In this document: positions 1-49,856 of the stretch, piece by piece | Numbering within the stretch: the stretch's first letter is position 1 | Layout: each line of letters starts with the position of its first letter | DNA from: a virus | Virus record (IMG/VR): IMGVR_UViG_3300024273_001733 | Span: 1-49,856 of that record | Strand: one strand, 5' to 3' | DNA: 49,856 nt | The notes under the pieces: generated by a model | What the model was told of the DNA's origin: nothing | The model's input: only the letters and a program-made list of their open reading frames with translations | The model's database searches: none | Program-made: the position numbers and the translations under genes

Positions 1-51
1 CGGGCCTTACCTCCCGGTGCTTACCAATAAATTGGGGCAATTATTACATTG

Positions 52-123
52 TAGCCCGTAGCGGAATCGAACCGCTCTTACATGGATGAAAACCATGCGT
101 CCTAACCGATAGACGAACGGGCC
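52..123 (-). tRNA. tRNA-Glu (TTC)
   Basis: A full cloverleaf can be drawn on the minus strand. The acceptor arms GGCCCGT and ACGGGCT pair (one G-U), the anticodon stem CATGG/CCATG holds the loop TTTTCAT with anticodon TTC, and the T arm is AGCGG-TTCGATT-CCGCT. The 3' CCA is not encoded. It lies downstream of the promoter at 169-201. Confidence 0.93.
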
Positions 124-168
124 ATTTCATTACCAAGATGTCAAATAACGTTTGTTTTAATTATAGTG

Positions 169-201
169 TAAATATAACTATAATATTTGAACCTTGAAAA
201 C
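169..201 (-). promoter_or_regulatory. Early/middle-type phage promoter (copy A)
   Basis: On the minus strand GTTTTC is followed, 25 bases from its G, by TATATTTA inside ATAGTTATATTTAC. The same two boxes with the same spacing recur at 2656-2688, 3319-3351, 5416-5448, 10505-10537 and 27560-27592. Upstream lies an A/T-rich stretch that is also conserved. It would drive tRNA-Glu. The -7-like box resembles the Bacteroidota TAnnTTTG element. Confidence 0.75.
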
Positions 202-238
202 TTTTTTACAATTATTTTCAAAAGTTATTAACAATTTG

Positions 239-311
239 AGCGGGAGACGGGGTTCGAACCCGTGACCTATAGCTTGGAAGGCTATCGCTCTACCAACTGA
301 GCTACTCCCGC
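239..311 (-). tRNA. tRNA-Gly (TCC)
   Basis: The acceptor arms GCGGGAG/CTCCCGC pair perfectly. The D arm is standard (AGCTCAGTTGGTAGAGC), the anticodon stem ATAGC/GCTAT carries the loop CTTCCAA with anticodon TCC, and the T arm CGGGG/CCCCG-type stem encloses TTCGAAC. The 3' CCA is not encoded. Confidence 0.95.
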
Positions 312-449
312 ATTTGGGTAGGTTCAGACGCGTTCTGCCTACCGAGACCATTAATTTGAAGGACTTCAGGGATTAATGACACTGTTTTAGAAAATAACAG
401 GATGGATTAATACGTGCTCTACCAACTTTCCCATACCTAGAATTATTAT
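312..449 (-). other. Non-coding segment with hairpin and duplicated tRNA-Pro 5' half
   Basis: No gene is seen here. Positions 315-342 form a strong hairpin on either strand (GGTAGG with CCTACC, inner CAGA with TCTG). Positions 420-441 repeat, base for base, 22 bases of the 5' (acceptor and D-arm) part of the tRNA-Pro gene at 1295-1316. The rest of a tRNA is missing: there is no TTCGA arm. The segment sits directly after the homing endonuclease stop codon, so it may be a remnant of a rearrangement or homing event, or part of a processed RNA. Confidence 0.5.
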
Positions 450-1094
450 TTACATTTTTCTACCTAATCTCCATCCTTCAGGTATTGTATCACCTTTATT
501 AATTTTCTTAGATTCAATTTCATTTGTTATCCAACACTTTCCATATTGTGAGTTATTAGATCCTTTTTGATACGAACGCCCTTTCATTTTTTCAATTGTT
601 TCAGGCTTGTGTTTTTTACCAGACCATTTACCCCATTGTACAGGTTTTCTTCTTCCTTCTTGAATTGCTTTATATAAAGATTTTGAAATAGCTTCACTAT
701 TTTTTTTAGCATATTCAGGATCTGTTTCTCTTAACAATTTTAGCTTCGATGTCCCATTCTTACCGCCTTTAGATAATTGCTCTTTTGATAAATGAGACCA
801 TCCTCCTTCACCACCTACTCTTAAATTCATACAGAGTTCTTCATTAATCAATTCAACATTAACAATTTCCCTTTCTCTATTCTTTAAATCATCTCTAGAT
901 TCTAAGAATTCTAATATTTCGCAAACATGATTGTCTTTACCATGCTTATTGATTGAATACCAAAGTCTTTTGCCTGAACCAACATAACCATCTTCTAGGT
1001 TATCTGTTGAATGCATTCCAATATAAAACTTGTTTGTAATAATACATGTAGTTTTATAAATGTAGTGATATTTTCTTCTTTGAGCTCTTTCCAT
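450..1094 (-). CDS. GIY-YIG homing endonuclease (Seg/I-Tev-like)
   Basis: A 214-residue site-specific DNA endonuclease of the kind that spreads its own gene between phage genomes. The GIY-YIG module is at the N-terminus, with YIY at residues 11-13, YIG at 24-26, the Tyr/Gly pair in GYVGSGK and its Arg near 43, and a downstream Glu-rich helix that should carry the catalytic Glu. The C-terminal half has NUMOD3-like DNA-binding segments (SGKKHKPETIEKM) and ends with a GSNNSQYGKCWITN segment common in phage GIY-YIG proteins. It lies inside the tRNA cluster, a typical homing location. The start codon is buried in a 13-bp hairpin that also holds a late promoter-like box (1088-1136), so expression is probably limited to late transcripts, as for T4 I-TevI. 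The family is certain; the target site cannot be read from this window. Confidence 0.92.
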   Translation of the reverse strand: MERAQRRKYHYIYKTTCIITNKFYIGMHSTDNLEDGYVGSGKRLWYSINKHGKDNHVCEILEFLESRDDLKNREREIVNVELINEELCMNLRVGGEGGWSHLSKEQLSKGGKNGTSKLKLLRETDPEYAKKNSEAISKSLYKAIQEGRRKPVQWGKWSGKKHKPETIEKMKGRSYQKGSNNSQYGKCWITNEIESKKINKGDTIPEGWRLGRKM

Positions 1095-1136
1095 GGATAT
1101 TTAGATATTTTTCTATAATCTATATATCCATGGAAA
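1088..1136 (-). promoter_or_regulatory. Start-codon-sequestering hairpin with embedded late promoter
   Basis: Positions 1088-1100 and 1124-1136 are perfect 13-base inverted repeats (TTTCCATGGATAT type) around a 23-base loop. The endonuclease ATG (1092-1094) lies in the arm transcribed second. The arm transcribed first includes GGATATATAG (1120-1129), a match to the late box GATATATAA seen elsewhere. Read-through RNA would form the hairpin and hide the ATG; RNA started at the late box would lack most of the first arm. Confidence 0.7.
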
Positions 1137-1154
1137 TGGCAAAAAGTTTCACAG

Positions 1155-1228
1155 AGCCTCTTGAGGGATTCGAACCCACGACCTGCCGATTACAAATCGG
1201 CTGCTCTGGCCAACTGAGCTAAAGAGGC
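1155..1228 (-). tRNA. tRNA-Thr (TGT)
   Basis: The acceptor arms GCCTCTT/AAGAGGC pair perfectly. The anticodon stem GCCGA/TCGGC holds the loop TTTGTAA with anticodon TGT, and a TTCGAAT T loop is present. CCA is not encoded. It is the first tRNA upstream of the homing endonuclease gene. Confidence 0.95.
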
Positions 1229-1242
1229 AAAAAGTTTCACAG

Positions 1243-1315
1243 TCTAAGTAGCAGGATTCGAACCTGCGGTCTCCACATCCCAAATGTGGCGGATTACCAA
1301 CTTTCCCATACCTAG
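1243..1315 (-). tRNA. tRNA-Pro (TGG)
   Basis: The acceptor arms CTAGGTA/TACTTAG pair with one G-U. The anticodon stem CCACA/TGTGG carries the loop TTTGGGA with anticodon TGG, and the T arm GCAGG-TTCGAAT-CCTGC is intact. Its 5' 22 bases are duplicated at 420-441. Confidence 0.93.
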
Positions 1316-1321
1316 ATATTG

Positions 1322-1394
1322 TTGTCCCACAAGGGCTCGAACCTCGACTCTTCTAGACCAAAACTAGACGTGTTGCCAATTACACCATAGGACA
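1322..1394 (-). tRNA. tRNA-Gln (TTG)
   Basis: The acceptor arms TGTCCTA/TGGGACA pair with one U-G. The anticodon stem TCTAG/CTAGA holds the loop TTTTGGT with anticodon TTG. The T arm CGAGG-TTCGAGC-CCTTG has one G-U. It is 6 bases from tRNA-Pro, so the two are surely cotranscribed. Confidence 0.93.
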
Positions 1395-1402
1395 ATATAT
1401 TG

Positions 1403-1475
1403 TGGAACAGGTTGGTATCGAGCCAACTCCTCTAGATTTTCAGTCTAGCGCAATAACCTTATCTGCCACTGCTCC
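1403..1475 (-). tRNA. tRNA-Phe (GAA)
   Basis: The acceptor arms GGAGCAG/CTGTTCC pair with one G-U. The anticodon stem CTAGA/TCTAG holds the loop CTGAAAA with anticodon GAA, and the T arm GTTGG-CTCGATA-CCAAC is intact. The first T-loop base is C rather than T. Confidence 0.9.
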
Positions 1476-1511
1476 ATTCATTACCAATACGTCAAAGAAC
1501 TTTATCTTTTG

Positions 1512-1582
1512 AGTTTAGTGTTGGAATCGAACCAACCTCCCAGGATTTGCAATCCTGTGCCTAACCAATCGGCCAACCAAAC
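1512..1582 (-). tRNA. tRNA-Cys (GCA)
   Basis: The acceptor arms GTTTGGT/ACTAAAC pair with one G-U. The anticodon stem CAGGA/TCCTG holds the loop TTGCAAA with anticodon GCA. The T arm GTTGG-TTCGATT-CCAAC is perfect. A terminator-like hairpin lies 10 bases upstream. Confidence 0.94.
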
Positions 1583-1591
1583 TTGTTAAAT

Positions 1592-1626
1592 CAAAAAAGG
1601 ACCAATCATTTCTGAAAGGTCCTTTT
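1592..1626 (-). terminator. Rho-independent terminator
   Basis: On the minus strand AAGGACC, a 14-base loop and GGTCCTT are followed by TTTT. It ends the unit that starts at the late promoter near 1832-1848 and holds the small gene at 1652-1780. The stem is flanked by A and T runs, so it could act in both directions. Confidence 0.7.
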
Positions 1627-1651
1627 GAATATTGTGTATGTTAATAATCGA

Positions 1652-1780
1652 CTAGCTCATATTAACATTTCTTTTTTCAAAAAGACCAAAACCCTGTTCC
1701 CCATTATAAAAGGGACATATAGTGCCCACCGTCCAATTAGTCGGTAGATTGCTTGTCATATGTTTCTGAGTTTTCAGCAT
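1652..1780 (-). CDS. Small hypothetical protein (42 aa)
   Basis: A 42-residue open frame from ATG (1778-1780) to TAG (1652-1654), not similar to anything I recognise. Its middle reads LPTNWTVGTICPFYNG and it ends FEKRNVNMS, a composition that looks like a folded small protein rather than random AT-rich translation. It sits between a tandem late-type promoter about 50 bases upstream (1832-1848) and a terminator downstream (1592-1626), so it forms a complete single-gene unit. The start is preceded by an A-rich stretch, as for other genes here. The same RNA can also form a 9-bp hairpin (TGTTAATA/TATTAACA, 1638-1669) over the end of the frame, so a non-coding role remains possible. Confidence 0.5.
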   Translation of the reverse strand: MLKTQKHMTSNLPTNWTVGTICPFYNGEQGFGLFEKRNVNMS

Positions 1781-1831
1781 TTTTATTAATTTTATTCTTA
1801 AAATACAAGATCTTTAATGTTCTTGTGTTAA

Positions 1832-1848
1832 TTATATATCTATATATC
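1832..1848 (-). promoter_or_regulatory. Tandem late-type promoter boxes
   Basis: On the minus strand GATATATA is followed directly by GATATATAAT: two overlapping copies of the late box. About 25 bases upstream a GTTTAAATTTG stretch and an A/T-rich block resemble a degenerate early/middle promoter, so this site may combine both classes. It precedes the 42-residue gene at 1652-1780. Confidence 0.55.
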
Positions 1849-1901
1849 TTTTTGTTTCAGCAAATTTAAACTTTTTGCAATTATTTTCAAAAAGATTTTT
1901 G

Positions 1902-1974
1902 TGATCCGAGCAGGATTCAAACCTGCGACCTATTCATTAGAAGTGAATTGCTCTATTCGCTGAGCTATCGGACC
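1902..1974 (-). tRNA. tRNA-Arg (TCT)
   Basis: The acceptor arms GGTCCGA/TCGGATC pair with one G-U. The anticodon stem ATTCA/TGAAT holds the loop CTTCTAA with anticodon TCT, and the T arm GCAGG-TTTGAAT-CCTGC is intact. AGA is a favoured Arg codon in AT-rich phage genes. Confidence 0.94.
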
Positions 1975-1994
1975 ATTTTTGTTTGTTACTATAT

Positions 1995-2345
1995 TTATAT
2001 CTGGCTATCTTGAATTGTTTCAAAATGTTTGATATGTTTACAATGTCCTCTTCTGAAACTACTTGCTGGACAATTACAATTCCATACTCCATTTCTAAAA
2101 GTAACATCATACGTTGTCTTTCCGTTCGATGATGGAATGGTATATTTAAGATCCTGCTGAGGCTCTTTAGTCACCTCAGAGGATGCCTTCACAGGGTCAA
2201 TAATTATATCATCTGAAAATTCTATGTCCTCTCTGGTTGTTCCATCAGGTACAGGGATCCAATCAGGACATACATATAGGCCATTAATTGTTTGTACCAG
2301 TGCAAAATCTCTAAAAACTCTATGTCTTGGTATTTTGATCTTCAT
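1995..2345 (-). CDS. Small SWIM zinc-finger protein
   Basis: A 116-residue protein ending with a SWIM-type zinc motif: YDVTFRNGVWNCNCPAS, then RRGHCKHIKHFE, giving the pattern C-x-C, spacer, C-x-H. SWIM domains are small zinc-binding modules used for DNA or protein binding. The first half is polar, with no recognised domain. I chose the ATG at 2343-2345 because it lies just after the stop of the upstream gene (2348), whereas the longer reading would start inside that gene. It is cotranscribed with 2348-2632 from the promoter at 2656-2688. Its partner and target are unknown. The neighbouring protein has a related Cys pattern with the His missing. Confidence 0.7.
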   Translation of the reverse strand: MKIKIPRHRVFRDFALVQTINGLYVCPDWIPVPDGTTREDIEFSDDIIIDPVKASSEVTKEPQQDLKYTIPSSNGKTTYDVTFRNGVWNCNCPASSFRRGHCKHIKHFETIQDSQI

Positions 2346-2347
2346 CT

Positions 2348-2632
2348 TTACCAAAAATACGTTGTTCTGCAACCAGTATTAAATTCTTCTATTGTTTCAA
2401 CTCCACATTGACAAGACATTGTCTCTGTATTAAATTGACAATTCTTTCTTCCTGATTTCTTTGTTTCGGCCCATACATGTCTTTCTGCGTCAATCGGCGA
2501 TGTTGTATATTCAGGATATACTGTAGATGCCAGACGTAAATTATAACGAGGTGCTTGCTTCTTTTTGCAAAGTAATCCAAATCCACGTAATCTTGAAAGT
2601 ATACTAGTTTTAATCTTTCTCTTATATGTCAT
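2348..2632 (-). CDS. Hypothetical protein, possible degenerate SWIM-like
   Basis: A 94-residue basic protein I do not recognise. It begins MTYKRKIKTSILSRLRGFG, suggesting a basic surface, and ends with a Cys-rich tail, MSCQCGVE then GCRTTYFW. The C-x-C, spacer, C-x-T pattern matches the SWIM motif of the next gene except that the final His is a Thr, so it may be a degraded paralogue. The early/middle promoter at 2656-2688 is 23 bases upstream of its ATG, and the next gene starts 2 bases after its stop, so the two form one early unit that continues into tRNA-Arg. Confidence 0.6.
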   Translation of the reverse strand: MTYKRKIKTSILSRLRGFGLLCKKKQAPRYNLRLASTVYPEYTTSPIDAERHVWAETKKSGRKNCQFNTETMSCQCGVETIEEFNTGCRTTYFW

Positions 2633-2655
2633 GTTGTTTGTTTTTTAATTATAGT

Positions 2656-2688
2656 TAAATATAACTATTTTATTTGAATTGAGAAAAC
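2656..2688 (-). promoter_or_regulatory. Early/middle-type phage promoter (copy B)
   Basis: On the minus strand GTTTTCTC and ATAGTTATATTTAAC have the same spacing as the other copies. The -7 box ends about 23 bases before the ATG of 2348-2632. It directly follows the degenerate tRNA at 2730-2803. Confidence 0.75.
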
Positions 2689-2729
2689 ATTTTAACACTT
2701 ATTTTTGAAAGTTATTAACAATTTTATTG

Positions 2730-2803
2730 TGGTCCATCCTGGGCTCGAACTTACGACCCCCTGATTAACAGTCAGGTGCTCTAACTGTTAGATGATAGCA
2801 GCA
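2730..2803 (-). pseudogene. Degenerate tRNA-Asn-like gene (GTT)
   Basis: The anticodon arm CCTGA-CTGTTAA-TCAGG is intact with anticodon GTT, and a TTCGAGC T loop and an ATGGACC 3' acceptor strand are present. The 5' acceptor strand (TGCTGCTATC region) does not pair with ATGGACC beyond about five bases, and the T stem halves (GTAAG and CCAGG) do not pair. It looks like a chimera of two tRNAs or a decaying copy. Confidence 0.55.
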
Positions 2804-3132
2804 TTTTTATTATTTGAAATTGAAATTGTAGGGTATTTCCTATTACCATGTTTAACATTTTCCACAAATAGGGAATATAGTAAAAACATCTTTACAATAA
2901 ACATATCATCATGCATTATGATATAAATTATAGGCTATTAAATAATAATAAAAATAAGTTCGGCCTTTTATGTCAGTCGCACGACTTGTTAATACCCTCA
3001 TTCTCCAATTCTGTTCCCCAACTATATTGAATCTTTATCAATACTAAAGACTCTCAAGGTTTGGTAGCATTTATTGTTTATATTATTGTTTATCTTGAGC
3101 TACAATTCCAATATTTCAAATAACTTTAATTG
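2804..3132. other. Non-coding stretch
   Basis: I see no supportable gene in these roughly 330 bases; every frame is closed within a few codons. A short perfect dyad, AGTCG-CA-CGACT, lies near 2977-2988, and a block around 3000-3060 is less AT-rich than its surroundings. It may be a processed spacer between two tRNA-like genes or hold an unrecognised small RNA. Confidence 0.4.
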
Positions 3133-3207
3133 TATTTTGTATCGGAGTCGAACCGATCATCTTCGGGCAAAAGCCACGCGTTCATCGCCATATAAACTAC
3201 ACAAAAT
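3133..3207 (-). tRNA. tRNA-like gene, possibly tRNA-Lys (TTT)
   Basis: The acceptor arms ATTTTGT/ACAAAAT pair perfectly and the T arm ATCGG-TTCGACT-CCGAT is perfect. The anticodon arm is weak: only about three pairs close the loop CTTTTGC, which would read TTT (Lys) with an unusual G at position 37. The D stem has about three pairs (GTT/AAC). It is downstream of the promoter at 3319-3351. The identity is uncertain and it may be decaying. Confidence 0.55.
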
Positions 3208-3318
3208 AACCATTGAAAATTCTAGGTAGTGGCACCTTTACGCGGCCATCAATTCTACTTGCGAAGATCTTTCAATTTTAACAATAGCTCGTTTGCATAT
3301 TGATTAATTTGTTATGGT

Positions 3319-3351
3319 TAAATATAACTATTATATTTGATCCGTGAAAAC
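3319..3351 (-). promoter_or_regulatory. Early/middle-type phage promoter (copy C)
   Basis: On the minus strand GTTTTCACGG and ATAGTTATATTTAAC show the standard spacing. It lies just after the stop of the ATP-grasp gene and about 110 bases before the tRNA-like gene at 3133-3207. Confidence 0.75.
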
Positions 3352-3375
3352 TTTTTAACACTTATTTTCAATTAT

Positions 3376-4320
3376 TTATTTTATTTCAAATCTTTTTGGG
3401 TCAAGTTCCAATGTCTTTTTATCAAGATACTCACTCATCTTTGTAAGTTCAGCATCAGCATCTGCATTCACCTCACGACCATTAAAATCCCTAAACAATT
3501 GTCTATATATTTGAACAGTAGAATCATATGGAACCCCTGGTTGACTGTTACTTTCAATCACATATAATTTACCTGCCTTGTCTTCCATAACATCAAAACA
3601 AATATATGGTAAATCTGAAAATATTCCACCGAACTTTTTAACAAGTTCATTAAATTTCCCAGGAATCTTACTAATATCTCTTTTAATATATTTAAATTCC
3701 ATTTGTTCCTTGCCATCACCATCACCTGTTTTGGCTTTATCATTCATTGGTTGTCTCTCCATCCAAAAGAATGGTTTGCCTTTAAATGTAATTAATCTAT
3801 GTTCTGCTGATTTATCAATATACTCTGAATAGACATCAAGTTTAGAATGATCTGCAGCGTCCCATGACTTCTTATCCTTGAATATTTGAATTCCTAGCCC
3901 TGAATGACCCTCTGCTGGTTTTCCAATTAATGGAAATCCTATCTTTAATGCAGCATCTTTATTATTAAAAGTCTTTGGAATATTCTCGTCCCCATCAACC
4001 AATTTATGAAACTCTGCCTTAGAGCCTGATTGCTTAATAAATTCCGGTAAATTATATACATTTTCCTCTTTAATTAAACCTTCATCTAAAAGCTTCTGAG
4101 TTACCTTAGAATTGTATGTAAGGATTGGTAGATCTGGATTTATATCAATATCTTTATAATTTTCAAGTGTGACCTGTGTAAAGAAATTGTCACCTGCGAA
4201 GTCCTTATAAGACCACCACCTATGACCACTTTCAGGATTAATCGCTAAGTATATCTTGTGTAGATCTGAAGTACCCTCCTTCTCAGCAATAAACTGTTCA
4301 AATAATTTAATTCTTTTCAT
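3376..4320 (-). CDS. ATP-grasp ligase with capsid-targeting-like N-terminus
   Basis: A 314-residue ATP-grasp enzyme of the RimK/glutathione synthetase type, which joins a carboxylate to an amine using ATP. The ATP-binding part is GFPLIGKPAEGHSGLGIQ, and the C-terminal metal and ATP site is CFDVMEDKAGKLYVIESNSQPG, with the expected D...E-x-N ligands. The substrate is unknown. The first 13 residues, MKRIKLFEQFIAE, match the T4 internal-protein capsid-targeting sequence (MKTYQEFIAE in IPIII) and the leaders of three other proteins in this window. A late promoter box abuts the start codon and a terminator isolates it from the upstream sigma operon. Established: family and fold. Inferred: packaging in the capsid with cleavage after the Glu at residue 13, and action on the host after injection. 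Confidence 0.8.
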   Translation of the reverse strand: MKRIKLFEQFIAEKEGTSDLHKIYLAINPESGHRWWSYKDFAGDNFFTQVTLENYKDIDINPDLPILTYNSKVTQKLLDEGLIKEENVYNLPEFIKQSGSKAEFHKLVDGDENIPKTFNNKDAALKIGFPLIGKPAEGHSGLGIQIFKDKKSWDAADHSKLDVYSEYIDKSAEHRLITFKGKPFFWMERQPMNDKAKTGDGDGKEQMEFKYIKRDISKIPGKFNELVKKFGGIFSDLPYICFDVMEDKAGKLYVIESNSQPGVPYDSTVQIYRQLFRDFNGREVNADADAELTKMSEYLDKKTLELDPKRFEIK

Positions 4321-4321
4321 C

Positions 4322-4332
4322 TATTATATATC
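4322..4332 (-). promoter_or_regulatory. Late promoter GATATATAATA abutting the start codon
   Basis: The minus strand reads GATATATAATAG-ATG, a full match to the late box with only one base between it and the ATP-grasp ATG. With T4-like spacing, transcription would begin at or just inside the start codon. Confidence 0.65.
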
Positions 4333-4334
4333 AT

Positions 4335-4362
4335 AAAAAAACCAGGCCGATTGACCTGGTTT
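4335..4362 (-). terminator. Rho-independent terminator after the sigma operon
   Basis: AAACCAGG, an 8-base loop and CCTGGTTT are followed by a T run on the minus strand. It follows the stop of 4371-4583 and precedes the late promoter at 4322-4332. Confidence 0.85.
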
Positions 4363-4370
4363 GTATTTTT

Positions 4371-4583
4371 TTAAACGGTTTCATGTATCTTAATACTGTG
4401 TTGTTTTTTATATTGTTCAATAAACATTTCACCAACTCCTATATCATCAATTACATATTCATCGGGGATTGCAGGTTTTCTTGCCCTTCCATTTATAATT
4501 CTGTCAGGGGTCTGATCTTCTAAAAATACTTTCATATACTTCTTCCTAGAAGTTTCCGACTTTCTATAGACAACTACTACCAT
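4371..4583 (-). CDS. Hypothetical protein (70 aa)
   Basis: A 70-residue protein I do not recognise, with no membrane segment. It has a basic N-terminal third (YRKSETSRKKYMKVF) and an acidic middle (PDEYVIDDIGVGEMF). Its ATG overlaps the stop of the 56-residue gene upstream (TAATG), so the two should be translationally coupled. It is the last gene of the sigma-factor operon, closed by the terminator at 4335-4362. A role linked to the sigma factor is possible only by association. Confidence 0.6.
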   Translation of the reverse strand: MVVVVYRKSETSRKKYMKVFLEDQTPDRIINGRARKPAIPDEYVIDDIGVGEMFIEQYKKQHSIKIHETV

Positions 4584-4753
4584 TATATTTTTCGTTTAGA
4601 GATTTGATATATGTGGAGATCTGCTACCAGTTCAGAATCACCATACATTCTATCGAAATTTTTAATAAGTTTAAAACATGCATTGTGATGTTTTGTTGTT
4701 TTACATGAATCGATTACCTTTTTAATCCATTCATAAACACTGTGTTTAAACAC
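4583..4753 (-). CDS. Small hypothetical protein with GTG start (56 aa)
   Basis: An open frame from GTG (4751-4753) to TAA (4583-4585), the stop sharing one base with the next ATG. The product has an amphipathic helical look: HSVYEWIKKVIDSCKTTKHH followed by ACFKLIKNFDRMYGDSELVA and DLHIYQISKRKI. No family is recognised. Support comes from its composition, the exact stop/start overlap with the next gene, and its place 27 bases after the sigma-factor stop. The GTG start is a guess: in-frame TAA occurs seven codons upstream and no ATG precedes Met36. The start overlaps two tandem palindromes (4735-4760). Confidence 0.55.
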   Translation of the reverse strand: MFKHSVYEWIKKVIDSCKTTKHHNACFKLIKNFDRMYGDSELVADLHIYQISKRKI

Positions 4754-4760
4754 TGTGTTT
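4735..4760. repeat. Two tandem 13-bp palindromes
   Basis: AAACAC-T-GTGTTT occurs twice head to tail (4735-4747, 4748-4760). Each copy is a perfect dyad. The pair covers the start region of the 56-residue gene, just after the sigma-factor gene. It could be an operator for a dimeric regulator or an RNA hairpin controlling the downstream genes. Confidence 0.6.
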
Positions 4761-4780
4761 GTTGTTTGATTTTACTACCA

Positions 4781-5377
4781 TTATGCTACAGATTCTTCGA
4801 TGATTGCTTTACCTCTACGAATACGATTTTTAATTGTTTGCAACGGAAGGTTGTGCTTCTCTGCAATATCCTCATATTTCATGTCATTAATCAAACGATC
4901 AACAACGATTCCTTTATACATTTCTTTAAGTGAATCGATTGCCATTAATGCATTACCATATCTTTCCATGAGATCATTGTCTTCTTCAAGAAAATCTTGT
5001 TCAGTTTTCATTTCATAATCTTCAAATGCGCCTTGTAAGCCATTTGTGAATTCACCAGCCTCATTGATTTCAACACCAAACTCAGACAATGTATCTAATG
5101 AAGTCTTTTTGTTTCGTTGATTGATATGTCCTAATGCATCATTGAATGCGATGCGATACAACCATGTAGTGATTTGGTATTGTGGATCGTATTGGTCAAT
5201 TTTAGTCCATAATTTAGTCAACGTATTTATCGCAATGTCTTCAGCCATTGCACGGTCTTTTACGATTTTGTTAATGTAAGAAGTTAATCCTGGTTTAACT
5301 TTGTAAAATAAGGTAGTGAAATCTGCATCTGAACGTGTTTCTAAAAAGTTTTCTGTTAATTCTCTGTAACTTGACAT
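4781..5377 (-). CDS. ECF-like sigma factor
   Basis: A 198-residue sigma-70 family protein of the ECF layout. Region 2 covers about residues 20-95, with the AEDIAINTLTKLWTKIDQY helix and TTWLYRIAFNDALGHINQRNKK, the -10 recognition and melting part. After an acidic linker (110-140), region 4 covers about 145-195 with the helix-turn-helix YEDIAEKHNLPLQTIKNRIRRGK. Unlike T4 gp55 it has a complete region 4. It is transcribed from an early/middle promoter 38 bases upstream (5416-5448), followed by two small genes and a terminator. A second, gp55-like sigma factor is encoded at 37071-37445, so this one may serve another promoter class or time. The family is sure; its target promoters are inferred. 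Confidence 0.88.
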   Translation of the reverse strand: MSSYRELTENFLETRSDADFTTLFYKVKPGLTSYINKIVKDRAMAEDIAINTLTKLWTKIDQYDPQYQITTWLYRIAFNDALGHINQRNKKTSLDTLSEFGVEINEAGEFTNGLQGAFEDYEMKTEQDFLEEDNDLMERYGNALMAIDSLKEMYKGIVVDRLINDMKYEDIAEKHNLPLQTIKNRIRRGKAIIEESVA

Positions 5378-5415
5378 AAATTTGTTTTGTGTTTGTTTGT
5401 GTTTTAATTATAATG

Positions 5416-5448
5416 TAAATATAACTATTAACTTTGACCCGTGAAAAC
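5416..5448 (-). promoter_or_regulatory. Early/middle-type phage promoter (copy D)
   Basis: On the minus strand GTTTTCACGGGTCAAA and ATAGTTATATTTAC show the standard spacing; this is close to the consensus of all copies. The -7 box is 38 bases before the sigma-factor ATG. Confidence 0.8.
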
Positions 5449-5481
5449 TTTTTTACAATTATTTTTAAAAAGTTTTGGATA

Positions 5482-6111
5482 TTATAGATTCTTTGGATTG
5501 TTAGTGTCGATCGTGCCTGCAACCGGTACGCTATTATCAAAATGCATTAGTGTGAAAAACGTGTCTTGGTCCATGAATGGAACATCTTCTACCTTTTTCA
5601 TAACACACCATAAAGTATTACCAAGATCCCATAAATGGTCATCAAGCTCTAATATTACATAGCCATAATTTTCAAACGCATTAAAGAACTCTCTGTTTGT
5701 AAAATACCTGCCATGTCCTGGCCAGCTTCCAACCTCAGGCAGTTCATGTATCATAATACCTCCAACTTCTAGCCAGGAGTTTAAGTTCATCCATGCATTA
5801 AATTGACCTTCCTCGAATTCAACATGCTCGGTAGTACCTATGTTTGTAATTACATTACATTTGAATAGTGTTGGATCGTATATTGACAAATCAGTTACTA
5901 CGATGTCATCACCCTTTAAATCTAAAGTATGGTACTCCTTAAAATAGTTTTGTAGTATATTTTTAATTCTATACTTTTCAATGTATTGGCCGTTTATAAG
6001 ATCATTAAATGCATTTTGGTCTCCAAGTTCAAGTAGAACTGACACCTTAGGGTCCACATAATTATTAGTGGCTAGCATTACCTTTCGTAGTGTTCTTGTT
6101 ATAAATCCCAT
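5482..6111 (-). CDS. SAM-dependent methyltransferase-like protein
   Basis: A 209-residue protein with a Rossmann methyltransferase pattern. LDLKGDDIVVTDLSIYD resembles strands 1-2 with the acidic residue that binds the SAM ribose, CNVITNIGTTEHVE resembles motif IV, and WLEVGGIMIHELPE resembles the post-motif strand common in class I methyltransferases. The N-terminal SVLLELGDQNAF is a weak version of the glycine-rich loop, with only one Gly, so SAM binding is not assured. It is the last gene of the early repair/nucleotide operon that starts at 10505. The substrate, whether DNA, sugar or protein, cannot be told. Confidence 0.6.
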   Translation of the reverse strand: MGFITRTLRKVMLATNNYVDPKVSVLLELGDQNAFNDLINGQYIEKYRIKNILQNYFKEYHTLDLKGDDIVVTDLSIYDPTLFKCNVITNIGTTEHVEFEEGQFNAWMNLNSWLEVGGIMIHELPEVGSWPGHGRYFTNREFFNAFENYGYVILELDDHLWDLGNTLWCVMKKVEDVPFMDQDTFFTLMHFDNSVPVAGTIDTNNPKNL

Positions 6112-6117
6112 ATATTA

Positions 6118-6642
6118 TTAAAAATTATTAACGTCCTCCAATAGTGCTATCATTGTTGAAACCTCTACAGGCTTAAAATCCCACAAATCACATGCACAAT
6201 TAAGTACCTTGGTTTTGTGGTTTGTTTTGTAATCTTTACTGGGATATCCGATAATAGAATAGGATCCTTTTGATTTTCCTGGCCATTCCATTAAGGGCCA
6301 ATACGATAGGACTGAATTGACCCCTGGATGTTCCTCTATTGCATTATATAAATAATCAATTGATACAATACTTTTTATCTCAGCAACATCACGGGCAGCC
6401 TTGTCATACTCTCCGCTTATAATTACAATGTCTCCATTTAGATTTCTTGCAACTACTTCCAATGTTTCAGGATCCCATGCAAAGTTTCCAAGCACATATA
6501 CAATGTCCTCCTCGGAAACTACAGAATTCCATGCTTCCACCAATTGGTGGTTCATGTCATCTACATCTACAAATGGTCTTTTATAATTTCTTATAGCTCC
6601 TTTTCTCCCAAACTGCTGGTTTGATGTTACAAATACTTTCAT
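6118..6642 (-). CDS. Catalytically dead calcineurin-like phosphoesterase homologue
   Basis: A 174-residue protein with the layout of small phage and bacterial metallophosphoesterases: MKVFVTSNQQFGR, then RPFVDVDDMNHQLVEAWN, then DIVYVLGNFAW, then GDIVIISGEYDKAARD. In active members these read SDxHFGH, GDF and GNHD. Here the metal ligands are replaced: D to N and H to Q in the first block, D to N in the second, N-H to E-Y in the third, and no clear GHxH block remains. The fold should be kept but metal catalysis should be lost. It sits between a PD-(D/E)XK nuclease and the methyltransferase-like gene, with gaps of 0 and 6 bases. It may have become a binding or inhibitor protein. Confidence 0.7.
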   Translation of the reverse strand: MKVFVTSNQQFGRKGAIRNYKRPFVDVDDMNHQLVEAWNSVVSEEDIVYVLGNFAWDPETLEVVARNLNGDIVIISGEYDKAARDVAEIKSIVSIDYLYNAIEEHPGVNSVLSYWPLMEWPGKSKGSYSIIGYPSKDYKTNHKTKVLNCACDLWDFKPVEVSTMIALLEDVNNF

Positions 6643-7179
6643 TTATACAATTGCAAATTTTACGTTAAAGTTATCCCATAGATTTTCTAGGAATCGTTGT
6701 TCGTTTACAGCAGTAGAACCATTTAAGATTTTACCATCAGGCGATGTGTCAATAAACATATACATCACAAAGTCATATGCTGTTGAATAAATAATCGATT
6801 GTCCAAATCCTTCACGAAGTCCAGATCCTCTATCACCTTTTTTAAATTCAATCGCAATCGTAACTCCTTCGCTCTCAACAGTCATATCGGGTCTGTTTGC
6901 AGTTCCCATGAATTGAATGTTCTTTACTGTAGTTTTTACGTTACCTTCCCATTTAATCATTGTTCTCGCCTTTTCCTTTGCGAGCCCTCTACTAAAGCCT
7001 CTTTTTTCAACAATGTATTCGGTTAATTGGTCAAGAAGGTGAGGATAGATAAATTGCTTTATCTTATCCTCACTCTGAGACTTGTAATCAATTGTTTCAA
7101 AAACATCGCGAGTAGTGATTCCATCTTGAATCGCTTCTAGTAGATCTAATCTTTTTTTAGATTTACTTGCTAGTTTCAT
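6643..7179 (-). CDS. PD-(D/E)XK nuclease-like protein
   Basis: A 178-residue protein with a restriction-endonuclease-like core: NRPDMTVESEGVTIAIEFKKGDRG supplies the D...E-x-K triad (Asp in RPDM, Glu-Phe-Lys in IEFKK), and GFGQSIIYSTAYDFVMYMFID fits the following Q-x3-Y helix and strand. The N-terminal 60 residues are helical and basic, including DQLTEYIVEKRGFSRGLAKEKA. Family members cut DNA or serve in repair and restriction; this one could degrade host DNA or process branched DNA. Its stop is directly followed by the start of the dead phosphoesterase gene. The fold assignment is fairly sure, the function open. Confidence 0.72.
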   Translation of the reverse strand: MKLASKSKKRLDLLEAIQDGITTRDVFETIDYKSQSEDKIKQFIYPHLLDQLTEYIVEKRGFSRGLAKEKARTMIKWEGNVKTTVKNIQFMGTANRPDMTVESEGVTIAIEFKKGDRGSGLREGFGQSIIYSTAYDFVMYMFIDTSPDGKILNGSTAVNEQRFLENLWDNFNVKFAIV

Positions 7180-7192
7180 AAGTATGTGTGTT

Positions 7193-7705
7193 TTATGCTT
7201 GTTCTACTTCAACAGTAGGTTTTGATGCTTTTTCGATTTCAAGATCCAATTCAGCAAGAGCAACATGTTTTCCCTGAATTGTTTTGTTATCATCCGCAAC
7301 TTGGTTTAATGCATTGGTGATTTGTGCACCTACATTTGTCAATAATCTTGTGAATCTGCGAGCTGCTTCAATTCCAGTTCCATTAATGCTAGTTAAAACA
7401 GTGTACAATGTATTTAATTGCATGTTGTTTAATACCACATCAGTACTTTTCTCTTTAGAGTTTGCATTGATTCTTTTCTGATCGTTTAAAGTATCATAAA
7501 GATTAATTAAGAATGCAGCATTTTTGATGTTCCACCCATAACTCTTGTCAATTTGAGCAAGAATTGCAGTTAAATTACTTGCATTTTCTAATGCAACAGT
7601 GTACTCTCTTGTTGCCAATTCAGTTTGTAAGTCATTTACTTCAACCTCTAATTGGGCGCGCAAGTCTTTTAATTCGCTAATTGATTTTGTTTTTGTTTTT
7701 TCCAT
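7193..7705 (-). CDS. Coiled-coil hypothetical protein
   Basis: A 170-residue protein I cannot place. Residues 5-40 (ISELKDLRAQLEVEVNDLQTE) and about 140-162 (HVALAELDLEIEKASK) form heptad-like coiled coils that flank a central helical domain with an NxxxLNTLYTVLTSIN segment. There are no Cys clusters, membrane segments or enzymatic motifs. It lies in the early operon between the guanylate kinase and PD-(D/E)XK nuclease genes, with spacings of 18 and 13 bases. Confidence 0.6.
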   Translation of the reverse strand: MEKTKTKSISELKDLRAQLEVEVNDLQTELATREYTVALENASNLTAILAQIDKSYGWNIKNAAFLINLYDTLNDQKRINANSKEKSTDVVLNNMQLNTLYTVLTSINGTGIEAARRFTRLLTNVGAQITNALNQVADDNKTIQGKHVALAELDLEIEKASKPTVEVEQA

Positions 7706-7723
7706 TTCAGTTTTTATTTATTA

Positions 7724-8203
7724 TTAAAATTTTTCATTATTTATTATACAATCATAGTTAGAAAAGTTTCCAAATTGTTCATTATCTGCCTGAATTCTTC
7801 GTTCGATTGTGTCATCTTTATCGTTACGTTGATATAATCTTGACCTTCTGGTTTCCTCAGGAATGTCTAGGTAGATTATAAATAATCTGTCACGGTATAC
7901 ATCATCCAATAAATTTACTGCCCCAGCGTTTAGTATCATTACATCACATCGTTCAAATTCATTTACGGTTAATCCATATCGCCAATCATTGAATGCTTGC
8001 CACTCTACAAATTTACCAGTGTCAATGTTATGTTGAAATTCCTCTTGAGTTAGGAAGTAATAATCTTCACCATCAACCTCTCCGGGTCGAGGTGGTCTTG
8101 TAGTACATGAGACTCCATATTTAAAGCCTCTGTTCATAAATCTTTTTCTTAAATAATCCTTTCCGGATGTTGCAGCACCTACTAATGCGATTTTGCCTGT
8201 CAT
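7724..8203 (-). CDS. gmk: Guanylate kinase-like nucleotide kinase
   Basis: A 159-residue (d)GMP kinase-like enzyme, phosphorylating GMP or dGMP with ATP for phage nucleotide supply. The P-loop GAATSGKD is at residues 9-16, and the GMP-binding block SCTTRPPRPGEVDGEDYYFLTQEEF follows near 32-57, nearly identical in pattern to cellular guanylate kinases. The lid region has RSRLYQRNDKDDTIERR. It is about 40 residues shorter than E. coli Gmk. The usual Ser/Thr after the P-loop Lys is Asp, which is odd and may affect Mg-ATP binding. T4 uses an unrelated dNMP kinase (gp1), so this may be a functional substitute. The neighbour downstream on the map is a sugar epimerase gene. Confidence 0.85.
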   Translation of the reverse strand: MTGKIALVGAATSGKDYLRKRFMNRGFKYGVSCTTRPPRPGEVDGEDYYFLTQEEFQHNIDTGKFVEWQAFNDWRYGLTVNEFERCDVMILNAGAVNLLDDVYRDRLFIIYLDIPEETRRSRLYQRNDKDDTIERRIQADNEQFGNFSNYDCIINNEKF

Positions 8204-8207
8204 TTAT

Positions 8208-9062
8208 TTAATTTTTACGTGAGTTAATCCAATCTTCTAAATTATATTGAGGTTTCCAATTAAGTTTCACCTCAGTATCTGATGGAAACTCTTCACTGGT
8301 AAATCTTTCACCTCTTCTCTCAGGAATTAATTCCCATTCACCAAACATGTTAGCAACATCTATAATTGTAACATTTATACCAGATCTTAGGTGCCATTCA
8401 CTATTGTCATTTTTTTGTGAAGCTTTAATAAGTCCACTTACAATATCTTTTACATGTGTGAAATCACGCATCTGAGTTCCTGGAGAAACTACAGTACATT
8501 TCTTACCCTCTAAATATTGTCTTTCAAATATCCCAACGACTGTTGCATAATCACCTGTTGTAATTTGGCCTGGACCGTATACATTAAAGAAGTAACAAAT
8601 TTCATACTGAAGGTTATACCAATCTCCATAATTTTTGATTAGTTCTACCATTTTAGACTTCATCCAAGAATATGGACTTAAGTTCTCATCCTTCCCACCA
8701 TTTCCAAATTTACTTGAACTTGCTGAATAAATAAGTTTTGCATTCCATTTTCGGCAAAGTTCTAAAATAACTGGAGTGCCTGCTAGAATTGATTTTTGTA
8801 CAATGTTAATATCATTGAATGATTGTACTATTCTTGAATATTCTCCAAAGTGGTAAACTATGTCAAATGTTTCATTTTTGAAAATGCGGTCAGCTTCCCA
8901 TGTATTTCCTTCATGGTAAGTAACTCCATCTTGATGGTTTTCCTTCTTGCCTGTAAAATAATTATCTAATGATGTGATTTGATATGTTGGATTTTCAAGC
9001 CTCAGTTGCTTGATTAAATTATGTCCAACGAAGCCAGCGCCTCCTGTAACTAATACTTTCAT
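8208..9062 (-). CDS. NAD-dependent epimerase/dehydratase (extended SDR)
   Basis: A 284-residue nucleotide-sugar epimerase or dehydratase. It starts with the NAD-binding GGAGFVGH (residues 7-14), has YHFGEYSR in place of the usual YHLAA segment, LIYSASSSKFG for the Ser of the active site, and PYSWMKSKM giving the YxxxK catalytic pair. Further on are YFFNVYGPGQ and the FTHVKDIVSGL segment typical of GalE/RmlB relatives. The likely substrate is a UDP- or dTDP-sugar. In a phage this could feed DNA glycosylation or mimic host surface-sugar synthesis. It is cotranscribed with the kinase gene at 7724-8203, 4 bases apart. The exact reaction is not determinable. Confidence 0.88.
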   Translation of the reverse strand: MKVLVTGGAGFVGHNLIKQLRLENPTYQITSLDNYFTGKKENHQDGVTYHEGNTWEADRIFKNETFDIVYHFGEYSRIVQSFNDINIVQKSILAGTPVILELCRKWNAKLIYSASSSKFGNGGKDENLSPYSWMKSKMVELIKNYGDWYNLQYEICYFFNVYGPGQITTGDYATVVGIFERQYLEGKKCTVVSPGTQMRDFTHVKDIVSGLIKASQKNDNSEWHLRSGINVTIIDVANMFGEWELIPERRGERFTSEEFPSDTEVKLNWKPQYNLEDWINSRKN

Positions 9063-9092
9063 CTGTTGTGTTTTATAATCTATTTATTATGA

Positions 9093-9287
9093 TTATTTAT
9101 CGTCATTATTTGATAACGTTCTATGTATTAGGGCAATTACATATATTGGCCATAATAATATAAGGATGATTGTTTCAATAAAATTAAGACGGCGACTCTC
9201 ATCCATTCCTGATCTTATTAAAGATTCGGTTCCTAATGTTACTATGAATGAATATATAAATCCGATGATAATATAAATTTGAATCAT
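9093..9287 (-). CDS. Small membrane protein (64 aa)
   Basis: A 64-residue protein with two predicted membrane segments (IYIIIGFIYSFIVTLG and TIILILLWPIYVIALI) joined by a charged loop (RSGMDESRRLNF), ending in a polar tail. No family is recognised. It lies in the early operon between the DenV-like glycosylase and the epimerase genes. It may modify the host inner membrane, for example in superinfection exclusion, but nothing shows this directly. Confidence 0.6.
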   Translation of the reverse strand: MIQIYIIIGFIYSFIVTLGTESLIRSGMDESRRLNFIETIILILLWPIYVIALIHRTLSNNDDK

Positions 9288-9294
9288 ATTATTT

Positions 9295-9666
9295 TTATTT
9301 AGTTATTAAGTCGAATCCCTTTTCGTTGATTCTTTCTATAAGTAATTGACGATCTCTTGTGGTCTCATCATAATTATTCATTAGTTCCTGTGGAACTCCT
9401 TCCCATGCATCTGTCCAATCACTTACGTTAAACCCACGATATAGTGCTTCCCATCGTAGATTGTTATACCTTTCCAATAAATATTCAAGCTTGTCATAAA
9501 AGAATTTAACATGGCCAGTTCCTAAAGTAAACTCAGTAGGCTGCCCTGTCATATTATATCTTCCACTCTTAATAACATTTGGAATTCTTTTGATTTCTCT
9601 AAGTTCTGCCAATAATAATTTATCTGGAAGTTCTTGTGCCAATATTCCTGTGTTAATTCTTGTCAT
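9295..9666 (-). CDS. denV: Pyrimidine-dimer DNA glycosylase (endonuclease V)
   Basis: A 123-residue homologue of T4 DenV, which cuts the glycosyl bond at UV-induced pyrimidine dimers and nicks the abasic site. The start at 9664-9666 gives MTRIN, so that after Met removal Thr2 is the N-terminal nucleophile as in T4; the longer reading would block it. The catalytic Glu (T4 Glu23) is Glu24 in AELREIKR, and LGTGHVKFFYDKLEYL matches the T4 LGAGHVTFFYDKLEFL helix almost exactly. Compared with T4 (138 residues) the aromatic C-terminal tail that helps bind the dimer (WYKYYGKAIYA) is missing. The start overlaps the end of the phosphatase gene region by spacing of only 1 base, so coupling is likely. 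Confidence 0.93.
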   Translation of the reverse strand: MTRINTGILAQELPDKLLLAELREIKRIPNVIKSGRYNMTGQPTEFTLGTGHVKFFYDKLEYLLERYNNLRWEALYRGFNVSDWTDAWEGVPQELMNNYDETTRDRQLLIERINEKGFDLITK

Positions 9667-9667
9667 A

Positions 9668-10117
9668 TTAAAATGGACCCTCAGCAACCTGAAAACAAGT
9701 TACGCCATTAGCTCTCCACATTTTAACTACTTTGTCTCGATCATCAAAAACGCACATAACATCATGTCCATCTTGAATCAAATCATCTAACCAAAGTTTC
9801 TTTAGTTTGTCATCTGGAGTAAAACTTCCATTTCTGCGCATCTTTAAAAAATCTGGTTTAATTCCATGTTGATCTAACCAGATCTTTGTAGCATCACGGC
9901 TTATATCATCTCTACCGCTAAATATTCCAACAATAAATCCAGATGCTTTAAGAGCTTTAAAGCTCTCAATTACTGGTGTGTTTGGAAGGTCCATTGGAAT
10001 GTTTAATGGATCAAAGAATGTTTTCCAATTCATTTTACCATCTGATTTTGTTGCCTTTGCTCGTCTTTCATCAATTAATGCAAGAGTTCCGTCAAGATCG
10101 AAGATTACTGTTTTCAT
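9668..10117 (-). CDS. Polynucleotide 3'-phosphatase (HAD), kinase-less PseT-like
   Basis: A 149-residue HAD phosphatase matching the C-terminal half of T4 polynucleotide kinase (PseT). The HAD nucleophile motif is FDLDGTL (Asp7 and Asp9), followed by IFSGRDD (motif II region) and VFDDRDKVVKMWRANGVTCFQVAEGPF, which parallels T4 [26 protein letters not shown]. The 5'-kinase domain is absent here. It should remove 3'-phosphates from DNA or RNA ends, for repair of nicked tRNAs or DNA; a DenV-like glycosylase is encoded next to it. The stop lies one base before the DenV start codon. Confidence 0.85.
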   Translation of the reverse strand: MKTVIFDLDGTLALIDERRAKATKSDGKMNWKTFFDPLNIPMDLPNTPVIESFKALKASGFIVGIFSGRDDISRDATKIWLDQHGIKPDFLKMRRNGSFTPDDKLKKLWLDDLIQDGHDVMCVFDDRDKVVKMWRANGVTCFQVAEGPF

Positions 10118-10119
10118 TT

Positions 10120-10338
10120 TTATTTGTTTGAAGATGATGATGTTGTTTTAAATAAAATTCTGAATAGGATATTAAGACCTAGTGCTTGCCAAAATCCAAT
10201 TGGGTGGATGCCATCAACTACGTCGACTAAACAACCATTCCATAACCACATTACTGGCAATGCTAAAAATGCTGCGAAGAATAATACTAATGCTAATCCT
10301 CCTGCAAATAATCCAAGTCCTCTATTAAAATTTTCCAT
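10120..10338 (-). CDS. Small membrane protein (72 aa)
   Basis: A 72-residue protein with two hydrophobic segments (FAGGLALVLFFAAFLALPVMW and FWQALGLNILFRILF) separated by a loop (NGCLVDVVDGIHPIG) and ending in a Ser-rich tail. Phages and bacteria commonly encode small proteins of this W-N-G...I-x-F-W-Q-A type, without known function. It is the second gene of the early operon, 2 bases before the phosphatase gene. The role is unknown. Confidence 0.65.
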   Translation of the reverse strand: MENFNRGLGLFAGGLALVLFFAAFLALPVMWLWNGCLVDVVDGIHPIGFWQALGLNILFRILFKTTSSSSNK

Positions 10339-10345
10339 ACTGTTT

Positions 10346-10480
10346 TTATTGTGTTATTACTAAATAATTAACCATTTCGGTTTGTTTGATTTGCCCTGTT
10401 TTTACTAATTCATTGACCATATCAACACCATTAATTTGTGCCATCAGGTTCAGCGTTTGTTCCATGTAAATTAATTTCAT
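10346..10480 (-). CDS. Very small protein with SHOCT-like motif (44 aa)
   Basis: ATG at 10478-10480 to TAA at 10346-10348, 44 residues. It is the first gene after the promoter at 10505-10537 (24-base leader) and ends 7 bases before the next gene, the best evidence that it is real. The middle reads MVNELVKTGQIKQTEMVNYL, a short helix-turn-helix pattern (L...G.I...E...YL) like SHOCT oligomerisation motifs. Related segments occur twice in the protein encoded at 11148-11480. Function unknown. Confidence 0.55.
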   Translation of the reverse strand: MKLIYMEQTLNLMAQINGVDMVNELVKTGQIKQTEMVNYLVITQ

Positions 10481-10504
10481 TTTGTTTATGTTTTAATTAT
10501 AGTA

Positions 10505-10537
10505 TAAATATAACTATTTCCGGTGACATAAAAAAAC
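10505..10537 (-). promoter_or_regulatory. Early/middle-type phage promoter (copy E)
   Basis: ATAGTTATATTTATAC is fully conserved with the standard spacing; the upstream box is GTTTTTTTATG rather than GTTTTCACGG. It drives the eleven-gene early operon ending at 5482. It lies just beyond the stop of the nuclease gene at 10541. Confidence 0.7.
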
Positions 10538-10540
10538 TTT

Positions 10541-11158
10541 TTAATACTTTTTTAACAAATATTTTTCAAAGTTTTCGTTAACTGATTCATTTGGAAAATA
10601 ATAGGACTTAAATAATTTTCCATTTAATGAAATTATTTTAACAAAGCCAGATGGAATCATTGCTCCTGTTGATAATCTAGATGATTGTGAGAAATCAACG
10701 TAGATTTTAATAGTTACTTTGTTATTTATTGCAAGTTCCTTCTCGTATGCTTCAAGGTACTTCCAGGGTCCACGATTAAGGTCCTCGTGTTGAAGTGCAC
10801 AATTAACATAAGAAAATGACATTTTTAACTTATCGTAATCACAGTTAAACGCTGCAGCAGGTGCCATATGTCCCTTGTCCCATTCATTCTTATAATAATC
10901 TTTATCATCTGAAGTATGAATGTTATCACTTGTATAAAAATTCATACCTGATCTACCATAGTATTTGCCTGAATTTTTATTACATGGAATAGTATACTCA
11001 ATCTCCAAAGGTTGTTCAAAATCCTGAGAGTATCTGATATGATAACTTTCGGTTTTGATTTCAACGTTTGGTAGATTGCCGTTGAGCGATAAAAATAGGA
11101 ATGTAAACAATAATGCTGACATTCCTATTAAGATATTTTTTATCACTTTATTTCTCAC
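10541..11158 (-). CDS. Membrane-anchored DNA/RNA non-specific endonuclease
   Basis: A 205-residue beta-beta-alpha-metal nuclease of the NucA/EndA (DNA/RNA non-specific endonuclease) family. The catalytic motif is WDKGHMAPAAAF, with His as general base, followed by NRGPWKYLEAYEKEL, in which the Asn holds the metal and the LE helix is conserved. Residues 7-27 (IKNILIGMSALLFTFLFLSLN) form a signal anchor or signal peptide, so the enzyme should act outside the cytoplasm or be tethered to the membrane. It might destroy incoming DNA in superinfection or degrade released nucleic acid. Its start overlaps the end of 11148-11480 by 11 bases. A late promoter is upstream of that gene (11500-11510). Confidence 0.85.
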   Translation of the reverse strand: MRNKVIKNILIGMSALLFTFLFLSLNGNLPNVEIKTESYHIRYSQDFEQPLEIEYTIPCNKNSGKYYGRSGMNFYTSDNIHTSDDKDYYKNEWDKGHMAPAAAFNCDYDKLKMSFSYVNCALQHEDLNRGPWKYLEAYEKELAINNKVTIKIYVDFSQSSRLSTGAMIPSGFVKIISLNGKLFKSYYFPNESVNENFEKYLLKKY

Positions 11159-11480
11159 CGTGATTCTTATTTAAATCAGTAGAGCAAGTTATAGTCCAAC
11201 TTGGAGTTCCGGTTTGATTAGGGTCCCATGTCCAATCATGATAATTCGGTGGATATGTTAGTGGCATAACTGGGAATTTTTGATTTGGAGTGTCAAATGG
11301 AAAAGATGGAGTTTCATAATCTCGTAGAAGAGTAATAGCATCGACATGATTAATTTGCCCATCTTCTAGAAGAAGTTCAATAATATTTGTTTTATTGCTT
11401 CTATTGTTTAATAGAGAATCGGCTAAAGGAATTGTGATGTGTCCTTCACTAAGAAGTCTTTCAATAATGCTATTTTTCAT
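11148..11480 (-). CDS. Hypothetical protein with two SHOCT-like motifs (110 aa)
   Basis: A 110-residue protein. Its N-terminal half has two copies of a short helical motif: IIERLLSEGHITIPLADSLL and IIELLLEDGQINHVDAITLL, spaced about 32 residues apart. The pattern L..G.I...A..LL recalls SHOCT-type oligomerisation helices. The C-terminal half is Pro/Trp/Thr-rich (PPNYHDWTWDPNQTGTPSW), perhaps extended. It is cotranscribed with the membrane-anchored nuclease gene, overlapping it by 11 bases, so it could be its partner or inhibitor. This is inference from position only. Confidence 0.6.
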   Translation of the reverse strand: MKNSIIERLLSEGHITIPLADSLLNNRSNKTNIIELLLEDGQINHVDAITLLRDYETPSFPFDTPNQKFPVMPLTYPPNYHDWTWDPNQTGTPSWTITCSTDLNKNHGEK

Positions 11481-11499
11481 ATTCTTTAAATTTGTTTAT

Positions 11500-11510
11500 A
11501 ATTATATATG
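11500..11510 (-). promoter_or_regulatory. Late promoter variant CATATATAATT
   Basis: CATATATAATT on the minus strand, 20 bases upstream of the 11148-11480 start; the first base differs from the GATATATAAT consensus. It follows the terminator at 11531-11557. Confidence 0.55.
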
Positions 11511-11530
11511 ATGTTCCGTACTTTGTTTCA

Positions 11531-11557
11531 TAAAAAAACCCAGATTGCTCTGGGTTT
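11531..11557 (-). terminator. Rho-independent terminator
   Basis: AAACCCAG/CTGGGTTT-type stem followed by TTTTTTT on the minus strand, after the stop of 11577-11951. Confidence 0.85.
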
Positions 11558-11576
11558 GTTCTCTGATTTCGTTTGT

Positions 11577-11951
11577 TTATTTTTCTTTGTTAATGTAATT
11601 TTCTACAGCAACCTGTAGTTCCGTAGTTTGGTATTGTAGTTTTTCAATAGCATGGTGACTTAAGTCGGTGAATGCTACTAAATCATTTATTCTCGCGTCA
11701 AGTCTTGCCTCTGTCCTGTCGCCCTTTGAATCGATTATTTTCACCAATTCATTTACCTCAGACTGAATCGTAGAATTTAATCGATCTAATTCTTCATAAT
11801 AATCTCTGTGAAGGTTGGATATTTCATTTCCCCTGATCACGATTATTTCTGCTAATTTGTTAACTTCTTTTCTTGTTTTAAACATAACAATTACGGCCAA
11901 TGGAAGGGCCACAGTTACCACACCTAAAATGAATGCTAAAATTTGTTCCAT
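11577..11951 (-). CDS. Membrane-anchored coiled-coil protein (124 aa)
   Basis: A 124-residue protein with one N-terminal membrane segment (ILAFILGVVTVALPLAVIVMF, about residues 4-24) and a long helical, heptad-patterned remainder (NEISNLHRDYYEELDRLNST and later IEKLQYQTTELQVAVENYI). No enzyme motif is seen. It forms a single-gene late unit between the terminators at 11531-11557 and 12023-12049, with a late box at 11992-12003. A lysis (spanin-like) or membrane-scaffold role is conceivable but not shown. Confidence 0.6.
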   Translation of the reverse strand: MEQILAFILGVVTVALPLAVIVMFKTRKEVNKLAEIIVIRGNEISNLHRDYYEELDRLNSTIQSEVNELVKIIDSKGDRTEARLDARINDLVAFTDLSHHAIEKLQYQTTELQVAVENYINKEK

Positions 11952-11991
11952 ATTTATTAATTTTTTTTTAGTCTGAATATCAGAGAACTAT

Positions 11992-12003
11992 AATTTATAT
12001 ATG
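11992..12003 (-). promoter_or_regulatory. Late promoter variant CATATATAAATT
   Basis: CATATATAAATT on the minus strand contains TATAAAT, the closest match in this window to the T4 late box. It is 41 bases before the 11577-11951 start codon. Confidence 0.55.
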
Positions 12004-12022
12004 AAATGTTAGATTTGTTTCA

Positions 12023-12049
12023 TAAAAAAACCCAGACAATGCTGGGTTT
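12023..12049 (-). terminator. Rho-independent terminator after the tape measure gene
   Basis: AAACCCAG, a 6-base loop and CTGGGTTT, followed by TTTT on the minus strand, just after the stop of 12067-14772. Confidence 0.85.
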
Positions 12050-12066
12050 AAATCTTCATATGTATA

Positions 12067-14772
12067 TTAACTACCATTATAAGAACCGGACACGCCCGCC
12101 AGTTGGCCAACATCGACAACTTTGATAGTATCGTCAAATCTAGCCTTAAGTGCTTCAATTGCTAGGATTAAGTCAGCAGTATTGAGTTTATCTTCTTTTG
12201 TACCTTTATTTGCCTTGTCAGTACTCTTCTTAGCACCTAGTACAGTTTCTTTAACACTATTGATTGCTCCAGAAAGTGCGTCTGTAATTCCTCCAGTAGC
12301 ATTGCCCTGTTTTTCAACAGATTTCTCAAGGTTTTCAACGGTTCCGGATAATTCCTTAACCGCTACCATTAATTTTTCAGCGAGTATTGCCATTGCAGAT
12401 TCTCCTCCATTTTTAGCCAAATCATCAAGTGCCTTAAACATACTTGTGGTTGCGCGGATCGCCTTAATGTTCATTGTCCTACTCGCGTCTGACATTATCT
12501 TATATGAGTTTGCAATCATTTTAGTAGCCTTTGCCTGTTCTGTAAAATCGTCAGCATCTACACTTTTGTGGAATTCCACAACAGATCTAAATGCTTTCAT
12601 TACACCACCCGATGCAGCGTTAATTGTTGAGAATCCTTTACCAACTGCTATTAATGGTTTTGCCAATCCCATTATCTTTGGTCCGATCGCAGCAATTCTT
12701 TCAAGTAACTCAATAGGGGACGGTGCATCTCCTCCAAATAATTTACCTATACCTTCAAATAAACCTCCGATTGCACTTCCAATTCCATTCACAACACTTG
12801 CTCCCCCGATTGCTGCTGAAAATATTAACCATGCTCCTCCTAATGCTGCAACACCAATTGCAAGATCGATCATGTTTTCAATACCTATTTCATTTTTAAA
12901 TCGTGCAAGAACATCTATAATACCATTAATAGGTGTCAATAAAACTGAAGTTATTCCCTGTGCAACAGTTACTAAATTTGGCATTGCTGGCGCTAAACCT
13001 GCAAGAATCCAACCAACTGCTAATATTGTGATTGCAGCTACTATAATTCCCAAAGCTCCTAATAATAATGTTGCTGGTGTTAGGGCAGTTACTGCGATTC
13101 CCATTACAACTATTGCGGCTCCCATAACACCAAGTGCTGCTGCGGTTGCTATTGTCCATTCAAGTGGAGGTGCTATCATATTTCCTGGTAAAAGTTGAAA
13201 TAACCATGCAACTGCCACTATTGCAAATGCGGCAACGACAACACCAACAAGTGTTTTAGCCATTTCAGCAATTCCTAATTTACCAACCGTTTTACTTGAT
13301 AGATATATCATTGCTCCAAATATTACAACGGCTAAACCTGCTTTAAGTGTCCATTGTGCCTCTGGCGCAAAATATGCAATACCACTAAGTCCTTGGAAAA
13401 TCCACGCAGTAGCAAGAACACCAAACGCGATAATTGGAACAGCAACTGTCATAAATAACATTTCCTTAATGCTCATTCCTTTAATTGCCTTGGAAACAAT
13501 ATAAAAAGGTATACTAAATACTAACATTGCAAATCCTGCCTTAAGTACCCACATCGGATCAGGTGCTAAATATTCTCCAACTTCAGCGAGACCTTGGAAA
13601 ATATAGGCCACACCTACTATTGCAGCTGCCATTAATGGAATTGCAACTGAACCGTATATCAATTCTTTAATATTTGCTCCTTTAATTGCTTTCATAATAA
13701 AGTAAAATCCAACGGCAAATAAACCTATTGCAAATGCAGATTTAAGAACCCATAATGGATCTGGTGCAATTGGATCTGCAGGAAGCAATCTAAACATATA
13801 AGCAACTCCAGATATTGCAAGTGCCATCAACGGAATTGCAATTACACCAAACATTATTTCCTTTAAACTTGCACCTTTAATTGCTTTCATTATAAAATAA
13901 AATCCAACTGCAAATAAACCGATTGCAAATGCAGCTTTAAGAACCCATAAAGGATCTGGCGCAACTGGATTGGATGGCATTAACATAAATGCATATGCTG
14001 CTCCAACAATGCCAAGTGCCATTAGGGGAATTGCAACTGTGCCAAATATTAATTGTTCTTTCTTCAGATCTTTAGTTGCCTTAAGAATTAAAGAAAATGC
14101 AAATGCTGCAGGTATCATAATAACTGCAACTGCGAGTGCTAATAATAATTGTACAGGGTTAACCATTGGCATCAACATGAATATTGCTCCACCTAAAACA
14201 AGTGAGATTGCAATTCCTGCCAGCACAAGAGTAGTTGATCCTGCAAGTGCAAATAAAGAACTTGGTTTTGCAGGATTCATTCCTTTAATAGAACCCCCTG
14301 ACATGTCCTTGGCACTTTTTGCCAATGCTTCTGATATTTTTATATATATAGGAACGATAAGCGCAAAAATACCCGCTACTGCTAATACTGTAAGTAATTG
14401 TGGTATTGAAATAACAGGTATAAATGAAAATATTGCAGCAGCACCTACAATTGCACCAGCAACACCTATTATCATCAATGCAGTAAGACCCACATCTTTA
14501 GCTGACATTGGAGTAAATTTACCACCGGCGGCACCTCCTTTGGCGCCAGCACCCTTTTCGATACTTTTATTTTGATCCTTTAAAATACTTTTAATATCTA
14601 GTAAAACTCCTGTTTGCTTCTTTAATTCACTTATAATCTCTAATGCGTTTGTGTTTATGTTTATAACAACATCCGCTATTACTGAAAGTGCACTTGCAGA
14701 TGATTCTGTTGCAGCTGCAATTCTTTGTAAAGGAGAGACTAGTAGTTGTATTTGTTTTGTATTGTTAGTCAC
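12067..14772 (-). CDS. Tape measure protein built of hydrophobic repeats
   Basis: A 901-residue protein, the probable tail-length ruler (functional counterpart of T4 gp29, 590 residues). The N-terminus (1-70) and C-terminus (650-901) are soluble helical regions. Between them lie about five tandem units of 65-67 residues, each with two hydrophobic helices and the core APDPLWVLK...FAIGLFAVGFYFIMKAIKG, then KEIMFGVIAIPLMALAISGVAY. Tape measures often contain membrane-like segments used in DNA passage. It follows the tail chaperone gene, the normal order (chaperone then tape measure), with its own late promoter (14807-14816) and terminator. An alternative is an unrelated multi-pass membrane protein; length and position argue for the tape measure. 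Confidence 0.75.
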   Translation of the reverse strand: MTNNTKQIQLLVSPLQRIAAATESSASALSVIADVVININTNALEIISELKKQTGVLLDIKSILKDQNKSIEKGAGAKGGAAGGKFTPMSAKDVGLTALMIIGVAGAIVGAAAIFSFIPVISIPQLLTVLAVAGIFALIVPIYIKISEALAKSAKDMSGGSIKGMNPAKPSSLFALAGSTTLVLAGIAISLVLGGAIFMLMPMVNPVQLLLALAVAVIMIPAAFAFSLILKATKDLKKEQLIFGTVAIPLMALGIVGAAYAFMLMPSNPVAPDPLWVLKAAFAIGLFAVGFYFIMKAIKGASLKEIMFGVIAIPLMALAISGVAYMFRLLPADPIAPDPLWVLKSAFAIGLFAVGFYFIMKAIKGANIKELIYGSVAIPLMAAAIVGVAYIFQGLAEVGEYLAPDPMWVLKAGFAMLVFSIPFYIVSKAIKGMSIKEMLFMTVAVPIIAFGVLATAWIFQGLSGIAYFAPEAQWTLKAGLAVVIFGAMIYLSSKTVGKLGIAEMAKTLVGVVVAAFAIVAVAWLFQLLPGNMIAPPLEWTIATAAALGVMGAAIVVMGIAVTALTPATLLLGALGIIVAAITILAVGWILAGLAPAMPNLVTVAQGITSVLLTPINGIIDVLARFKNEIGIENMIDLAIGVAALGGAWLIFSAAIGGASVVNGIGSAIGGLFEGIGKLFGGDAPSPIELLERIAAIGPKIMGLAKPLIAVGKGFSTINAASGGVMKAFRSVVEFHKSVDADDFTEQAKATKMIANSYKIMSDASRTMNIKAIRATTSMFKALDDLAKNGGESAMAILAEKLMVAVKELSGTVENLEKSVEKQGNATGGITDALSGAINSVKETVLGAKKSTDKANKGTKEDKLNTADLILAIEALKARFDDTIKVVDVGQLAGVSGSYNGS

Positions 14773-14806
14773 ACTGGTTAATTTTTTTTAATATGCCATG
14801 TCTAAC

Positions 14807-14816
14807 ATTATATATC
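14807..14816 (-). promoter_or_regulatory. Late promoter GATATATAAT
   Basis: A perfect late box, 35 bases upstream of the tape measure ATG and directly after the terminator at 14822-14848. Confidence 0.75.
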
Positions 14817-14821
14817 TAAAT

Positions 14822-14848
14822 AAAAAAGGATCCACTTGGGATCCTTTC
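14822..14848 (-). terminator. Rho-independent terminator after the tail chaperone genes
   Basis: AAAGGATCC, a 5-base loop and GGATCCTTT, followed by TTT on the minus strand. It starts 3 bases after the stop of 14851-15123. Confidence 0.88.
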
Positions 14849-14850
14849 TT

Positions 14851-15123
14851 TTAGAGTTTTGGCATTTTCATGTTTGGCATTTTCATGTTTGGCATTTTCA
14901 TGTTACTCATCATGCCGGACGTTGCATCTTGCTGTCCTTCGTTCTGTTTATTCTCCGCTTTCAAATGTTCAACCAGGTCTTTCACCATATAGTGAAATTC
15001 ATAGTATTCCAAATTCTCAAGCTCGCTCGGTTGAATATGTAATTTAAGATAAATATGAAATTTAGTCTTAAAGAAGTTCGCCAGCGATATCTTGAACAAT
15101 GAAAAGAGATTTGATCCCGTCAC
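14851..15123 (-). CDS. Tail assembly chaperone, frameshift (C-terminal) part
   Basis: An open frame that overlaps the end of 15068-16027 by 56 bases in the +1 frame. The only early start is GTG at 15121-15123, so it is most likely reached by +1 frameshifting at CTT-TAA (15068-15073), which would add 72 residues starting KTKFHIYLKLHIQPSELENL. The segment PSELENLEYYEFHYMVKDLV resembles the conserved helix of tail-chaperone extensions (lambda GT type), where the frameshifted product bridges tail subunits and the tape measure. The C-terminus has three NMKMP repeats. The tape measure gene follows. The frameshift is inferred from frames and the slippery codon; start-codon use remains the alternative. 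Confidence 0.65.
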   Translation of the reverse strand: MTGSNLFSLFKISLANFFKTKFHIYLKLHIQPSELENLEYYEFHYMVKDLVEHLKAENKQNEGQQDATSGMMSNMKMPNMKMPNMKMPKL

Positions 15124-16027
15124 GAAAGGTGATGGGAACTTCCTCCTCCTCGTCCCCTAACTGTACTAGTAAATTTGGTTGAATACCTACTTTCATTTTT
15201 TCAGCCAGCGTATATACTAGATTGTATTTTTTGCTTGACCATCCGTTTAATTCAATTTCAAAGTCAAATATTGATTTGTCATTAAAACCTCTCCAATCAT
15301 GGTGAAGGTAAGGTATGATTTGTAGTACTGACTGATCAATCTTTTCACCTTTTTGTTGTTTCTCTCTAATATATGCTGTAATCTTTTGCATAACACCAAT
15401 CACAGGAGGTCTCATTGAAATTGTTCCAAATGATTTTGTTTCAATCATAAAAGATTTAGCATCATTATCATAATATTTATCCAATTCACTGGGAATTTTA
15501 AAATACTGGAAGTAATCTTTCTTGATTTCAATCTCATGCTTTTCGTTTTTCTTACTCATATGCTCGATTTTCAAGCTTGATTCTGGCTCAGGAAACGTTA
15601 ATTCTCTAATTGATAAAATAATAAAGAATCTATCCTCTTCCAAAATATCCTTGTAAGATAATCTTGTTGTATTACATGTAATTCTTACGCATGATTCTAC
15701 GATTTGATTTAATTTTTCGTCAATATCTAATACATTAGATTCTTCGATTGTTGAAAAGTGTCTAACCTCTGCAACCTTTGCAGAACGTATTGAAATTTCA
15801 GTTCCATCTGGATAGAACATACCGCCTGATGGTAATGAAATAACCGGGATTGCGTGATAACCTAGGTGGAAATCTGCTCCTTCAGCCTGTGGTCCTCCGA
15901 ATCTTTCCATATTAACTTTACCTAAGTTAACTGGCTCCTCTCTAATAATTTCGGGTTCTACATTTTCATTCGATTGAACAATATTCTTATATTGATCCTC
16001 CAAATTTAATTCGTTTTCGTTACTCAT
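15068..16027 (-). CDS. Tail assembly chaperone (T4 gp26-like)
   Basis: A 319-residue protein with the pattern of the T4 gp26/tail-chaperone family: PVISLPSGGMFYPDGTEISI, then AKVAEVRHFSTIEESNVLDIDEKLNQIVESCV, then ILEEDRFFIILSIRELTF, the aspartate-containing segment conserved in these proteins. The family acts transiently in assembly of the tail tube around the tape measure. The gene ends with GAA-CTT-CTT-TAA-G, where +1 slippage on CTT would fuse it to the 72 residues encoded at 14851-15123 to give a 391-residue product. Upstream is a ribbon-helix-helix gene, 3 bases away. Confidence is moderate for the family and good for the position between tube and tape measure genes. Confidence 0.68.
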   Translation of the reverse strand: MSNENELNLEDQYKNIVQSNENVEPEIIREEPVNLGKVNMERFGGPQAEGADFHLGYHAIPVISLPSGGMFYPDGTEISIRSAKVAEVRHFSTIEESNVLDIDEKLNQIVESCVRITCNTTRLSYKDILEEDRFFIILSIRELTFPEPESSLKIEHMSKKNEKHEIEIKKDYFQYFKIPSELDKYYDNDAKSFMIETKSFGTISMRPPVIGVMQKITAYIREKQQKGEKIDQSVLQIIPYLHHDWRGFNDKSIFDFEIELNGWSSKKYNLVYTLAEKMKVGIQPNLLVQLGDEEEEVPITFRDGIKSLFIVQDIAGELL

Positions 16028-16030
16028 ATT

Positions 16031-16246
16031 TTATTTTTCTTTAAGTTTTCTGATGTCAATTTTTTCAAAAGGTTTGTCATCGTTTACCTTGTTTTCGATT
16101 TCTTGTCTAATTATCTCCCTTATAAAAGCAGAAATTGAAATTGGTCTTTCTCCAGTTTCAATTGCCTCATTAAGGATAATTCTATTAATCAAAGATACCT
16201 CGTCTTCTGAAAGAAGTACTTGTAACTTTTTTGTCAGTTTATCCAT
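16031..16246 (-). CDS. Ribbon-helix-helix-like small protein
   Basis: A 71-residue protein with KKLQVLLSEDEVSLINRIIL followed by SISAFIREIIRQEIENK, matching the ribbon-helix-helix (Arc/CopG/MetJ) layout: a short strand and two helices, the second starting after S-x-S. Such proteins bind DNA as dimers and usually repress. It sits between the tube protein and the tail chaperone gene, an unusual place for a regulator. It may damp late transcription or have a structural role. A weak box, GATAATATAA, occurs upstream near 16260-16270, after the terminator at 16294-16330. Confidence 0.62.
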   Translation of the reverse strand: MDKLTKKLQVLLSEDEVSLINRIILNEAIETGERPISISAFIREIIRQEIENKVNDDKPFEKIDIRKLKEK

Positions 16247-16293
16247 TTAACTTTCTATATATTATATTATCATTATATTATGTTTTTGTTTCA

Positions 16294-16330
16294 CAAAAAT
16301 ATAGGGGATATTGTTTAGTTATCCCCTATA
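16294..16330 (-). terminator. Rho-independent terminator after the tube gene
   Basis: ATAGGGGAT, an 11-base loop and ATCCCCTAT, followed by ATTTTTG on the minus strand, immediately after the stop of 16342-16896. Confidence 0.85.
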
Positions 16331-16341
16331 AGTGAAATAAA

Positions 16342-16896
16342 TTATGCTAAGTCTTCTTTCCAAGCATCACATCTAAAACCTACCTCTAATTGAGCAGGAT
16401 CCGCGGATTCATATGATAAATCATTAGTGAAACCTAGGCCTGAAGTAATAAGACAATCTTCAAGAGTTACAGTTCTATAAATATCTCCAGATCTGTTGAA
16501 CTGTACGATAACGATAGTACCTACGTAATCTTTTTTAAGTCCCATAGCACCTGTTTGTGGGTCGTATTGTTTGTTATACCATTGTCTCATTGATTTATAA
16601 AGGTAAGCTTGATTTGCTTCATTTAAGTTTAATGAGAAGTTAATAGTAATATCAACTGCTGTTTCACCAGGCATACCTGCGAACGAACGAGTTGCGAATT
16701 TATATTTTTGTGCTACTGCATCAACTCCTTTATATAATTCTAATCCTCCGATTGAATTAACATGTTGAAGCGTTAACGGCGCATCTGAAACTCCAGATGG
16801 AGGTAAAATTGTAACTTCAAACAGGTTAGCCTGTACTGGTTCAAAATTTCTACCTTTTCTAGATGTTTGATCTTGTGAATAATGTGGTAAAGCCAT
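16342..16896 (-). CDS. 19: Tail tube protein (T4 gp19)
   Basis: A 184-residue tube subunit. Characteristic segments are NFEPVQANLFEVTILPP near the start, QKYKFATRSFAGMPGETAVDITINFSLN in the middle, and LYKSMRQWYNKQYDPQTG, which matches the conserved W-x3-YD-P-x-TG turn of T4-like and related tube proteins. It polymerises as hexameric rings inside the sheath. It is encoded right after the sheath gene, in T4 order (18, 19), with its own late box and a terminator, so a high, separate transcript is expected. Length is close to T4 gp19 (163). Confidence 0.92.
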   Translation of the reverse strand: MALPHYSQDQTSRKGRNFEPVQANLFEVTILPPSGVSDAPLTLQHVNSIGGLELYKGVDAVAQKYKFATRSFAGMPGETAVDITINFSLNLNEANQAYLYKSMRQWYNKQYDPQTGAMGLKKDYVGTIVIVQFNRSGDIYRTVTLEDCLITSGLGFTNDLSYESADPAQLEVGFRCDAWKEDLA

Positions 16897-16917
16897 GTTT
16901 ATTAATGTTTTATTTTT

Positions 16918-16926
16918 TTATATATC
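16918..16926 (-). promoter_or_regulatory. Late promoter GATATATAA
   Basis: A late box between sheath and tube genes, 22 bases before the tube ATG. Confidence 0.7.
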
Positions 16927-16929
16927 TTA

Positions 16930-19239
16930 TTAACCTAGGTTACCTGATTGGATTTCTCCTGTGTTTAAGATTGTAGTTCTATGAACAACGATTTCTAAAC
17001 CTTTAACAGGTTCAACATAAGTATCGATGATTCCGATATTGTTGTCAATAACTTCATTCGTATTATTAGTACTATCCATAATGTTTCTAAACTCATAAAC
17101 ACCTCCGTCTTGTTTAATACTTTCCATGAAAGAATCTGCAAGAGTTTTAATCTCTAATCTTGTTTGTACATTGTTAAATTCAAATACATAATCTTTAAGA
17201 ATATTTGCCATACCATCTTGGATATAAATAAGTGCTTCTCTAACATGTGCTGAAGAAAGCGCTGATTTAATAGATTGTTGTGCAGTTTTGTTTCCTAAGA
17301 TAGTTAAACCTACACCTCTCTGGAATACGATAGGGTTGATTCCAAATGGCTCTAGGTAATCTCTATCATTTTTGTCAAATGAATATTCAACTCCCTTTGT
17401 GTTAGTCCCTGCAACAACACCACGTCTTGGACCAGCAACGATTGACCAAGGTAAAGCGTTAGTGTATTTGTCCATGTAGTTGTTAGATACATATGCAGCA
17501 GGTGGAACGATAATATCTTTACCGTTATCTGATACAATTAAACCTGGACCATAGTAGAATGCATAGTTAGCTCCTTGTGTGATGCTAGGCAATGTATATA
17601 CTTTAGTTGGGTTTTTATCTTGGTTACCACCTGTTGTTACATAAAGCGATTGGAATGTTCCATTCTCATCAGTAAATGAAGGATCCGTAGATTTTTTGAA
17701 ATCTTCGATTGTTGGTGCATTTATGATAGCAGACGCATTTTGTCTGTCTTTTGCTAATTGAGAAAGATTTGATTTAGTGTTGATTCCGTTTACGTCAAAT
17801 GAAGTAAATGTATCTACAACATATCTAAAGTCGATAATGTCTTTGTCAATTAAAGCGTCATACAACCCGATACCTCCAGTAAGAACAGATAGATATTGGC
17901 TAATTGTTTTTTGAGTAATAACTGCTTTTGCTAAAACAAACGGCTTGTAATAATCCGATGCGTTTTCGAAAGACTTAATAATTCTATCACTATATAAAGG
18001 CTCAACGTCTGTATACACTGTGAATAATGCATCAGCACCTGCATTTATTAATTCTTTAGAAATTCTATTAACTCTTGCAAGTCTGCCAGATCCCGAAGCA
18101 CCGTCAACATAATCTCCAATAGTAATCGGGAATATTTCAGGTGATGGATATATCGAACCAGTGAATGTTACTGTAAAGCTTGTATTACCTGGAGTAGCCT
18201 GGGTTACAGTACCTACAATTGTCTGTACTGTGAAATCATACGCAGTTTCTCTTGGGCTAGTAACATTATTGGCAACATGTGAAAGTAGTTCATAATCTTC
18301 AGTGTTAATAACAGAGTGTCCTACGAAATCAACCTTAGTTCCAGTTTCATCTATTACTAAATCCTCGTCAACTGCACAGAATAAACCTGTTCTTCTTGCT
18401 TCAGCGTTAATCGTTGACTCAATATATAGGTTTCTACCTTCAAGATCTTTAAATCCTGGTAAAATAGAACCTGTATATTGTGCAATTAAACTAACTTGTC
18501 TTAAATTAGCAAATTCGTTTAATTTAGATTTGATTAATCCTTCAGCTGTAAAGAATTCAGAGTAGATTGGATCGTTTAGCATAATAGCAGGATCAAATTC
18601 TCCTTTAAATACAAATACATCTAACATAAAGTCAGACATCTTGTCAAAGTCATTTAAGTATTCTGGAACATTTCCTGCACCATACCATTCTCTTGCTGTT
18701 AAATCAAATTCTTTAACAGAAGCAGCTTGTCTTACTATAATTGTAATCGAATCTTGTTTAATGTTTACGAAATTTAATAGGTTATTGTCACCGTTTGCGA
18801 TTGTAGCTAGTGTAGCCGTATCTGAGGGTGTCATAAACTTATCGTTATCGAAGAATTTATCGTAATCCTTTGAACCGTCTACTGATGCATTAGCATCGAC
18901 AGTACCATTTGTTGAAAGTGATTGATAATTTGCAAGATCGTTGTCGGCTACAAATTTACCTAAGTTTAATGCTAAGATAGGACCTCTTGTAAGAGCTTCA
19001 ATACATGATCTGTGGAAAAACATTCCCTTTTTTTCTAATCCTTTGTCAATTGAACCAAAAACATTGTTAAATGTTTCTTGTGAATCAATTAAAACTGGTG
19101 TGTTGTAAGGTCCTTTTCTAGAGTGACCTACAACTAATCTAAGAGTCTCTACGTTAATATTCGCAGTTTGAGATTTGTCAAACTCAAGTCTATAAACTCC
19201 TGAGCTCTTAAAATTTAATAATTGAGGACTTAATGCCAT
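16930..19239 (-). CDS. 18: Contractile tail sheath protein (T4 gp18)
   Basis: A 769-residue sheath subunit. The start, SPQLLNFKSSGVYRLEFDKS, and LVVGHSRKGPYNTPVLIDSQ are typical of T4-like sheaths (virion insertion of the N-terminal strand, then the GxS.KGP segment). The C-terminal domain has YYGPGLIVSDNG, DRDYLEPFGINPIVFQRGVGLTILGNKTAQ and a helical ending that contains the tail-tube contact. It contracts to drive the tube through the host envelope. It is longer than T4 gp18 (659), with extra material in the middle (about residues 320-420) that is probably a surface domain. A strong late box is upstream. Confidence 0.93.
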   Translation of the reverse strand: MALSPQLLNFKSSGVYRLEFDKSQTANINVETLRLVVGHSRKGPYNTPVLIDSQETFNNVFGSIDKGLEKKGMFFHRSCIEALTRGPILALNLGKFVADNDLANYQSLSTNGTVDANASVDGSKDYDKFFDNDKFMTPSDTATLATIANGDNNLLNFVNIKQDSITIIVRQAASVKEFDLTAREWYGAGNVPEYLNDFDKMSDFMLDVFVFKGEFDPAIMLNDPIYSEFFTAEGLIKSKLNEFANLRQVSLIAQYTGSILPGFKDLEGRNLYIESTINAEARRTGLFCAVDEDLVIDETGTKVDFVGHSVINTEDYELLSHVANNVTSPRETAYDFTVQTIVGTVTQATPGNTSFTVTFTGSIYPSPEIFPITIGDYVDGASGSGRLARVNRISKELINAGADALFTVYTDVEPLYSDRIIKSFENASDYYKPFVLAKAVITQKTISQYLSVLTGGIGLYDALIDKDIIDFRYVVDTFTSFDVNGINTKSNLSQLAKDRQNASAIINAPTIEDFKKSTDPSFTDENGTFQSLYVTTGGNQDKNPTKVYTLPSITQGANYAFYYGPGLIVSDNGKDIIVPPAAYVSNNYMDKYTNALPWSIVAGPRRGVVAGTNTKGVEYSFDKNDRDYLEPFGINPIVFQRGVGLTILGNKTAQQSIKSALSSAHVREALIYIQDGMANILKDYVFEFNNVQTRLEIKTLADSFMESIKQDGGVYEFRNIMDSTNNTNEVIDNNIGIIDTYVEPVKGLEIVVHRTTILNTGEIQSGNLG

Positions 19240-19265
19240 AATTTTAATTGTATTTTTTTTCTTTT

Positions 19266-19275
19266 ATTATATATC
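19266..19275 (-). promoter_or_regulatory. Late promoter GATATATAAT
   Basis: A perfect late box 26 bases upstream of the sheath ATG. Confidence 0.75.
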
Positions 19276-19293
19276 TATTTTAATTGGGCTTAT

Positions 19294-21177
19294 TTACAAT
19301 AAATCATAGATGTCGAATTGAAGATCTCCCTCCGTATCGTTAAATTTGTAAAGTATTTTTTCCATTAATTTATGTTTCTCTGGCTCAATTACATCTAACA
19401 ACTCTTCCACATAATCTGCATAATCACTGGTTCCAAAGAACTCAGTTGCAGTTACACAGGTCATCATTGTATCATCATTTCCCATCTGCGCACCATAACT
19501 TCCATTTTTTAAAGTTCCAAATAAACTTGCCTCTTGGACTGTTATCACATCGTTAACTTTAATTCTATTTGTTTCTATTAATTTTTTAAAGTTTTGACAA
19601 AACACAGACTTATTATCTGATTTTAATCTTATTCCCGGCTTAAGAACCCTTGAATCATGTCTATGTTTAAATCTAAGTACCATCTCATCTTCAAAATCAT
19701 TACGCCCTGGAAACACAGTACTTAAGTATTGTAACAATATACTTCCGTATGTATTGTACTCTATAATCATCTTAACGTTCTCAGAATTGAATATATTGAT
19801 AGCTAGTGTGTAAAGTACCTTGGCAAAATCCTCGATTGGATGTTCGTTACTTCTAAACACTGCAACCTGATTTAATTTAAAGAAATCATACATCGCACTC
19901 GGACTTATTGAATTTTCAATGTCAATGTCTTCCATTGCATCTACTTCAAAAACATTAATTACTGAATAGTCACCTCCATTTCCCTCTGCAATATCCACTG
20001 AAAATAAATAGTACTTGTCTGAATTAGCTGCGCCTTCAACGTCAAAATCAGGGTCAAAGCCTAAAAATCCTTCGGTTGCAATATGTATATTTTCAAACTC
20101 TTCTAAATCATAGAATTCAAATTTCTTGGCATTCTTTCTGATATTTTTCATGGTACCTGGACTTAACAACAAACTTGATGAGCTTGTAAACTCATTTCCA
20201 TATTGTCTATTAAATGCATCTTCAGATCCCAAGTTTCCAAGCTCTCTTTGATACCATGCATCATCTCGATCAGGGTGCTGCCACCAGTCAATTCTGGTTG
20301 GCGTATATTCGTTATTTCCCTTTTCAGCATCTGAATAAATTTCATAGAACTTATTAAATCCATTTGGTGTAGAAGTAATATTGATTCTTGAGATTTTTGA
20401 TGCAGAAAGTGTAGGATAAACGTTTTCATAAAATGAATCCACAATAGTAGGGTGAACGTGAGCAAACTCATCTAAGTATAAATTATGAATTGTAAAACCA
20501 ATACCTGATTTTGCAGTCGTTGATTGTCCTACTAAACGACATCCATTATCTGCACGAACATTCATTACATCATACTTAATAATTCCTGGCTTCATGAAAA
20601 ACGGAAGGTGTTCAATTACAACCTTTGCCTTGTCAATAATTTCCTTGGTTGATTCTGCCTTATTCGCAAGCAGCAGGGTGGTTTTATCATAGTTAAATGT
20701 CAAGTACCATGCATTAAAAATAGAGGCTGTTACTGTATTATGTGAAAGGAATCCATTTGTATAATATCTGTGATCTGGGTGATCTACTGTTGCGTCATAC
20801 ATTTTAACCTTAGGGATAAACGTTTTTATTTCAACAATCCATTCTACTCCAGAATTAGTCATAACACCATGGTTAATCTTTAAATCCTTTACATAAACTT
20901 CATTAAGATATTCGTCAAATATGATATGTGTATCTGCACATTTTAAAGTTCTTCCAGTATTTGTTTTAACTTCCCATATTGTAAATGGTTTAGTTAGGTG
21001 AATACTTGACATTGGCCTATAACCAGTATCAGTCAATACTGAATATCCTTCTAATTTTAATGTATCTTGGATTTTGTCAGTTAAGTCATCTTGTGGAAGA
21101 TATTGAGTTGCTCTTGCCTCATATGTTTCTATTAACCCTATTAATGATACTATTGTCCATTTAATTATTGACTTCAT
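19294..21177 (-). CDS. 17: Large terminase, C-terminal part, preceded by split-intein C-fragment
   Basis: A 627-residue ORF. Residues 1-147 are the C-terminal fragment of a split intein: LKCADTHIIFDE matches block B (T-x-x-H) and VDHPDHRYYTNGFLSHN matches blocks F and G, ending in His-Asn. Thr148 is the first extein residue. Residues 148-627 are the terminase ATPase and nuclease: TVTASIFNAWYLTF completes the Walker A region, YLDEFAHV is the Walker B/coupling segment, and SVDIAEGNGGDYSVI holds nuclease Asp residues. Spliced to the 128 extein residues from 21521-22075 it gives 608 residues; T4 gp17 has 610. It packages DNA through the portal. The first 40 residues, including SIIKWTIVSLIGLIETY, are unusual for an intein. 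Confidence 0.92.
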   Translation of the reverse strand: MKSIIKWTIVSLIGLIETYEARATQYLPQDDLTDKIQDTLKLEGYSVLTDTGYRPMSSIHLTKPFTIWEVKTNTGRTLKCADTHIIFDEYLNEVYVKDLKINHGVMTNSGVEWIVEIKTFIPKVKMYDATVDHPDHRYYTNGFLSHNTVTASIFNAWYLTFNYDKTTLLLANKAESTKEIIDKAKVVIEHLPFFMKPGIIKYDVMNVRADNGCRLVGQSTTAKSGIGFTIHNLYLDEFAHVHPTIVDSFYENVYPTLSASKISRINITSTPNGFNKFYEIYSDAEKGNNEYTPTRIDWWQHPDRDDAWYQRELGNLGSEDAFNRQYGNEFTSSSSLLLSPGTMKNIRKNAKKFEFYDLEEFENIHIATEGFLGFDPDFDVEGAANSDKYYLFSVDIAEGNGGDYSVINVFEVDAMEDIDIENSISPSAMYDFFKLNQVAVFRSNEHPIEDFAKVLYTLAINIFNSENVKMIIEYNTYGSILLQYLSTVFPGRNDFEDEMVLRFKHRHDSRVLKPGIRLKSDNKSVFCQNFKKLIETNRIKVNDVITVQEASLFGTLKNGSYGAQMGNDDTMMTCVTATEFFGTSDYADYVEELLDVIEPEKHKLMEKILYKFNDTEGDLQFDIYDLL

Positions 21178-21184
21178 ATATTAT

Positions 21185-21382
21185 TTATTCTTTTAAGAAT
21201 TGAATGTATTTTTGGATGGTTTCTTCGTGATTAGTGTGGTATTCAGATTCCCATATTGTAAGAACTTCATATCCATGTGACTCTATCATATTATTTTTTA
21301 AAGCATCTGACTTCCATTTTTCACCCGCAGTTTCCTGAATTGATTTATTAAAATCATTCTTATTGTATTTATTTGGATTCAT
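21185..21382 (-). CDS. Vsr/EDxHD-like homing endonuclease fragment inside the fractured terminase
   Basis: From ATG the frame gives 65 residues ending GYEVLTIWESEYHTNHEETI, matching the C-terminal part of Vsr-like homing endonucleases. The frame stays open upstream to 21520, with YDFVLGKKIIEFNGDYWHMN just before and across the ATG, which is the catalytic core. No ATG, GTG or TTG was found in this upstream extension. It is in the same frame as the intein N-fragment and separated from it only by the TAA at 21521-21523. So it may be a decayed endonuclease, a protein with a non-standard start, or a read-through product. Free-standing genes of this family between split-intein halves have been described in metagenomic phages ('fractured genes'). 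Confidence 0.65.
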   Translation of the reverse strand: MNPNKYNKNDFNKSIQETAGEKWKSDALKNNMIESHGYEVLTIWESEYHTNHEETIQKYIQFLKE

Positions 21383-21520
21383 ATGCCAATAGTCTCCGTT
21401 AAATTCTATAATTTTTTTACCTAAAACAAAGTCATACGCAAATGTTCTTCCAATTTCTTTAAAATGCCTAAAGAATTGATTACCATTTACTGTCGAATAA
21501 TGTATAAAGTTGTTAACATT

Positions 21521-22075
21521 TTAAAAAGCGTCAACCCATGAATAGAGTTTCCATAGCTTCCACTTAAACCATTCAGTCATCTTTAAGGGCCTTCTTTCCC
21601 TAAGTATGGTGTAAAACAGTTCACCTATAGTTATTGTCTTGGTGTTTCCCTGAGGGTCCTTTATGTCAATCCTAGTATCATGAAAATGACACTTTCCCAT
21701 TTGCCTCGATGCGAGCACGATATTAAATCTATTGTTTTGAAAATCTCTAAGTAATTGCTTTTGATATTCTCTAAGTACAACCCTTTGAATACCGTTATCG
21801 GTCATTACCACTGCATACTTTTCTGCAAAGTAAACAATGTCATTTGCACATTTTGCTATTTCAGAAATTTCAGCATCAGTATATTCAAATACAATATTTC
21901 CTCTTCTTAGAAATTGCTTACCCTCATAAAATGGCATACTTACTTGTGGTCTATAACCTTTATCAAGGGCTACCATTAAATCATTTATGGATTTTGTAGA
22001 CCATACTAATTTCTGGGCCTCTTTATCAGAATCCCCTGAGGGAATCCATTTATTATCAAAGTTTGTATCTGCCAT
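21521..22075 (-). CDS. 17: Large terminase, N-terminal part, fused to split-intein N-fragment
   Basis: A 184-residue ORF. Residues 1-128 are the terminase N-terminus, ending NIVLASRQMGK, i.e. the Walker A loop up to its Lys. Residue 129 is Cys, the first residue of an intein: CHFHDTRIDIKDPQGNTKTI, followed by a helical tail (PLKMTEWFKWKLWKLYSW), 56 residues in all before the stop. This break point, between intein blocks A and B, is far earlier than in common split inteins and is like the AceL-TerL intein, which interrupts the same gene. The remaining intein and terminase are encoded at 19294-21177. Splicing in trans would restore GK-T of Walker A; without it the ATPase is dead. Confidence 0.92.
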   Translation of the reverse strand: MADTNFDNKWIPSGDSDKEAQKLVWSTKSINDLMVALDKGYRPQVSMPFYEGKQFLRRGNIVFEYTDAEISEIAKCANDIVYFAEKYAVVMTDNGIQRVVLREYQKQLLRDFQNNRFNIVLASRQMGKCHFHDTRIDIKDPQGNTKTITIGELFYTILRERRPLKMTEWFKWKLWKLYSWVDAF

Positions 22076-22076
22076 A

Positions 22077-22724
22077 TTATTCTGTTATTTCAACGTCTTC
22101 GACATCATGTTCTGCATTATCAATTCCTTCTCTAATCATTCTCATTAGGTCTTTCGTTCCTCTTTGTGTATTTCCGGAACCTGAATCTCCACCTGAAATT
22201 TCTATTTCTCTAACATCATCTCTTTTCTTATAAATCTCAATGTCTCTTGCGATTCTCTTGGCACTTTCCTCAGTTGCCATTAAGTACATTGTTTGGGATT
22301 TAATAATATCAAGCATTGATTTCTGTAAGGTTGCAAGAACTTCAAACATTCTTGGTGCAACTTCACCATCTTCAATTGCCTCTAATAGGGTTGTTAGTGC
22401 TCGCTCTCCTGCCTGTAATTGATAAACTAATGAACTCATTGTCATTTCGTCCATCTTCTTTTTTGCCTGGATATATTCGTCCCTTTCAATAATATCTTCA
22501 TCAAGATAAAATTTCATTAGGGCCGAAATAGTTTTCTTTGCCTTTTTAGTTGAACTTTCTTTAAGTTCGCCAAACGACATTATCCTTTCTGGTCTTTTTG
22601 CTGGAAGTTGTGGGTCTGTATCAATTACATCGGAAATCTCCTTTGAACTATCGTCACCAATTAATTCATCAAGGTCTCTTCGTATATCCTCCGCCTGCTC
22701 TTTTATGCTTTTCTTTTCTGACAT
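22077..22724 (-). CDS. 16: Small terminase subunit candidate (T4 gp16)
   Basis: A 215-residue, highly helical acidic protein ending 1 base before the large-terminase N-part. It has the T4 gp16 type of layout: a charged N-terminus, a long central coiled region (ERALTTLLEAIEDGEVAPRM, then FEVLATLQKSMLDIIKSQTMYL) and a Gly/Ser linker (SGGDSGSGNT) before a short tail. Small terminases form rings that regulate gp17 and choose DNA. The assignment rests on position and architecture; I see no sequence motif that proves it. T4 gp16 is 164 residues. A weak late-like box, GATAAATAAT, is at 22747-22756. Confidence 0.7.
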   Translation of the reverse strand: MSEKKSIKEQAEDIRRDLDELIGDDSSKEISDVIDTDPQLPAKRPERIMSFGELKESSTKKAKKTISALMKFYLDEDIIERDEYIQAKKKMDEMTMSSLVYQLQAGERALTTLLEAIEDGEVAPRMFEVLATLQKSMLDIIKSQTMYLMATEESAKRIARDIEIYKKRDDVREIEISGGDSGSGNTQRGTKDLMRMIREGIDNAEHDVEDVEITE

Positions 22725-22746
22725 ATTTACTAGTTTTATTAGATAT

Positions 22747-22756
22747 ATTATTTATC
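22747..22756 (-). promoter_or_regulatory. Possible late promoter variant GATAAATAAT
   Basis: GATAAATAAT on the minus strand, 22 bases before the small-terminase ATG. It differs from the consensus by one base and resembles T4 TATAAATA. Confidence 0.4.
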
Positions 22757-22770
22757 TATATTTTCTAGTG

Positions 22771-24732
22771 TTACCTTGCGTTGGCATATTTTTGGAAGCC
22801 TAACGATGGAATAGCATTATCGATTACGATAGCTAATTGATTGTCTCTAACAACATATTGGTTTAATACATTTGAATGTTGTTCATATTCTATTGGAGTA
22901 TTAAACACTCTAATGTTTGTCATAAACATGTCATTTGCTCTTAACGAATAGTTAGTTGTAGAATCCCATGCAATATTAAGTGGCATTAATCTATTTTCAC
23001 TAAACTCCTGTATCAAATTATTTGAGGACATTTGTGGTAGTACATTAGAACCACCTACTTGTGTGATTACATTACTATTTGGATCTAAGCTATAAATATT
23101 AACCTCTAGTTGTAAGAATTCATTGTTAACATTTACAACATATGCATACCATTTATCTTTGCTCAATGTGATTCCATGTGTAAATACTTCCTCCATACCA
23201 TTGACAGTAAGTTTAAATTCTGTATTGCTTAACGTTAATTTAAATCCTGTGATTGCATCATTATCTCCAAATAGATAATAATCATCTACTGAAGTTGCCG
23301 CAAACTGTGGAGAGAACCATGCAGTATATGCTACATTTTTACCGGGCTCTACTTTAGAAGGAGCAACATAAAACAGTGCAATATCGTTTAATTGCATTGT
23401 TGTAAAGTCATAGTAATTTTTACTAACAACAGTCCATCTATTCTTTAAATCGTAATCTTTGATACGTATGCTCTTATTAACAAACTCTCTGATTCCATCT
23501 CTGTATGTTGATACAACTGACTGGAATACTTCTGGCTTGATATTTTTAGTGTACTCTTCTTGAATTTGTTCTCCAAATATTTCTTCAATTCCAGTAACTA
23601 ACACATCTGTTGCTGCATCAAATTGTCCCTTGATAACATCGCTTCTGTCTTGGTATTTAACCAATTTAACTCTCCAGTATGAATGTGCCTTATTAAACTC
23701 ATCTGCTAATGAAACCGAACTAATCTCATACATTCTATTAATGATTGGAATAAACATATAGTCCTTGTTTCTTGGAATTTTTCCAAGTCCAAAGTGAGAT
23801 TCGAATTCTGTGGCTGTTATATGTACTTCAAAATCTGCAAGCTCAATACCAAATATATCATATGTATTTGCCTCAGTTGGAAATTCATTGTCTGGCACTA
23901 AAATCTTAACAGTTTGATTATCCACAACATTGTGTAATGAATACTCCATTAAAATTACATCACTTGTTCTTAAATCTGGCTCTGTTCTAAAGTAATTAAC
24001 CTCATGCCCAAATATACCTGTGATAATATTGGAAAGTTGCTTGTATACCCCTACTGATTTCGTAAGAGCATATGGGTTAAATGTGTTCTCATTACATGAA
24101 ACTTGAATATTTGCGCAACCATTCATTGCAAATGGATCGGTGCATTCCGTACAATAATTAGGACAGGATTCTATGATTCCATCCACTGTTTCGATAGTAT
24201 ATGTAATTGAAAGTAGTGAAAGACTATTTCCAGGGATTAATGCAACTACTTCTGCCTTTACGTCTAACCAAACTGGCTTTGTTGTATCAAATGTGATTGC
24301 CATTAAATCTCCATATGTAGATCCATTGTTTAATGGATTAAATTGAGAATAAACTCCATTTGTTTGAGACCATCTATATTCATATTCAAATGAATTTCCA
24401 GCAGATAGAACTCCATAATATTGTGCTGAATTTAAACTTACAGGTAGCGTTTCCACTATTGTAATTTCATTCGCTGAAAGTATTGAATCAATTGTGTATG
24501 TAATATTCCCTATAATTATAGAGTCTCCTTCATTAAACGATTGCGTGAATTGAGTATCTAGCCCATCTATTTCGTTGCTGCCTGCGACTCCATTAACAGT
24601 ACCTGTCATTTGAGGTGTTTTAAGACCAACAATAATTTCCCAATCAATTATCCTAAGAGTATTTGTATAAGGTTCCTGTAGTGACGCTATTAGGTAATCA
24701 CCATATTCGTTAGCAGTATATCCTGTTACCAT
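22771..24732 (-). CDS. Large virion structural protein, LamG-like C-terminus
   Basis: A 653-residue protein I cannot name. It is beta-rich and polar. Residues 190-225 have a Cys cluster (ESCPNYCTECTDPFAMNGCAN). The C-terminal third (about 450-640: FYVAPSKVEPGKNVAYTAWF, DKWYAYVVNVNNEFLQLEVN, then MTNIRVFNTPIEY) has the strand pattern of LamG/concanavalin-type domains, which bind glycans. It lies between the small terminase and a small membrane protein gene (2 bases apart). A neck or tail-connector role, or a surface-decorating protein, is possible. Counterparts at this position in T4 (gp13, gp14) are shorter and I see no homology. Confidence 0.65.
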   Translation of the reverse strand: MVTGYTANEYGDYLIASLQEPYTNTLRIIDWEIIVGLKTPQMTGTVNGVAGSNEIDGLDTQFTQSFNEGDSIIIGNITYTIDSILSANEITIVETLPVSLNSAQYYGVLSAGNSFEYEYRWSQTNGVYSQFNPLNNGSTYGDLMAITFDTTKPVWLDVKAEVVALIPGNSLSLLSITYTIETVDGIIESCPNYCTECTDPFAMNGCANIQVSCNENTFNPYALTKSVGVYKQLSNIITGIFGHEVNYFRTEPDLRTSDVILMEYSLHNVVDNQTVKILVPDNEFPTEANTYDIFGIELADFEVHITATEFESHFGLGKIPRNKDYMFIPIINRMYEISSVSLADEFNKAHSYWRVKLVKYQDRSDVIKGQFDAATDVLVTGIEEIFGEQIQEEYTKNIKPEVFQSVVSTYRDGIREFVNKSIRIKDYDLKNRWTVVSKNYYDFTTMQLNDIALFYVAPSKVEPGKNVAYTAWFSPQFAATSVDDYYLFGDNDAITGFKLTLSNTEFKLTVNGMEEVFTHGITLSKDKWYAYVVNVNNEFLQLEVNIYSLDPNSNVITQVGGSNVLPQMSSNNLIQEFSENRLMPLNIAWDSTTNYSLRANDMFMTNIRVFNTPIEYEQHSNVLNQYVVRDNQLAIVIDNAIPSLGFQKYANAR

Positions 24733-24734
24733 TA

Positions 24735-25139
24735 TTATTCTTTATTTTTGTTTATTTTGTCCTGTGGGGTGTAAACCTCGCCAGCAATCCAAGATGCCAC
24801 AAATCCAGTTAACGAAACAAAGTAAAGTGCCAATTGGCCAATGTCTGCAACAAACCATATTGCAGCCCCACCTGCTAACGCCCAAATAATAACTACAACA
24901 TAAATCATTACCTCTCTACGCGAGTTTGGACCTTTTGCAAATATTTTTGTTTTATCACTTGGTCTTTTAGATTCTGCCCAAATATAAGTTGCGGCATAGG
25001 CAGTTAAAGATCCAAAGTAAACCGCAAGGTCCCTAAAGCTTGAGTTTTTATATGCTCCCAAAAGTCCCATTACAATCCATAACCAAACGATTATGTAAAC
25101 GAGACCTTCTCTCTTTCCAAAGTTACTAAAAAAATTCAT
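24735..25139 (-). CDS. Four-helix membrane protein with internal duplication
   Basis: A 134-residue protein with four hydrophobic helices in two homologous halves: REGLVYIIVWLWIVMGLLGA...DLAVYFGSLTAYAATYIWAE and REVMIYVVVIIWALAGGAAI...QLALYFVSLTGFVASWIAGE. The halves are joined by a charged linker (SKRPSDKTKIFAKGPNSR). Both start with R-E and end with W-x-A-E, so the gene arose by tandem duplication. It is late (box at 25160-25170) and in the structural module, so a holin-like or membrane role in lysis or infection is plausible but unproven. Confidence 0.65.
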   Translation of the reverse strand: MNFFSNFGKREGLVYIIVWLWIVMGLLGAYKNSSFRDLAVYFGSLTAYAATYIWAESKRPSDKTKIFAKGPNSRREVMIYVVVIIWALAGGAAIWFVADIGQLALYFVSLTGFVASWIAGEVYTPQDKINKNKE

Positions 25140-25159
25140 TGATACTATTATTTTTCTAT

Positions 25160-25170
25160 ATTATATATTC
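25160..25170 (-). promoter_or_regulatory. Late promoter GAATATATAATA
   Basis: GAATATATAATA on the minus strand, 20 bases before the ATG of 24735-25139. It lies between a replication-type and a structural gene set. Confidence 0.65.
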
Positions 25171-25177
25171 GAAAAAT

Positions 25178-25831
25178 CTAGTAGTCTGTTATCAATAATA
25201 TTAGTGCGTTTTCAGGTTCTAATTTATTTTCTAAAATATCGAGGATGTCTGCAATGATTCCCTCTTCTCCAATCTCATCATCATCATTTTCATTTGCCAT
25301 TAGGTATAAATCTATCGAATCGGCAAGATCCTTTGCAAATATTCTGGTGTATTGTTCATTTGGCCCAAGTATTGAGAGCTTTTGTAGAATATCATTTACT
25401 ATCTCTAGTTCCTCATCATCATAAAGATCTGAAAGCCTAAGAGTAGATGTAAGCACTTTAAACCCAAATTGCAAAATCTTGCTTCCATCTACTGTTATAG
25501 TTCTATTATAGCTTTTATCAAAGTTAAGGTTGAATTTAATGTATTGCAGATTTTTCATTTCAAGTGTCATTTGATAAAGAAAGTAAACTGTGTTAATTTC
25601 CTTATGAAAAACCTCTGAACCAACTGTTTTAATTTTATTTAAGACAGGAGAGTAATAAGTTTCTAGTAGATGTTTAAGCTGGGCAGTTGAAATCATAATA
25701 GAATCATCTGAAGTTTCTATAAAATCTACATCATTTTGGATTTGAGCCCATAACTTATTATCGATATAGTTGTAACGATATAATGTGATGTCAACTGCGG
25801 TTGGCAGTAAACTTAAGTCGAATTGTTGCAT
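25178..25831 (-). CDS. Hypothetical protein (217 aa)
   Basis: A 217-residue protein I do not recognise. It is mixed alpha/beta without membrane segments, and its C-terminus is acidic (ANENDDDEIGEEGIIADILD). Features are WAQIQNDVDFIETSDDSIMI and a helical DLYDDEELEIVNDILQKL. It is the last gene of the gp44/5'-nuclease/gp62-like cluster, 12 bases after 25844-26272, so a link to replication is possible by position only. Confidence 0.55.
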   Translation of the reverse strand: MQQFDLSLLPTAVDITLYRYNYIDNKLWAQIQNDVDFIETSDDSIMISTAQLKHLLETYYSPVLNKIKTVGSEVFHKEINTVYFLYQMTLEMKNLQYIKFNLNFDKSYNRTITVDGSKILQFGFKVLTSTLRLSDLYDDEELEIVNDILQKLSILGPNEQYTRIFAKDLADSIDLYLMANENDDDEIGEEGIIADILDILENKLEPENALILLITDY

Positions 25832-25843
25832 AAATTTACGTTT

Positions 25844-26272
25844 TTAGTAAACTTGCATCGAATCTTCTAGCCTTTTTAAACTGGCATACAAATCATCCTT
25901 AGCAAATTTTTCAAGTTCTTTAAATTCTCTCTTGCCAATTTCATTCTTTTCCATAAAGAATTGGATAGCTGTTTCTGATGGTATATATTTGCTTTTCGTA
26001 GATGGTGTTGCCACCGGTTTCTTTGTTTTTGTATAAATCCAACCAGGAACTCCTTTAAATCTTGCTCCAACAAGAGCCCAACTATCTATAACTGCAATTG
26101 GATTAATTCCATTAACATTAAATAGTTGTGCATTTGCAGGGAACTTAATTGCAAAGAATCGGTTAATCATAAAATGATGTCTCTTCTTATTATGATTTGT
26201 AATGTTCTTATAATCGTTTGGTTTAGTAAACAATATTTTAATAAAGTCAAATAATTTGGTTTCGTCTAGCAT
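25844..26272 (-). CDS. 62: Clamp-loader small subunit candidate (T4 gp62-like)
   Basis: A 142-residue protein. LFDFIKILFTKPNDYKNI, then KRHHFMINRFFAIKFPANA, then the later helical REFKELEKFAKDDL follow the pattern of short gp62 proteins of T4-like cyanophages (F-I-x6-K, then xFMVNR, then a Lys/Trp segment and a C-terminal helix). gp62 is the single subunit that completes the gp44 clamp loader. The gene lies downstream of the 5' nuclease and gp44 genes, fitting that role. Similarity is by pattern only, so I hold it as a candidate; otherwise it is a replication-linked hypothetical. Confidence 0.55.
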   Translation of the reverse strand: MLDETKLFDFIKILFTKPNDYKNITNHNKKRHHFMINRFFAIKFPANAQLFNVNGINPIAVIDSWALVGARFKGVPGWIYTKTKKPVATPSTKSKYIPSETAIQFFMEKNEIGKREFKELEKFAKDDLYASLKRLEDSMQVY

Positions 26273-26304
26273 ATTAATTATATGGATTTCTTAACGTTTG
26301 TTTA

Positions 26305-27537
26305 TTAAAATAATGTGTTTAGTTTCTTTGTTTGTGCTGGTGCATTTAACTCATCGAGATTTAATGTTGCGAATGCATCATATGATTTTGGTGCACTATT
26401 ACCCTTCTTGGTTGATGTGTTCCATGTAGTACCTTCAAGGATTCTTTCCATTTGCACTAAATTAATCATTTGTGTATTTACATTATAATCCTTTTCTATT
26501 TCTTTGTAAATACCCTTTTGAATACCTTCCGGAATTGTATTAAAGTGTAATAACATTAGATCTAAATTTTGATTGAACGCAATGCGGATTTCTTCTGGTG
26601 TAGATTTACCTACAACTACATGAATTAAGTTTACAATAATGTCAACTTGCGTTGCAACAAAGAAATGATCGATATGAAAATTACCTTCTGTCTCTCTATA
26701 CTTTTCTAAGATTTGGTTGGCATGCTTTTCAGTGATTGAGTAGTTACGAATAGAACCTGATGCTGTTCCTTTAGTCCATGTTACAACTGATCTTATATTG
26801 TCACTCTTATCACCTTGCAATATTTTAGAAAAGATAAAATCATCGCAATTGATTTCTTCAATCTTAACAGTATTCTTAAGAACCCATGCCTGTATATCTG
26901 ATTTAAGTTGGTCACCTAATACTTCGTTAGAAGACATATTAAATAATAGATCGTCATTACTTATTAAATCTGTATCGGTGCCATCTAAAAGATCTTGAAA
27001 TCCTTCGAAAGCTAGCAACTTTCTTTGAGAATTATAGTACCATAGGGTGTATGCATCTGTTGCATCATTATAATTAACCAATTGAATTAAATCCCTGTCA
27101 CCTGTCCATACGATACAATTCTTACCTTCATTGTTTAACTGAGTAGACCATCCAAATAATATATCATCTGCCTCTGCACCTGGTACTTTATGTATGATTA
27201 CACCATACTTTGCAAGAATATCTTGAAATTGTGTATAAACACTAAATACATTTTCCCAATTAACGGAATTATCTGCAACCCTTGTGCCTTTGTATTCTGC
27301 CGCCGGAAACAGGTCTTTGCGCCATGATTTAGAATCAACTGCAACTACGATTTGATCGACAAATGGTGTCATTTTACGAACCTCGCTTGCAAAGTCAATA
27401 CATAGCTTTCGCATAAATTGTTCTTGGCCATCACGATCTCCTAATAACTGTTCGCCTTTAGGTCTTGGTAGTACAAATAATCTACTGTGTACAAAGTAGT
27501 TTCCATCAATTATTAATGTATGTTTTCCTAATTTCAT
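26305..27537 (-). CDS. rnh: RNase H / 5'-3' flap exonuclease (T4 Rnh-like)
   Basis: A 410-residue FEN/PIN-fold 5' nuclease that removes RNA primers and flaps at the lagging strand. Acidic metal sites are seen in LIIDGNYF (Asp11), AVDSKSWRKDLF, PGAEADDILFGW and VWTGDRDLIQL, with a later GDKSDNI motif typical of the helix-hairpin-helix region. It is about 100 residues longer than T4 RNase H (305). The last residues, KKLNTLF, look like a sliding-clamp-binding peptide (compare T4 gp43 ending SLDFLFG). It has its own early/middle promoter (27560-27592), 22 bases upstream, and is followed by the gp62-like gene. Confidence 0.9.
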   Translation of the reverse strand: MKLGKHTLIIDGNYFVHSRLFVLPRPKGEQLLGDRDGQEQFMRKLCIDFASEVRKMTPFVDQIVVAVDSKSWRKDLFPAAEYKGTRVADNSVNWENVFSVYTQFQDILAKYGVIIHKVPGAEADDILFGWSTQLNNEGKNCIVWTGDRDLIQLVNYNDATDAYTLWYYNSQRKLLAFEGFQDLLDGTDTDLISNDDLLFNMSSNEVLGDQLKSDIQAWVLKNTVKIEEINCDDFIFSKILQGDKSDNIRSVVTWTKGTASGSIRNYSITEKHANQILEKYRETEGNFHIDHFFVATQVDIIVNLIHVVVGKSTPEEIRIAFNQNLDLMLLHFNTIPEGIQKGIYKEIEKDYNVNTQMINLVQMERILEGTTWNTSTKKGNSAPKSYDAFATLNLDELNAPAQTKKLNTLF

Positions 27538-27559
27538 ATTGTATGTTTTTTTATTTATG

Positions 27560-27592
27560 TAAATATAATCAATTTCGGTGACCCGTGAAAAT
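27560..27592 (-). promoter_or_regulatory. Early/middle-type phage promoter (copy F)
   Basis: ATTTTCACGGGTCACC and TTATATTTAC with the standard spacing on the minus strand. It lies between gp44 and the 5' nuclease gene, so the nuclease is transcribed independently of gp44. Confidence 0.72.
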
Positions 27593-27609
27593 ATTTGTTG
27601 CGTTTATAA

Positions 27610-28560
27610 TTACTCTACAACAATCGACTGAATTTTATAAATGCATGATAGTAATGTAATTACTGGATCGATAACCAGTGTTCTTTGTGCCTGATGTTCT
27701 GCTACGCAAATTGCAATCTGTGGAATGTGACGTGCATTCTGTGGTTTTTCAGTCTGTATATATTCTATAAACTCTTCTCCAAGCGTTTGTAAAACATCAT
27801 CAACCCGATTTGAGTACTCACCAACTAAATGCTTGTAATTTGCAATAGGATCCATTTCATTAAAGATTAACTCAAACACATCTTTATAGACTGAGTTAAA
27901 TTTCTTTACATCAGCCTCTGTGATATTAGCAGTTCCTTGTGTTTTATAACCTTGCAATTTATTAAGAGTTGTTCTTAAATCTGGAAAGTTTCTCTTTACA
28001 AATTCTACTAGTGCAGGCTTTTCAATTGTCATACCCTCTTTACCACAAATATCATATACTCTTCTGATATATTTCTTTGTCAATTCACTCTCTTCAGATT
28101 TATCAAAGTCAAAATTAATCACCTCAAATCGTGAAAGAATTGGATCTGGAATTTTATTTACATAATTACATGTTGCAATAAATCTACTATTAGATGCAAA
28201 TTGTTCCATTGTTGCACGAAGAGCTTTAAAGAATTGATCAGATACACCATCAACCTCATCTAAGATAACTACCTTAAATTTTCCTCTATCATCTAAGATC
28301 GACATAGTAGAACAAAAATCAGTAATTCTGGTACGAATCACATCAACTGAAGTATCTGTGGATGCATTGATATAAAGGTATGGCAATTCAAATTGTTGGA
28401 CAATTGCCTTTGCTGTTGAGGTTTTACCTGTTCCAGGACTTCCTGCCAATAATACATTTTGTGTAATTCCATCTTTGAACTTAGACATTACACGTTCTGG
28501 TAAGATTAAATCTTCAAGATTTTTAGGTCTGTATTTTTCTGTAAATAGCGAGTGAATCAT
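27610..28560 (-). CDS. 44: Clamp loader large subunit (T4 gp44)
   Basis: A 316-residue AAA+ ATPase that loads the gp45 sliding clamp. It starts MIHSLFTEKYRPKNLEDLIL, the classic N-terminal clamp-loader segment; I chose the ATG at 28558-28560 because it gives this start and T4-like length (319), while the upstream extension (to 28653) is non-conserved and overlaps the divergent gene. Walker A is GSPGTGKTST, Walker B VVILDEVDG, and sensor 1 ATCNYVNKI, then DPILSRF with the Arg finger. A 68-bp gap separates it from the divergent gene at 28629; GTTATATTTA in that gap may be its promoter. Confidence 0.95.
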   Translation of the reverse strand: MIHSLFTEKYRPKNLEDLILPERVMSKFKDGITQNVLLAGSPGTGKTSTAKAIVQQFELPYLYINASTDTSVDVIRTRITDFCSTMSILDDRGKFKVVILDEVDGVSDQFFKALRATMEQFASNSRFIATCNYVNKIPDPILSRFEVINFDFDKSEESELTKKYIRRVYDICGKEGMTIEKPALVEFVKRNFPDLRTTLNKLQGYKTQGTANITEADVKKFNSVYKDVFELIFNEMDPIANYKHLVGEYSNRVDDVLQTLGEEFIEYIQTEKPQNARHIPQIAICVAEHQAQRTLVIDPVITLLSCIYKIQSIVVE

Positions 28561-28628
28561 ATATTTTTTTTGCTTAATTTTATACTTATTATATAGAATC
28601 AATCCAATAAGTTTCAAATAAATATAAC

Positions 28629-29129
28629 ATGGCTTACAACAATAAATATCCAAATATTAAGAGAACAGGTGGTCCTAATCCACGTAATAGATATGGTGTT
28701 TGTTATGAAGGTCTCTCTCGCCAACAGCGAAGATTACTTCTGGAAAATCCACTCCTAAAGGATAGAGCACAGGACGATCAATTCCTACAAATCTTATTTG
28801 AAGTTAGCAGATATAAAAATCAAACATCAAAGAATCGATATTATTATGATTGGTCTACTGGTGATTTCATGAAAATGGAGGAATTGCATGAAAATTACGA
28901 TACAATAGATTGGACTTGCGCACTCTCTGGTGAACCCATTCGTTCTAATATAAATAACTTCAGTGCTGAGAACTTCGTACACCCCATGTATCATGATACA
29001 CTTACAGGGAATGTAGTGGATGGCAGGATTATAAAGTCATCAATTGCCTTTCAAGAACACGTAAAAAAACTCCTACTGAATCAACAGAAGGAGTTCTTAA
29101 ATCTTGCAAGAAAGAATTCTAAATTATAG
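28629..29129 (+). CDS. Lone plus-strand hypothetical protein (166 aa)
   Basis: The only convincing plus-strand gene here. The 166-residue product is basic and aromatic: a N-terminal segment (YPNIKRTGGPNPRNRYGVCYEGLSRQQRRL), then YYYDWSTGDFMKMEEL and DWTCALSGEPIRS, ending with a helix (EHVKKLLLNQQKEFLNLARK). No family is recognised. It diverges from gp44 and converges on the head gene at 29124-30206; the two stops overlap (TTATAG, 29124-29129). It separates replication genes from head genes. Being opposed to all neighbours, it may be a recent insertion or a regulated early gene; no promoter box of either class fits it well. Confidence 0.7.
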   Translation: MAYNNKYPNIKRTGGPNPRNRYGVCYEGLSRQQRRLLLENPLLKDRAQDDQFLQILFEVSRYKNQTSKNRYYYDWSTGDFMKMEELHENYDTIDWTCALSGEPIRSNINNFSAENFVHPMYHDTLTGNVVDGRIIKSSIAFQEHVKKLLLNQQKEFLNLARKNSKL

Positions 29130-30206
29130 TAATCTAGAGAATCTTTCTTTAACAGTTAAATTTAAATATTTACTTTCGTTTAATATGGATGAATTTTCAT
29201 ATTTAACAAGTTCCATTTCAAACATTCTACCAAGTTCGGTACCATCAATTTGCCATGATTCCTTTGCTGAAATTGCATCTATTTTACTCTGAATTGTTTT
29301 TGTTTTTTCCTCATCTCCATCATCTTGAGCTTTCTTTAAAAGTTCTTTATATCTGTCGATCATTCCTTCTTTAGAGTTTTTCTTTTCTCTGTCAGCTTTA
29401 GTGGCATCGTCGGCACCGTCTGCATCTTTCTTTTCTGGCTTTTCAGTTTCAGCTTCTGGTTTTTCAGTTTCAGCTTCTGGTTTTTCAGTTTCTGGTTTTT
29501 CAGTTTCTGGCTTTTCAGTTTCTGGTTTTTCAGTTTCAGCTTCTGGTTTTTCAGTTTCAGCTTCGTCTTTTATTCTTTGCTTTTCTTTCTCAGCTTCAAT
29601 TGCATCTTTATTATCATCCTTTAACACTGCAATAGCTTCTTGTTCCTCTTTGTACTTGTCTGCCAATTCTTTCATTTTAGTTTTAAGATCAGACTTTCTT
29701 GAAGGATCATCCTCCATACCGGATTGTCTTTTGATTAATTCTAATTTACCCTGTATCTTTGTCGATGAAATTCTACGGTCTACGATTTCTCCCTTTCCTT
29801 TAAATTTATCATCTACCATCTTTTGTAGTTCATCTGCCTGATTATTAACCTGTTCAGATTTTACCTTCATTGAGTCCTTCTTAGGACCTTCTGCTGTTTT
29901 AGAAGCAAATTCTAAATCAAGTGCATTGATTCTAATCTTATTTACCTTCTTTTGTGAAGCGGATGCTTTCATGCTTGTAATCCATTGTGAAATAAATCCA
30001 GGACCATCTGCTTCATCAATTGACTCAGTATCGATTGAATTTAATTCTTCGGTAAGTTCATTTGCTAGAGTTTCTAGTGAATTAATAATAGTATCTACAT
30101 CAGTTGATATGGTTTGTTGTGCAGCTACAGGTGCTTCTGTTGCAATTGCAGTTTCAGTTTCTGTAACGGATGCATGCCATGTAGTATATGTTTTAATGTT
30201 ATTCAT
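29124..30206 (-). CDS. Charged head/core protein candidate with TEKPEAE repeats
   Basis: A 360-residue, very acidic/basic helical protein encoded right after gp23 with its own late promoter (30232-30242). It contains about ten degenerate repeats of ETEKPEAE or ETEKPE (roughly residues 215-255), a low-complexity linker, between two helical parts. The N-terminus (MNNIKTYTTWH) is weakly like the capsid-targeting leaders, and IDEADGPGF and LNESKYLNL contain I/L-x-E steps the prohead protease could cut. In T4 gp24 (vertex) follows gp23, but there is no similarity. A minor head or core protein is inferred from position; the exact role is unknown. Confidence 0.62.
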   Translation of the reverse strand: MNNIKTYTTWHASVTETETAIATEAPVAAQQTISTDVDTIINSLETLANELTEELNSIDTESIDEADGPGFISQWITSMKASASQKKVNKIRINALDLEFASKTAEGPKKDSMKVKSEQVNNQADELQKMVDDKFKGKGEIVDRRISSTKIQGKLELIKRQSGMEDDPSRKSDLKTKMKELADKYKEEQEAIAVLKDDNKDAIEAEKEKQRIKDEAETEKPEAETEKPETEKPETEKPETEKPEAETEKPEAETEKPEKKDADGADDATKADREKKNSKEGMIDRYKELLKKAQDDGDEEKTKTIQSKIDAISAKESWQIDGTELGRMFEMELVKYENSSILNESKYLNLTVKERFSRLL

Positions 30207-30231
30207 GTTTTTAATATTTATTTTATTATAC

Positions 30232-30242
30232 TATTATATATC
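30232..30242 (-). promoter_or_regulatory. Late promoter GATATATAATA
   Basis: A full-length match to the late box, 26 bases upstream of 29124-30206 and 2 bases after the terminator following gp23. Confidence 0.78.
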
Positions 30243-30243
30243 A

Positions 30244-30276
30244 CAAAAAAAGGGAACCGATTTCTCAGTTCCCTTA
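30244..30276 (-). terminator. Rho-independent terminator after gp23
   Basis: AAGGGAAC, a 10-base loop and GTTCCCTT followed by TTTTT on the minus strand, about 36 bases after the major capsid stop codon. Confidence 0.88.
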
Positions 30277-30311
30277 TATAATCTAGAATGTTAGTTCTAA
30301 ATGTGTAAATA

Positions 30312-31838
30312 TTAAGCTAAAGTTAATAAGTTAGCAGCAGATGAACCAGCAATAGTTACATTGAATGTAACATATTGAGTTTCTGGGTGGAATCCAGCAT
30401 CAACTAATGCGAATCTAGATTTAACAGCAACTTTAGGAGCCATAGTTCCTTCAGCGATTGTTTGAACTGATTCAGCCATTAAGTAAGGCATGAATACAAC
30501 ACCTGGTCCGTTTCCGTCACCTTTTCTACCTACAGTTACTGAATAATCTCCCCAGTTCATTGTTGGGTCAGTGTAGATATTAATACCTGCAACAGATCCT
30601 AATGGATAGATAGCTCCAGCAGCTTGCGCGAACGTGTTAGCCATTGGGTTAGCAACGAATCCAGCGATAGACTGTAATACTGTTGCAGTTTGTGGTCCAA
30701 CAACTGCGAAGTTACCAGCACCTCTTCTACCTCTGTTAGCGATTAAGTTAGCAGCAGCTAATACTTGAGAAAGGATTCTTCTGTGAATTGAAGGTAAAGT
30801 TTCACCACCACCACCTAAAGCAGCAGCCAAAGGTAAATCTAAATCGAAACCGTTTGCAGTGAATGCAGCAGTGATATTAGCAGTACCTAAAGTTCTTAAT
30901 CTTCCTAAGATGTATTGGTTAATAGATTGAGTTAATTCATTAGTTAAAACAGCTTCAACTTGAGCAACAGCGTCAACTCCGAATTGTTTTAAATCTTGAA
31001 CTTGTTCTCTTGTTACAGCAGCAGCAACTTGGAAAGTTTCAGCTGAAACTGATTTAGAGAATAAAGAAAGACCCATGATTTTGTCTTTCGTAGATTCACC
31101 AGCTTCTCTTGAGAATGGGTTACCTGCATTGTCAGCACCTACGAATCCTTTAATGTGATCCTCTAATGCTTTTACTAATTCAACACCAGTTGCAGTAGCA
31201 GGTGCAATTAATGAAGCTAATGCTAATGTAACGTCAGCGACAACAGTTGCAGCTACGATAGTACCTACTTTGAAAATCATTTTACCGTCAATTCTAGAAG
31301 TTCCTATTAATTCATAAGAACCGTAATTACCAGCAGATGCTGGAATAGTATCATTAGATAATGCTTCAATCTCAGCGATAACTGCATCAATATCTTCAGC
31401 AACGCCTACTTTGATGTAAGTTGGGGCAACAGTACCGTCAGCACCGTTAACACTACCTAAAGTACCACCTTCGTATACGAAGTCTAAGTAAGATAATAAT
31501 CCCATTGGTCCAGCCATAGGAACTACAGGTACTAAGTCTAAACCTACAGTTTGTGCAGCAACTTGCATTGCTAAAGGTAATAATGAAGGAGCTTTATCTC
31601 CAGAACCGTTAGATGTAGAAACACCGTTTGCATATCCAGAAGGTAAAACAGTTGCTCCCATACCAGTTAAGTTCATACCTGGGTTTAAAGACATTGTAGA
31701 AGCATCTTCATATAATTTGTGGTTGTGACAGTATTCTGACATCCAAGCTAATTTGCTAGCGTCATTGATTCCTGTCGCAGATTCGATAATCGGAGACCAC
31801 GTTGCTCTGATTTCTGATTCATTGATTAAATTTGCCAT
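30312..31838 (-). CDS. 23: Major capsid protein (T4 gp23)
   Basis: A 508-residue HK97-fold capsid protein. Recognisable parts include the N-terminal helix SEIRATWSPIIESATGIN, the VAAAVTREQVQDLKQFGVDAVAQVE segment, ELTQSINQYILGRLRTLG, and NRGRRGAGNFAVVGPQTATVLQSI near the C-terminal third, then SVAGINIYTDPTMNWGDYSVTVGRKG; all parallel T4 gp23 (for example GRGEGNFIIASRNVVNVLAS). It should be cleaved by the prohead protease; LYE-D at residues 42-45 is one candidate site. Codon and residue composition is highly biased (Ala-rich, GCA/GCT/ACA), as expected for a very abundant protein. A late promoter is about 108 bases upstream. Confidence 0.95.
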   Translation of the reverse strand: MANLINESEIRATWSPIIESATGINDASKLAWMSEYCHNHKLYEDASTMSLNPGMNLTGMGATVLPSGYANGVSTSNGSGDKAPSLLPLAMQVAAQTVGLDLVPVVPMAGPMGLLSYLDFVYEGGTLGSVNGADGTVAPTYIKVGVAEDIDAVIAEIEALSNDTIPASAGNYGSYELIGTSRIDGKMIFKVGTIVAATVVADVTLALASLIAPATATGVELVKALEDHIKGFVGADNAGNPFSREAGESTKDKIMGLSLFSKSVSAETFQVAAAVTREQVQDLKQFGVDAVAQVEAVLTNELTQSINQYILGRLRTLGTANITAAFTANGFDLDLPLAAALGGGGETLPSIHRRILSQVLAAANLIANRGRRGAGNFAVVGPQTATVLQSIAGFVANPMANTFAQAAGAIYPLGSVAGINIYTDPTMNWGDYSVTVGRKGDGNGPGVVFMPYLMAESVQTIAEGTMAPKVAVKSRFALVDAGFHPETQYVTFNVTIAGSSAANLLTLA

Positions 31839-31945
31839 TTTGTTTAATTTATTTTTTTAATGGTTTTATTGTTTCGTATTTTACGAGTTTTCGATATAAT
31901 TTCAGTTTTTTGCTTCTTAACTAAAGATCGAATATGTTTTAATAT

Positions 31946-31956
31946 TATTATATATC
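31946..31956 (-). promoter_or_regulatory. Late promoter GGATATATAAT
   Basis: A perfect late box upstream of gp23. The roughly 100-base leader to the ATG is the longest of the late units and could carry RNA structure affecting capsid protein yield. Confidence 0.72.
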
Positions 31957-32006
31957 CTTATTATTTGTGCGATTTTTTAAAAAAATCAAAAAGTTAGGAT
32001 TTTTTG

Positions 32007-33920
32007 TTACTTTTTAAATCTTTTTGCAATTTCATCACCGATTCCAGTAACATCATAACCAATTGATTTAACTTCTACTGATGTAGATTCATTAATCATA
32101 GTTAATTTTTCTAAAACTGGTGCAGTTTCTCTAAGATCTCTTGTTTGCCAAAAGTTTGCAACTTGGTAAGCTGTTTCTAATTTAACCATCTTAGCTTGTG
32201 CCATGATTTGATTTTTCTTAGATTCAGATAATTTAGCCCATGTTCCATGGTATTCAGCTGGCATCATTGAAATAACAGCAGGATCGTTATTAGTTTGTAC
32301 TGCTCCCATTAATGAGTTAGCCCATAATCCTAAGATTTGTCCTTCTGTTAAATAACCTTTACCTTCAATTGCATTTACAACTTTAGCTTTTTCTTCAGTA
32401 GATAACGTGTTGAATTCATTTACTTTCTCTTCAGAAATAAATTTAAAGAATGATGGTCCTTCGTTTTTCTTAGCATTTACTTTTTCAACTAATGCTTCTA
32501 ATTTAGAAGTGATTGAATTTTTGTAAGCTTCCATTGCATCTACTGATTTTCCAGCAGCGTCACCTTCACCTTTAAGTTCTAAGTCACCTTCAACATCTTC
32601 AACCTTTTCAGCATCATATTTATTACCATCTGCATCGATTACTTCAGGAGAAACATCTTTAGTTTCATCTTTAATAGCTTCTGCTGGAATACCTGCGTCA
32701 CCTTCAGTAATTTCAACGCCTGCAGCGTCACCTTCACCTTTAAGTTCTAATTCCTTTTCTTTATCTTCAACTTCTTCAGCATCATATTTATTACCATCTG
32801 CGTCAATTACTTCTGGAGAAACATCTTTAGTTTCATCTTCTAATTCTTCAGCTGGGATTCCTGCCTCATCTTCTAATAATAGGTTAGAGTTTACAGTTTC
32901 AGCAACATATTCAGCATATTCAGTAACTTTCTCTAAGTTCTCTCTTAAATATTCAGTATATTTAATTAAGTTTTCGTGGGTTGTTACACCATCATTATAT
33001 GATTCTGCTAAATAATTTGTGTAATTTTTGATTGCATCAACACTCTCTGCGATGTGCTCTGAATATTGAATAGAATTATCCAATGTTTCGGCAAGTTTTT
33101 CTGAGTAAGAAATACCTTGATCCGCTTTTTCAGCGATGTGTTCTGAGTATGCGATTGATTCGTCTAATTTCTTAGCTAAATAATCAGTGTACTCTTTTAA
33201 TGTTTCTAATTGAGAATTTGTAGACTCTGTCTCTGTTAAAGAGTTCATACCTTCTTTGATAGATTTGATTTCTTCAGAAAGATACTGAGAGTATTTATTA
33301 AAATCCTCAACCGTAATAAATTTAGACTCTGCCATTTTTGTTTCGTTTATATTTTCGATTGGTTGTTTTTCATCTGTATTATTTATCTCGTAAATAAATA
33401 GGTTGTTTTCATTAATAAATCCATAAGATTCATTAACTCTTTTAAGTTCAGCATTTTCAAATCCTGGGTCTGCAACTAAATCGTATGTAAATAATTGTTT
33501 GATTTTTACAGTACCATTTGATTCAACAGCTCCGGCTGCTCTACTTGAAATTTGTAAAGGAACTCCAGCATCTACTAGCGCTTTAGCCTGTCGACCAGCA
33601 TCAGTATCTAATAATCTGATACGTCCTTTAACTTGTTTTGTTTCTTTATCATATGTTAACTCCTCAATAATGTGTGAAACATTTTTAAGAGATACATCAA
33701 AGTTTGCAGGGTGATCTAATTCACCCAATAACTTTGAAGATTTAATTTTTGCCTGTAGAGCTTCAATCTGTGGAAGATATTCGTTCTCAGTATAAATTCG
33801 GTTATTACGATTTTTCTTATCGATTTCCCCAAAGATACCTTCTAAAACGTAGGTTCCACCATCTTGTTTAAACTCTAACTCCGTAGACGATCTTTCTAGG
33901 ATCAGTAAGTTTTTAGTCAT
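32007..33920 (-). CDS. 21/22: Prohead protease-scaffold fusion (T4 gp21-gp22)
   Basis: A 637-residue protein joining two T4 proteins. Residues 1-180 are the gp21 serine protease: YVLEGIFGEIDKKNRNNRIY, LLGELDHPANF with the catalytic His and PLQISSRAAGAV with the catalytic Ser match T4 LGELNHPP and PGVSSRGLGS. After a linker with an internal Met (MAESKFITVEDFNK) comes a gp22-like scaffold: coiled repeats of about 20 residues with YSEHIAE, YSEKLAE and YTNYLAE, a 56-residue duplication (AGIPAE...LKGEGDAAG) and a helical end. The many I/L/V-A-E steps fit protease sites, so the core may be shredded by its own fused enzyme. A nested start at the internal Met could make separate scaffold, as lambda Nu3 does. 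In T4 genes 21 and 22 are separate and adjacent. Confidence 0.88.
   Translation of the reverse strand: MTKNLLILERSSTELEFKQDGGTYVLEGIFGEIDKKNRNNRIYTENEYLPQIEALQAKIKSSKLLGELDHPANFDVSLKNVSHIIEELTYDKETKQVKGRIRLLDTDAGRQAKALVDAGVPLQISSRAAGAVESNGTVKIKQLFTYDLVADPGFENAELKRVNESYGFINENNLFIYEINNTDEKQPIENINETKMAESKFITVEDFNKYSQYLSEEIKSIKEGMNSLTETESTNSQLETLKEYTDYLAKKLDESIAYSEHIAEKADQGISYSEKLAETLDNSIQYSEHIAESVDAIKNYTNYLAESYNDGVTTHENLIKYTEYLRENLEKVTEYAEYVAETVNSNLLLEDEAGIPAEELEDETKDVSPEVIDADGNKYDAEEVEDKEKELELKGEGDAAGVEITEGDAGIPAEAIKDETKDVSPEVIDADGNKYDAEKVEDVEGDLELKGEGDAAGKSVDAMEAYKNSITSKLEALVEKVNAKKNEGPSFFKFISEEKVNEFNTLSTEEKAKVVNAIEGKGYLTEGQILGLWANSLMGAVQTNNDPAVISMMPAEYHGTWAKLSESKKNQIMAQAKMVKLETAYQVANFWQTRDLRETAPVLEKLTMINESTSVEVKSIGYDVTGIGDEIAKRFKK
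32551..32887 (-). repeat. Tandem 168-bp duplication in the scaffold region
   Basis: Two in-frame copies of about 168 bp (starting at 32551 and 32719) encode the acidic unit AGIPAE...ETKDVSPEVIDADGNKYDAE...LELKGEGDAAG. The copies differ at third positions and in a few codons, so the duplication is not very recent. Confidence 0.8.
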
Positions 33921-33942
33921 AATTATTATTTTATTATATTTC

Positions 33943-33953
33943 TATTATATATC
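33943..33953 (-). promoter_or_regulatory. Late promoter GATATATAATA
   Basis: A full match to the late box, 22 bases upstream of the protease-scaffold fusion. Confidence 0.78.
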
Positions 33954-33979
33954 ACTTTAATTTTGTAAAAAAGTAAAAG

Positions 33980-34330
33980 TTATAGTCCTGCTAATGGGTC
34001 AGCATCATCGCCGCCATCTTCTCCTTCTTTCTCCTTTTCATCTTCTTTCTCTTTAGTGGAAATTTCCTCTTGATAATCAGTGTAGAATTTAGTTAAAGTA
34101 AAAATATCTTCTTCAGTAAATGCTCCATTTCCATAAGTATCATAGAAATATTCTTTAAATTCCTTTTCGGTTTTGCTTGATAAAATAGTTCCTAAAATTT
34201 CAGTAGATTTGATTTCCTTACCTGAATTGAGCGTAACATCATCGATTACTACTTTAGAATCTTCACCTGCATCAATTGCAGCCTCCTTAAGCGAACCAGT
34301 GAATTCCTCGAATGTTCTCATTATTCTCAT
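33980..34330 (-). CDS. Prohead core protein (T4 gp67/gp68-like)
   Basis: A 116-residue acidic protein encoded between portal and protease, the T4 position of the small core proteins gp67 and gp68. It begins MRIMRTFEEFTGSLKEA; the MRTFEEF part resembles the shared capsid-targeting leader, and SLKE-A is a possible protease site. The C-terminus is very acidic (EKEDEKEKEGEDGGDDADPL), like T4 gp67. The true start may be the second Met (MRTFEEF). It is cotranscribed with the portal gene, 21 bases apart. Sequence homology to gp67/68 is not evident; the call rests on order, charge and leader. Confidence 0.65.
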   Translation of the reverse strand: MRIMRTFEEFTGSLKEAAIDAGEDSKVVIDDVTLNSGKEIKSTEILGTILSSKTEKEFKEYFYDTYGNGAFTEEDIFTLTKFYTDYQEEISTKEKEDEKEKEGEDGGDDADPLAGL

Positions 34331-34351
34331 ATTAATTTGTTTTTATTTTTA

Positions 34352-35944
34352 TTACATTGCCATTGGATCTTCAGGCTCAGGCTCTTCTGCCATTGCTGCT
34401 GCAGTTCTTGATTTATATGCTTCATTTGCTGCTTTATCGTCTGGTGATAGTTTTAAATATCTGTCAACCAAGAATTCCATGTCAAAATATGGAGTCTCTT
34501 CCATTGTAACTGGATCCGTTTTAACAAGAGAATCTTTCATTGTTCCAATAAAATCAAGTCTTTTGCTCATGATTTCCATTTGCTTTAATTCAGCAAACAT
34601 GTTTTCCTCGTTGAATTGAAGTGATATTTGAGTTTTAAATCCTGCATCATCTTTAAATTCAGGGTATTTCAAACACATTTGTAACCATAATGGTTTAACT
34701 AATATCTCTTGGAATGAACTACGTAAACGTTTAATAAATTTAGCAAATTTAATTTCATCTCTAATCATTCCATCAGCTTCCATTGCAAAATCACCACCAC
34801 CATCTTCATACATAAATCTAGAGTATGGAATTTTTGAAACAGATTTAAGTTTATCTGAGAAATATTTTAATGATTCTGTATCTGATAATTCTGGGCCTTC
34901 ACCTCCTAATGTTTCAATCTCGGGTTGTTCACCGTCCTTGCTAGGTAACCAATACTCCTTGTTGAATTGTAACATAGGTTTTCCATTGGTTGTCAGAGAT
35001 GCACTGTCCCAATCAAAATCTACAACTTCTTTATAGTTACTCATTAATTGAGAAAGAGATTGTTTTGCCCTTGTTTTAGATTTACCTCCGACTGGAATAA
35101 TAAATTTCATTCTATAAGATGAGTTCGTCACAGCCCAAATAACTCTGGTATGTTCCATAATTCTCATTAAGTTGAATGCTCTTACAAGTCTTTCAAGGTA
35201 TGATACTCTACTTGCTGTAGTAATTGAGGAGTATGAGATGTATATAATTTGAGAATCATATAACTTTCTCTCTTTCATTGGATCATCTTTAAATTGGATC
35301 CAAACTTTTTTACCATCTTCATGGTTATATCCAGGCACTAGGGTTATTGGGTCAATTTCCTTGAAACCAATAATCTCAGTCATTTCTGGATTGTAAATTA
35401 TCTCAAAGGAAAGATAACCATCAATCAGCCATTTTCTAAAGAAGTACCAAGAAGATTGATCTGCTGCAAATCCGAAATATTGATAGATGTCTCTATATGC
35501 TTTATTAAGATATTTTTGTACCTCTTCAGAAACTTCCATACCAATAATCTCAGGATTGGCTATAAAGTTTTTGTTATCGAATACAATTGACTCATCACAT
35601 AGAATATCTAAAATGTCTTCAATCTCATCATGTTGTGAGAATTTTCTAAGTTCATCTCTTTTACCCTTGTAATTTTGGTCAAAAAATGGTATGTTCTTTC
35701 GCATTGTTGTGTCAGCCATTGAAAGGGCTGCAAATGCACCATACATATCATCGTTATCAAGTCCTAGCGGATTCATTCCACCATAACCAAATGCATCTTC
35801 CACAGGACCAATTGCCTGTGATTGTCTAAGTACCAAATCATCATAATACATTCCAAAAGAAGATAACTTCTTCAGTGTATCACTAAGGACGAACGGTCTT
35901 TTGTTTGTACTCAATGGTCCATTTCTCTGTACGAATCCTGCCAT
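34352..35944 (-). CDS. 20: Portal vertex protein (T4 gp20)
   Basis: A 530-residue portal subunit, the dodecameric ring through which DNA is packaged by gp17. T4-like signatures include RKFSQHDEIEDILDILCDES near 90, YQYFGFAADQSSWYFFRKWL, FKEIDPITLVPGYN, NSSYRMKFIIPVGGKSKTRA and KIPYSRFMYEDGGGDFAMEADGM, matching the conserved P-x-SR region of gp20. Length is close to T4 (524). It opens the head operon 20-67-21/22, in T4 order, behind a late box at 35966-35976. Confidence 0.93.
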   Translation of the reverse strand: MAGFVQRNGPLSTNKRPFVLSDTLKKLSSFGMYYDDLVLRQSQAIGPVEDAFGYGGMNPLGLDNDDMYGAFAALSMADTTMRKNIPFFDQNYKGKRDELRKFSQHDEIEDILDILCDESIVFDNKNFIANPEIIGMEVSEEVQKYLNKAYRDIYQYFGFAADQSSWYFFRKWLIDGYLSFEIIYNPEMTEIIGFKEIDPITLVPGYNHEDGKKVWIQFKDDPMKERKLYDSQIIYISYSSITTASRVSYLERLVRAFNLMRIMEHTRVIWAVTNSSYRMKFIIPVGGKSKTRAKQSLSQLMSNYKEVVDFDWDSASLTTNGKPMLQFNKEYWLPSKDGEQPEIETLGGEGPELSDTESLKYFSDKLKSVSKIPYSRFMYEDGGGDFAMEADGMIRDEIKFAKFIKRLRSSFQEILVKPLWLQMCLKYPEFKDDAGFKTQISLQFNEENMFAELKQMEIMSKRLDFIGTMKDSLVKTDPVTMEETPYFDMEFLVDRYLKLSPDDKAANEAYKSRTAAAMAEEPEPEDPMAM

Positions 35945-35965
35945 TATATTATTATATTAATTTTA

Positions 35966-35976
35966 ATTATATATTC
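35966..35976 (-). promoter_or_regulatory. Late promoter GAATATATAAT
   Basis: GAATATATAATT on the minus strand, 21 bases upstream of the portal ATG; it overlaps the 3' end of 35967-36566. Confidence 0.68.
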
Positions 35977-36566
35977 TTTTTTAAATAGTCCCTAAATTGA
36001 ACTCTTATTTGCATTATATTTGTGCCATTAAGTTCCATGAAATCACATAATGCAATTTCTGGCCATTTAGAATAACTTACAACTGCCTGATTGTGTTTTC
36101 TCGCAGGTATATATTGTCGAAGTGCAAAATCACATCCAAATTTTTCTAAATATGTTTTCATTCCCTGATATGTTATTCTTAAAGGTTTTTCCTTTAGGGG
36201 ATTTGATTGTTCTTTGGTTGTACTTTTAATAGCTCCACCAAGTCTTCCATACAAATCATCTAATAACTTCTCCTTAACAGGAACTGGCAATAAATTTAAA
36301 TTAACACCAAAATCATTTCTTCCAACCTGTTCAATTGCTAACACTACTGGATTTTCATCAAACCATGGAAGTTCGTTTTCATACTTAGGTGAATAACTAA
36401 ATACATAAATCTTTCCAGCTTGAAATCTTTCTCTGGTAACTTGTGCCTCTGTTATCTTACGATCTTTAAGTCCATTTTGAAACCATTTCTCAGAAAAGTT
36501 AGAGGCCTTTATCTTTCCTCCATGTTCCTTTGAAAGTTCATCTATTCTTTTTTTAACGTAACCCAT
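35967..36566 (-). CDS. Conserved structural-module protein of unknown role (199 aa)
   Basis: A 199-residue protein. The segment YVFSYSPKYENELPWFDENP, then VVLAIEQVGRNDFGVNLNLLPVPVKEKLLDDL, follows a pattern (Y-x-P-x6-LP-x-D-x2-P ... G-x-N-L-x-x-LP) that I recall in proteins from marine T4-like phages near head and tail genes, always without clear function. The C-terminus has WPEIALCDFMELNGTNIMQIR. It lies between the portal gene and the gp4-like nuclease gene, 16 bases from the latter. A virion or assembly role is inferred. I could not match it to T4 gp2, gp3 or gp53. Confidence 0.6.
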   Translation of the reverse strand: MGYVKKRIDELSKEHGGKIKASNFSEKWFQNGLKDRKITEAQVTRERFQAGKIYVFSYSPKYENELPWFDENPVVLAIEQVGRNDFGVNLNLLPVPVKEKLLDDLYGRLGGAIKSTTKEQSNPLKEKPLRITYQGMKTYLEKFGCDFALRQYIPARKHNQAVVSYSKWPEIALCDFMELNGTNIMQIRVQFRDYLKKNI

Positions 36567-36582
36567 TAATTATTTATCACAA

Positions 36583-37071
36583 TTATTTTAACCCATTTTT
36601 AATGGTATCTTCAGTAAGAACTATGAATTTCCAGCTCCTCTCTTCAGCATATTGTTTGGCAGCATTGTACTTGTCCATATTTTTTACATATTGCTCTGCA
36701 AGAAATTTATAGGATTCAATAGCCTTCTTTGACATTTTGGTTGGTATCTGTGGTTTTTGTATTTGTGCCTTTGGTTTTATTTCAGCCAAAAACTCCTCAG
36801 TACTTCCATCCTGTTTTAATATTTTAAAATAAAAGTCTGGATGATATGTTCTTTGCTTATTTCCTTGTCTGGACCAATACTTGATTTCAACAGGTTCACT
36901 TGACCACACTAAAACCTTGTCATTAATGTCACACCATATCATGAACTTATACTCCCATGAGCTTCTATATATGATTGGGGGTGGTCCTGCATATTTTTCA
37001 GGATTCTTTGGATTAAAATAACCTTGATTAAATCCGGAGTTCTTGGTTGGTTTGACGTTTTTAATTGACAT
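36583..37071 (-). CDS. 4: Head completion nuclease (T4 gp4/gp50)
   Basis: A 162-residue homologue of T4 gp4, needed to finish DNA-filled heads before tail joining. IIYRSSWEYKFMIWCDIND, then VWSSEPVEIKYWSRQGNKQRTYHPDFYFK, then EFLAEIKPKAQIQKPQIP closely follow T4 TYRSNWEKFFFEWLD, YFMDIWMK and FIEIKPKKETQPP. The D...E-x-K residues make a PD-(D/E)XK nuclease core. The ending WKFIVLTEDTIKNGLK matches T4 IKFRILTEDGLRALG. Its start codon shares one base with the end of the gp55-like sigma gene, so the two are coupled. Confidence 0.93.
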   Translation of the reverse strand: MSIKNVKPTKNSGFNQGYFNPKNPEKYAGPPPIIYRSSWEYKFMIWCDINDKVLVWSSEPVEIKYWSRQGNKQRTYHPDFYFKILKQDGSTEEFLAEIKPKAQIQKPQIPTKMSKKAIESYKFLAEQYVKNMDKYNAAKQYAEERSWKFIVLTEDTIKNGLK

Positions 37072-37445
37072 TATATAGAATAGATTCCACCACCATCTTC
37101 TCCACTCGATGATGTGCTATCAATTGAGATGGTGCCTTTGTATTTTACAGGGTGGATTTTGTTCCATCCCTTTGCATATCCTCTCTTTGCAATTTCTGTA
37201 AAGTATGCAAATGCGTTTGGATAATCTGGGTTGAAATTTCTCCAATACTTTAAAAGGTCTAACATTGCAAACTGTAGACAATCTTGACGATCATCATTAT
37301 TTACATAAGACATTTTAGTAATTGCCCTTTCCGCTAATAATATTAACATCTTTTCTGCAATAGGGGTCAATTTTCCTAAATCCTTTGATTCGGACATTGC
37401 TGTATGCAAATCCTTGTTGTTTAAATAATTTTTCTTTTTAGCCAC
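37071..37445 (-). CDS. 55: Late sigma factor (T4 gp55-like)
   Basis: A 124-residue protein resembling T4 gp55, the small sigma factor that directs host RNA polymerase to late promoters. KNYLNNKDLHTAM matches T4 YNYVNNKELLQAI, and DRQDCLQFAMLDLLKYWRNFNPDYPNAFAYFTEIAKRGYAKGW matches the region-2-like [37 protein letters not shown]. It is shorter than T4 gp55 (185) and lacks the C-terminal clamp-binding motif (SLDFLYE), ending SGEDGGGIYSI; it may contact the clamp otherwise or depend on a co-activator. The GATATATAATA boxes in this window are its most likely targets. It is coupled to gp4 by a one-base overlap. Confidence 0.82.
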   Translation of the reverse strand: MAKKKNYLNNKDLHTAMSESKDLGKLTPIAEKMLILLAERAITKMSYVNNDDRQDCLQFAMLDLLKYWRNFNPDYPNAFAYFTEIAKRGYAKGWNKIHPVKYKGTISIDSTSSSGEDGGGIYSI

Positions 37446-37524
37446 AATTGGTATATTTATTTGTTAGAAATTATATGTATTTTGTGTTGTTTGTTTCATT
37501 ATTAATAATGTATGGTAATATTGC

Positions 37525-37552
37525 ATAAAAAAAGGGACGCATAGCATCCCTT
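37525..37552 (-). terminator. Rho-independent terminator
   Basis: AAGGGATGC/GCGTCCCTT-type stem (one mismatch) with a short loop, then TTTTT on the minus strand, after the stop of 37576-38337. Confidence 0.82.
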
Positions 37553-37575
37553 CTTTAATTTAACCTATATAATTC

Positions 37576-38337
37576 TTATGCGTTTAAATCAGCAATTTTA
37601 TCTTCCCATGATTTAATTTCACCGTTGATTAAGTTTTCAGCTTCTTTAATAACCTCATCGCTTCTATCTGCTTCTGATAATAAACCTTTTTGATCTTTTA
37701 AGAAAGCGATCATTGATTCATATGCTTCAATTTGTTCTTGTTTTTCAGCGATTGAAGCTTCTTCTCCTTCTAATAAAGATTTTAAGAATGAATGTGCAGA
37801 TTCTCCTGTTTCGTTAGTTACATATTCTACTGCTTCATTTGCGTTAGATGCTTTAAAGAATTTAGAGATTCTTGTTTCATTGTTAAATCTTGCAACAAAT
37901 ACTGATTCTTCAATTTTAAATAAATCTACAGTAACATTGTTTCCTTTGAAAGATGCTGCAAAGTCTAAGTTTACAAAATTTTCAAGTAATGATGGAATAG
38001 ATTCAAATAAATCTGCAGTTGCTTTTTCATTATATCTTACCAATCCAGATGCAATTACGTGATTTGAAAATGTATTTCCTTCAATTAACATCGTGTTATG
38101 TTGGAATTTTCCTTCAGTCAAATTGTAAATGAATTTGCTTGGTCCATGGAACCATTTAATAGAATCATTAGAAAACTCAAAAGATTCGAATGCTCTAATA
38201 GCGTTAGTTAATGTTGAGTTAGTTAAAACTTCAACCTCCTTAATTTCATTTTCATTCATTTCAAAAACTCTTCCGTTTACATAAAACTGAAAAGACTCTC
38301 CTACTTTAGCGAATGGTGCAAGAATGTTAGTTGTCAT
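37576..38337 (-). CDS. Hypothetical late protein (253 aa), C-terminal coiled coil
   Basis: A 253-residue protein I do not recognise. The N-terminal two thirds are beta-rich (FQFYVNGRVFEMNENEIKEV, then ASFKGNNVTVDLFKIEESVF), and the C-terminus (about 190-253) is a coiled coil (SIAEKQEQIEAYESMIAFLK). It forms its own late unit: late box GGATATATAAC at 38363-38373 and a strong terminator right after the stop, the arrangement used here for abundant proteins (gp23, gp19). Codon choice is similarly uniform. A highly expressed virion or assembly protein is a fair guess. Confidence 0.6.
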   Translation of the reverse strand: MTTNILAPFAKVGESFQFYVNGRVFEMNENEIKEVEVLTNSTLTNAIRAFESFEFSNDSIKWFHGPSKFIYNLTEGKFQHNTMLIEGNTFSNHVIASGLVRYNEKATADLFESIPSLLENFVNLDFAASFKGNNVTVDLFKIEESVFVARFNNETRISKFFKASNANEAVEYVTNETGESAHSFLKSLLEGEEASIAEKQEQIEAYESMIAFLKDQKGLLSEADRSDEVIKEAENLINGEIKSWEDKIADLNA

Positions 38338-38362
38338 ATTATTAATTTAATTTATTTCTTTT

Positions 38363-38373
38363 GTTATATATCC
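38363..38373 (-). promoter_or_regulatory. Late promoter GGATATATAAC
   Basis: A late box 25 bases upstream of 37576-38337, directly after the tail completion gene. Confidence 0.68.
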
Positions 38374-38389
38374 TTTATTTTTAACCAAA

Positions 38390-39211
38390 TTATCTGTTGT
38401 CAATATCTGTCTCGTCAATGTCTCTTATATTTGACTGAGATGATCTTGTATTAATTACATTACTTTGAATCTCAAACATTCGATTAGCAACATGTCTTTC
38501 TGTAGTTGCTCTACTCATTCCAAAGCTTTCATCATTACCCCAGTTAAATGCAGGTATAAATGAATTTACCTCAACAGAGAATGTTACTTTATATTGGTCT
38601 TTATCCTCAAACGTAAAATCAAGAGGTCTTTCCTGTGTGTAGTCCTCTGGAAATGCATAATAAGATGCTATTCTATAAGTACCTTCATTTAAATGTCCAA
38701 CCTCTACATTAAAGTAATTTGATTTGTAAAGTCTTTTGATAATTGACTCAGTTATCTTAAATGAATCAAGCGCAGACGAAACAAGAATCTCAATATCAAA
38801 GCTCATAGTAATTGGAATCATGTCAAATTCTGCAGTGTAACCTTCCATTGCACCTTCATTATTCATTTTAGTGTAACTTCCAGTAGTTCTTTTATTAACA
38901 AGCTTTCCAGAATCGATTGACATTGCTGTTAAATTTGCAACTCCTCTTGGAACAGTATCGTAATTTCCATCTGCAAATCCTTTATCTGGCATACAGTCAG
39001 GGCCACTTGCTGTTGTAAATAAGAATTGATCTCTTAAGAATTGATCGTCCCCTGTGATTGAATAATAAAAGGGAACATCCACTAAAACTCTCTCATCATT
39101 TGAAAGTTGTCTGTGAAAATAAACCTTGTTATTTAAATCTGCAAGGAAACCGATAATTATATGTCTTAAGACACTATCATCGGAATTAAACTTCAAGTTG
39201 TAGGACGCCAT
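38390..39211 (-). CDS. 15: Tail completion / sheath stabiliser protein (T4 gp15)
   Basis: A 273-residue homologue of T4 gp15 (272), which caps the tail tube and sheath and joins the tail to the head neck. LRHIIIGFLADLNNKVYFHRQL with VLVDVPFYYSITGDDQFL parallels T4 YATLMGDLFSNIQIKRQL with IRVPITYASKEHFM, and FDMIPITMSFDIEILVSSAL with FKITESIIKRLYKSNYFNVE parallels SPIKMIYELSIFTRY with FQIVEQILPYFQPHFN. YKVTFSVEVNSFIPAF matches the T4 WSLTFEVNGWMYPP. It is late-promoted (39226-39235) and follows gp46, an order unlike T4. Confidence 0.88.
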   Translation of the reverse strand: MASYNLKFNSDDSVLRHIIIGFLADLNNKVYFHRQLSNDERVLVDVPFYYSITGDDQFLRDQFLFTTASGPDCMPDKGFADGNYDTVPRGVANLTAMSIDSGKLVNKRTTGSYTKMNNEGAMEGYTAEFDMIPITMSFDIEILVSSALDSFKITESIIKRLYKSNYFNVEVGHLNEGTYRIASYYAFPEDYTQERPLDFTFEDKDQYKVTFSVEVNSFIPAFNWGNDESFGMSRATTERHVANRMFEIQSNVINTRSSQSNIRDIDETDIDNR

Positions 39212-39225
39212 TGATTGTTGTTTAT

Positions 39226-39235
39226 TGTATATATC
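39226..39235 (-). promoter_or_regulatory. Late promoter GATATATACA
   Basis: GATATATACA on the minus strand, abutting the gp46 stop and 14 bases upstream of the gp15 start. Confidence 0.6.
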
Positions 39236-40909
39236 TTAATCTATTTTTATTACATCAAACTTGGAAAATCCATTTTCTCTGTAAATTTGTACCTCTGCAT
39301 CAAAGATTTCTCTTGGCAGTGGCGTATGATTAATTACAAATGTATTTATCTTGCTCTCTTTTATAACCTGGCTCAAAATCTTTAGAATATTATGAATTCC
39401 ATCAGCATCTACTGAACTTAACAACTCGTCTAAGAATAGTAGGTTCAACTGTGGAAATCTTAATTTAAGAATCTTGATAATTGCAATGATAATAATAAAG
39501 TCTGCCTTCTTACGTTCTCCTGTTGAAAGGGTCATTGGATTAATTTCCTCACCTAAATGATTAATAATACAATTGAACTTCTCATCAAAACGAATGTGGA
39601 AATGAAGGTGCATTGTTTGTACCATTGCAGCAATATTTGCATTAAGTCCTGGTAGAATAGTTTTGATTGCAAGGTTTTTAACACCATCTTCACCAAGAAC
39701 TTCCTCTATCATTTCTAAAAATACATAATCATTTGACTTCCCATCCTTAAGATTTTCCTTTTGTTTTTCCTGAACTTCAAAGTCCTTTATGATTTGTTCA
39801 AGATGTGAGAAATCAGCAGTACCTTTAATTGCATCCTTGATTTTTATCAATTCATTTTTAAAGGTTCTAATGTTTGTATTTAATGTCGATACTTTATCTC
39901 TAACTGCTCTGTCCTTTGTTCTTAAATCTGTGATTGATTCTCTAACAGCTTCAACTGCAGTGGTTGCTTGCTCTAGTCTTTCGGGTAATGTGCTTAATTC
40001 AGTTTCAATCTCACCCTTTCTCTCATTATGGAAATCACCGCTTAATGTACTTTCACATGTTGGACATGTATTGTTCTCATAGAGTTCTAATTTCTTTTTA
40101 AGTTCAGCCAATTTATATTTTAACTCAGATTCGCTTGATTGTTTTGTCTGTAAATCTGTTGCAAAATTACCTAGATTTTCTGTGATTTTAATTTGTGCCT
40201 TTTCAAGTTTCTTTTTATTCTCATCATATTTAATAAGAGAATCTTTAAGTTCTTGTATTTTTTGCTTGTCCTTTTCTTGACTCTCTTGCATTAAAATTTC
40301 AAGCTTCTCTCTAACTGATTCTACATTTTCATTGATTTGACTAAGTTCTCTTGTAAATGAATCAATATCATTTTTTAGGGATCTTCGCTCATCTTTAATT
40401 GCAGTTTGCATTTCATTAATGATAGAGAATCCAAACATTTTATCAATGATTTGTCTCTTGTCATTACTACTCATTGTTAAGAAAGATTTAAAGTCATTTA
40501 CTGATAGGATAATAATGTTCTTAAACACATGGTAAGGTATGCCGAATATTTCCTCTTCTAAATAATCTTGTACTGATTTCTTTCCAGCCTTGTCAAATTC
40601 AACACCATTAAGTAAAACTTTAAAAATACCTGGTGCCAACCCTCTTTCAATAACTACACTCGTAGATTTACATTGAAGTTTGATTCTTACCCAAAGTTCC
40701 TTATTAATTCTATTTGGAAGATCTGACATTTTAACCCCTTCCACTTTCCCATATAAAGCAAAGACTATCGCATTAGCAATAGTCGTTTTACCTTCTCCAT
40801 TCTTTCCTAATGTTAAGAATAGCTCTGATTTATCTTCTTCAAATTCAATCTTTTGAATATTGTTTCCGTAGGAAGCAAAGTTTTTTAATTCTATGCTTTG
40901 TATTTTCAT
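39236..40909 (-). CDS. 46: Recombination endonuclease ATPase subunit (T4 gp46, SbcC/Rad50-like)
   Basis: A 557-residue SMC-type ATPase, partner of gp47 in processing DNA ends for recombination-dependent replication. It has Walker A GKNGEGKTT near 35-43, two long coiled coils around the zinc hook CPTCESTL (about residue 287), and near the C-terminus the signature STGERKKADF followed by Walker B LNLLFLDELLSSVD. Length equals T4 gp46 (560). The gene starts 3 bases after gp47, the T4 order (47 then 46), at the end of the replication operon that begins near gp45. Confidence 0.96.
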   Translation of the reverse strand: MKIQSIELKNFASYGNNIQKIEFEEDKSELFLTLGKNGEGKTTIANAIVFALYGKVEGVKMSDLPNRINKELWVRIKLQCKSTSVVIERGLAPGIFKVLLNGVEFDKAGKKSVQDYLEEEIFGIPYHVFKNIIILSVNDFKSFLTMSSNDKRQIIDKMFGFSIINEMQTAIKDERRSLKNDIDSFTRELSQINENVESVREKLEILMQESQEKDKQKIQELKDSLIKYDENKKKLEKAQIKITENLGNFATDLQTKQSSESELKYKLAELKKKLELYENNTCPTCESTLSGDFHNERKGEIETELSTLPERLEQATTAVEAVRESITDLRTKDRAVRDKVSTLNTNIRTFKNELIKIKDAIKGTADFSHLEQIIKDFEVQEKQKENLKDGKSNDYVFLEMIEEVLGEDGVKNLAIKTILPGLNANIAAMVQTMHLHFHIRFDEKFNCIINHLGEEINPMTLSTGERKKADFIIIIAIIKILKLRFPQLNLLFLDELLSSVDADGIHNILKILSQVIKESKINTFVINHTPLPREIFDAEVQIYRENGFSKFDVIKID

Positions 40910-40912
40910 AGG

Positions 40913-42025
40913 TTAATCTGTTTGATTATTATATGCATGAAAGTCATGAAGTTTCTTTAATCTATCCTTTATTTGTGTCTTTGTATTTTCATCATGATTT
41001 AAACTATCAACATAAATATTACAAAGATGCAAAATATTGTAGTTCTTATAAAGATCTTCAATTTGCTCCATGTCATACATTTCTCCATCAATATAAGAAT
41101 CTTGTTCATATATGTTTGGATCTATTTTTCTACTGATCTTTTGGATTTTATTAATCAATCGGGAAAGAGCAGATGATGTTGCGACATTCGATGGAACATA
41201 AAGATCTACATAATTATTTCTAATCTTTTCTTTGAATTCCCCTAGAGGCACATTATATAACTGTGTTAAATTAAATCTCACAAACTTAGGAGATATGGTA
41301 TTTTCAAAGAAAGTTTCTTGCATGTCCTCTAAATTAACCAGGTCAAACCCCTTTGTGTTGTCCATATCAGATCTTGTTAGTTCATATGGAGTTCCTACCA
41401 TTCTAAGCTTTCCTCTACGTTGTCTGTAGTGAATATGGCCTGAGTAAACCACAGTAAATCGGTCATATGATTCAGAATCTGTACCATGATGATTGTCTAC
41501 TTTACTGTTTAATTTAATACCTCTAACTTCTGAATGGCAGAATACAATTTCAGCCTTTGGATATTCTTGTAGGGTTTCAACTTCATGTGCAGTATCTCTT
41601 CTCCATGGCATTAATAAGATTTCTCTACCACCCCAATTAAAGGTCTTAGGTTCCTTATAAATTTGCACGTTTGGAATCCATTTAAGAGCATCAATTGAAC
41701 TTACTTCATTACTCTTCTTTGCCCAAATATCATGGTTTCCACAAATAACATGTGTTGGTAATATTTTACCAAGTCTTTCAAAAAGATCTACTGAATAGTG
41801 AAGTACTTTTATATTGATACTTTGTCTGTTATCAAACGCATCTCCAACTTGAACCAATATATCTCCATCCTCATAATTCTCAAGAAGAGTTGGAATAAAT
41901 TGATTGTCATAAAAATCTTTTTGCATTTCTAGCCACTCCAATGAATTTGACCTTACACCAAGGTGCATGTCCCCAAGAATCCATATTCTTTTTACTGGCT
42001 TATCTAAAATTGCTTGTTCGATCAT
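40913..42025 (-). CDS. 47: Recombination nuclease subunit (T4 gp47, SbcD/Mre11-like)
   Basis: A 370-residue metallophosphoesterase nuclease, with all metal-binding motifs intact: GDMHLG near 18, GDAFDNR near 62, CGNHDIW near 95, FCHSEV and SGHIHYRQ. This contrasts with the dead relative at 6118-6642. It cuts DNA ends in complex with gp46. The start overlaps none of its neighbours; the stop is 3 bases before gp46. T4 gp47 is 339 residues. Confidence 0.95.
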   Translation of the reverse strand: MIEQAILDKPVKRIWILGDMHLGVRSNSLEWLEMQKDFYDNQFIPTLLENYEDGDILVQVGDAFDNRQSINIKVLHYSVDLFERLGKILPTHVICGNHDIWAKKSNEVSSIDALKWIPNVQIYKEPKTFNWGGREILLMPWRRDTAHEVETLQEYPKAEIVFCHSEVRGIKLNSKVDNHHGTDSESYDRFTVVYSGHIHYRQRRGKLRMVGTPYELTRSDMDNTKGFDLVNLEDMQETFFENTISPKFVRFNLTQLYNVPLGEFKEKIRNNYVDLYVPSNVATSSALSRLINKIQKISRKIDPNIYEQDSYIDGEMYDMEQIEDLYKNYNILHLCNIYVDSLNHDENTKTQIKDRLKKLHDFHAYNNQTD

Positions 42026-42029
42026 ATTG

Positions 42030-42473
42030 TTAGAATAATCTATTTATATTCTTTTTCTTAAGAATGTTTGTTTTTCTGTCAAGGGTTTCAATTAACTCCT
42101 CTTTGAATTTATTTCCAAGTGATTGGTAAAATTTGGTAGGATTTACATTAAAGTAATCACATACTTCTGAAAATATCTCAATGATTGAATGATGTGGTCT
42201 TAACTCATCCGAAAGATATTCATAAATTTCGTTGATTTCAATCTTCTTTAATTTTATTGTTTGCTCAAATTCATTAATTTCATTGAATTTTTTAAATCTA
42301 GATGCTTCAATAAGCTCATGAATTTTTGATACAATAATGCCTGATTCTATTTTATCCTCTTCATCTCTGTCATCCGTATAGCTCGGTGATATATTAAAAG
42401 AAAATGAAGGGTCCATTTCAAACTCACTGTCCTCGAATGTATTGTTGAATATTTTGTCTCTTTGTGTTCTCAT
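42030..42473 (-). CDS. Possible late transcription co-activator (gp33-like candidate)
   Basis: A 147-residue acidic helical protein. The C-terminal part HHSIIEIFSEVCDYFNVNPT, then KFYQSLGNKFKEELIETLDR, resembles in pattern T4 gp33 (FIIEKMVEEFGMSYLEAT ... FIPSGIIEKIQSEAI). The last residues KKNINRLF look like a sliding-clamp-binding peptide, as gp33 has (TLDFLL). gp33 bridges the clamp and RNA polymerase in late transcription; the gp55-like protein here lacks such a tail, so a gp33 with one would make sense. Similarity is weak and this remains a candidate. It lies between gp41 and gp47, sharing one base with gp41's stop. Confidence 0.45.
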   Translation of the reverse strand: MRTQRDKIFNNTFEDSEFEMDPSFSFNISPSYTDDRDEEDKIESGIIVSKIHELIEASRFKKFNEINEFEQTIKLKKIEINEIYEYLSDELRPHHSIIEIFSEVCDYFNVNPTKFYQSLGNKFKEELIETLDRKTNILKKKNINRLF

Positions 42474-43786
42474 TATAAATTGTGTATATTTGAATTTGAT
42501 ACGTCACCTGTTTCTGTAAGTCTCATGTAATTATAATTTATGTCTAATTTACATTTAACTCCCTTTCCTTCTCCATCTCTAATTTTAAGTACTTTAAGCC
42601 AATACTCATTAGAGGCTCTCATTAAATCATCTTGAATAATTCCAAGCATTAGATCGGCAGTGTGTGAAAGGCCTGCAGATTCTGCAACATCACCCATACC
42701 AATGTCACTTGAATTATATCCATTTCTATTAATCTGTGTTGCCGTAACAATTAACCATCCATTACGTACTCCCATCGCTCTTAAATCTTCAGCAATTTGC
42801 TTGATTTTAAGATACATATTTTCAGAGTTTGGATTTCTATAATTTGCTAAAATATTAATATAGTCAATTACAATACAACCTAACTTGATTTTTCTTTCCT
42901 CTTCTATTTGTTTTAAATATGCTTCAATATCAGGGACCGTTGCTTGGGATGTTGGAAATTGTTTTACAAAAAGATTTCCAGGTGGTGTTAATCCATCACC
43001 TACATTTTCAAGTTTTCTTTTGATTAAGTCTTTATTCTTTGCTTTCGTTTCATATTCACTCATTGGAATTGTAAGCATATTTGCACCGATTCTTTTTAGA
43101 ACTTTATGTGCTGCCATTTCCGCTGAAACGAATGCTGTGTTAACACCCATCTTAACAAAGTTTGCAGCATCATTTGCCAAGTAAATGGACTTACCAATAT
43201 TTTGTTCTCCAACATAAACTACTAAAGATCCATCTTTATCATAACCACCTGCAAGTAATCTGTCAAGAAAAGCATATCCACTTGATATTTTTACTCTACC
43301 CTCTTGATAGTGATCTTCTGCATTAAAGAAATCAAGACCAATATCAGAATTAAATACAATGGAGTTTCTATCATTAATTAAGGACTTAACCTTAGAGATA
43401 ATTGAATCTGCATTATCAGGAGTAACCTCAGTTGTTTTAATATACTCAATAGTATCAATCAAGGTTGTGTCAAATGTCCTCCATTTAATCCAAGCCTCTG
43501 CAGTGGATGTTAACCACTCTTCATCATACTGTGTCAGATCTGTATTGTAAACCAATTCTATGATTGATTCATCTACTTTACCTTTGAATTTTGGACTTTG
43601 AGTAAGAACCTTCATTTGTTCTGCCTTTGGCGCTTCATGAAACTTTTCATAAAACTTCGTGGCTAAGAAGTGCATTGTATCTATTTCCTCTGATGTGTAA
43701 AATCCCTTGTGGATTTTTTCCAAGTATTTTGGTTTTGCCAAAGATAACTTGAAGAATATTTTTTCAAAATCTTGTCCGAATTTCAT
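42473..43786 (-). CDS. 41: Replicative DNA helicase (T4 gp41, DnaB-like)
   Basis: A 437-residue hexameric 5'-3' helicase. The RecA-like core has Walker A GEQNIGKSIYLANDAANF, KLGCIVIDYINILANY as Walker B, and VTATQINRNGYNSSDIGMGDVAESAGLSHTADLMLGI with the DnaB motifs 3 and 4 (Q-x-NR, the sensor Gln and the S-x-x-x-x-D block). The N-terminal 140 residues are the helical collar domain. It unwinds ahead of the polymerase together with primase gp61, which is not in the window. The start is 47 bases after the oxygenase stop. Confidence 0.95.
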   Translation of the reverse strand: MKFGQDFEKIFFKLSLAKPKYLEKIHKGFYTSEEIDTMHFLATKFYEKFHEAPKAEQMKVLTQSPKFKGKVDESIIELVYNTDLTQYDEEWLTSTAEAWIKWRTFDTTLIDTIEYIKTTEVTPDNADSIISKVKSLINDRNSIVFNSDIGLDFFNAEDHYQEGRVKISSGYAFLDRLLAGGYDKDGSLVVYVGEQNIGKSIYLANDAANFVKMGVNTAFVSAEMAAHKVLKRIGANMLTIPMSEYETKAKNKDLIKRKLENVGDGLTPPGNLFVKQFPTSQATVPDIEAYLKQIEEERKIKLGCIVIDYINILANYRNPNSENMYLKIKQIAEDLRAMGVRNGWLIVTATQINRNGYNSSDIGMGDVAESAGLSHTADLMLGIIQDDLMRASNEYWLKVLKIRDGEGKGVKCKLDINYNYMRLTETGDVSNSNIHNL

Positions 43787-43833
43787 TTATTTTTTTTTAT
43801 ACAGATTATATCAAAAGATATGTCTTAGTTTAA

Positions 43834-44409
43834 TTATTTTTCTGTTGAGAAAATGTTATGCGTTTTTGAATATGGCTCTTCTCCCCATAGGTTAAAGGCA
43901 AGTGCTCTTCTTGTTCCTGACAAAACTTTATCAACTAGGTGAGGTACATGTCCTGCATCAAATATGATTAGTCGGTTTGGTCTACATAGGATAACTTCAG
44001 GTGGATTTAATTCTCCTTCAGTAAATACATTAAGAGCACCTCCGGTGAATTCAGATCCAATTGGATAATATACACATCCAATAACTGGACTCATTCTGTC
44101 TCCGGTCGCTTGTCGATATGCTACATCGTCATCATAATGCATTTCTAAATAATCACGAAATCTTCCATTCGGATCTGCCTCTTGGACTCCTGTCCAATAC
44201 TCAAAACCATCAATGGTTCTTACTTCATTTAATGGATGATGTGTTCTCCATACATAATCGATTATTCTTTGTTTAACCGATTTTGCTGGATTATTCCACC
44301 AGCCATCCCAGTAATAATATACTCCTGGGTCTTGGAAAAATGCTGTGTCATTTGCAATGTCTTGTAACAATTGCTCGTCTTTGATAAAATCGTCAAATAC
44401 TGCTATCAT
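43834..44409 (-). CDS. 2-oxoglutarate/Fe(II)-dependent oxygenase (prolyl hydroxylase-like)
   Basis: A 191-residue double-stranded beta-helix oxygenase. The iron ligands are seen in LEMHYDDD (H-x-D) and AGHVPHLVDKVLSGTRRALAFNLW (distal His and the 2-oxoglutarate-binding Arg). VYYPIGSEFTGGALNVF is the central strand pair typical of phage 2OG-Fe(II) proteins. Such enzymes are common in T4-like cyanophages and marine phages, with protein or nucleic acid substrates mostly unknown. It overlaps the next upstream gene (44406-44717) by 4 bases and lies in the replication operon. Confidence 0.88.
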   Translation of the reverse strand: MIAVFDDFIKDEQLLQDIANDTAFFQDPGVYYYWDGWWNNPAKSVKQRIIDYVWRTHHPLNEVRTIDGFEYWTGVQEADPNGRFRDYLEMHYDDDVAYRQATGDRMSPVIGCVYYPIGSEFTGGALNVFTEGELNPPEVILCRPNRLIIFDAGHVPHLVDKVLSGTRRALAFNLWGEEPYSKTHNIFSTEK

Positions 44410-44717
44410 TGGAATGGGTTGATTTTTATAGAGTAGGTTTCCTTACCTTCCTCAAATTTAGTTTGTTCTATTAGTCCTAGGTTTATTGCCTGTTCAATAC
44501 CCTTTTCAGTCGTTTCTATATTTCCATTTGCATGATATTTTAACAACGATGCCTTGGAGAATCCGGTCTGTGGTCTGTTTGGTCTATTGATGTTTTCTAC
44601 AACGTAAATATGTACAATGTCAAAAGCATCCGGGAAGTTTTCAAGTTCTTCCTGGATACCAAGTACATATTTTATCGGTAGTTTGTCTTCATCAATCTTA
44701 AAAAGATTTAACTCCAT
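44406..44717 (-). CDS. Hypothetical protein, possible winged-helix (103 aa)
   Basis: A 103-residue protein I cannot name. The middle and end (KASLLKYHANGNIETTEKGI, then EQAINLGLIEQTKFEEGKETYSI) look like a winged-helix arrangement: helix, T-x-x-G-I-x-x-A-I-x-x-GLI recognition helix and a beta wing. It sits between UvsX and the 2OG oxygenase gene, 1 base after UvsX. It could be a DNA-binding helper of recombination or a regulator. This is inference from pattern. Confidence 0.55.
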   Translation of the reverse strand: MELNLFKIDEDKLPIKYVLGIQEELENFPDAFDIVHIYVVENINRPNRPQTGFSKASLLKYHANGNIETTEKGIEQAINLGLIEQTKFEEGKETYSIKINPFQ

Positions 44718-44718
44718 A

Positions 44719-45828
44719 TTATTCTTCCATTGAATTTTCTAACATTTCTTCGATATCCAATCCACCTGCATCTGAATTATAATTAAAGATTGGTTGAATA
44801 TATGCATCGATTTTTTCAAGTACTTCTTTAGTAAATACTTTGTCAGTAAAGAATTCAGCATTAGAAACTACTTCGTCAAGATGCTCGCAAATCCAACCTC
44901 TCGCTGTTGATTTTGGAACTTTAACCCCTTTTTCAATAGATCCTCTTGTAATTCCACAAATATCCCATGTTGCATAATGTTCAAGACCAACATATGGATT
45001 CATACCTTTACTAAAGTCAAGGTGGAATTTAATTGGTGTTGGTTTTGCAAAACGGTTTTTACTTGGCTTGGCAGTTACTATAATACCAACTTTATCTGCT
45101 CCATCTTTTAATTGTGCTTTGTTTAACATAAGTACAATGGATGCTGCATATTCAGGTCCTGTTCCACCACCTGCAATTTGCTGTGGAATAAATGATTGTG
45201 ATTGGTATGTGTGATTTGTAAAGATAAAAGGAATCTTTAAATCTGCCAATGGAGTCATAATAATTCTAAAGATTGATTTAAGAATCTTAGAACGAGTCAT
45301 ATCCGCTTTATCAGATCCGGTTGCAGCATCATCAATTTCTTTTTGTGTTGCTAAGTTACCTGCAGAATCCAAGATAATCATAAGTTTTTGAATTTCTCCA
45401 CCCTTACGTTTAATATCTTGCATTTTCTGTGTAATCGTAGTAATTGATGTTCTGAAATCTTGAACAGTGTTTACTGGTTGGTAATTTACCTTAGTAGTAT
45501 CAATACCAAATTTAACCATTTGTTCTTTATCTACCGCTGCCTCAGAATCATAATAGATTACCATATAACCCATGTTGATTGCTTCTCGTACTGAGTTTAA
45601 TGTAAGGAAAGTTTTACCAGTTCCTGATGGTCCAGCGACTGAACATGATCTGTTATTTGGCCATCCTCTAAAAAGAGAACCGCTGACACATGCGTTTAAG
45701 TGATAATTCCCAGTATGAATCCATTCAGTAACTTCAGAGAAGTTTGATTGGTCCATTACAGAACCAAGTGGATTAAGTCCAGCAAGTTCCTTGTTTAAAT
45801 CATCAAATGTAAAATTATTTTTTGCCAT
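44719..45828 (-). CDS. uvsX: RecA-like recombinase (T4 UvsX)
   Basis: A 369-residue strand-exchange protein. Walker A is AGPSGTGKTFLT near 70, YYDSEAAVD follows with the conserved Glu, Walker B is LMIILDSAGNLAT, and PFIFTNHTYQSQSF with GGGTGPEYAASIVLML is the DNA-binding L1/L2 region of UvsX. The acidic C-terminus (LDIEEMLENSMEE) is also seen in T4 UvsX. Length is close to T4 (391). The gene follows two small ORFs and precedes the 103-residue gene in the replication operon. Confidence 0.96.
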   Translation of the reverse strand: MAKNNFTFDDLNKELAGLNPLGSVMDQSNFSEVTEWIHTGNYHLNACVSGSLFRGWPNNRSCSVAGPSGTGKTFLTLNSVREAINMGYMVIYYDSEAAVDKEQMVKFGIDTTKVNYQPVNTVQDFRTSITTITQKMQDIKRKGGEIQKLMIILDSAGNLATQKEIDDAATGSDKADMTRSKILKSIFRIIMTPLADLKIPFIFTNHTYQSQSFIPQQIAGGGTGPEYAASIVLMLNKAQLKDGADKVGIIVTAKPSKNRFAKPTPIKFHLDFSKGMNPYVGLEHYATWDICGITRGSIEKGVKVPKSTARGWICEHLDEVVSNAEFFTDKVFTKEVLEKIDAYIQPIFNYNSDAGGLDIEEMLENSMEE

Positions 45829-46012
45829 TGTTTAGTTTTTTATTTTCTTTGTTTCTTAGATCTTCTAATTCATCAATAAGACCTTGTGTCTCATGTTGAA
45901 TTATTGTCATTTGTCTCTGTAAGGTTTCAAGTCTTTCATTGATTCTTTTATAAGAATTAACAAATGATAGTTGTTCTGTTGTTAGTTTACTAATATCTAG
46001 TGCCATATCCAC
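45815..46012 (-). CDS. Small coiled-coil protein (65 aa)
   Basis: A 65-residue protein, nearly all helical: LTTEQLSFVNSYKRINERLE then TLQRQMTIIQHETQGLIDEL, ending with a Lys/Asn tail. It overlaps UvsX by 14 bases at its end and 45990-46187 by 23 bases at its start; starting at the second Met (46004-46006) reduces the latter. It is too short to be UvsY (137 residues) and has no clear likeness to it, though the place next to uvsX and the helical form invite that comparison. Confidence 0.55.
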   Translation of the reverse strand: MDMALDISKLTTEQLSFVNSYKRINERLETLQRQMTIIQHETQGLIDELEDLRNKENKKLNNGKK

Positions 46013-46187
46013 TGTTTGTTACTTCATTAATTGAATCTAATAAATTCACCTGTGCAGGATCTACATAAACTTCGTTTGCATTTTTGTTCATGTTATTTAT
46101 TACAAGATTTCTAATAGTTCTTCCAAGCAATTCATCATTAGGATGTTGTTTTACCAGGTTTACGATTTGGTCGTGTGTTATTTTCAT
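45990..46187 (-). CDS. Small hypothetical protein (65 aa)
   Basis: A 65-residue protein between the split polymerase part and the coiled-coil gene, starting 2 bases after the polymerase stop. MKITHDQIVNLVKQHPNDEL and GRTIRNLVINNMNKNANEVY give two helices, with a polar tail. No family recognised. The tight spacing and overlap with the next gene support that it is translated. Confidence 0.5.
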   Translation of the reverse strand: MKITHDQIVNLVKQHPNDELLGRTIRNLVINNMNKNANEVYVDPAQVNLLDSINEVTNSGYGTRY

Positions 46188-46189
46188 AA

Positions 46190-47386
46190 TTAAAATAATG
46201 ATGTTGAATAAATTAGGTTTCTGTTTAGTGAATGTAATCCTACCGCTACCAATACTCTATTCAATGGATCAATTACACTTTTTTCAAATTGTAGTTCATA
46301 ATCTATAGTTGGAGCAAATTCATAAGGATGAGCGCCTGGTTGATACGCAAATATTTCACAAACGTTATGTTTACAGTGATATAACTTTAGCTTCTCGCCA
46401 TTCCCAATCACCTTGTACTTGTTTTTGTACTTTGGGTTTGTATTCATTAGGAAGTTATAAAATCCTGCTGCCTTGACATTAGGAGGACACTTAAGACCAT
46501 ACTGAAATTCAATGGTATCATCTACGATATATTTCTCAATATTGTTAGTTCTCTTGTTAAAACAGATTTCATCAACACTTGCCAATTGAAACTCTTTCTT
46601 ACACTGTTTCAAATAGTCAACCAATCTTTTTAATAGAGAGGCTGTTGGTTTTTCTGATAGGATTAATTTAAGTGCTTCCGTTAAGTGCTTACGTGCTATT
46701 GCAGGGGTTGAACTTTGAATTGTATCATATCCAATCGTCTTAATCTTTTTAAGAGATGGGTATCTTTCATCAATTCCAATTTTATCTTCCCATGCGATAT
46801 TCTGTAAATACTTTTTCTTTGCTAACCAAATTCCTGAGTATGCAATCGTTTCAAGTTCAAACATAAGGAAGTTTTCCGTATTGGTTGCTTCAGCATATTT
46901 GTCCATGCATTTAAAAATATACTCTTTAAGTCTAAAGTTGTATATCTTCATAATGAAATCATCGATGGTTAGTTTATCTCCTAACCATTCAATGGACTCA
47001 TACATTTCCTCAAACTGTACATAACATGAATCCGTATCAATATAAACAACAGATGGTCTTACCAATTTGCCTTTTACATTAATGTTAAAATGTGCATGTA
47101 CCGCTTTATCCTTTGGCCAGAATTCTTGGAAATACTTATTAAGAATCTTTTCAGAGTATAGAATCGCAGATTGACCCTGTAAAGTGATCGATTCTGCGAT
47201 GTCTATATTGAAAAAGTGAAACCACTTATTACCAAATGCACCATAGATGGAGTTAAGCATTACCTTAACTGCCTGTTCATATGCTGTGTATTTGGCAGAC
47301 AATGTTGAATAATGCTCTACCAAGATTTTAATCTCGTCCTGTGTCAGATCACTCTCTGGCTTTAGTATTAATTCATCGATTGTCAT
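46190..47386 (-). CDS. 43: Family B DNA polymerase, C-terminal half (split gp43)
   Basis: A 398-residue protein covering only the end of T4 gp43 (898 residues): fingers motif B (KVMLNSIYGAFGN, near 41), motif C (VVYIDTDSCYV with the two catalytic Asp), FELETIAYSGIWLAKKKYLQN and the thumb (KTIGYDTIQSSTPAIARKHL). The 3'-5' exonuclease and motif A (DxxSLYPS) are absent, and the next upstream gene is gp45, so the rest must be encoded elsewhere. There is no intein-like sequence at the start, so assembly should be non-covalent. Rhodothermus phage RM378 and some Aeromonas T4-like phages also have split polymerases. The end, LIYSTSLF, may bind the clamp (T4: SLDFLFG). Confidence 0.92.
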   Translation of the reverse strand: MTIDELILKPESDLTQDEIKILVEHYSTLSAKYTAYEQAVKVMLNSIYGAFGNKWFHFFNIDIAESITLQGQSAILYSEKILNKYFQEFWPKDKAVHAHFNINVKGKLVRPSVVYIDTDSCYVQFEEMYESIEWLGDKLTIDDFIMKIYNFRLKEYIFKCMDKYAEATNTENFLMFELETIAYSGIWLAKKKYLQNIAWEDKIGIDERYPSLKKIKTIGYDTIQSSTPAIARKHLTEALKLILSEKPTASLLKRLVDYLKQCKKEFQLASVDEICFNKRTNNIEKYIVDDTIEFQYGLKCPPNVKAAGFYNFLMNTNPKYKNKYKVIGNGEKLKLYHCKHNVCEIFAYQPGAHPYEFAPTIDYELQFEKSVIDPLNRVLVAVGLHSLNRNLIYSTSLF

Positions 47387-47389
47387 ATG

Positions 47390-48151
47390 TTATTCAGCTG
47401 TTTGGCAAGTTGCGATTGTTAAAAGTGTTTCAGAATCTTTAGAACGTAAAACAACACGGTTGTCCATTACATTAGCAGAGTAATCTTCCTTGTCTAAAAG
47501 GTTTAAGTATTTTTTGAAAAGAGTTACATCAGTACCATTAGTTCCATCAAATCCATCAGTAACTAAATAGTTGTAAGTTTTTCCTTTCATTCTAACACCA
47601 TCTTTACTTGTAGTGATTGAGAATGTTTCCTCTTTGTCCAATCCAAATAATGAACGAACTTTAGAGATTGCAGTGTAGTCCATATCAAACACATAGTTTG
47701 CTGCCTCTACATTAAAGATTGCTGCAATTTGAGAATCCGTAAGATCTTTATAACCTAATGATGGCTCAGAACATGCCAATTTGATTTCAAGCTCTTCATT
47801 AAAAACTCTAAATTCTGTTGCAACGAAATCTTCCTCGTTTTCTACAAATTCGATTTCAGCACAAACGTTACCAAATTCAAATTGTTTAAATGCATCAGTT
47901 AAACGTGAAGCATCGAAGAAAGCAATCTTTAATTCTTTAGAACCTGCTGCTTCGATAGTTCCATCTTCCAATTGGAAAACATGTGAAACTGGAATTCTGT
48001 GATGTTTTACTGCGTCTCTCTGTGGGAGATATGCAGAAGCCTGTACTACTTCATCCTTAATTTTGAAATAGATAAAAGTATCTATTACTTTAAGACGATT
48101 CACAAAACCGATGAAATTGTTTTGGTCTACCTTGTCAATTTTAATTTTCAT
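47390..48151 (-). CDS. 45: Sliding clamp (T4 gp45)
   Basis: A 253-residue processivity clamp. The layout matches T4 gp45 (228): N-terminal domain with FIYFKIKDEVVQASAYLPQR and KIAFFDASRLTDAFKQF, and C-terminal domain with YVFDMDYTAISKVRSLFGLD followed by FSITTSKDGVRMKGKTYNY and VDGF-like TDGFDGTNGTDVTLFKKYL. It should hold the polymerase and also activate late transcription. It is the first gene of the replication operon; upstream, ATTTTCATTATAATAC with CAAATTTAAAT at nearly the early-promoter spacing may be its promoter. It is adjacent to a capsid-targeted protein gene with a terminator between. Confidence 0.92.
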   Translation of the reverse strand: MKIKIDKVDQNNFIGFVNRLKVIDTFIYFKIKDEVVQASAYLPQRDAVKHHRIPVSHVFQLEDGTIEAAGSKELKIAFFDASRLTDAFKQFEFGNVCAEIEFVENEEDFVATEFRVFNEELEIKLACSEPSLGYKDLTDSQIAAIFNVEAANYVFDMDYTAISKVRSLFGLDKEETFSITTSKDGVRMKGKTYNYLVTDGFDGTNGTDVTLFKKYLNLLDKEDYSANVMDNRVVLRSKDSETLLTIATCQTAE

Positions 48152-48223
48152 GTTGCTTATTTAAATTTGATTATTTAAGTATTATAATGAAAATATTGGT
48201 TTTGTTTCACATATTTTATGGCA

Positions 48224-48252
48224 TAAAAAAACCTGCCATTACTGACAGGTTT
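48224..48252 (-). terminator. Rho-independent terminator
   Basis: AAACCTG, a 10-base loop and CAGGTTT followed by TTTT on the minus strand, 12 bases after the stop of 48264-48770. Confidence 0.85.
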
Positions 48253-48263
48253 ACTTGTGTTTC

Positions 48264-48770
48264 TTATTTTTTTATTGTTATTACAAATGCATTGGAAGAT
48301 CCACCGAGTTTAGACATATCATAATTATCAACTCTTGTAGTAACCTTTGGTTCTTTATCCATTACCAATTCAACATCAAAAAACCCAACTTTCATAGCAT
48401 ATGGCTTAACTGCGTTAATTGCTGATATATCTTTACTGGTTAATTTGCTTGACATTAATGTTTTTAATGTTTGACCTCTACTAAGTTCATAATTTATGTC
48501 ATATACTATCCAACTATTAGGTATTTTGGATTCATCTAAATCCTGTGGCATTCCATTGTAATATGCAGCATATGTATTTCCTTCATCGTAATATTTTGAT
48601 AATTTATAAGTTCCATATTTACCACCTATAACATATATAGTTTCTCCCTTTTCACTTCGTTTAGACGCATTTCTTTTTGCTTTTTCTAGGTCATCTGCTG
48701 ATGAGTTTCCGGAACCGGATAAAGGCCCGAATTCATTTACAAACTCTTCAAATAATTTAATGTGTTTCAT
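48264..48770 (-). CDS. Candidate internal (injected) head protein with targeting leader
   Basis: A 168-residue protein starting MKHIKLFEEFVNE, the same leader as 48780-49220 and the ATP-grasp enzyme, and like the T4 internal-protein targeting sequence. Cutting after Glu13 would leave a small, basic, mostly beta protein (GETIYVIGGKYGTYKLSKYY, later KVGFFDVELVMDKEPKVTTR). No domain is recognised. It is downstream of a sister gene with the same leader, behind a late promoter at 49237-49247 and before a terminator. Inference: packed in the head and injected, perhaps to block a host defence or enzyme, as T4 IPI does. Confidence 0.68.
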   Translation of the reverse strand: MKHIKLFEEFVNEFGPLSGSGNSSADDLEKAKRNASKRSEKGETIYVIGGKYGTYKLSKYYDEGNTYAAYYNGMPQDLDESKIPNSWIVYDINYELSRGQTLKTLMSSKLTSKDISAINAVKPYAMKVGFFDVELVMDKEPKVTTRVDNYDMSKLGGSSNAFVITIKK

Positions 48771-48779
48771 GTTTTATTT

Positions 48780-49220
48780 TTAAAATATTTTTTGATTTGA
48801 ATTAAACCATGATTGAGCGTGCTTAGACGATTCGCTATTACTCATTTTCCATGCATTTTTAAAAGCAGGATCGGTTATTTGTCCATTATCCCAATTAGTG
48901 TAAATATAAACTCCTTGTTGCGCAGCTACACTAAAATAATCTTCTCTATCTTTAGAATTTAATGGAAATATGTCAAAACTAATTAACAATAAGTTTGTAT
49001 CGGTATACCTCGTGAATACTTTAATTTTAGAAATCGATGCTCCTTTATGTTTTTTAAGAATTTCCCAATCTTTTCTCATAGATTTATTGTCAGTATCTCC
49101 TTCGCTAATATTTGCTTTAATCAATTGACTCCATATGCTTTTAACATCTTCATCTCCAAGAGATAGCGTGTTTAATTTTGCCTCGTTTACAAACTCTTCA
49201 TATAGTTTAATGTATTTCAT
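48780..49220 (-). CDS. Candidate internal (injected) head protein with targeting leader
   Basis: A 146-residue protein starting MKYIKLYEEFVNEAKL; cleavage after Glu13 would expose Ala, as in T4 IPIII (FIAE-A). The mature part is basic and alpha/beta: ISKIKVFTRYTDTNLLLISF, then EDYFSVAAQQGVYIYTNWDN, ending HAQSWFNSNQKIF. No family is recognised. It is the first gene of a two-gene late unit (box at 49237-49247) inserted between nrdA and the sliding clamp gene, which are not late genes. That insertion and the lack of homologues I know are typical of variable internal-protein loci. Confidence 0.68.
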   Translation of the reverse strand: MKYIKLYEEFVNEAKLNTLSLGDEDVKSIWSQLIKANISEGDTDNKSMRKDWEILKKHKGASISKIKVFTRYTDTNLLLISFDIFPLNSKDREDYFSVAAQQGVYIYTNWDNGQITDPAFKNAWKMSNSESSKHAQSWFNSNQKIF

Positions 49221-49236
49221 AATAATTTTTATTTTT

Positions 49237-49247
49237 TATTATATATC
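49237..49247 (-). promoter_or_regulatory. Late promoter GATATATAATA
   Basis: A full match to the late box, 16 bases upstream of the first internal-protein candidate and directly after the nrdA terminator. Confidence 0.78.
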
Positions 49248-49255
49248 TTTTTTAA

Positions 49256-49298
49256 AAAAATAAAAAGACAGGGATAGTAGCGAACTTTTCCCTGTCTT
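49256..49298 (-). terminator. Rho-independent terminator after nrdA
   Basis: AAGACAGGGA and TCCCTGTCTT form a perfect 10-bp stem with a 14-base loop, followed by TTTTTATTTTTTT on the minus strand. Confidence 0.9.
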
Positions 49299-49355
49299 AA
49301 CTCCGTTAACTAAAACGGTCCTAAAATGTGGTCCTATTTCATACCACCGGATATC

Positions 49356-49856
49356 TTAACCCTCGCAGCTTTCGCAATCCAATATGTCTCTTGCAAATGA
49401 TTGGGCTGAACTTTGACTAAATTGATAGTATAGAGTTTTAACCCCTTGTTCATGTGCTTTTAAATACAATTGATTAATATCTTTAGCAGGTACACTTGGG
49501 TGAATCATTAAATTTAACGATTGTGACTGGTCAATAAATTGTTGTCTTTGTCCTGCCTGTAAAATTAATTCACTTGGACTGATTTCAATAAATGATTTGA
49601 AAACTGCTTTAGTTGGAAAATCTAAATGTTGTACACTTCCATCACGTTTTAGGATTCCTTCCCAAACATCTGGCGTATTTAAACCATATTTCTCTAATTC
49701 CTCTGTTAGGAATGGATTCTTATAAATAGTTTTTGACTTAGCCAAATCTTTAATAAAATAATTAGATTTAATTGGCTCAATTCCCATACTTACTTGACCT
49801 AAAATAAATGAACTACTTTTTGTTGGTGCAATTGCTAATAGCGTAGTGTTAGATCG
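49356..49856 (-). CDS. nrdA: Ribonucleotide reductase large subunit, C-terminal part (runs off the window)
   Basis: The last 166 codons of a class I ribonucleotide reductase alpha subunit; the frame is open to the window end. TTLLAIAPTKSSSFILGQVS, then MGIEPI, is the conserved substrate-site region, QRQQFIDQSQSLNLMIHPSV and KDINQLYLKAHEQGVKTLYY match the last barrel strands, and the C-terminal CESCEG is the Cys pair that relays electrons from thioredoxin or glutaredoxin. It makes deoxynucleotides for phage DNA. A strong terminator follows. The nrdB partner is not in the window. Confidence 0.95.
   Translation of the reverse strand, partial: RSNTTLLAIAPTKSSSFILGQVSMGIEPIKSNYFIKDLAKSKTIYKNPFLTEELEKYGLNTPDVWEGILKRDGSVQHLDFPTKAVFKSFIEISPSELILQAGQRQQFIDQSQSLNLMIHPSVPAKDINQLYLKAHEQGVKTLYYQFSQSSAQSFARDILDCESCEG

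What the first reader, a model, noticed from the sequence alone, without database searches (positions are those of the whole stretch)
19294..22075. Large terminase fractured by an atypical split intein at the Walker A Lys-Thr junction
Seen: the N-part ends ASRQMGK, then Cys and 55 intein-like residues, then a stop; the C-part begins with 147 residues ending SHN, then TVTASIF. Joining the exteins gives GK-T and 608 residues, against 610 in T4 gp17. The N-fragment has only block A and the C-fragment has blocks B, F and G, so the break is much earlier than in usual split inteins. Known: the AceL-TerL intein has this early split in the same gene, and 'fractured genes' with split inteins around endonuclease genes were described from metagenomes. 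Unusual here are the long helical tail on the N-fragment, the roughly 40 extra residues at the start of the C-fragment, and an essential motor that depends on trans-splicing.
Basis: partly seen in the sequence, partly recalled or inferred. Interest (0 to 1): 0.85.

Follow-up and report, generated by a model that had tools for sequence, protein, structure and literature searches.

The report
Phage packaging motor split by intein
A large phage makes its DNA-packaging motor as two separate proteins that almost certainly join themselves through a split intein; the homing enzyme that once spread the intein is decaying in this phage, and related huge phages carry the same arrangement, some with the two genes 9-12 kb apart.

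Summary
The large terminase (TerL) is encoded as a 184-aa N-gene (128 aa of TerL ending GK, 56 aa of N-intein, stop) and a 627-aa C-gene (147 aa of C-intein ending SHN, then 480 aa from T). 144 of 156 related viral loci have an uninterrupted terL; in the closest (L007) the empty site falls exactly at GK|T. The intein tree contradicts the extein tree, so the element arrived horizontally. Both intein halves are under purifying selection (dN/dS 0.12-0.18) and the C-half is predicted to fold as an intein. A scan found 39 related loci: split with a complete endonuclease, split with it decayed or gone, one contiguous twin, and a clade whose two genes lie 9-12.4 kb apart. The 'extra' tails are conserved helices, joined in the contiguous twin as a helical hairpin whose loop is where the gene broke. 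Mechanism: trans-splicing, with that hairpin as the likely docking arms. It differs from AceL/GOS-TerL in insertion site (+1 Thr, not Cys), in its longer N-intein, and in the helical arms. Splicing itself is inferred, not shown.

The parts
21692..22075 (-). TerL N-extein, 128 aa, ends ..ASRQMGK (Walker A up to Lys)
   Evidence: (phrog_5989 terminase E 2e-23)
21524..21691 (-). N-intein, 56 aa, Cys1 and block A; TAA stop at 21521-21523
21524..21595 (-). helical tail of the N-intein (RRPLKMTEWFKWKLWKLYSWVDAF), conserved in the clade
   Evidence: alignment; helix 32-43 in the model of the contiguous homologue
21188..21520 (-). 111-codon start-less remnant of a Vsr-like (EDxHD-type) homing endonuclease, in frame after the N-gene stop
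   Evidence: complete 325-401 aa endonucleases at this place in relatives
20737..21177 (-). C-intein, 147 aa, blocks B, F, G, ends SHN
   Evidence: TIGR01443 intein C-terminus over cut-off; intein fold, VidaL E 6.5e-8
21109..21174 (-). head helix of the C-intein (residues 2-23), conserved in the clade
19297..20736 (-). TerL C-extein, 480 aa, starts with Walker A Thr (TVTASIF); Walker B and nuclease motifs present; stop at 19294-19296
   Evidence: (PF03237 E 1e-12)
22077..22724 (-). probable small terminase subunit next to the N-gene
   Evidence: phrog_735, E 0.0019, weak
16930..19239 (-). tail sheath gene downstream of the C-gene (context)
   Evidence: phrog_34521 E 7e-133

Best explanation
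A mobile intein with a nested Vsr-like homing endonuclease gene sits in the Walker A codons GK|T of terL and has fractured the gene into two. The two polypeptides bind each other through the intein halves, probably first through the two helices (N-tail and C-head) that together form a helical hairpin in the contiguous homologue. The halves complete one HINT domain, which joins GK to T by class 1 splicing (Cys1, Asn147, +1 Thr) and releases a 608-aa TerL. Before splicing neither fragment has a whole Walker A, so the motor should be off. Shown here: architecture, exact empty site, conservation and purifying selection of both halves, predicted intein fold of the C-half, horizontal spread, endonuclease decay, no second intact terL found. 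Inferred: that splicing occurs, its chemistry, the docking role of the helices, and that the C-gene starts translation on its own.
For: Exact empty site in L007 with 85-87% identical flanks and in 144 of 156 related loci. Purifying selection on the N-intein (dN/dS 0.12) and C-intein (0.18) between two phages that both have a broken endonuclease, window and L006. Cys1 in all 17 aligned N-inteins; +1 Thr in all 38 loci; terminal Asn in all C-inteins but one Gln. C-half model pLDDT 87, best PDB match VidaL, an active split intein. In LR756501 (735 kb) the N- and C-genes are 12.4 kb apart with genes on both strands between; 9.0, 11.2 and 12.3 kb in three relatives: only a protein-level reaction would plausibly join these. 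Records of up to 217.7 kb hold a single TerL ATPase match, the split one; LR756501 holds no intact TerL. No group I or II intron. Intein tree pairs window with L109 (99/97), extein tree pairs it with intein-free L007 (95).
Against: No expression or splicing data. The N-half is modelled with low confidence even in the contiguous homologue (pLDDT about 49-70) and no complex of the two fragments was modelled. The window's own two helices are not more amphipathic than shuffles (p 0.14 and 0.20). The window is a 49.9-kb fragment, so a second terL outside it cannot be excluded. Block B carries Ala instead of Thr, though active VidaL does too.
Confidence: 0.9

Rival explanations
1. Gene in pieces without splicing: the two TerL fragments, like the two halves of the phage NrdA interrupted by an endonuclease, assemble non-covalently into a working motor and the intein parts are relics.
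For: A functional NrdA in two pieces without splicing is cited in PMC10448857.
Against: Splicing residues and both intein halves are kept by selection; the cut lies between the Walker A Lys and Thr, where 203 residues of intein would remain unless removed; contiguous inteins sit at the same site in cultured Ackermannviridae.
Confidence: 0.04
2. RNA-level joining: a group I or II intron, or a bypass or readthrough event, fuses the two genes at the mRNA.
For: Group I introns split terL in Jug phages (PMC12363816); the endonuclease remnant is in frame with the N-gene after one TAA.
Against: No intron family matches even at relaxed threshold; the frame relation is not conserved (the remnant in L006 is in another frame); fragments 9-12 kb apart with genes on both strands in relatives; both inner ends are intein sequence under selection.
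Confidence: 0.02
3. Decayed or dispensable gene: terL is broken in this population and another terminase packages the DNA.
For: The window is a fragment; truncated TerL paralogues exist in LR756500 and LR756501.
Against: Exteins are under strong purifying selection (dN/dS 0.04-0.09), the nuclease and Walker B motifs are intact, and no second intact terL was found in far larger relatives.
Confidence: 0.02
4. Assembly or sequencing artefact.
For: None found.
Against: Same arrangement in independent contigs and divergent lineages.
Confidence: 0.01

Closest known systems
AceL-TerL and GOS-TerL atypical split inteins (and their consensus Cat, PDB 6dsl)
   Same: Same host gene; break after the first intein helix (position S2, PMC13014065); class 1 Cys1 (AceL); fold match.
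   Different: Different insertion site: +1 Cys-Glu in Cat, +1 Walker A Thr here. N-intein 25 and 37 aa there, 47-70 aa here. The helical head is outside the CatC match, which begins at position 34 of the profile.
VidaL split intein (PDB 6vgv)
   Same: Best sequence and fold match of the C-half; Ala in block B.
   Different: Split after strand 2 with a 16-aa N-intein (PMC13014065); the helical head lies outside the matched stretch.
'Fractured genes' of Dassa et al. 2009 (split inteins around a new, Vsr-like endonuclease family; paper not held, known through citing papers)
   Same: Split intein halves flank a free-standing Vsr/EDxHD-like endonuclease gene (relatives of this window).
   Different: In the window and several relatives the endonuclease is broken or gone; in one clade the halves are 9-12 kb apart.
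Contiguous TerL inteins of Ackermannviridae (e.g. Salmonella phage Maynard, Vibrio phage Kuja)
   Same: Same insertion site GK|T, homologous splicing domain.
   Different: One polypeptide, 159-179 aa, without helical hairpin or split.
Tenacibaculum phage PTm1 DNA polymerase
   Same: Annotated split-intein polymerase with a VSR endonuclease between the halves, in a jumbo phage of Bacteroidota with a related tail sheath.
   Different: Other host gene.

Membership tests
Intein (class 1) | Nucleophile at position 1, block B His, block F/G ending His-Asn, +1 Cys/Ser/Thr | tested here: met
   Cys1, ADTH, SHN, +1 Thr; conserved in the clade. Block B Thr is Ala, as in VidaL.
Intein (class 1) | Intein (HINT) fold | tested here: met
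   C-half model pLDDT 87; 51 PDB matches with E <= 0.001, those listed are inteins or related splicing domains. N-half only in the contiguous homologue, low confidence.
Intein (class 1) | In-frame insertion with an exact empty site in relatives | tested here: met
Intein (class 1) | Splicing activity | not testable with these tools
   needs expression
Natural split intein, atypical N-terminal break (S2) | Two separate genes, break after the first helix | tested here: met
Natural split intein, atypical N-terminal break (S2) | N-intein of 15-37 aa as reported so far (PMC13014065) | tested here: not met
   56 aa here, 47-70 aa in the clade
AceL/GOS-TerL intein allele | Same insertion site (+1 Cys) | tested here: not met
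   +1 Thr here in all 38 loci; Cat +1 Cys-Glu
Fractured gene with Vsr-like endonuclease | Free-standing Vsr/EDxHD-like endonuclease gene between the halves | tested here: met
   Complete in relatives, a remnant in the window
Group I/II intron | Catalytic intron RNA at the junction | tested here: not met
T4-type large terminase | Terminase ATPase domain, nuclease motifs, single gene copy | tested here: met
   PF03237 once in the contig; motifs LYLDEFA, SVDIAEG, IEYNTYG, GNDDTMM

The most novel reading that the evidence does not exclude
The split is no longer only a scar of homing but is kept because it serves the phage: the helical arms and the two-gene layout make motor assembly conditional on both fragments being present, so that TerL ATPase is off until trans-splicing. 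This would explain why the split persists after the endonuclease is lost in several lineages and after the genes have moved 9-12 kb apart.
Probability: 0.13. Interest if true: 0.85.

Novelty: new variant of a known kind. Interest (0 to 1): 0.6.

Why it matters
It gives a natural series at one site, from empty site through contiguous intein, intein split by a complete homing endonuclease, split with a dying endonuclease, split with none, to two genes 9-12 kb apart. That makes the origin and fate of split inteins testable. Phages with the far-apart layout and no intact terL found would depend on protein trans-splicing to package DNA. The helical arms, if they drive docking, are a ready-made module for split-intein engineering.

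Tried and rejected
Group I/II introns: nothing at gathering or relaxed thresholds. Readthrough of the TAA between N-intein and remnant: frame not conserved in L006. A second intact terL: none in the contig or in larger relatives. Pfam alone hardly sees the intein (PF14890 E 0.035), so alignments and folds were needed. Mixed alignments of N- and C-halves with contiguous mini-inteins misaligned the N-part and were not used for the model. Helix amphipathicity of the window alone is not significant. The primary papers on AceL/GOS-TerL and fractured genes were not held, so their details come from citing papers, PDB sequences and marked memory.

Full report
CHECK. Coordinates refer to the minus strand of the window. 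The N-gene (21521-22075) has 128 residues of TerL ending in ASRQMGK, then 56 residues starting with Cys, then TAA. The C-gene (19294-21177) has 147 residues ending in SHN, then 480 residues of TerL starting TVTASIF. The sum of the exteins, 608 aa, equals the intact orthologue in L007 (128 + 480). Two contigs from metagenome 3300024273 (L002, L003) are identical over the genes, and two more divergent lineages show the same break, so the break is real.

WHAT LIES BETWEEN. After the N-gene's TAA the same frame stays open for 111 codons (21188-21520). This stretch matches the C-terminal half of a phage endonuclease profile (phrog_22677, 252-349 of 353, E 1e-18), restriction-endonuclease-like families and, weakly, Vsr. 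It holds YDFVLGKKIIEFNGDYWH but has no start codon before it; the first ATG gives only 65 aa. Relatives carry complete 325-401 aa genes at this place. So the window holds a broken homing endonuclease. L006 keeps only about 34 codons of it.

INSERTION AND TRANSFER. In 144 of 156 related loci the Walker A runs uninterrupted GK-T/S; 10 loci (three lineages) carry the intein and 2 are truncated. Window and L007 align at 85-87% on both sides, and L007 lacks just the intein-plus-remnant. In the extein tree the window pairs with intein-free L007 (SH-aLRT 95); in the intein tree it pairs with L109, the same contig as L006 (99/97). Window and L006 are 86% and 79% identical in the intein halves but 73-74% in the exteins. 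The intein therefore most likely moved between phages after their terminases had diverged, and its endonuclease decayed in the window afterwards.

SELECTION. Between window and L006, neither with an intact endonuclease, dN/dS is 0.12 for the N-intein and 0.18 for the C-intein; the tail and head helices are also below 1 (0.24, 0.20). The divergence may partly predate endonuclease loss, so this shows long-term function of the intein rather than dating the loss.

FAMILY. A search with the C-intein alignment gave 39 IMG/VR loci. The layouts: most are split with an open reading frame of endonuclease size between the halves, recognised as an endonuclease by motif in part of them; L117 is split with 18 bp between the N stop and the C start; L118/L120/L123 are split with 77 bp between; L134 is contiguous (782-aa ORF); L139-L141 and L143-L145 have no N-gene within the DNA fetched upstream. 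LR756500 (462-kb phage) is split with an endonuclease. LR756501 (735 kb) has its N-gene 12,374 bp from the C-gene, with ORFs on both strands between. Three relatives have gaps of 9,018, 11,169 and 12,316 bp; in the one with 11,169 bp only the last 35 aa of the N-gene are present, at the contig end. The far-apart contigs form one clade (100/100). Records of up to 217.7 kb hold one TerL ATPase match only, the split one.

THE TAILS. Seventeen aligned N-inteins share a tail of the form RxLTxxEKIKxKLY, and the C-inteins share a head of the form MxKKxLxxIIxxLIELIEKxEYRN. In L134, nearly a twin of split L132/L133, the two are joined in one chain: L133 differs by an insert of about 1.1 kb with the endonuclease at that point. 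The model of the L134 intein has helices 32-43 and 47-64 with a short loop between; the break in the split forms falls at that loop. The window C-half is predicted as one long helix (2-23) followed by an intein core (pLDDT 87), best match VidaL. L229 and L230, from gut MAG contigs, also appear contiguous with comparable helices. The hairpin thus probably existed before the break. A docking role is inferred; amphipathicity alone is weak evidence.

MECHANISM. Step 1, two polypeptides are made (sequence shows). Step 2, the halves bind, perhaps first through the helices (inferred). Step 3, a HINT domain forms (C-half predicted, N-half low confidence). Step 4, class 1 splicing joins GK to T and frees the intein (inferred from conserved residues and from active relatives such as VidaL and AceL-TerL, PMC13014065). 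Step 5, the 608-aa TerL works as a T4-type motor (family knowledge). The +1 nucleophile is the Walker A Thr itself, so neither unspliced fragment can have a complete Walker A.

COMPARISON. Split inteins around Vsr-like endonucleases are known as 'fractured genes', and AceL- and GOS-TerL show the same early break in the same gene (PMC13014065, PMC11766414). This one differs in insertion site (+1 Thr; Cat has +1 Cys-Glu), in N-intein length (56 aa; 15-37 reported), in helical arms, and in the endonuclease-loss and far-apart layouts. The literature search covered open-access papers only, so earlier description elsewhere cannot be excluded. PTm1, a Tenacibaculum jumbo phage with a related tail sheath, is annotated with a split-intein polymerase around a VSR endonuclease, which also points to a Bacteroidota host for the window.

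VERDICT. The find is a real, well-supported new variant of a known kind; its main interest lies in the natural series at one site and in phages that seem to depend on trans-splicing for packaging.

Noticed in passing
L091 6838-7653; LR756501 699857-701038 (L106): Second, truncated TerL-like ORFs (272 and 394 aa) with the Walker A Lys replaced (SRQMGIS, SRQMGIT) in two huge phages that carry the split TerL intein; in LR756500 it lies just downstream of terL.
   Followed up: partly
L134 5515-7860 versus L132/L133: A contiguous TerL intein nested among split ones in the intein tree: either a re-fusion after loss of the endonuclease or a surviving ancestral form.
   Followed up: partly
L091/L142 and the LR756501-like loci L139-L145: Unusual intein ends: Ser-Gln instead of His-Asn in LR756500/L142, Leu-Asn in the far-apart clade.
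   Followed up: no
L085, L086/L087: TerL inteins split at the same GK|T site in another clade, without the helical arms; L086 has a GIY-YIG-like ORF besides the Vsr-like endonuclease between the halves.
   Followed up: partly
L229 (MAG contig ONIZ01000001): Apparently contiguous TerL intein with Ser instead of Cys at position 1.
   Followed up: no
AP019524.1 168695-171501 (L234): Tenacibaculum phage PTm1 DNA polymerase is itself in two genes around a VSR endonuclease, annotated as split intein.
   Followed up: no
window 51-3207: Nine tRNA genes on the minus strand.
   Followed up: no
window 22771-24732: 653-aa protein with a head-closure-like stretch (phrog_679, E 1e-4) and a tail-fibre-like stretch.
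   Followed up: no
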